Source: an uncultured Holophagaceae bacterium (GTDB lineage Bacteria; Acidobacteriota; Holophagae; Holophagales; Holophagaceae). Taken from it: a stretch of DNA of 32,837 nt. Positions 1-32,837 of this stretch are shown here, piece after piece. Below the pieces are notes generated by a model that was not told the origin of the DNA, searched no databases, and saw nothing but the letters and a program-made list of their open reading frames with translations. Positions within the stretch are counted from its first letter, which is position 1, and every line of letters starts with the position of its first letter. The stretch spans positions 1-32,837 of the forward strand of contig CAIRQL010000194.1 of NCBI GenBank assembly GCA_903880675.1, given 5' to 3'. The position numbers were made by a program, and so were the translations under genes.

Positions 1-12
1 ATAAAGACGTTT

Positions 13-135
13 AACCGCAGAGAACACAGAGGACGCAGAGGAAAAGCAACACAGGCCGCTGGCAGCCGCACCGATGGCTGGGCTGTGCCTGGCATCCCCT
101 TGTCCTTCTCTGCGCTCTCTGCGTCCTCTGCGGTT
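13..135. repeat. Intergenic long inverted repeat with 9-bp internal periodicity (CGCAGAGGA family), locus A
   Basis: Left arm 13-45 AACCGCAGAGAACACAGAGGACGCAGAGGAAAAG; reverse complement of right arm 104-135 is AACCGCAGAGGACGCAGAGAGCGCAGAGAAGG. Both arms are 9-bp imperfect tandem units, separated by a ~58-bp spacer. Confidence 0.85.
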
Positions 136-161
136 GGCGTTCTCATTTCTGGACGCCCCCC

Positions 162-761
162 ATGCTGAGGGTCCTGCTCGCCTCCCGCAATGCTGGCAAG
201 CTGCGCGAGTTTGCGGACCTGCTCCCGGGCATGACGCTGGTGCCCTGGCCCGCTGAGGCGCCGGAGCTGCCGGAGACTGGCGCCTTCTTCCAGGACAACG
301 CCCTGCAGAAGGCCGAGGGCGCGCGGGCCTGGTGGCTGGCCCACGGCACCGGGTCCGTGGATGCGGTGCTGGCCGATGACTCGGGCCTCTGTGTGGACGC
401 CCTCTGGGGCGGCCCCGGCGTGCTCAGCGCCCGCTTCGCCCAGGACCTGAGCTCCTACGCCGAGCGCAACCAGCGCCTGCTGGACCTGCTGCCAACAGAC
501 GCGACCCGCACGGCCCGCTTTGTGTGCGTGCTGGCCTGGGCGCCCCTGCTGGATACGGCCGGGGAGCGCTTCACCGTCAGCGGCGCTGTGGAGGGCAGCC
601 TGGCCCTGGAGCACCGGGGCAGCCAAGGCTTCGGCTACGATCCGATCTTCCTCCCGGAGGGCTTCGATCAAACCTTTGGCGAGCTGCCGGCCGCCGTCAA
701 GCACACCCTCAGCCACCGGGCCAGGGCCTGTGCTGCGCTCAGGGCCAAGCTGGGCGAATGA
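162..761 (+). CDS. rdgB: RdgB/HAM1 family non-canonical purine NTP pyrophosphatase (XTP/dITP diphosphatase)
   Basis: ORF 199 aa; N-terminal LLASRNAGKLREFADLL, internal VLADDSGLCVDALWGGPGVLSARFA and GSQGFGYDPIFLPEG are hallmark Ham1/RdgB motifs. Confidence 0.95.
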   Translation: MLRVLLASRNAGKLREFADLLPGMTLVPWPAEAPELPETGAFFQDNALQKAEGARAWWLAHGTGSVDAVLADDSGLCVDALWGGPGVLSARFAQDLSSYAERNQRLLDLLPTDATRTARFVCVLAWAPLLDTAGERFTVSGAVEGSLALEHRGSQGFGYDPIFLPEGFDQTFGELPAAVKHTLSHRARACAALRAKLGE

Positions 762-1687
762 GCGGCCAGCGCGATCCCCGCACTGGGCTGGCCATCGCTG
801 GCTTGCTCCTGCTGTGGGCCTCTGCCTTCGCCGGCATCCGGGCGGGCATGCGCCTCACCCCGGCAGGCCTGCCCGGCGCCGATGGCTACGGCCCCGGTGA
901 GCTGGCCCTGCTGCGCTTCGGCACCGCCTCCGTGGTGCTGGCCCTCTATGCCCTGGCCCGCCGCATGCCGCTGCCGGCGCGGCGGGACCTGCCGCACATC
1001 GCCCTGGCCGGCTTTCTGGGCATCAGCCTCTACCATGTGACCCTCAACTTCGGCGAGCTGACGGTCCAGTCCGGGGCCGCCTCCATGCTGATCTCCGCCG
1101 GCCCCGTCTTCACGGCGATCCTCTCGTCGCTGGTGCTCCGGGAGCGCCTGACCGCCACGGGGTGGCTGGGTATCCTGGTGGCCTTCGGCGGCGTCGTCCT
1201 CATCGCCCTCAGCGGCGGCAAGGGCCTGCACTTCACGCCGGGGGCCCTGCTGATCCTGCTATCCGCCGCTGCCTCTGCGGTCTTCTCGATCCTGTCGAAG
1301 CAGGCGCTCCGGCGCCATGAGGCCCTGGCCTTCACCTGCTACTCCATCTGGGCGGGCACCGTGCCCCTGCTGTTCTTTCTGCCGGGTCTGGTCCGGCAGA
1401 CCCATACGGCCGCCCCCGCCGCCACCCTGGCCGTCGTGTACCTGGGCATCTTTCCCGCCGCCCTCGCCTACCTGCTCTGGAACCTCGCCCTGACCCGGAT
1501 GTCCGCCTCGGTGCTGTCAAGCTTCCTGTACCTGTCCCCCGTGCTCGCCAGCGCCATCGCCTGGGTCTGGCTGGGCGAAGTGCCCACCTTCCTCACCGTC
1601 CTCGGCGGCGCCATCGCCATCGCGGGCGTGGTGCTCGTCCAGACCCGAGGCCAGCGCCCGGCGGCGGCCTCCCTTGGGGACACCTAG
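758..1687 (+). CDS. EamA/DMT-family transporter
   Basis: ATG at 758 overlaps the rdgB stop (ATGA), in frame with the longer track ORF 524-1687. About 10 hydrophobic segments in two EamA-like halves (LLLLWASAFAGIRAGM..., ...SSFLYLSPVLASAIAWVWLGEVPTFLTVLGGAIAIAGVVLVQ). Confidence 0.9.
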   Translation: MSGQRDPRTGLAIAGLLLLWASAFAGIRAGMRLTPAGLPGADGYGPGELALLRFGTASVVLALYALARRMPLPARRDLPHIALAGFLGISLYHVTLNFGELTVQSGAASMLISAGPVFTAILSSLVLRERLTATGWLGILVAFGGVVLIALSGGKGLHFTPGALLILLSAAASAVFSILSKQALRRHEALAFTCYSIWAGTVPLLFFLPGLVRQTHTAAPAATLAVVYLGIFPAALAYLLWNLALTRMSASVLSSFLYLSPVLASAIAWVWLGEVPTFLTVLGGAIAIAGVVLVQTRGQRPAAASLGDT

Positions 1688-1693
1688 GGGAAA

Positions 1694-1817
1694 AACTCTC
1701 GCAGAGGGGCGCCGAGACTGCAGAGGCTGCGGAGGAAATCAGGGCCTCCCTACGCCCTCCGCTTTCTTGTCCTTTCTCTGCGCCCCGCCGCTATCTCAGC
1801 GTCCCTCCGCGAGAGTT
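1694..1817. repeat. Intergenic long inverted repeat, locus B, between convergent genes
   Basis: Left arm 1694-1738 AACTCTCGCAGAGGGGCGCCGAGACTGCAGAGGCTGCGGAGGAAA; reverse complement of right arm 1773-1817 is AACTCTCGCGGAGGGACGCTGAGATAGCGGCGGGGCGCAGAGAAA. Equal 45-nt arms. Confidence 0.85.
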
Positions 1818-1843
1818 GTTCTTGGTGGTGATCTTTGAAATCA

Positions 1844-2653
1844 CTACAAGAACAGCCGCGGATCCACGCGGGCGTTGTTCAAACTCACGGACCAGTGCAG
1901 GTGGGGGCCGGTGGAGCGGCCGGTGTGGCCCACCTCACCCAGCAGGTCGCCGGCTTGCAGCACCTGGCCCTGCTTCACTTTGATCTTCGAGAGGTGGGCG
2001 AAGAGGCTCACCACACCCTCGCCGTGGGCCAGGAACACGGCGTTGCCGCTGAAGAAGAAGTTGCCGGTGAGCACCACCACGCCCGCCGCCGGGGCCCGCA
2101 CCGCTTGGCCCGTGGGGGCCTTGATGTCCAGCCCCCCATGGGGAGAGCGGGGCTCGCCGTTGAGGATGCGGCGCATGCCAAAGGAAGCGGTGAGGGCCCC
2201 CGCCGTGGGTCGGCGGAAGCGCAGCGACGGCACCAGGCCCTCGGGCCACGCCTTCCAGGCTGGCTCCATGAGGGCCTGCTCCCGAACGATGCGGGCCTCG
2301 TCCTCGGGTGCCGGGTTCACCATGCGCGGATTCTCCAGGCGCAGGTGCTGCTCCGGGTAGTGCTTGGGGCGGAGGCTGAAGGGCACCGCACGGCCGTCCA
2401 CCTCCACCGTGTCCTGGCCGGGCTTGGCACTCAGGGGGATGCCCACCACCGCGGTCCAGCCGGTGGCACTCCGCCGCACCAGCACCGGCTCGCCGTGGGA
2501 GGTCACCCGGGGTGCCAGGTCCTGCTTCGGGAGAGCGACGAGGGCCACGCCACCGGGGACCGCCGAGCCCTTGAGGGGAAGGGCCGGGGCCGCCGCACGA
2601 AGGGTACAGGTCGCCAACAGCAGGCCACAGAAAGAGAGGGACGAGCGCTTCAT
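1844..2653 (-). CDS. M23 family metallopeptidase (LytM/peptidoglycan endopeptidase) with signal peptide
   Basis: MKRSSLSFCGLLLATCTLRAAA signal-like N-terminus; SPHGGLDIKAPTGQAVRAPAAGVVV and GPHLHWSV (HxxxD and HxH metal ligands). Confidence 0.92.
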   Translation of the reverse strand: MKRSSLSFCGLLLATCTLRAAAPALPLKGSAVPGGVALVALPKQDLAPRVTSHGEPVLVRRSATGWTAVVGIPLSAKPGQDTVEVDGRAVPFSLRPKHYPEQHLRLENPRMVNPAPEDEARIVREQALMEPAWKAWPEGLVPSLRFRRPTAGALTASFGMRRILNGEPRSPHGGLDIKAPTGQAVRAPAAGVVVLTGNFFFSGNAVFLAHGEGVVSLFAHLSKIKVKQGQVLQAGDLLGEVGHTGRSTGPHLHWSVSLNNARVDPRLFL

Positions 2654-3015
2654 CCCGGCTCTCCGGTGCCCGGCGACTGGGTGAGGATCCCCAGGAAGGT
2701 CAGCGGAGCATCGGAGTCGTTGCTCAGGCCGTGGGTGCTGCCGGCCTTCACCAGGAACAGGTCCCCGGCCACCACGGGAAAGCGCTCCCCATCGAGGAGG
2801 CCCGTGCCCCGGCCCGCCAGGATCAGGTAGAGGTCCTCGGTGTCCACATGGCGGTGCTCGCCGATGGTGGTGCCCGGCGCCAGGGTCGTGCGACCCAGGC
2901 TGAGGATGCCCGCCATCTCACCAGCCTGGAGCAGCTCCGCGCCCTGGGCCGAGCCGACCCCGCCCCGGATGTTGGTGCGAGTGGTCTCAACCTGCTCGGA
3001 GTGTCGGCGGATCAT
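2650..3015 (-). CDS. Cupin-domain protein
   Basis: GTTIGEHRHVDTEDLYLILAGRGTGLLDGERFPVVAGDLFLVKAGSTHGLSN matches cupin motifs 1 and 2; 4-bp overlaps with both neighbours. Confidence 0.88.
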   Translation of the reverse strand: MIRRHSEQVETTRTNIRGGVGSAQGAELLQAGEMAGILSLGRTTLAPGTTIGEHRHVDTEDLYLILAGRGTGLLDGERFPVVAGDLFLVKAGSTHGLSNDSDAPLTFLGILTQSPGTGEPG

Positions 3016-3581
3016 GGCTCGCTCCCTGTGGGCGGCGCTGCTTCTGGCGCTACCGGAACCACCCCCGCCGCAGCTTCCGGAACAGGCTCGGCAACGGCTT
3101 CAGGCAGCGGCTCCGGGGTTGCTGCGGGACCCGCTTCGGTGGCTGCGGCGGGCGCCTCCTGCAGCCCCTCGAAGCCTGCCTCCCGCATCTTCAGGGCCTC
3201 CTGATAGGCGGCGAGGACGGCGGTGCGGACGCGCAGGTAGGAGGTCTCCGTGACCTTGGTGTTGAAGGTGAGGGTGGCCACCAGATAGTCCCGGCCATCC
3301 GGCAGGGTCTGGGGTGCGCTGACCTGGATCTGGGGCGGCATGATGGCCGAGGAGCTGCCCTCCCGCAGGCGGAGGGACTGGCCTTCGCACCAGGCCTGCA
3401 GCTGGGGCGTGAGGGCCAGACCCACTTCCGGCGAGGCCACCATGACCCGGCCGTAGAGGGTGAAGAAGAGGCGCAGCTGAGGGGGGTCGAAGGAGTGGTT
3501 CAGGTAGCCCGACATGCTGGCGATCTGCTGGAAGTCTTTCAGCAGGGCCTGCAGCTTGGGGCTGGGCTGGGTCAGGGCCAT
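3012..3581 (-). CDS. Hypothetical protein with Ala/Pro/Glu-rich C-terminal tail
   Basis: 189-aa ORF tightly packed between cupin and MTAP genes; no family recognised; tail EAPAAATEAGPAATPEPLPEAVAEPVPEAAAG.... Confidence 0.75.
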   Translation of the reverse strand: MALTQPSPKLQALLKDFQQIASMSGYLNHSFDPPQLRLFFTLYGRVMVASPEVGLALTPQLQAWCEGQSLRLREGSSSAIMPPQIQVSAPQTLPDGRDYLVATLTFNTKVTETSYLRVRTAVLAAYQEALKMREAGFEGLQEAPAAATEAGPAATPEPLPEAVAEPVPEAAAGVVPVAPEAAPPTGSEP

Positions 3582-4453
3582 CAGGGCGTCCCGTACCCGT
3601 ACTTGTTCACCAGCAGGGCCAGCCGCTCCCGGGCCGCCGGAGGCACGACCTCTGGGGCCGTGAAGAGCGCCGCCTTCAGGGCCGCTCCGCAGGTGCAGGG
3701 GCGGGCGGTGCCGGCCAGCCGGGGCACCACGCAGCGCAGCAGCCGCTGGGCCTTGTCCACATTGGCGTGCATGACCTCCAGCACGGAGGCGGCGTCCACG
3801 CCCTCTTCTTCCTCGCGCCAGGCATCGTAGTCCGTCACCAGGGCGATGCAGGCGTAGCAGAGCTCTGCCTCCCGGGCCAGGCGGGCCTCGGTCACCTGGG
3901 TCATGCCGATGAGGTCGGCGCCCCAGCTCTGATGCAGGCGGCTCTCGGCCCGCGTCGAGAAGGCCGGGCCCTCCATGCAGACATAGAGTGATCCAGCCTC
4001 GATGGGCAGCGCCAGCTCCTGACCCGCCGCCAGGACAGCCCCCGTCAGATGGTTACAGGTGGGCTCGGCGAAGCTCACATGGGCCACCAGGCCCTCGCCA
4101 AAAAAGGTGTCCCGGCGGTGGCGGGTCTTGTCGATGAACTGGCCCGCCAGGCGCAGGTCCCCGGGTCGGTGCCGGGCCTGCAAGCTGCCCACGGCGGAGA
4201 CGCAGACCAGGCGCTCGACGCCCAGGGACTTCAGGGCCCAGATGTTGGCCCGGTAGTTCACCTCGCTGGGGGTGAAGCGGTGGCCCTCGCCGTGCCGGGA
4301 CAGGAAGGCCACGGGAGCGCCGCCGAGGGTGCCCAGGAGGACCGGCCCCGAGGGCTCGCCGAAGGGGGTCGCCACCGCGACCGGGCGGTCCAGGACCAGG
4401 CCCTCCATCCGATAGAGGCCACTGCCGCCGATGATGCCGATGGGTGCTCGCAT
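3581..4453 (-). CDS. mtnP: S-methyl-5'-thioadenosine phosphorylase / purine nucleoside phosphorylase family
   Basis: IGIIGGSGLYRMEGL, LSRHGEGHRFTPSEVNYRANIWALKSLGV, YVCMEGPAFSTRAESRLHQSWGADLIGMTQVTEARLAREAELCYACIALVTDYDAW: characteristic MTAP sequence. Confidence 0.93.
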   Translation of the reverse strand: MRAPIGIIGGSGLYRMEGLVLDRPVAVATPFGEPSGPVLLGTLGGAPVAFLSRHGEGHRFTPSEVNYRANIWALKSLGVERLVCVSAVGSLQARHRPGDLRLAGQFIDKTRHRRDTFFGEGLVAHVSFAEPTCNHLTGAVLAAGQELALPIEAGSLYVCMEGPAFSTRAESRLHQSWGADLIGMTQVTEARLAREAELCYACIALVTDYDAWREEEEGVDAASVLEVMHANVDKAQRLLRCVVPRLAGTARPCTCGAALKAALFTAPEVVPPAARERLALLVNKYGYGTP

Positions 4454-4489
4454 CGGACCATTCTACTTGCCCCGGCCCCCCCGCCGTGG

Positions 4490-4740
4490 TTCTCTTGGGG
4501 TTCTGACAACCTGTGTTGGATGTTCGGGAAGCAGGTTTGAATCCTGCGCTGCCCCGCAACGGTATGCACCACGCGCCTCGCACCTTGATCCGCGTGAGAC
4601 CTGAGACCCCGAGAACGGCCTGGAGCACGACGCTGGCCGCCCCCGGAACCTCAGACCCGAGTCACTGGGAGGAATCCCGGGAAGGCTCGGGGGGAGCCTC
4701 AAGTTCCTGTCGTGTGCGAGCCCGGAGACCGGTCCTGCAC
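4490..4740 (+). ncRNA. Cobalamin (B12) riboswitch upstream of btuB
   Basis: Core signatures gggaagcaggtttgaatcctgcgctgccccgcaacggta (about 4526-4564), ccgggaaggc B12-box-like (about 4677-4686) and gcgagcccggagacc (about 4716-4730), directly upstream of a B12 uptake operon. Ends are approximate. Confidence 0.92.
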
Positions 4741-4820
4741 CTCACCCCCCGTCGCGGGCACGGGCCGGGCCATGGTCCCTTGTGGATCCGCCCAGTCTCC
4801 GCGACTTCATGCGTGGAGGC

Positions 4821-6863
4821 ATGATGGGTTCCATCCGGACGATCCTTAGCCTGGCGACCCTCTCGGTCCCGGGAACCTGCTTGTTTGCGGCCGATGGGCC
4901 GGGCGGGCCGACGCCCCCCGAGGCCACGGTCACGGTGAATGCGGAAGCCCAGCCCGTGGCGGTCACCCGCACCCCCTCTCCCGTGCGCATCCTCGAAGGC
5001 GAGGAGCTGGCCCGCCTGGGCAGCCGCACCCTGGCGGACCTGCTGGCCGTGCTCCAGCCCGGGGCTGTGATGGCCGCTGGGAGCACGGGCAAGCAGGCCT
5101 CGGCCTTTCTCAACGGCACCCTCAGCCGGAATGTGGTGGTGCTCCTGGACGGCCTGCGCCTCAATGACCCCACTGCCACCAGCCCGGACCTCGGCGCCAT
5201 CAGCCTGGTGGGCATCGCCCGGGTGGAGCTGCTGCTGGGCCCTGCGTCGGTGCTCTACGGCAGCGATGCCATCGGCGGGGTCATCGCCCTCACCAGCCTG
5301 GGCCGGGGCGCCGCCGGCTTCCACGGGCAGGCGGGCCTGAAGACGGGCACCGATGGCCTGGTGGGCAGCGCCGCCCAGGTGCAGCTGACGGATGCCCGGG
5401 GCTGGCTGGCCGCCGGAGCGGAAGCCCAGCGGCAGGAGAGTCCCTTCCCCAGTGACGGCTTCCGGCAAGCGGGCGGCTTCCTCCGCCTGGGCACCCGCAC
5501 CGAGGCCCTGGACCTCACCGGCTTCTACCGCAACAGTGGCCAGACCGCCGCCGTGCCCTTCGCCACCGGAGGCTGGCCCGCCGCCCGCGCCTACGATCCC
5601 GACCGGGAGACCCGCATCCGCCAGGAGAGCTGGGGCGCCAGCCTGCGCTGGCGCCTGGCACCGGGCCTCGTGCTGGAGAACACCCTGCAGGCCCTCTCCG
5701 GCCTCGCCAGCGATCCCGACGGCCCCCGCCGTCAGCAGACGGACCGGGACTTCAAGCGGGTGGAGGACCAGCTGACCCTGCACTGGACGCCCAGCGCCGG
5801 GTTTCGCCTCTCGGGTCGGCTGGAGGGCCGCGAGGACACCAGCCACGCCCGGAACTACTACGACCCCGCCACCTACGCCGCCGTGCCCTACCGCGGCGAG
5901 GGCCGGGACCTCGCCGCCGCCTTGGAGGCCCGCTGGAACCTTGCCGGGGGCCTGGACTGGATCGCCGGCTTGCGCCGGGACGCTGGCCACCGGGACCTCA
6001 CGCGGGGGGACATCTTCGCCCGCAGCCGCGCCGGCAGCGCCGAGGCCAGCACCTGGCGCTCGGGCCTGAACTGGGTGGTCGCCCCGGAGCTGCGCCTCTA
6101 CGCCAGCGCCGGTCAGGGCTTCCGCATGCCCAACACCACGGAGTTCACCCTCAACGCCCAGGCCGAGGCCCAGGACGCCCGGACCTATGCCCTCCTCCCC
6201 GAGCGCAGCCGCACCGTCCAGGTGGGCGCCACGGGCCTGGTTGCTGGGCACGTGGAGTACCGCTTGGAAGCCCAGCGCACCCGCGTCAGTGACCTGCTGG
6301 CCTATGTCTACGACACCAGCTTCGCCTGGCCCCCGCTGTTCACCTCGCACTACCAGAACAGCGGCACCATCCAGGCCCAAAGCCTCGAAGGCGCCCTGGG
6401 CTGGCGGGGTGGCACCGAAGGGGCCTGGGGCGTGGACCTGCTGGCCCGCAGCCAGGAGACCCGCGACCTGGACCACAACACCAGTGGCCAGCGCTACGGC
6501 CAGCAGAACAGCGCCATCCTGCGCCATCCCTTCTTCACCTGCGGGCTGGCGGCCTTCGCCCAGTCCACCCGCTGGCGGGCTGACCTCCGCCTGGATCGCA
6601 TCGGTCCCCGCTACGACCTGAACGACACCACCTACGAGGTCACCACCCTCCGGGAGCCCTACCGCGACCTCAGTGGGGGCCTCTCTTACGAGCCCGTGCC
6701 GGGCCTGGTGCTGGCCCTGCGCGGCGAGCACCTGCTACAGCCCCGGCAGTCGGTCCAGACCTGGCTCGGCGGGCGCTACGACACCAACGGCGATGCGGCT
6801 CTGGTCTTCGGCTTCCCGGCCTCCGGTCCCCGGTGGTCCCTGAGTGCCACCTGGCGGTGGTGA
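4821..6863 (+). CDS. btuB: TonB-dependent outer-membrane cobalamin receptor BtuB-like
   Basis: Track ORF starts at GTG 4782; ATG 4821/4824 preceded by GGAGG and giving signal peptide MMGSIRTILSLATLSVPGTCLFAADG is more likely. ATVTVNA TonB-box-like segment, plug domain (VVVLLDGLRLNDPT...VELLLGPASVLYGSDAIGGVIALTS), C-terminal LSATWRW; riboswitch context. Confidence 0.93.
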   Translation: MMGSIRTILSLATLSVPGTCLFAADGPGGPTPPEATVTVNAEAQPVAVTRTPSPVRILEGEELARLGSRTLADLLAVLQPGAVMAAGSTGKQASAFLNGTLSRNVVVLLDGLRLNDPTATSPDLGAISLVGIARVELLLGPASVLYGSDAIGGVIALTSLGRGAAGFHGQAGLKTGTDGLVGSAAQVQLTDARGWLAAGAEAQRQESPFPSDGFRQAGGFLRLGTRTEALDLTGFYRNSGQTAAVPFATGGWPAARAYDPDRETRIRQESWGASLRWRLAPGLVLENTLQALSGLASDPDGPRRQQTDRDFKRVEDQLTLHWTPSAGFRLSGRLEGREDTSHARNYYDPATYAAVPYRGEGRDLAAALEARWNLAGGLDWIAGLRRDAGHRDLTRGDIFARSRAGSAEASTWRSGLNWVVAPELRLYASAGQGFRMPNTTEFTLNAQAEAQDARTYALLPERSRTVQVGATGLVAGHVEYRLEAQRTRVSDLLAYVYDTSFAWPPLFTSHYQNSGTIQAQSLEGALGWRGGTEGAWGVDLLARSQETRDLDHNTSGQRYGQQNSAILRHPFFTCGLAAFAQSTRWRADLRLDRIGPRYDLNDTTYEVTTLREPYRDLSGGLSYEPVPGLVLALRGEHLLQPRQSVQTWLGGRYDTNGDAALVFGFPASGPRWSLSATWRW

Positions 6864-7687
6864 TGCGCCGCCTCCTCCTCGCCCTGCTGCTGCTGGGGAC
6901 GGTCCTCCAGGCCGCCCGGCCCCAGCGGGTCGTGAGCCAGTCTGTGGGCACGGATGAGCTGCTGCTGGCCCTGGCGGATCCGGATCAGATCGCCGCCCTG
7001 AGCCACCTGGCTGGCGACCGCCGCTTCAGCCCGGTGGCCGCCGAGGCCGCCCGCTTCCCCACCATCCGCGAGAGCAGCGTCGAGAGCGTGCTGCGCCACC
7101 GGCCGGACCTGGTGCTGGCCGCCAGCTACACCCAGCCCGAGACCCTGGCCCTGCTGCGCCGGACCGGCGTGCGGATGGTGGTGCTGTCCCGCTTCGACAC
7201 GCTGGGGGACGTCTACGCCAACCTCCGCACCCTGGGCCGGGAGCTGGGTCAGGAGGCCCGGGCCGAGGCCCTCATCCTCCGCTGCCAGGAGCGCTCGGCG
7301 GCTCTGGCGGCGCGCCTCGCCGGCGTGCGCAAGGTGCGGGTGCTGGGGGCAAGCATCTATCCCTTCACGCCGGGCCTCGCCACCACCTTCCAAGACATCT
7401 GCGACCATGCCGGGGCCCTCAATGTGGCGGCGGAAGCGGGCCTCCGGGGCCATGCGCCCACGCCCTCGGAGCGCCTGCTCCTCTGGCAGGCGGAGGTGCT
7501 GGTGGCCACGGGGGACGGCAGCACCCAGGCCACCCTGGCGGCCATCCCCCACTACCGGGTTCTCCCTGCCTTCCGGGCCGGCCGCCTGGTGGTGCTCCCG
7601 GAGCCGCTGGTCTCCAGCGTCTCCCACCACCGCCTGGAGGCCTTTGAGGCCCTGGCCAAGGCCCTCCACCCGGAGCGCTTCCGGTGA
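6863..7687 (+). CDS. btuF: Cobalamin ABC transporter substrate-binding protein BtuF-like
   Basis: TGATG overlap with btuB; signal peptide MRRLLLALLLLGTVLQAARPQRVVS; periplasmic-binding-protein motifs (VGTDELLLALADPDQIAALSHLA, VLRHRPDLVLAASYTQPETLALLRRTGVRMVVL). Confidence 0.9.
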   Translation: MRRLLLALLLLGTVLQAARPQRVVSQSVGTDELLLALADPDQIAALSHLAGDRRFSPVAAEAARFPTIRESSVESVLRHRPDLVLAASYTQPETLALLRRTGVRMVVLSRFDTLGDVYANLRTLGRELGQEARAEALILRCQERSAALAARLAGVRKVRVLGASIYPFTPGLATTFQDICDHAGALNVAAEAGLRGHAPTPSERLLLWQAEVLVATGDGSTQATLAAIPHYRVLPAFRAGRLVVLPEPLVSSVSHHRLEAFEALAKALHPERFR

Positions 7688-8670
7688 CCAACCGCTCTGC
7701 CTTCCCGGTCCTGCTGGCGCTGCTGGCGGTGACCTTTGTGGCCGCCCTGGCGCTGGGAGAGATGCGGCTCAGCCCGAGCCAGGGGCCGGCAGCCCGGGGC
7801 GGCGGGGGCGACGAGAGCGCCCGCACCGTGGTCCGGGACTTCCGCCTGCCCCGGGCCCTGGTGGGCATGGCCGTGGGCGCGGCCCTGGGGGCCAGCGGGG
7901 TGGTGATGCAGTCCTTCTTCCGCAACCCCCTGGCCAGCCCCGGCCTGCTGGGTGTGAGCAGCGGCGGGGCCCTCGCCGCCGTGGCGGTACTGGCCCTCGG
8001 CCCCTCCCTGGGCCTGGCGGCGGCCACCCTCTGGCTGCTGCCCGTGGCCTCCCTCACCGGGGCCTTCGCTGCCACGGGCGTGGTGATGCTACTGGCCCGG
8101 CGGGGAGCCGGCGTCGAGCAGCTGCTGCTGTGCGGGGTCGCCCTCAGCGCCCTCCTGGGCGCGGGCACCAGCTTCCTTCTCTCGGCCACGGCGGGACACT
8201 TCGAGGTCAATGCGCAGATCCTCTTCTGGCTCATGGGCGGCCTGGAGAGCCGCACCTGGGAGCATGTGTGGATGGGTGTTCCGGCCATCCTCGCGGCCTG
8301 CGTGTTGCTCCTGCCCCTGGGTCGAGGCATGGACCTGCTGAGCCTCGGAGAGCGCAGCGCCCAGAGCCTCGGTGTGGACGTGAAGCGCCTCCAGATCCGC
8401 CTCATCGTGCTCTCCACGGCCCTCACGGCCCTGGCCACGGCGGTGGCGGGCATCGTGGGCTTCGTGGGGCTGGTGGTGCCCCATGTGCTGCGCCTGGCCT
8501 ACGGCCCGGGCCACAAGCGGCTGCTGCCGTACTCCATGCTGGGCGGGGCCGTCTTTCTGCTGGCCTGCGATCTGGTGACGCGCACCTTCCCCCTGGGCCT
8601 GCGCCTGGGGGTGGTGACCTCCCTCATCGGGGGCCCCTTCTTCCTGTGGCTCCTGCGGCGGCCCCGATGA
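7684..8670 (+). CDS. btuC: FecCD/BtuC-family ABC transporter permease
   Basis: RLPRALVGMAVGAALGASGVVMQSFFRNPLASPGLLGVSSGGALAAV and GFVGLVVPHVLRLAYGPGHKRLLPYSMLGGAVFLLACDL are diagnostic; GTG start overlapping btuF. Confidence 0.94.
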   Translation: MTNRSAFPVLLALLAVTFVAALALGEMRLSPSQGPAARGGGGDESARTVVRDFRLPRALVGMAVGAALGASGVVMQSFFRNPLASPGLLGVSSGGALAAVAVLALGPSLGLAAATLWLLPVASLTGAFAATGVVMLLARRGAGVEQLLLCGVALSALLGAGTSFLLSATAGHFEVNAQILFWLMGGLESRTWEHVWMGVPAILAACVLLLPLGRGMDLLSLGERSAQSLGVDVKRLQIRLIVLSTALTALATAVAGIVGFVGLVVPHVLRLAYGPGHKRLLPYSMLGGAVFLLACDLVTRTFPLGLRLGVVTSLIGGPFFLWLLRRPR

Positions 8671-9392
8671 CAGCACCGGCCCTGAGCGCCCTCGGTGTCG
8701 CGGTCCCCGGCCGCCTGGACCCCGTCTCCCTCAGCCTGGGTCCGGGCGAGCTGGTGGCCGTTGTGGGTCCCAATGGCTCAGGGAAGTCCACGCTGATCCA
8801 GGCCCTCGCCGGGCTCCTGCCCTGCCGGGGCGCCGTGGCGTGGGACGACGCACCCCTGGCCCGGATCCCCTTCGCCGAGCGGGGTCGCCGCCTGGCCTGG
8901 GTGGGGCAGGAGTCCCAGTTCGAGTTCGCCTTCCCGGTGCGGGAGGTGGTGGCCCAGGGGCGCTTCGCCTGGAACGACGATCCGACCGGTGTGGAAGCCG
9001 CCCTGGAGGCCCTGGATCTCACCCACCTGGCCCTCCGGCCCGTGACACGCCTCTCCGGGGGTGAGCGGCACCGGGTGGCCCTGGCCCGGGCCCTGGCCAC
9101 CGGCGCCCCCATCCAGCTGTGGGATGAGCCCGTGGCCCAGCTGGACGTGCGCCACGCCCTGGAGGTGCTGCGCCTCGCCCGCCGCCTGGCCGAGGCCGGG
9201 GGCACCATCGTGGTGAGCCTCCACGACCTCCGCGCCGCCTACCGCTTCGACCGGGTGCTGGCCCTGGATCGCGGCCGCCTGGTGGGCGATGGCGGGCCCC
9301 ATGAGGTGCTCACGGCCCAGCTGCTCCAAGACGTCTTCCAGGTCCGAGCCACCTTCGTGACCTCCCTGGTCCCGGAGCTGCCGGAGGACTGA
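8667..9392 (+). CDS. btuD: Cobalamin ABC transporter ATP-binding protein BtuD-like
   Basis: ATG 8667 overlaps btuC stop. Walker A VVGPNGSGKST, signature LSGGERHRVALARALATG, Walker B PIQLWDEPVAQLD. The track's 7407 start is an out-of-frame extension through upstream genes. Confidence 0.94.
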   Translation: MTAPALSALGVAVPGRLDPVSLSLGPGELVAVVGPNGSGKSTLIQALAGLLPCRGAVAWDDAPLARIPFAERGRRLAWVGQESQFEFAFPVREVVAQGRFAWNDDPTGVEAALEALDLTHLALRPVTRLSGGERHRVALARALATGAPIQLWDEPVAQLDVRHALEVLRLARRLAEAGGTIVVSLHDLRAAYRFDRVLALDRGRLVGDGGPHEVLTAQLLQDVFQVRATFVTSLVPELPED

Positions 9393-9401
9393 CAGCCAGC
9401 C

Positions 9402-10556
9402 TTAGACCATCCGGTTGATCAGGATCGGGTTGGCGAGGGAGGTCCCCACGGCGTAGTTCCGTAGCTTCTCGATGTGCAGCAGGTTCAGCCGGGTGCCCAT
9501 GGTGAGGATCACCACCTCGTTGTTCTTCACGAAGACATCGTCGGCCAGCACCATGCCCGGCTGGAGGTCCTCGAGGGCCAGCATCACGTGCTTCTCGGCC
9601 TCGTTGGCACCCACGGCGTGCACCACCTCCCCCAGGATCTTCACCACCGCAGGGTCGTACTTCGTGCCGCTGCCGGTCTCGATCTCGCTGAAGACGACCA
9701 CCTTCGATTGCCGGACCTGGAGGCGGGTGACATAGTCGTGCACCACCAGGAGGATGCGGGAGCCGATGGGGATGTCCTCTCCGGCGATGTGCTCGGCGGG
9801 GTACCCGGTGCCGTCAAAGTGCTTGGTGCTGAAACGGATGAGCTGGGCCACAGACTGAAGCCGGGGGATGTTCGCAATGATGTTGGCACCCACCTCCGGT
9901 GCCCGCAGGGCCATCTCATTTTCCTGCACGGTCAGGCGCTCCCCGCGGACGATCTTGGACTGGACCTCGATGGGGATGGCCAGCCAGCCAATCCGGGATA
10001 GCAGGGCCGCCAAGCCCAGGTCCCAGCCCACGTCCAGGCTGAACTTGCCAGCGATTTCCACCGCCAGGTCCCGCATCTCCTTCGTCCTGCCGAAGCCCCG
10101 GGGATCGAACAGGGAGAGCAGCTCTACCAGGGTCTGGACGCTCCCGGTGAGGGTCTGCTCCAGGAGGGTCCGCTCGGCCACGATCAGCTCATGCTGGTTC
10201 ACCGAGTCCACGAGCACCAGGCGGAGGTCGTCCCCCTTGATGGGCTTGGTCAGGAAGCGGAAGACATGGCCCTGGTTGACCGCATCGATGGCCGTGCCGA
10301 GATCGGCCTGCCCCGTGAGCATCACCCGGGTGGTGTTCGGCGCCAGAAAGCGCCACTGGTCCAGGAACTTGATCCCGTCCATGCCCGGCATCATCATGTC
10401 GGCCACCACCACGGCAAAGGGTTCGGCGCCGAAGAGGACCTTCAGCGCCTCCTCGCCGGACTCGGCGGTGGTGACCTCGAACTCATCGCGGAGGATCCGC
10501 ATGAGGGAGCGGAGGAGCAGGGTGTCATCGTCAACGAGGAGAATGCGGGGCTTCAT
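9402..10556 (-). CDS. Response regulator: REC + degenerate HD-GYP-like domain
   Basis: REC: ILLVDDDTLLLRSLMRIL...VVVADMMMPGMDG...VMLTGQ...RFLTKPI. HD-GYP-like C-terminus retains FDGTGYP but has LLSRIGWLAIP where LLHDIGKIGIP is expected. Start at ATG 10556; the longer track ORF runs into upstream genes. Confidence 0.9.
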   Translation of the reverse strand: MKPRILLVDDDTLLLRSLMRILRDEFEVTTAESGEEALKVLFGAEPFAVVVADMMMPGMDGIKFLDQWRFLAPNTTRVMLTGQADLGTAIDAVNQGHVFRFLTKPIKGDDLRLVLVDSVNQHELIVAERTLLEQTLTGSVQTLVELLSLFDPRGFGRTKEMRDLAVEIAGKFSLDVGWDLGLAALLSRIGWLAIPIEVQSKIVRGERLTVQENEMALRAPEVGANIIANIPRLQSVAQLIRFSTKHFDGTGYPAEHIAGEDIPIGSRILLVVHDYVTRLQVRQSKVVVFSEIETGSGTKYDPAVVKILGEVVHAVGANEAEKHVMLALEDLQPGMVLADDVFVKNNEVVILTMGTRLNLLHIEKLRNYAVGTSLANPILINRMV

Positions 10557-10593
10557 GGCTGGCTCCTGTCTGCTACAAAGTTGGGCATGCCGG

Positions 10594-11781
10594 TCAACCG
10601 GCCCGCCAGCGGGCGAGGGCGCCCTGCCAGAGGGCCTGGGCAGAGTCCACAAAGGTGAGGGGGTCCCCGGCGAGGAAGGAGCCCTCGACAAACCGGTCGG
10701 GAGCGCTGCCAGAACCTGGCTGGAAGTGCGCGATGTGGAGGGCCAGGGAGACCAGCGAGGTGTGCTGCCGCAGGTCCGTGCCGTGCTGCTCCCGGAGGGC
10801 ACTGCCAAAGGGTTCCGGCAGTCCCCAGAGACCCAGGAGCTGGGCGCCGACCTGCACGTGGTCCGTCCCGAGGCGGGCGCGCTCCAGGTGAGTGAGCATC
10901 TCCCAGGGATCGTGGGCTTCCTCCAGAATGGTGCGGTAGGCGCAGGCAGGGTTGGTGGCCAGGACCACCCGCCCAATGTCGTGCAACAGACCCACCGAGT
11001 ACGCCTCTCCGGCTGCATGGGGGTCCCCCGTCTCCTGCAGGATCAACTCCCGGGCCACCAGGGCCACCTGTCGGGAGTGGGCCCAGAGCGACTGGAGGCT
11101 CATGCCCTCGGGCGATTCATCCAGAGCCGAGACCATCACACCCCGATCCATCACCATTTCCTTGATCAGCTCCATCCCCAGGAAATCGATGGCCTGCCGC
11201 AGGTCCGTGATGGACCGCCGGAAGGGCATGTAGGCGGAGTTCACCAGCTTGAGCACCTTGGAGGCGAAGCCGATGTCCTGGAGGATGACCGCTGCCACAG
11301 CCTGGGCGTCCGGCTCCGCCTGGGCGAGCAGGCTTCTTAGCTTCGCGAGGTTATAAGGCAGGCTGGGAATGTGGTCGAGCCCCGCGACCAACCCCCGGGC
11401 AAGGGCAGCGCCCTCCTCCTGGGGATCCAGGACAAAGCCTTCGATGATCGCAAGCAGATCATTGGGATCCACGGGCTTCACCAGGAAGCGGTGATAGTCG
11501 CCTTCTGCTTCCAGGATGCGGCGCAGGGGGGCGTGACCGGAGAGGACGACGCGCACGGCTGAGGGCTGGACCTGCCGGGCATGCCGCAGGACATGGGAGC
11601 CGTCCATGCCGGGCATCTGCATGTCCGTGAGCACCAGATCAAAGGGGGTTGTGTCCAGCCTCCGGACAGCCTCCTCCCCGGAGTCCACCACCTCGGCAGT
11701 CCAGCGGGGTCGCTGCATCCGGAAGGTGCGGTTGAGCGCCTTCAGGATCAGGGGGTCGTCGTCGACGATAAGGATGCGCAT
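10594..11781 (-). CDS. Response regulator: REC + HDOD domain
   Basis: MRILIVDDDPLILKALNRTF...DLVLTDMQMPGMDG...FLVKPVDP; then HDOD-type IPSLPYNLAKLRSLLAQAEPDAQAVAAVILQDIGFASKVLKLVNSAYM...GLLHDIGRVVL. Confidence 0.93.
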   Translation of the reverse strand: MRILIVDDDPLILKALNRTFRMQRPRWTAEVVDSGEEAVRRLDTTPFDLVLTDMQMPGMDGSHVLRHARQVQPSAVRVVLSGHAPLRRILEAEGDYHRFLVKPVDPNDLLAIIEGFVLDPQEEGAALARGLVAGLDHIPSLPYNLAKLRSLLAQAEPDAQAVAAVILQDIGFASKVLKLVNSAYMPFRRSITDLRQAIDFLGMELIKEMVMDRGVMVSALDESPEGMSLQSLWAHSRQVALVARELILQETGDPHAAGEAYSVGLLHDIGRVVLATNPACAYRTILEEAHDPWEMLTHLERARLGTDHVQVGAQLLGLWGLPEPFGSALREQHGTDLRQHTSLVSLALHIAHFQPGSGSAPDRFVEGSFLAGDPLTFVDSAQALWQGALARWRAG

Positions 11782-11786
11782 GGGTG

Positions 11787-14700
11787 CTAGGCCTCCAGCG
11801 CGTCTTGGCCAGCGCCCCCGGCCCCCAGGGGCAGGCGGAGAATGAAGGTCGTCCCGGCGTCTGGCATCGACTGGCACTGGATGGTGCCGCCATGCCGATT
11901 CACGATGACCTGATAGCACACGGTGAGGCCCTGACCCGTGCCCTTGCCCACCTTCTTCGTGGTGAAGAAGGGGTCGAAGATCTTCTTCTGGACGCTGGGA
12001 TCGATGCCCACGCCGTTGTCCGTGATGCGGATCTCCACCCCGGCCGGGTGCCGGCGCGTGGAGAGGGTGATCACGCCCTTCCGGCTGTCCCCGGCCTTGC
12101 GCTCGGCGACAGCGTCGCTGGCATTGACGATGAGATTCAGGAAGGCCTGGTTCAGCTCCGCTGGCAGGCCCTGGATCGTGGGCACAGAGGGGTCCAGGTC
12201 CAGCACCAGGTCGGCGATGTGCTTCCACTCGTTCCGGGCCACGGTGGAGGTGGTGATCAGGCACTCGTTGATGTCCACCGCCACCTTTTCGGTGCCCCCG
12301 GGGTGGCTAAATTCCTTCATGGCGCGGACGATCTTGGTGACCCGCTGGATCCCCTCGATGGACTCGGAGATGGCCTGGGGAACTTCCTCGTGGAGGAAGG
12401 TCAGGTTCATCTCCTCGGCCAGCTGAGCCAGGGTTGCAGCCCGGGCTGGGGGAAGCTCGTTGCGGGCGGCCTCGTAGGACTCGAGGAGGCGTCGCACCTG
12501 GGCAGAGGCCTTTTTGATGAATTCGAGGTTGTTGCCCAGAAACTGGATAGGGGTGTTGATCTCGTGGGCGATTCCGGCAGCCAAGCGGCCGATGGACTCC
12601 ATCTTGCGGGACTGCTCCAGTTCCACCATCACCGCCTGATTGGCGGCCTCGATGTGCTGGCGGACTTCCATCTCGGCCACCAGATCGAGGTTCTTCTGGT
12701 CCAACTCCTGGGTCCGCTCGGCCACCCGCTGCTCGAGCTCCAGGAGGGACTCGGTGCGCTCGACCTTGGCGCCCAGGGCCCGGGCGGCGATGCGCAGGAT
12801 CTCCTGCTCCGAGGTGGTCCAGTGGCGGGCCTGGGCGCACTCGTCGAAGCCGATCATCCCCCACCACTTCCCCCGCACGTGGATGGGCATGACGAGGATC
12901 GATAGGATGCCCTGGGGCTGAAGCAGGGCCCGCTCCACCTCGGGGAAGCTGTGGACATTCCCGGAGATCATCTGGTCGGCGGCGAGGGTGTCGACCCAGC
13001 GGCTGAAGCCCGCAGCCCGCATGGGGATCCCCAGCAGGTCCGGGTTGTTGATCTGGGGCTCGATGCCCTGTGCACACCACTCGTGGGTCTGATCCATGGG
13101 GGCCTCTTCCTGGATCTGGGCGCCCTCCTGGAGTCTGAAGACGTACACGCGGCTGACCTCGGTGGCCAGACCCAGGGCTTCCAGGAACTCGGCCAGCCCG
13201 GCCTCCCAGGTCTCGGAGTTCAGGAGACCGGCGATGGAGCGGCTGACAGCCTCAAGGAGCCGATCCCTCTGCACCAGGGCTCTTTCCATGGACTTCCGGA
13301 GGTCGATGTTGGCGTGGGTGCCCACCATCCGGAGCGCATTCCCCGCAGCGTCTCGCTCGACGGCTGCACCCCGGGCCAGGATCCAGATGTAGTTGCCATC
13401 CTTGTGGCGCAGTCGGTGCTCGCACTGGTAGCGGGGTGTGAGACCCACCAGATGCTGCCGGACTTCATGCAGGACCCGCTCCCGGTCGTCCGGGTGGAGC
13501 CGGTTTTCCCACTCGGTCAGGTCGTCGCTGATTTCCTCAGGAGCGTTGCCCAGCATGGACTTCCAAGTGTTCGAGAAGTACACCCGGCCCTGGGATACGT
13601 CCCAGTCCCACAGACCATCCCCAGTGCCCTCCACCGCTGCGGCGAAGCGGGCCTCGCTCTCCCGCAGGGCCTGGGCGCTCCGCTGGAGCTCGGTCACATC
13701 CTGGAAGGAAACCACCGCACCAAGGTTTTTCCCGTCCCGGATGATGGGCGTGCTGACCAGGGAGACATGGAGCAGGGACCCGTCCTTCCGGCAGAAGATC
13801 TCGTCACTGGAGCGGTAGATAGCGCCCTCGGGGGCGGCCGAGACGGGTTGCAGGGAAACCAAGGGACCCTGGCCCCGGTCCTGCTGGCTCCGATGGAAGA
13901 GGCTCTGGGCGGACCGGCCCAGGAGCTCCTCCCGGGTCCAGTGGAGGATCTCCTCGACCCTGGGGTTGACGTAGGTAATGTGGCCCGCCTCATCCAGCAC
14001 GTAGAGGCCGTCCCCCATGGCATGGGTGATCTCCTCCATGCGCTGGTGGGCCTCGGCCAGACCCAGGGCGAGGGTGGCTTGGCCGTCCCGGGCCTCCGTG
14101 AGCTCCTGGATACGCTCCCGGACAGCCAGGGACATGGCGTTGAAGGCTGCCCCCAGGCGGCCCACATCGTCGTCTCCTTCGGCCACCAGGGCCGGGGCGA
14201 GGTTGCCTCCTGCGACGGACTCGCTGGCCCGGGTGAGGGCCGTGAGGTGGCGGGTCAGCCAGAAGCCAAGGACCGTCAGCAGACCCGCCGACAGCAACAG
14301 CTCACCCAGGGCGATGAGTACGCCCTGGGTCAGGAGCTGCTGGTGGGCCTGCAGGATCTGCGAGAGGTCCAAGCCGAAGTGGACAGTGCCCAGCTTCTGG
14401 CCACCCACGCTGACCTGGGACTCCACGTTGTAGCGGGGGGTATCACTGGACGAATACAGGCGGAAAGACTCGTCCGGCGGCGGCAGGGGGCGGTCCTTGG
14501 GCCAGCCGCTGGAGGCCACCACCTTGCCAGCGGCATCCTTGACAGCCAGGTAGTCGATGCCCTGGGAGGCCACGCACTCGTCCAGGATGGCCTGCACTGT
14601 CGCCGTGTCCCGCTGGGCCAGGGGCGCAATGAGGGCGGCATGGAGGACCGGGGTCATCTGGGAGGCATGGCGGGCCGCCTGGGCAGTCATCTGGCCCGAA

Positions 14701-14810
14701 AGCAGCCGCAGGCTATTGACCACCAGGAGGGTGAGCATCGTGGCTTCGACCAGGATGGCCGCCACCAGCATTCGGGAGCGGACGGACCGCCCCATGAGGC
14801 CTGCCTTCAT
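11787..14810 (-). CDS. Membrane sensor histidine kinase (2 TM, HAMP, PAS, PAS/PAC, GAF-like, HisKA, HATPase)
   Basis: TM1 MLVAAILVEATMLTLLVVNSLRLL, TM2 GVLIALGELLLSAGLLTVLGFWL, two PAS domains, GAF-like region, H-box GIAHEINTPIQFLGNN, N/G boxes NLIVNASDAV, DNGVGID, GTGQGL. Confidence 0.94.
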   Translation of the reverse strand: MKAGLMGRSVRSRMLVAAILVEATMLTLLVVNSLRLLSGQMTAQAARHASQMTPVLHAALIAPLAQRDTATVQAILDECVASQGIDYLAVKDAAGKVVASSGWPKDRPLPPPDESFRLYSSSDTPRYNVESQVSVGGQKLGTVHFGLDLSQILQAHQQLLTQGVLIALGELLLSAGLLTVLGFWLTRHLTALTRASESVAGGNLAPALVAEGDDDVGRLGAAFNAMSLAVRERIQELTEARDGQATLALGLAEAHQRMEEITHAMGDGLYVLDEAGHITYVNPRVEEILHWTREELLGRSAQSLFHRSQQDRGQGPLVSLQPVSAAPEGAIYRSSDEIFCRKDGSLLHVSLVSTPIIRDGKNLGAVVSFQDVTELQRSAQALRESEARFAAAVEGTGDGLWDWDVSQGRVYFSNTWKSMLGNAPEEISDDLTEWENRLHPDDRERVLHEVRQHLVGLTPRYQCEHRLRHKDGNYIWILARGAAVERDAAGNALRMVGTHANIDLRKSMERALVQRDRLLEAVSRSIAGLLNSETWEAGLAEFLEALGLATEVSRVYVFRLQEGAQIQEEAPMDQTHEWCAQGIEPQINNPDLLGIPMRAAGFSRWVDTLAADQMISGNVHSFPEVERALLQPQGILSILVMPIHVRGKWWGMIGFDECAQARHWTTSEQEILRIAARALGAKVERTESLLELEQRVAERTQELDQKNLDLVAEMEVRQHIEAANQAVMVELEQSRKMESIGRLAAGIAHEINTPIQFLGNNLEFIKKASAQVRRLLESYEAARNELPPARAATLAQLAEEMNLTFLHEEVPQAISESIEGIQRVTKIVRAMKEFSHPGGTEKVAVDINECLITTSTVARNEWKHIADLVLDLDPSVPTIQGLPAELNQAFLNLIVNASDAVAERKAGDSRKGVITLSTRRHPAGVEIRITDNGVGIDPSVQKKIFDPFFTTKKVGKGTGQGLTVCYQVIVNRHGGTIQCQSMPDAGTTFILRLPLGAGGAGQDALEA

Positions 14811-15643
14811 TTGAGGCCCAGGTTCCGGCGGACTTCATCAGCAAAGGGGTCCATGGCTTCCAACTCGCCCTTCTTCAGCTTGCGGTACCCCTCCAGCTTG
14901 TTCTTCTCCAGGTAGCGTTTCCCCTCGGCACTTCCGGCGAAGGACCAGAGCGCCGCCTCCACAGCGGCCCGGCGGGCCCGCTGGCGCGCATTAAGCACAT
15001 AGACCCGCCCCGCCAGGGCGGGACTCTCGGCCAGCACCCGGAGCCCGGTTTGGACCTCTGGGGCGAGGTTCTGGAAATTGGGCAGCGAAACGAAACCGGC
15101 CGTGCCCTCTCCGGACAACAGCAGTTGGGCCACGCTGTCCGCGGCGCTGACATAGCGAACGGTCACGTCCTTGCATCCGGAGCGGTCGAGCCAGTGCTGC
15201 CCCCAGAGGGTCACCAGGGAAGTGGGGCTGAGGCCGATGACGGTGGTTCCGTTGAGGTCCTTCGCGGTGCGAATTCCCCCCTTCTGGGTGGTGATGACCA
15301 GCGACTTGAAGGCGGCCTTGTAGGTGATCAGCGGGATGTAGCGGAAGTCGGCTTGGAGCAGCCGGGCCTGATGCCCCGTGGTGACCGCCAGATCGAACTT
15401 CTGGGCGATCGCCTGTCGGGCATAGTCGGTGAAGTCGGGGGCCGTGACGATCTCCACCTCCACCCCCAGAGCCTTGGCAAGGTGCATGCGGAGGGGCTGG
15501 TACTGCTCGAGGATGAACCGGGCACTGGTGTGGGGGGCAACGCCGATCTTGAAGGGCTCGGCGACCTCCGCTGCACGGAGCGGGAGCAGGGCCTGGAGCG
15601 CCACGCAGGAGGCTCCCAGGAAGCGGCGCAGATTTGCTTTCAC
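14807..15643 (-). CDS. PhnD-like phosphate/phosphite/phosphonate-type periplasmic binding protein
   Basis: Signal peptide MKANLRRFLGASCVALQALLPLRAAE; FKIGVAPHTSARFILEQYQPLRMHLAKALGVEVEIVTAPDFTDYARQAIAQKFDLAVTTGHQARLLQ...; overlaps the kinase start by 4 bp; no permease or ATPase nearby. Confidence 0.88.
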   Translation of the reverse strand: MKANLRRFLGASCVALQALLPLRAAEVAEPFKIGVAPHTSARFILEQYQPLRMHLAKALGVEVEIVTAPDFTDYARQAIAQKFDLAVTTGHQARLLQADFRYIPLITYKAAFKSLVITTQKGGIRTAKDLNGTTVIGLSPTSLVTLWGQHWLDRSGCKDVTVRYVSAADSVAQLLLSGEGTAGFVSLPNFQNLAPEVQTGLRVLAESPALAGRVYVLNARQRARRAAVEAALWSFAGSAEGKRYLEKNKLEGYRKLKKGELEAMDPFADEVRRNLGLK

Positions 15644-15797
15644 AGACTCACCTCACAGGACGCTGAATCGATTGGAAGGAGGGGGGCCGTATTAAGGCCG
15701 AGGTATAAAAGCCCCACCCCACTACCCTAAACCCATCGGCAGGCCGAAAGCAGGTCTTCAGAAAGCGTGGCTGCCTGACCAGGAGGCCCCTACGCAC

Positions 15798-16511
15798 TCA
15801 GATAAATCCGGCCTTGACCGCCACTCGGACCAAAGAAGTGGAATTGTGCAGACCGAGCTTATCCAAAATATGGCTCCGGTGGACATCCACGGTGCGGGGG
15901 CTGATGCCCAGCCGGGGGCCGATCTCCTTCGAGGACCGTCCCTGCCCGATCAGGCGCAGCACATCCAGCTCCCGGGCGGTCAAGCGGGCCTCGATGAGCT
16001 GCTGGAGGGCGGAGGTCTCGAAGTCGGGCCCTTCGGCGGGTGCCATGGCCTTGGCCTGGGCCAGGAGGCGGTTCTCCGCAGCCCGCTGCTGGTACAGCTC
16101 GACAGACTCAGCCATGACCTGCCGCAGGCTCTCCATCCCCACGGGCTTGGTGAGGAACCGGAAGACCTGACCCCGGTTCACGGCCTCGATGGCCAGCGGC
16201 AGGTCCGCCTGGCCGGTGAGCATGATGCGCACCATGTCCGGATGGTCCTGGTGCAGCGTATGCAGGAGGTCGATGCCCGTCATACCAGGCATCTGGTGGT
16301 CGATGAGGGCCACGGCCGGCAGGGGACCCTTGGCCAGGAGGGCCAGGGCTTCTGCGCCTGACTGGGCGGTCTGGATGTCGTGGGTTTCCCCGAACAGGCG
16401 GCGCATGCTCCTGAGGATCAAGGGGTCGTCATCCACGAACAGGATGATCGGACGTTCGGGACGCTTCTCCAGGCCATGGGCGTCTGGCGAGGGATCGTCG
16501 TGGGCGCGCAT
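15798..16511 (-). CDS. NarL/FixJ-type response regulator: REC + LuxR HTH
   Basis: IILFVDDDPLILRSMRRLFG...VALIDHQMPGMTG...RFLTKPV; C-terminal LTARELDVLRLIGQGRSSKEIGPRLGISPRTVDVHRSHILDKLGLHNSTSLVRVAV. Confidence 0.95.
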   Translation of the reverse strand: MRAHDDPSPDAHGLEKRPERPIILFVDDDPLILRSMRRLFGETHDIQTAQSGAEALALLAKGPLPAVALIDHQMPGMTGIDLLHTLHQDHPDMVRIMLTGQADLPLAIEAVNRGQVFRFLTKPVGMESLRQVMAESVELYQQRAAENRLLAQAKAMAPAEGPDFETSALQQLIEARLTARELDVLRLIGQGRSSKEIGPRLGISPRTVDVHRSHILDKLGLHNSTSLVRVAVKAGFI

Positions 16512-16543
16512 CCGGACTCCTACTTCGGATCGACTATACCCCA

Positions 16544-16562
16544 GAGCGGGCCTCTTGCCCGA
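16544..16562. other. Small hairpin (CGGGC CTCTT GCCCG core)
   Basis: agcgggcctcttgcccgaga in the gap between the PAS-Fis regulator and the LuxR-type regulator; 5-bp GC stem, no U-tract, so terminator function is uncertain. Confidence 0.35.
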
Positions 16563-16564
16563 GA

Positions 16565-16590
16565 TCCATAGGTTGTTTTATGTAGTTCGA
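16565..16590 (-). promoter_or_regulatory. Candidate operator/promoter motif copy 1 (TCCATAN..TTATGTAG..GA on + strand)
   Basis: TCCATAGGTTGTTTTATGTAGTTCGA; 19/26 identical, ungapped, to 17585-17610; 54-79 bp upstream of the REC-LuxR start. Confidence 0.5.
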
Positions 16591-16599
16591 ATTTTAGGG

Positions 16600-17496
16600 T
16601 CAGACGACGATGCGGGCCTTGACCCTTCGACCCCGACTGGCGGAGGGAATCTTGAAGCCAGCCTGTTTGTACTCGCCCAGCTTGTTGCGAACGGTGCGCA
16701 GAGCGATGTCGAGGTGGCGGGCACAGTCGCTGCGGTTGCCCTGGAGAGCCTGCAGGGTGCTCAGGATCCAGAACCGTTCGAGCTTGTGCAGGCTCAGTCC
16801 CAGCGGCAGGGCCACGGGCTTGCCCACGGGGACCCCCACCAGGGGCCGGTCCGGGTCGGCCTGCCGGACCTGGGCCCGGGAGGCATCCTGGGCGATGCCC
16901 GTAGAATCGCGTATGACCGTGACCAAGTCCCGGATGCGGGCCAGGGCAAAAGCCTCCTGGAACAGCCCATCCCACTGGTGGGACATGGCCACCTGGTCGC
17001 CCCGGATCCGGTTGGTGGAGGCGATGACCCGCCGCTGGCTCTCATCGAGGATGGACAACAGGTTTCCACTCGCATTCTGCAGGACGCTCAGGGCCTGGCC
17101 CAGCAGGTCCCGGGACTCGGAATGGGCCACAACTTCCACCGCCGGCACCTTTTCCATGAGGCTCACCAGGAAGAGGGGCTCCGGGGATTCCTGGGACTGG
17201 CCGGTCAAGGCGATGCTGAACTGGCCGTCCTTGAGATCGCCGGAGGCCGTTCGGAAGGGCAGGACGAATTCAAAGGAGCGGGAGGCCTGGGCTCCCGACA
17301 GGGTCCCCATCTCCCGGAAGATGCCTTGGACGATGCCGAGGCTCACTGGATCCGGAAACAGGTTCTGGCACCACTGTTCCTGGGTTTCCACTTGCTCGAA
17401 GGGGTAACCCGTCAGCTCATGGGCCTCTTTGCTATAGCGAAGCAGAGAACCGTTCACATCAAATACCAGAATGCCCAGGGGGCGGGTCTGTCCCAT
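16600..17496 (-). CDS. PAS-domain transcriptional regulator with C-terminal Fis-type HTH, no AAA+ domain
   Basis: Start ATG 17496 (MGQTRPLGILVFDVNG) preceded by AAGGAGG; PAS-like N-terminus (RYSKEAHELTGYPFEQVET); C-terminal LSTLQALQGNRSDCARHLDIALRTVRNKLGEYKQAG is Fis-like. Confidence 0.85.
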   Translation of the reverse strand: MGQTRPLGILVFDVNGSLLRYSKEAHELTGYPFEQVETQEQWCQNLFPDPVSLGIVQGIFREMGTLSGAQASRSFEFVLPFRTASGDLKDGQFSIALTGQSQESPEPLFLVSLMEKVPAVEVVAHSESRDLLGQALSVLQNASGNLLSILDESQRRVIASTNRIRGDQVAMSHQWDGLFQEAFALARIRDLVTVIRDSTGIAQDASRAQVRQADPDRPLVGVPVGKPVALPLGLSLHKLERFWILSTLQALQGNRSDCARHLDIALRTVRNKLGEYKQAGFKIPSASRGRRVKARIVV

Positions 17497-17584
17497 CGCG
17501 GAGCCTCCTTTTGCAACCAATCCCCGGCTCCCTGGCGGGAGGCCGAGGGCCACACCTGAAGGCTATTGCGGGTGGGCTCCTCAC

Positions 17585-17610
17585 TCCATACGCTTGATTA
17601 TGTAGATTGA
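17585..17610 (-). promoter_or_regulatory. Candidate operator/promoter motif copy 2
   Basis: TCCATACGCTTGATTATGTAGATTGA; matches copy 1 at 19/26 positions; lies in the divergent region between the PAS-Fis gene (-) and the lipoprotein gene (+). Confidence 0.5.
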
Positions 17611-17646
17611 TGATTTCTTTTTGCGTTCCGGCCGGGAGCCCGAATC

Positions 17647-18144
17647 ATGAAAACCATGCGAAACCACCCTGCCCCACGCCAACTGACCCTGCCCCTGGCG
17701 AGCCTTCTGGCCCTGGTGGGCTGCATGAAGGCCCCCCAGCCCGCGCCTTCGGAGGCGCCGCCCGCCGGGCCGGTCATGGCCACCACGGTGGCCACCAGTC
17801 CCCGCATGGTGAAAGACATCCCGATGCCTCCCGACGCCAAGGTGGATGCCGACAAGACCCTCATCATGGGCCAGGGCGAGGCCTGGACGGGCCGCCTGGT
17901 CATGACCACGAGCCTCTCTTCCGCCGAGGCCTGCACGTTCTTTCAGGAGCGCATGGACGGCTCCGGCTGGCGCCTGATCAGCGCCACCCAGGCGAAGATC
18001 AGCATCCTGACCTTCCTGCGGGGAGATCGGGTGGCCTCCATCCAGATCGAAGGTCGCCTGTTCACAGGCAGCACCATCATGGTCATCGTCGCCCCCTTCC
18101 AAGGCGCCGCTCCCAAGGTTCCGGGAACCCCCGCCAGCAACTGA
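17647..18144 (+). CDS. Putative lipoprotein of unknown function
   Basis: MKTMRNHPAPRQLTLPLASLLALVGCMKAPQPAPSEAPP: signal with lipobox LVGC, then a ~110-aa unrecognised domain. Confidence 0.8.
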   Translation: MKTMRNHPAPRQLTLPLASLLALVGCMKAPQPAPSEAPPAGPVMATTVATSPRMVKDIPMPPDAKVDADKTLIMGQGEAWTGRLVMTTSLSSAEACTFFQERMDGSGWRLISATQAKISILTFLRGDRVASIQIEGRLFTGSTIMVIVAPFQGAAPKVPGTPASN

Positions 18145-18149
18145 CCCGG

Positions 18150-19385
18150 CTAGGGCTTCCGTGGTCCCAGCACCCAGCCCAGGCCCACGGGCCCGGCCAC
18201 GGTGGTGAGCAGCAGCGCCCCGATGATCCCGGCCTGCACGCCGGCGGACAGGAGTGGGGCCCCATCCAGGCGCAGCTGAGCCCCGGCGGCCACAAAGATG
18301 AGGCCCACCTCGCCCCGGGGCACCATCCCCCAGCCCACGACAGCCGATCGCAGTCCCTGGCCACCGGCATAGCCCGCTACGAACTTCCCGGCCACCCCGA
18401 GGGCGGCCAGGACCCCAGCGAAGGCCAGGGTGGATGGACTCAGCAGGGCAACAGGATCCACCTTGGCCCCCATCAGCACGAAGAACAGCGGCGACAGAAC
18501 CGTCACCAGGGGCCGCACCAGCTCCTCGAGGGTGTGTTCCTCCCGGCGCTCCAGATCCTCGATGTGGGCGGGCTCCAGGATCAGGCCCGCCGCATAGGCC
18601 CCGACGATGGAAGCCAGCCCGGCCAGGCTGCCCAGCCAGGCCAGGAAGAAGGCGAAGCCCAGGCTCAGGGGGAGGAGCACCTGCTCGCTGCGGAAGCGCG
18701 AGACCAGGCGGAAGAGGCGAGGTGTGGCCTGGCGTCCCAGGGTGAGGGCGAGGGCAAGGAAGCCCAGGGCCAGAGCCAGCGTCCCGGCCAGGCCCAAGCC
18801 CGGCGTAGCCCCCGGGGCGCCGCTGACCATGCCCGTAACGGCCACCAGGACCAGCAGCCCCAGCACGTCATCCACCACCGCCGCACCCACGATGACGCGG
18901 CCCTCCAGGGAGGCCGCAGCCCCCTTCTCCCGCAGCACCTGGGCAGAGATGCCGATGCTGGTGGCACAGAGGCAGGCCCCGATGAAGAGATCCACCACGA
19001 AGGGCGTGCCCTTGGGCAGCAGGACCCAGGCCCCGGCTAGGCCCGCGGCCATGGGTGCCACCACACCGACCACCGCCACCCGCAGGGAGGCCGCCCCCAC
19101 CTTCAGCATCTGGGGCACCGTGGACTCCAGCCCCACAGCGAACATCAGGACCACCACGCCGAGGCTGCCCAGGAGCTCCGCCGCAGGGGAAGCCCCCGCA
19201 TCGGGCAGCAGGGGCCAGGCCCGGTGCAGGGCGGTGAGCGCCAGACCGGCGGCCAACTCCCCGGTGACCACGGGCAGACCCAACCGCAGGGCCAGCTCCC
19301 CGCCCACCTTGGCCGCCGCCCAGAGCAGGGCCAGCAGCATCAGGGTTCCCGCCAGGGGGTCGTGGGCCAGGAAGGCCAGGAGCAT
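18150..19385 (-). CDS. CPA2-type cation:proton antiporter (Na+/H+ exchanger family)
   Basis: LPVVTGELAAGLALTAL, LGVVVLMFAVGLESTVPQM, FIGACLCATSIGISAQVL, IVGAAVVDDVLGLLVLV, WGMVPRGEVGLIFVAAG; start ATG 19385 chosen over the track's extended start. Confidence 0.92.
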   Translation of the reverse strand: MLLAFLAHDPLAGTLMLLALLWAAAKVGGELALRLGLPVVTGELAAGLALTALHRAWPLLPDAGASPAAELLGSLGVVVLMFAVGLESTVPQMLKVGAASLRVAVVGVVAPMAAGLAGAWVLLPKGTPFVVDLFIGACLCATSIGISAQVLREKGAAASLEGRVIVGAAVVDDVLGLLVLVAVTGMVSGAPGATPGLGLAGTLALALGFLALALTLGRQATPRLFRLVSRFRSEQVLLPLSLGFAFFLAWLGSLAGLASIVGAYAAGLILEPAHIEDLERREEHTLEELVRPLVTVLSPLFFVLMGAKVDPVALLSPSTLAFAGVLAALGVAGKFVAGYAGGQGLRSAVVGWGMVPRGEVGLIFVAAGAQLRLDGAPLLSAGVQAGIIGALLLTTVAGPVGLGWVLGPRKP

Positions 19386-19422
19386 GCTCACCTCGGGGTC
19401 AGGCTCCAGGCTAGGCTGAAGA

Positions 19423-20553
19423 ATGGTCTGGCTGGAAGCGGCATCCTGGGGGACGGTGGGCGGAATCCTGGCCGCCCTGGGCGTGCTGAGGCGCCACGCA
19501 GCCCGCATGCCCGCCCTGGGAGCCGACCCGGGCCCACTGTCCGATCCGCCCACGGTCTGCCTGTGCATCCCGGTACGGGACGAGGCGGCGGAGCTGGCCG
19601 CGGCCCTGGACTCCTGGCTGGCCCAGGACCACCCAGCCCTGCGAATCCTGGTGGTGGACGATGGCTCGACGGACGGCAGCACGGAGCTCCTCCACGCTCG
19701 GGCCGCCGCCCGGCCGGACCGCCTGCGGGTCCTCCGCAACGACCACCTGCCCCCGGGTTGGCTGGGGAAGAACCACGCCCTGGACCTGGCTACCCGGGAA
19801 CCGGAGGCCCTGGCAGCCCAGTGGCTGCTCTTCGCGGATGCGGATGTTCAGGCCACCCCGGACCTGCTGCGCCGGGCCTTGGCCCATGCCCTGGCCCAGC
19901 CCACCGACATCCTGGCCCTGGTCCCGGCGGTGGATGCGGTGGGGCCTGCCGAGCGGATCATCCTGCCCATAGCAGCCTGCGCCTTCCTGCTCACGGTGCC
20001 CCCGCACCGGGTGCCCGATCCCCGCAGCCCGGCCTTCTGCGGGATCGGGGCCTTCACCCTGCTGCGCCGGGCGGCCTATGACGCCGTGGGTGGCCATGCG
20101 GCCGTGCCCCTGGAGGCCATCGACGACATGATGCTGGCACGCCGGGTGAAGGCCGCAGGCTTCATCAACCGGGTGGCCAAGGGCGGGCCCGACCTGCACC
20201 TGCGCATGTACCACGGCCTGGGCGAGCTGGTGCGGGCCATGCGGAAGAACACCGCCGCCCTGCCCTTCTGGTGGCTACTGCCGCCCTTGCTGCCCCTGCT
20301 GATGGGTCTGGGCCTCGCCCCCCTCTGGCTGCCCTGGGCCGGCCATCCGGGCCTGGCCCTCCTGATCTGGCTGCTGGTGCCGGCGGTGGCAGGGGACGTC
20401 CAGCAGCGCTTCACCGGGCGCCCCATGGATGTCCTCTGGGCCCTGTGGCCCGCAGCCGTGCTCGCCTTCGCCGCCGGCGCCACCTGGGCCTTTTGGGACC
20501 GCCTCAGAGGCGTGAATCACTGGCGGGGGAGGAATGTGAGGTTGGGTGGATGA
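19423..20553 (+). CDS. Family 2 glycosyltransferase with C-terminal TM segments
   Basis: VCLCIPVRDEAAELAAALDSWLAQDHPALRILVVDDGSTDGSTELL, LLFADADVQATPDLLRRAL, three hydrophobic C-terminal segments. Confidence 0.92.
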   Translation: MVWLEAASWGTVGGILAALGVLRRHAARMPALGADPGPLSDPPTVCLCIPVRDEAAELAAALDSWLAQDHPALRILVVDDGSTDGSTELLHARAAARPDRLRVLRNDHLPPGWLGKNHALDLATREPEALAAQWLLFADADVQATPDLLRRALAHALAQPTDILALVPAVDAVGPAERIILPIAACAFLLTVPPHRVPDPRSPAFCGIGAFTLLRRAAYDAVGGHAAVPLEAIDDMMLARRVKAAGFINRVAKGGPDLHLRMYHGLGELVRAMRKNTAALPFWWLLPPLLPLLMGLGLAPLWLPWAGHPGLALLIWLLVPAVAGDVQQRFTGRPMDVLWALWPAAVLAFAAGATWAFWDRLRGVNHWRGRNVRLGG

Positions 20554-20562
20554 GCCCGTGCA

Positions 20563-21746
20563 CTACTCCCCCTCAAACAACCTCAGCGTCCCATCCAGGC
20601 GCTTGAGGATGGCGAGGATGCGGAAGGGCTCCACGGCCACGAAGTCCACGGCGCCGGCGGCGATGGCGTGGTGGCGCTTCTTGTCCTCGTCCTCCTCGGT
20701 GCCGGCGACGATGAGGGGCACAGGGCAGCCTTCCTCCTCGACCAGCTGACGGCACAGCTCCAAGGGGCTCAGCAGGCGCTGCTGGTTGTGGACCAGCACC
20801 ATGCGCACCCGGCCCCAGCCCTGGTCGGAGACCCCGAGCGCTTCGAGCCGCGGCTTTAAGGGGCCTTTCACGGGGTCCAGGGTGGCCAGGCCAAAGCGGC
20901 GGCTGAGGGCCTCCCCCAGGCGGCGGGCAAAGTCCTCCCGCTCCGTGAGCAGCAGCAGCATGGGCTCCCGGTCCACGATGATCTTCAGCCCCGGCAGGGC
21001 CGCCGCCCGGCTGAGCCGCGCCGTGGCCTCCTGGAAGCCCCGGGGGGAAAAGTCCGCCCGGTCCTGAGTGGCCTGGATCGCCTGCTGGCCCTGCACCCAC
21101 TCGCGGTACTGGCCCAGCATGTCTGCGTCGGCTTCCCGGGTGAAGCGAAGGCCCACCAGGTTCTCCCCGAAGTAGGCGACGGTGGCGGGGGCCCGCAGGC
21201 GGAAGTCCGCCTCGAGGGGGACATCCAGGAGCGAGGACTCGCCCATCCGCATCAGCTCCCGCACATCCTGGCGGGTGTTGCGCAGCACCAGCTCCAGGCC
21301 CTCTTCGCCGAAGCTCTGGACGATGCCGTCGATGAGGGCGTTGCGCTCGTTGGTGAAGGTCGCCGGGTGCACCGAGGTGTGGGCCCGGTCCGGGATGAAG
21401 TCTGCCAGCCGGTGCAGGTCCGCCCGGCGCAGCACCCGGGGAATGCCCGCCAGGCAGAGCTCCACGCCATCCACCAGTTCCTGGCCGGCATGGGGCACCA
21501 CGCAGTCGTACTCCAGGCCGCGGTCCTTGAGCTTGAGGGCCAGGTGCTCGCCCGGCTTCAGCCCCCAGGCCTGGATCTCCTCGAAGGGCATGCGGAAGGC
21601 CAGGCGGTCCCCATCCTCTGTGAGGATCGGGTAGGCGGCACGCCGATCCCGGTAGGCCACCTCCAGGCGGGCCCCCTCCGCACAGAGCCGCTGCAGGGCC
21701 ATGCGGATCTCCGTGGCGTCTTCCAGGAGGGCTGCGCTCCGGGCCA

Positions 21747-21747
<1 letters not shown>
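20563..21747 (-). CDS. YcgR/PilZ-like protein with C-terminal receiver-like domain
   Basis: Start ATG 21747 (MARSAALLEDATEIRMALQRLC...). N-terminal part resembles a flagellar-brake module; C-terminal VRMVLVHNQQRLLSPLELCRQL...VPLIVAGTEEDEDKKRHHAIAAGAVDFVAVEPFRILAILKRL resembles a receiver fold. TGATG coupling to the hybrid kinase. Confidence 0.65.
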
Positions 21748-24149
<2,402 letters not shown>

Positions 24150-24191
24150 CCCTCTTCGGCCGGTTCGTCCAGAATCCTAAAAAAAGATTTC

Positions 24192-24219
24192 TTGTTTTTT
24201 TCGCTTTTCCCCCCATATT
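24192..24219 (+). promoter_or_regulatory. Possible recA promoter (-35-like TTGTTT, -10-like CATATT)
   Basis: AT-rich stretch in a GC-rich window, 16-bp spacing, followed by GGAGG at 24235-24239 and ATG 24244. By-eye match only. Confidence 0.3.
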
Positions 24220-24243
24220 GAACTGCATCCCCTTGGAGGACCC

Positions 24244-25299
<1,056 letters not shown>

Positions 25300-25327
25300 G
25301 CGGCAGCAAACAACGAACAATGCTCCA

Positions 25328-25364
25328 CAGCGGCGATGGTTCCTTCAGGGGGCCGTCGCCGCTG
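25328..25364 (+). terminator. Candidate recA terminator hairpin
   Basis: CAGCGGCGATGG ... CCGTCGCCGCTG: 12-bp stem with one G-U pair, 13-nt loop, 28 bp after the recA stop; no strong U-tract. Confidence 0.5.
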
Positions 25365-25440
25365 CTGGTTATGCAGGAGTTGCAGGGCTCAGTCCAACAA
25401 AGGGCATATCTGGTTATCGGGCAGGTCCCGCAAAAAATGG

Positions 25441-25540
25441 ATCTCCACGAAGGACACCAAGACGCCCTGTCGGCGCGCAGGCTGTGCCTTCGTGTCCCTT
25501 TGTGGCAGTTCTTCGTGAACTTGGTGGAGATCTTTGAAGG
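25441..25540. repeat. Intergenic inverted repeat of CACGAAGGA family, locus C, between convergent genes
   Basis: Left ATCTCCACGAAGGACACCAAGA; reverse complement of right end ATCTCCACCAAGTTCACGAAGAACTGCCACAAAGGGACACGAAG. Right boundary CTTGGTGGAGATCTTTGAA is shared with the locus B flank. Confidence 0.8.
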
Positions 25541-25578
25541 TCCGATTTGGCGGATCAAGGCCGATAAGCAGGGAGGCC

Positions 25579-26838
25579 CTACTCGGCGTCCTGGACGCCC
25601 AGGCCCGCTCCCTGGAGGTGGCGCGGGAGGGGCGGCGCGCCCTGGGAGCCGAGGGCTGGCCCGGACGGGGCCCCGGGCCTCGGTGCCGCCGGGCGGTTGC
25701 CACCGGGGGCCATGAGGGCCTTCATCTGTTCGGCCGTGGCAAAGCACTCCAGGCGACTGATCTGCTCAGCGGTGGGGAAGCCGGTATAGCGGATGCGGCG
25801 CGGGCCCCAGATGGCCACTGTCTCACCCCGGATCTCGTTCATGCGGGGGAGGGTCTGGCGGGTGTAGATGCCCAGGGAAGCGCCCCCGGCGCCCGTGAAG
25901 CCGATGAGATCGGTCTCCGGCAGCAGCACCGGCGCCCCCTCGGTCCACACCGCCAGGGTCATGGGCTTCCCCTGGGGGGTCTTGACCATGGCCACAACGG
26001 CGGGCCGGCCCAGGGTGGGATCCAGATCCGCTTCCTGTTGGCGGAGGGCCTCCAGGAGGTCCATCTGCTTGAGCTCCCGCTGGGGGGAGGACATGGGGTG
26101 GGGATCCTGCAGGCGGGCCGTCACCAGGCGGTCCCCGATGCGCTCCAGGAGGGCCAGCTGCAGCGGGTGGGCAGAGGACTGGATGCTCTTGTTCACTTCC
26201 TCCATGAGCTTGGGCAGCAGGATCTGGGGGGAGGCCAGCAGGGTGTCGGCGGAGGGTATGGCCAGGAAGGGGTGCTGATCCTTGAACAGTCCCTGCCAGA
26301 CCTCGGGGAGCAGGAGCCGGGCAGCGTCATGGCCATCCCGCCAGGGACTGCGGTAGATCCCGGAGGGGAGGCGTTCGAAGGTGCCATCGCTGCGCTGGCG
26401 GAGGTGGTCCAGGGCCAGGTCGAGGACATCATCCTCGGGCTGGTCCCAGAGGCGGATCCAGGCCCCGGGAATGGCCACCCCGCCGATGCAGATGCGCTGG
26501 CTCAAGCCGTCGATGAACCCCCGGCTCCAGGGGGTCTCGCGCTCGGCCACCCAGGCCGGGACCAGCTCGGGGAGGAGGTGATCCTGCGCCTCGATCCAGG
26601 GCTCGGGCAGAGGCAGGCCCAGGGCGTGAACCTCGGCCAGGGCATCGGCCCAGGCCTCTCGCTCCTGCGGCTTCCGATGGGCCTCAAAGCTCGGGAGCAG
26701 GGGACCCAGCCCTGGCAGGTCGCCAGGGACACCCCGGGCCTCCAGCAGCCCTTCCAGGCCTGGCAGGGGCGCCTCCTCGGCGCGGGACAGGAATCGGTCA
26801 AAAAAGCCCATATGTGCAAGTCCATCCAAACAATTCAT
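25579..26838 (-). CDS. Hypothetical protein
   Basis: ORF MNCLDGLAHMGFFDRFLSRAEEAPLPG...; GGAG upstream of ATG 26838 (alternative ATG 26811). No family confidently recognised. Confidence 0.75.
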   Translation of the reverse strand: MNCLDGLAHMGFFDRFLSRAEEAPLPGLEGLLEARGVPGDLPGLGPLLPSFEAHRKPQEREAWADALAEVHALGLPLPEPWIEAQDHLLPELVPAWVAERETPWSRGFIDGLSQRICIGGVAIPGAWIRLWDQPEDDVLDLALDHLRQRSDGTFERLPSGIYRSPWRDGHDAARLLLPEVWQGLFKDQHPFLAIPSADTLLASPQILLPKLMEEVNKSIQSSAHPLQLALLERIGDRLVTARLQDPHPMSSPQRELKQMDLLEALRQQEADLDPTLGRPAVVAMVKTPQGKPMTLAVWTEGAPVLLPETDLIGFTGAGGASLGIYTRQTLPRMNEIRGETVAIWGPRRIRYTGFPTAEQISRLECFATAEQMKALMAPGGNRPAAPRPGAPSGPALGSQGAPPLPRHLQGAGLGVQDAE

Positions 26839-26872
26839 TGTGACTGCTCCGGGGGATTTATGCTGGGGAGAT

Positions 26873-27877
26873 ATGAAGCCCACCGACACCCTGGGTCGTC
26901 CCCTCCAGGCCCTGCGCATCTCCGTCACCGACCGGTGCAATTTCCGTTGCACCTACTGCATGCCCCGGGAGTCCTTCGGCCCGGACCACGCCTTCCTGGA
27001 GCGTGAGGCCCTGCTGAGCTTCGAGGAGATCACCCGCCTGGCCCGTATCTTCGTGGGGCTGGGGGTCGCCAAGCTCCGGCTCACCGGCGGCGAGCCCCTC
27101 CTCCGGAAGGAGCTGCCGGTCCTGGTCCGCATGCTCACCGGGCTGCCGGACCTGGCCGATCTGGCCCTCACGACCAATGGCGTGCTGTTGCCGGAGCTGG
27201 CTCGCGACCTCCGCGCCGCAGGGCTCCGCCGGCTGACCGTGAGCCTGGACACCCTCCGCCAGGACCGCTTCCAGGTCCTCTCCGACACGGACCTGCCCCT
27301 CAGCCGGGTGCTGCAGGGCCTGGAGGCCGCTCGGGCGGCCGGGTTCGGCCCCGTCAAGGTGAACTGCGTGCTCCAGCGCGGGGTCAATGAGGACGAGGTC
27401 CTGGACCTCGCCGCCTTCGCTCGGGAGGGGGGGCACACCCTGCGCTTCATCGAGTTCATGGATGTGGGCACCACCAACGGCTGGCGCATGGATGCCGTCG
27501 TCCCTGCCGCAGAGGTGCACTCGGTCCTGGCCAGCCGCTGGCCCCTGGAGGCCCTGCCCCACCCGGAGGGGGCTGTGGCCCGGGAGTGGCGCTACCAGGA
27601 CGGGAAGGGCGAGGTGGGCCTCATCGCTTCCGTCACGGCACCGTTCTGCGGGGGCTGCGACCGGGCCCGCCTCTCGGCGGACGGCCACCTCTACACCTGC
27701 CTCTTCGCCTCCGATGGCATGGACCTGAAGGCCTTCCTCCGCGCCGGCCACGATGATGCCGGGCTCGCCGCCCTCATCGCCGCCCGCTGGACCCGCCGGG
27801 GCGACCGCTACTCGGAACAGCGCCGAGAGCAGACCCCCGGCCTCCCCAAGGTGGAGATGTCCCGCATCGGGGGATGA
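26873..27877 (+). CDS. moaA: GTP 3',8-cyclase MoaA (radical SAM)
   Basis: LRISVTDRCNFRCTYCMP (CxxxCxxC), LRLTGGEPLLRKELP, IEFMDVG, second cluster FCGGCDRARLSADGHLYTCLF. ATG 26873 with GGGGAG upstream. Confidence 0.97.
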   Translation: MKPTDTLGRPLQALRISVTDRCNFRCTYCMPRESFGPDHAFLEREALLSFEEITRLARIFVGLGVAKLRLTGGEPLLRKELPVLVRMLTGLPDLADLALTTNGVLLPELARDLRAAGLRRLTVSLDTLRQDRFQVLSDTDLPLSRVLQGLEAARAAGFGPVKVNCVLQRGVNEDEVLDLAAFAREGGHTLRFIEFMDVGTTNGWRMDAVVPAAEVHSVLASRWPLEALPHPEGAVAREWRYQDGKGEVGLIASVTAPFCGGCDRARLSADGHLYTCLFASDGMDLKAFLRAGHDDAGLAALIAARWTRRGDRYSEQRREQTPGLPKVEMSRIGG

Positions 27878-27992
27878 GGACGCCAGCACCGGTGGCGGCT
27901 GCAACGACTCCGCCGAGAAGAAGGCCTTCGTCACGGACTATCAGGCCCAGATGGCCTGGAGCGTGGGGCAGTAGTCCTATTTGGGACCCATC

Positions 27993-28676
27993 CTAGAACT
28001 GGATGCCCGCATAGAGGGCGCCGGACCAGGTGGGGGCCAGAGCCCGCAAGGTCGGTGCATCAATCTGCGACATGGGCACGATGCTCCGCTGGCTGGCCTT
28101 GGTGGCGGCAACGCCGAGATCTGCGCCCACCAGGGTGACCAGGCTCCAGGTCTTGATGCGGCCTTCGAGGCTCAGGCGCACCCAGGGCCGGAAGTAGACG
28201 GACATGGCATCGATCTGGGCCGTACCCCCATTGGTGGTGGAGTAGCTGCCTTTGGGGTTGATCGTCTCAGCCCGACCCTCCAGGTGCACACCGAAGCCTC
28301 CCGAGGCCCCCAGGGGAATCAGGTAGGCAGCGCCCACGGCCCAGTAGCTGTAGTCCACCTGGACCTTGGTGACATCCAGGATGTTGGCGGGGGGAACCAC
28401 GCTGATGTCCCGGTTCGTGGCCATGGCGGCACCACTCTGGAAGCGGGCTGACACCTCCCCGAACCAGCGGGAGTCCATGGACGGGCTGATCTGAAGGCGA
28501 AAGCCGGGCCCCACCTGGCGGTCGGCCTGGTCCTTGATGCCCTGGCCCAGGAGGATGCCCTGGGTCTGGATGGCTTCGCCAAACAGGATGATCCGGCCCA
28601 CGCCCTCCGTGCCCCGCCCCTGGGCGGAGAGGGGCATGGAGAGGGAGATGGCCAACAGGAAGATCGAGGCTTTCAC
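27993..28676 (-). CDS. Putative outer-membrane beta-barrel protein
   Basis: Signal peptide MKASIFLLAISLSMPLSAQG; alternating amphipathic strands; C-terminal ...SGALYAGIQF ending in Phe. Confidence 0.75.
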   Translation of the reverse strand: MKASIFLLAISLSMPLSAQGRGTEGVGRIILFGEAIQTQGILLGQGIKDQADRQVGPGFRLQISPSMDSRWFGEVSARFQSGAAMATNRDISVVPPANILDVTKVQVDYSYWAVGAAYLIPLGASGGFGVHLEGRAETINPKGSYSTTNGGTAQIDAMSVYFRPWVRLSLEGRIKTWSLVTLVGADLGVAATKASQRSIVPMSQIDAPTLRALAPTWSGALYAGIQF

Positions 28677-28710
28677 GGAGACTCCCGGAGAGGGAAGGAA
28701 GGGATGGGAA

Positions 28711-28724
28711 GGCCCGAAGGGGCC
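28711..28724 (-). other. Small GC hairpin after the PKD gene (GGCCC-CTTC-GGGCC on minus strand)
   Basis: ggcccgaaggggcc between the PKD gene stop and the barrel gene start; no U-tract. Confidence 0.3.
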
Positions 28725-28748
28725 CAGGGAGAAGGCGTGCGGCGGTGC

Positions 28749-31700
28749 CTAGGGGGCCACCGTGGTGATCGGACCATTGGCAATGACAATGTCCCAGGCG
28801 TAGTTGAAGGGGACCTTGTAGGCGTAGCTGAGGTCGGCCCCGCCAGAGACCTGCATCTTGAGGGTGGCTGTGGCGGTCTTGATGGCGTCCATCCAGTCCG
28901 TGCGGTTGAGGGCCCGGGCTGCGGCGATGGGGTTGTTCTTCAGGACCGCCTTCACGGCGAAGACCGTGAGGGTGGCGTCTGCGGCAGGCCGCAGCTCCAG
29001 AGGGATGTCAAACCAGCAGTAGCCTGGGGCCACCCGATCGGCGGTCTCCGTCGCCGGGGCCACCGGCGGGGCTGGTCCCACGGAAGGCGCATTGCCGGAG
29101 GGCAGGTAGGCCCGGGCATCCGTGAGGATGGCGTCCGTCACGCTCTGGGTGCCCACCGGGAAACTCCCCGGCAGCATGAAGTGCTTCTTGCTGCCCGTAT
29201 CCAGCTCCACCACCCAGAAGTCCGGCGGCACCGGAGCGCCACTGGCGTCCTTGGTGGGGTTGTACCAGGTGACCCGGTAGCCCCCCAGGGCGTTGCCATT
29301 GAGGGTGCCGTCGGCGTTCCGGCCACGCTTGTCCACCATGGTGTCCTGGGGAACCATGAAGCCCAGGGCCACGGTGGCATCCCCGGCGGCAGTACCGGAG
29401 AAGGTGGTCGGCACCTGCTTGGAGGTGTCGTCCGCCAGCCAGGTGCGGGCGATGGCGGCGCCGGAGCTGGCCTCATAACTGGGGGTGAAGGCCGTCCAGA
29501 AGAACCGGCCCACTCCTGTGGCAGGGGCCGCTGCGCCGGCCAGCCCCACCGGGGCCGCGGCGGTGAAGGCGCCGCCACCCCGAACCGTGAGGTCGAAGGC
29601 GCTGAGGGGGCTGGGGAGGATGCCCGAGGCCTTGGGCCAGGCTGTCGGGTTGCTGTAGCGGAAGTAGGGGAAGGTCCCCAGGGCCGTGTTGTAGGCGGGC
29701 TGGGCGCTGTTGAGCACCAGGGTCCGAGCCCACACTGTGGACCAGAGGTACTCGGAGTAGCTGAAGACCTGGCGGATGCCTGAATAGCCGCGGACATTGG
29801 CCGCGGTGGCCGCCAGGCTGAGGGGGACCCGGTCCGGATCGTTGGGTTGGTAGGGCACCGGCAGGCTGCTGATGCCACCCGCCAGGGGGGAGCTCCCAGG
29901 CGCCCCATTCACCAGATTGCTTAGGAAGGTCTGCACGCCGGCACCCACGGGCAGGGGGTTGAGCCCCGCGTGGGGATCCGTCGAGGTGCTGTTGAGCTCA
30001 GCCGTGGAGGCCTGCCATGCCGGGGACAGGTTGTAGGGATCCGTGCTACCGGCGGGCACCCGGAAGGCCTGCAGGGAAAAGGCGGCGAAGGTCTTGCTCG
30101 CGGCAGCCGTCGCTGAATAGGTTTCGTAGTCCAGCACGAAGCCCAGGTCAGAGGAGGTCCCGGCCGCCGCGGTGGGATCCGGGGTCGCCTCCGCCAGGTC
30201 CTTGGTGGCCCGGGTCAGCAGCAGGGTGGGCCACTCCGCGAACCGCTGGTAGGCGGCGATGCCGCTGAGCTGACCCACCATGTTCGAGCTCTGGTTCCAG
30301 GTGATGGCCGGGGTGGCATCGGTGGTGGGCACCGACAGGCGGTCCAGCCAGCGCTCGTTGGCGATGGAGGGGGTGGTGGAGAGGTACAGGTCCGTGAAGC
30401 CCGTGAGCGTGCGCTGAGCGGCCGCACCCGTTTCCGCGGCGAAGCCCTGGGCCGTCACAAGCTGAAGGGTGGGCTCCCAGGGGGCGCTGGCACTGGCAAA
30501 GCCGAAGGTGGAGCTGCCCACCGGCAAGGTGGCCGCCAGGCTGGTATCGGCGTAGGCCCCGGTGGGCGCGTTGGGGATCCGCAGCAGGTAGCTGCGGGTG
30601 TCCGTGCCGATGGACGGAAGCTGCACCCAGAAGGGCAGGTCCGAGCGCACCGGGATGGCCACGCTGGCCTGGGCCCCCGAGAGGCTGGCCTGGTTCTGCA
30701 CGGCATAGGTGCTGGACTGGCCGTCCTGGAAGACCTGCACCGAGGCGCCCAGGCCGTTGGCGGCCGTGGTCACCAGGGCGGTGCTGCTGGTGCCATTGCC
30801 GTCGCTCTTGAGGCGGTACAGGAAGGAGAGGTTGAAGGCCTGGGTGTTGAGGCCATCCACCAGGACCTGCTTGGTGGCGGAAACAGCACGACCCAGGGCG
30901 TCCGTGACGGTGTAGGTGACCGTCCGCGGGGTGATGACCCCCGCCGTGCCGGCAAAGAGCACCTCTCCGGGAGCGTCGCCGGTGCCGGTGCTGGGCACCC
31001 CACCGGGGAAGGTCCAGGTGGTGACAATGGTGTCCTGGCTGCCCGGCTTGGTGGGACTCCCGGCGAAGGACAGCTTGCCGTTGAGAGGCACCACCACATA
31101 GGGTGGCGTGATGCCCACCGGCAAGCCGGTGGGAGCACTGCCGCTGGCCTGGGGCGAGGTGATGGTGGCCGTGGGCAGGGTGTTGTAGGTCACCGTCACC
31201 AGGCGGGTGCGGGGGGTGGCGGTGGCACTGGCGGAGCGGTTGTCCGTGGCCGTCACGGTCACTGACACGGAAGTGCTGGTGGCCGTGAAAGCATCGGCGT
31301 AGGTGTGGGTGGCTGTGACCGCGACCCCGGCGGTGAAGTCCCCCGTGGGCGCGCCGGTGGTGGTGGCTGTCCCATCGCCCCAGTTCACGGTGTAGGCCAC
31401 CGCATCGTTGTCAGCGTCCGTCAGGGTGAAGCCCAGGGTGAAGACCTTGCTGGTGTAGGCCACCGTACCGTCGGTTGCGGGGGACGTCAGGGTGATGCTC
31501 GGCGCATGGTTGGCGCCGAGGGTGGTGAGGGTCATGAGGGGGCCGCTGGCGGCCAAGCCCACGATGCCGAAGCTGTCCGTGGCCTGGGCCGTGGCTGTGG
31601 CAGTCCGGGTGCCCGCCGTGGCGGCCCCGGTGTAGCGGACCGTATAGGTGTAGGTGCCGTCTCCGTGGTCCACGGGACTCGGCAGCACCGTCGCCAGGGC

Positions 31701-32837
31701 ATCGTTGGCCAGGAAGGAAATGTTGCCCATGGGCAGCGGATCCGTCGCTCCCGAGGCCTTCTGGGGGTTGGTCACGGAGAGGGTGAAGGCCTGATCCACG
31801 GTGCCAGGACTCACCTCAATGTTCTTGGTGGTTGCAGCGGGACTGGTGAACGTCACCACTGGCAGCGAGGTCGCCACCACGGTGAAGTTCACCGCCGGGC
31901 TCCAGTCGCCCACGGCGCCGCGACTGTCGATGGCGCGGAGCTTGACCCTCGCTACCCCGGTAAAGGTCGCAGCGAATGTGTGACTCTTGCTGGTTGTCGT
32001 GGCTGTCAGGGGTGTTGAAGTCTGAATGGCCGTCCCGTCACCGAAGTCCCACTCGTAACTGGCGACCGTGTCGCCCACATCCGGATCCGAGCCCGTGGCC
32101 GTGAACGTGTAGCTCTTGGTCTGATACAAGCTCGCTGCCGCCGTCGTCACCGCTGCTACCGGTGGATTGTTCTCCACCACCGTCAGCACCAGCGTCCCCG
32201 TCGTCACGCCGCCCTTGCCGTCATCGGCTGTCGCCGTCACCGTCGTCAGTCCTGCCGCCAGGAACTGGTGCGTGACCGGGCTGCCCGACCCTGCGGCCGA
32301 GCCATCACCGAAGTTCCATGTCACCGTCCGGGCGTCGCCATCAGTGTCTGCATCCCCTGCACTCAGCTCCACACGCTGGTACTTCGTCGGGTTCCCACCC
32401 GGAGAGGTCTTGCTAACAGACACCGTCGGCGCTGCGTTCGCCAGCACGTTCATCGTCAAATCCGCGATCTTCGTGCCCCCCGTACGCCCGTCATCCACCG
32501 TCAGCTTCACCGAATAGTTCCCTGCGCTCGTGAACTTGTGCGTCTGCACCAGTGCCGAAGCTCCCGTCAAATTCGTCAGTACCGTCCCGTCGTCGAAATC
32601 CCACGTGTACGTCAATGGATCGCTGTCTGCATCCGTTGCCGTCCCCGTGAACACCACGTTCACGTTCTGCCACGTCGCATTCGTTCCCGCTGCCACCGCC
32701 GGTGCACTCACCAACGTCGCCACCGGCGCCTGGTTCGACGCCTGCGTCACGATCGTTACCACTGGCCCGCTCACTCCCACACCCGTCACGCCCACGCCGT
32801 CCGTCACGCCCGCCACGCTCGCCGTCGCTGTCCGACC
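28749..32837 (-). CDS. Giant PKD-repeat surface/secreted protein, 5' end outside the window
   Basis: At least 1355 aa; frame stays open through the right edge (GRTATASVAGVTDG...). PKD signatures YTWDFDDGT, VTWNFGDGS, YEWDFGDGT, YTVNWGDGT; C-terminal ~650 aa unrecognised. The GTG at 32816 is unlikely to be the true start. Confidence 0.88.
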   Translation of the reverse strand, partial: GRTATASVAGVTDGVGVTGVGVSGPVVTIVTQASNQAPVATLVSAPAVAAGTNATWQNVNVVFTGTATDADSDPLTYTWDFDDGTVLTNLTGASALVQTHKFTSAGNYSVKLTVDDGRTGGTKIADLTMNVLANAAPTVSVSKTSPGGNPTKYQRVELSAGDADTDGDARTVTWNFGDGSAAGSGSPVTHQFLAAGLTTVTATADDGKGGVTTGTLVLTVVENNPPVAAVTTAAASLYQTKSYTFTATGSDPDVGDTVASYEWDFGDGTAIQTSTPLTATTTSKSHTFAATFTGVARVKLRAIDSRGAVGDWSPAVNFTVVATSLPVVTFTSPAATTKNIEVSPGTVDQAFTLSVTNPQKASGATDPLPMGNISFLANDALATVLPSPVDHGDGTYTYTVRYTGAATAGTRTATATAQATDSFGIVGLAASGPLMTLTTLGANHAPSITLTSPATDGTVAYTSKVFTLGFTLTDADNDAVAYTVNWGDGTATTTGAPTGDFTAGVAVTATHTYADAFTATSTSVSVTVTATDNRSASATATPRTRLVTVTYNTLPTATITSPQASGSAPTGLPVGITPPYVVVPLNGKLSFAGSPTKPGSQDTIVTTWTFPGGVPSTGTGDAPGEVLFAGTAGVITPRTVTYTVTDALGRAVSATKQVLVDGLNTQAFNLSFLYRLKSDGNGTSSTALVTTAANGLGASVQVFQDGQSSTYAVQNQASLSGAQASVAIPVRSDLPFWVQLPSIGTDTRSYLLRIPNAPTGAYADTSLAATLPVGSSTFGFASASAPWEPTLQLVTAQGFAAETGAAAQRTLTGFTDLYLSTTPSIANERWLDRLSVPTTDATPAITWNQSSNMVGQLSGIAAYQRFAEWPTLLLTRATKDLAEATPDPTAAAGTSSDLGFVLDYETYSATAAASKTFAAFSLQAFRVPAGSTDPYNLSPAWQASTAELNSTSTDPHAGLNPLPVGAGVQTFLSNLVNGAPGSSPLAGGISSLPVPYQPNDPDRVPLSLAATAANVRGYSGIRQVFSYSEYLWSTVWARTLVLNSAQPAYNTALGTFPYFRYSNPTAWPKASGILPSPLSAFDLTVRGGGAFTAAAPVGLAGAAAPATGVGRFFWTAFTPSYEASSGAAIARTWLADDTSKQVPTTFSGTAAGDATVALGFMVPQDTMVDKRGRNADGTLNGNALGGYRVTWYNPTKDASGAPVPPDFWVVELDTGSKKHFMLPGSFPVGTQSVTDAILTDARAYLPSGNAPSVGPAPPVAPATETADRVAPGYCWFDIPLELRPAADATLTVFAVKAVLKNNPIAAARALNRTDWMDAIKTATATLKMQVSGGADLSYAYKVPFNYAWDIVIANGPITTVAP

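Follow-up and report, generated by a model that had tools for sequence, protein, structure and literature searches.

A PhnD-like binding protein and the outer half of a kinase are inherited as one probable receptor while the output half is swapped

What does a PhnD-like periplasmic binding protein do when its neighbours encode a histidine kinase and response regulators? The question is raised by six genes on a contig of an uncultured Holophagaceae bacterium (CAIRQL010000194.1; the whole stretch of 32,837 nucleotides is called the window here). All six lie in line on the minus strand and are referred to as the island. The first encodes a PAS-like/Fis-type HTH regulator of 298 aa (16600–17496; HTH_8, E 2e-6), in which Pfam finds neither a sigma-54 AAA+ domain nor a receiver. 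Its ATG start has AGGAGG upstream, and an alternative GTG lies at 17553. A REC-LuxR response regulator follows (15798–16511; 237 aa; Pfam Response_reg 1.6e-21, GerE 8.5e-19). Next comes the PhnD-like protein (14807–15643; PF12974, Phosphonate-bd, 2.3e-38), which carries a signal peptide at about residues 1–27 and is the candidate first half of a receptor. The kinase ORF (11787–14810) matches Pfam HAMP, PAS, PAS_3, GAF, HisKA and HATPase_c. We divide it into a sensor front (14075–14810), the candidate second receptor half, with TM1, a Cache/CHASE8-like periplasmic domain (about residues 37–160), TM2 and HAMP, and a rear (11787–14074) with PAS, PAS, GAF, HisKA (H749) and HATPase_c. The last two genes encode a REC-HDOD protein (10594–11781; 395 aa; HDOD 3e-43, Response_reg 1.3e-21) and a REC-degenerate HD-GYP protein (9402–10556; 384 aa; Response_reg and HD_5, 1.1e-28).

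The PhnD-like and kinase genes overlap by 4 bp (14807–14810, ATGA). A gap of 5 bp separates the kinase from REC-HDOD (11782–11786) and one of 37 bp separates REC-HDOD from REC-HD-GYP (10557–10593). In these junctions and in the six collinear genes our ORF calls agree with the initial annotation. Its domain calls are borne out by Pfam except for the PAS part of the PAS-Fis regulator, which is weak (best E 0.067, under the cut-off). The kinase periplasmic domain was not named there. In the window kinase this domain matches CHASE8 at E 2.3e-4, below cut-off, and sCache_3 likewise below cut-off; the HAMP match has E 5.6e-7. CHASE8 or sCache_3 matches occur in a minority of the kinase-front family. 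An AF2 model of a homologous front consists of a long helix, a sheet and a long helix. Wider intergenic gaps precede the PhnD-like gene (about 154 bp) and the LuxR gene (88 bp), so a single six-gene transcript is only a possibility. A sigma-70 consensus scan gave no match exceeding chance.

The initial annotation had suggested that the binding protein is a co-receptor for the kinase. The PhnD-like gene alone was aligned against 84,980 species genomes, and 80 loci, mostly proteobacterial, were kept. The same TM-Cache-like-TM-HAMP kinase front lies directly downstream in 76 of the 80, across several phyla, so the co-receptor idea is well supported by gene linkage. The spacing between the two genes is −4 to +27 bp in nearly all 76 loci, one being shifted by a frameshift. 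Kinase fronts in these loci share about 50–95% identity, and the rear is often unrelated, belonging to either a plain or a hybrid kinase. All 63 partner kinases scanned have HAMP, HisKA and HATPase_c, with REC in 40 and Hpt in 12. The four loci with no kinase front downstream are from Geobacteraceae or Desulfuromonadales. No natural fusion of the PhnD-like protein to the kinase was seen among the 76 pairs. When neighbourhoods of the pair were compared for a target pathway, nothing beyond the two genes was widely common.

The linkage also holds from the kinase side. With the kinase front alone as query against 399 Pseudomonadota genomes, scoring the best six candidates per genome, at least 12 loci were found in at least 10 genomes, and a PhnD-like gene lies upstream in 9 of 12. 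The outputs behind the front in this search were kinase, hybrid kinase, GGDEF and GGDEF-EAL. Within the genus, two genomes (G004 and G020) have the PhnD-like gene adjoining a 762-aa hybrid kinase, with the 4-bp overlap kept. Measured segment by segment against the window kinase, identity is 46–80% in the front of this protein, about 20% in PAS1 and about 1–20% in the remainder. By this alignment, the kinase rear has been naturally replaced with the pair intact. These relatives point to joint inheritance of the binding protein and the outer half of the kinase as one candidate receptor, with exchange of the inner output half. That the PhnD-like protein and the kinase front form a receptor pair is, on this linkage, highly likely.

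Two further approaches to the pair were set aside. Mean pairwise identity is 64% for the PhnD-like protein versus 38% for the kinase core. PhnD distances correlate with those of the periplasmic domain at r 0.74 and with those of the kinase core at 0.67, values that differ too little to serve as proof of co-evolution. An AF2 model of one pair (L059), built as a single stop-read-through chain, gave confident domains and a relative placement that was not confident (pTM 0.58), and the pose was not used.

Is the protein a transport component or a known type of sensor? Databases label such genes ABC substrate-binding proteins, and an ordinary importer subunit with its permease elsewhere would make the adjacency to the kinase incidental. 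However, no PhnE permease above cut-off was found in any of the 12 island genomes, the window's own being 72% complete, in keeping with the earlier statement that no transporter accompanies the binding protein. Its PhnD equivalog score is 26.4 bits against a cut-off of 261, and on these two results a part in a phosphonate importer (PhnCDE) was rejected. Moreover, the kinase front linked to the gene is the same in several phyla, and we give the importer reading almost no weight. An arsenic-oxyanion sensor orthologous to AioX, ArxX or ArrX would share the plan of a solitary binding protein with a kinase, and also the fold. For the mature protein, modelled confidently by AF2 (pLDDT 95.7), the nearest solved folds are ArrX, PtxB and AioX (TM ~0.8), and XAC2383 is also among the matches (5ub3, TM ~0.77). 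Against this, the best sequence match among solved structures is PtxB, with ArrX and AioX weak. The AioX pocket comprises Tyr88, Cys106, Tyr131 and His192 (AioX numbering), and two Tyr and a His are described for AioX and PhnD (PMC5908839). When PtxB and E. coli PhnD are used as profile-alignment references, these Tyr, Tyr and His positions map to F71, F112 and A/S168. Cys157, the sole Cys of the mature protein, lies off the mapped pocket position and is not conserved. Orthology to AioX or ArrX was rejected because these residues are not retained, and the arsenic reading as a whole is very improbable. Because the canonical pocket residues are replaced, the ligand of the family is probably neither a phosphonate nor an arsenic oxyanion. 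T88, T89, H91, Q92, Y108, S142, W147, D169 and S170 are invariant in 78 aligned sequences.

We then asked how far the whole island is conserved. Among 37 same-genus genomes, 12 (including that of the window) have a PhnD-like orthologue of 59–100% identity, and an equally close orthologue is absent from the other 23 relatives searched. Named contigs with these loci come from Geothrix oryzisoli and from Holophagaceae MAGs. In the island locus of G. oryzisoli SG189 (L041), the REC-HD-GYP frame seems to be broken. The six genes stand in the same order in eight genomes of the genus, which places the order far from chance; in one of them (G007) PAS-Fis has diverged and the REC-HD-GYP frame is broken. 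A ninth genome has the island without PAS-Fis, the contig of a tenth stops within the kinase, and two others are arranged differently. Over the 12 orthologous loci, window counted, a PAS-Fis orthologue is in place in 9, REC-LuxR in 10 and the 4-bp PhnD-like/kinase overlap in all. Conservation of the neighbourhood, as anticipated in the initial annotation, thus holds within the genus and not outside it. The island usually sits between btuCD and a Na+/H+-antiporter-like gene, and its flanks differ from this pair in one genome (G014, L030). In 7 of 7 island-free genomes examined, btuCD and the antiporter-like gene adjoin. This empty site indicates that the island was gained or lost as one block.

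The output half also recurs separately. Two loci (L116 and L117, in G004 and G016) carry, without PhnD, the series REC-LuxR, a CHASE-sensor kinase, REC-HDOD and REC-HD-GYP, ordered as in the island. The order kinase core, REC-HDOD, REC-HD-GYP is seen in L118 and L120, and the L118 kinase is without a window-type front. L115 has a window-type kinase with REC-HDOD and REC-HD-GYP and no PhnD-like gene nearby. The sole close PhnD-like gene in that genome adjoins a hybrid kinase, and both kinases there may share one binding protein. On gene order, the kinase rear cassette behaves as an independent unit. Its separate recurrence argues more strongly than anything else here for a branched relay from the kinase to three receivers, which is plausible.

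The signalling proteins look functional by inspection and alignment of their motifs, since the kinase has its phospho-acceptor His and ATP-binding boxes, and the receivers have their Asp and Lys. The HD-GYP domain is degenerate, with LLSRIGW in place of the canonical LLHDIGK and without the HHE of HHExxDGxGYP. The HD metal-ligand motif is missing from every intact REC-HD-GYP orthologue aligned, and the protein is predicted not to cleave c-di-GMP. With HDOD and a degenerate HD-GYP as the further domains beside LuxR among its receivers, the island by its motifs encodes no active c-di-GMP enzyme.

The island may regulate itself. A motif scan located a putative operator, CTACATAAN7TATGGA, upstream of PAS-Fis (17585–17605, minus strand) and of REC-LuxR (16565–16585, minus strand), with 0 matches in 100 shuffles. 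The motif core, TAATCAAGCGTATGG, recurs in several island-carrying genomes, and some island genomes are without it. In island-carrying genomes it precedes an OmpR-type regulator/7TMR-DISM kinase operon and, with one mismatch, also small ORFs. With up to one mismatch allowed, none of the island-free genomes searched within the genus contained the core. Close orthologues of the OmpR-type regulator gene occur only in island-carrying relatives. Because this target operon is confined to island relatives, motif and island are confounded by descent, and the putative TAATCAAGCGTATGG regulon is a lead.

These data suggest the following mechanism. The PhnD-like protein would be exported and would bind a small ligand in its cleft. 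Docking of the protein on the kinase, at the Cache-like periplasmic domain, would follow. A signal passing through TM2 and HAMP would set autophosphorylation at HisKA, and the PAS, PAS and GAF domains would add cytoplasmic inputs. The phosphoryl group would then be transferred to three receivers: REC-LuxR, REC-HDOD and REC-degenerate HD-GYP. REC-LuxR would control transcription, and the island's own promoters are probably among its targets. The REC-HDOD and REC-degenerate HD-GYP proteins would give protein-interaction outputs without c-di-GMP hydrolysis. Taken as a whole, this scheme, in which a two-protein receptor feeds a branched phosphorelay, is likely. The four PhnD-like loci of 80 without a kinase front, and the L115 front without an adjoining PhnD, count against it. 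The main signal could instead enter through the cytoplasmic PAS, PAS and GAF domains.

Two parts of this mechanism have alternatives. The receptor pair could be the same while REC-HDOD and REC-HD-GYP answer to other kinases and owe their position to history, as REC-HD-GYP paralogues adjoin different kinases in the genus. Yet kinase core, REC-HDOD and REC-HD-GYP are found in this order with different sensor parts (window type, the CHASE type of L116/L117, and L118), and REC-LuxR is also present in the L116 and L117 cassettes. We regard this alternative as unlikely, and service of all three receivers by the window kinase as rather probable. The other alternative concerns the sign of regulation. 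The PhnD-like protein may inhibit the kinase, in the manner of YfiR or with an XAC2383-like sign, and the ligand would change docking. CHASE8, which the periplasmic domain resembles, belongs to the Cache clan and occurs in c-di-GMP enzymes, and YfiR inhibits YfiN according to the account in PMC4887326. AioX-type proteins, however, act positively (PMC5908839). Inhibition is a possibility that we hold to be somewhat doubtful.

The proposed two-protein receptor resembles several known systems. In XAC2383-XAC2382, a PF12974 protein is reportedly paired with a Cache-containing diguanylate cyclase and contacts its periplasmic Cache domain. The island is like this system in architecture, XAC2382 being compared by description only: a PF12974 protein is encoded beside a membrane partner without its own transporter, and cytoplasmic outputs vary (here kinase, hybrid kinase, GGDEF and GGDEF-EAL). 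It differs in having a histidine kinase and separate receivers as its output. That binding proteins can drive receptors is accepted as a general mechanism (PMC9602780). The arsenic-sensing three-component systems AioXSR, ArxXSR and ArrXSR (PMC5908839) likewise combine a solitary PhnD-fold protein with a kinase and a regulator and no transporter, whereas the island is without the pocket residues, including the AioX Cys, and has a LuxR-type regulator with two further receivers. TtrSR and ThsSR are kinase systems in which a regulator lies next to the kinase and sensing uses a PhnD-like domain (PMC5408782); there the domain is part of the kinase, while in the island it is a separate overlapping ORF. 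The HnoK-HnoB/HnoC/HnoD network of Shewanella oneidensis takes NO as input and has one kinase and three regulators (PMC6335343). The island is similar, here by its genes alone, in placing one kinase beside three receivers that include a transcription factor and a degenerate HD-GYP, but Hno has an active EAL enzyme where the island has REC-HDOD. In YfiBNR, as outlined in PMC4887326, a signalling protein in the membrane is acted on from the periplasm by another protein, as it would be in the mechanism proposed here. Its output, unlike that of the island, is a diguanylate cyclase. YfiR is not known to be a binding protein of PhnD-like fold.

With PhnD-fold sensors (AioX/ArrX, XAC2383-XAC2382) and HnoK branching already known, the earlier description of the island as an undescribed system was too strong. 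What is new is the combination of the receptor pair with a three-receiver output and the shuffling of both halves. A broader reading is tentative, at just under even chances: both halves would be portable cassettes that meet in the island, which would control further two-component genes through the TAATCAAGCGTATGG site. One cassette would be a receptor for one unnamed ligand, plugged onto plain or hybrid kinases and GGDEF/EAL proteins in several phyla. The other, made up of kinase core, REC-LuxR, REC-HDOD and REC-degenerate HD-GYP, would be plugged onto different sensors in Geothrix-like bacteria.

Members of the PhnD-like family are annotated as parts of phosphonate importers; gene linkage says that they are receptors. 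The close conservation of the pair points to one widely used, unnamed signal in sediment and soil bacteria. The natural replacements of the kinase rear are ready-made chimera designs for studying the control of a kinase by a binding protein. The two-way shuffling also clearly illustrates the separate evolution of input and output modules.

The motif CTACATAAN7TATGGA (TAATCAAGCGTATGG) lies on the minus strand 5' of two island genes, PAS-Fis (window 17585-17605) and REC-LuxR (16565-16585). The same motif stands upstream of an OmpR-type regulator and a 7TMR-DISM kinase elsewhere in the genomes that carry the island. Beyond the window, the loci that share it are L128, L129, L130, L131, L132 and L134. 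The genes behind this motif possibly form a regulon of the island. A small ORF (MSTLTL...), conserved between L136 (2098-2379) and L137 (5468-5770), follows the motif with one mismatch at both loci; the L136 copy had no Pfam match.

A plus-strand cobalamin riboswitch (Rfam RF00174; window 4498-4735) precedes a gene that resembles outer-membrane receptors, together with a btuF/C/D-like run whose far end lies next to the island. In Geothrix oryzisoli, the REC-HD-GYP gene (L025:13851-14791) is frameshifted or misassembled, because its matches fall in two frames. PAS-Fis of this genome is likewise diverged (38%).

The same-genus genome G004 carries the same sensor front on two kinases (L115:9397-14840 and L029:8431-11552) but only one close PhnD-like gene. 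Both kinases could possibly share this single binding protein. At four loci from Geobacteraceae or Desulfuromonadales (L060, L066, L084 and L113), the kinase front is absent downstream of the PhnD-like gene. Distant PhnD-like matches fall within long ORFs of 884-1374 aa (L018, L019, L020 and L021), perhaps fused TtrS-type kinases. A pair of the same kind as the island's is present on Azospirillum lipoferum plasmid AZO_p4 (L183:3989-7569), labeled as ABC substrate-binding protein and 'ATP-binding protein'. Databases misname this family.
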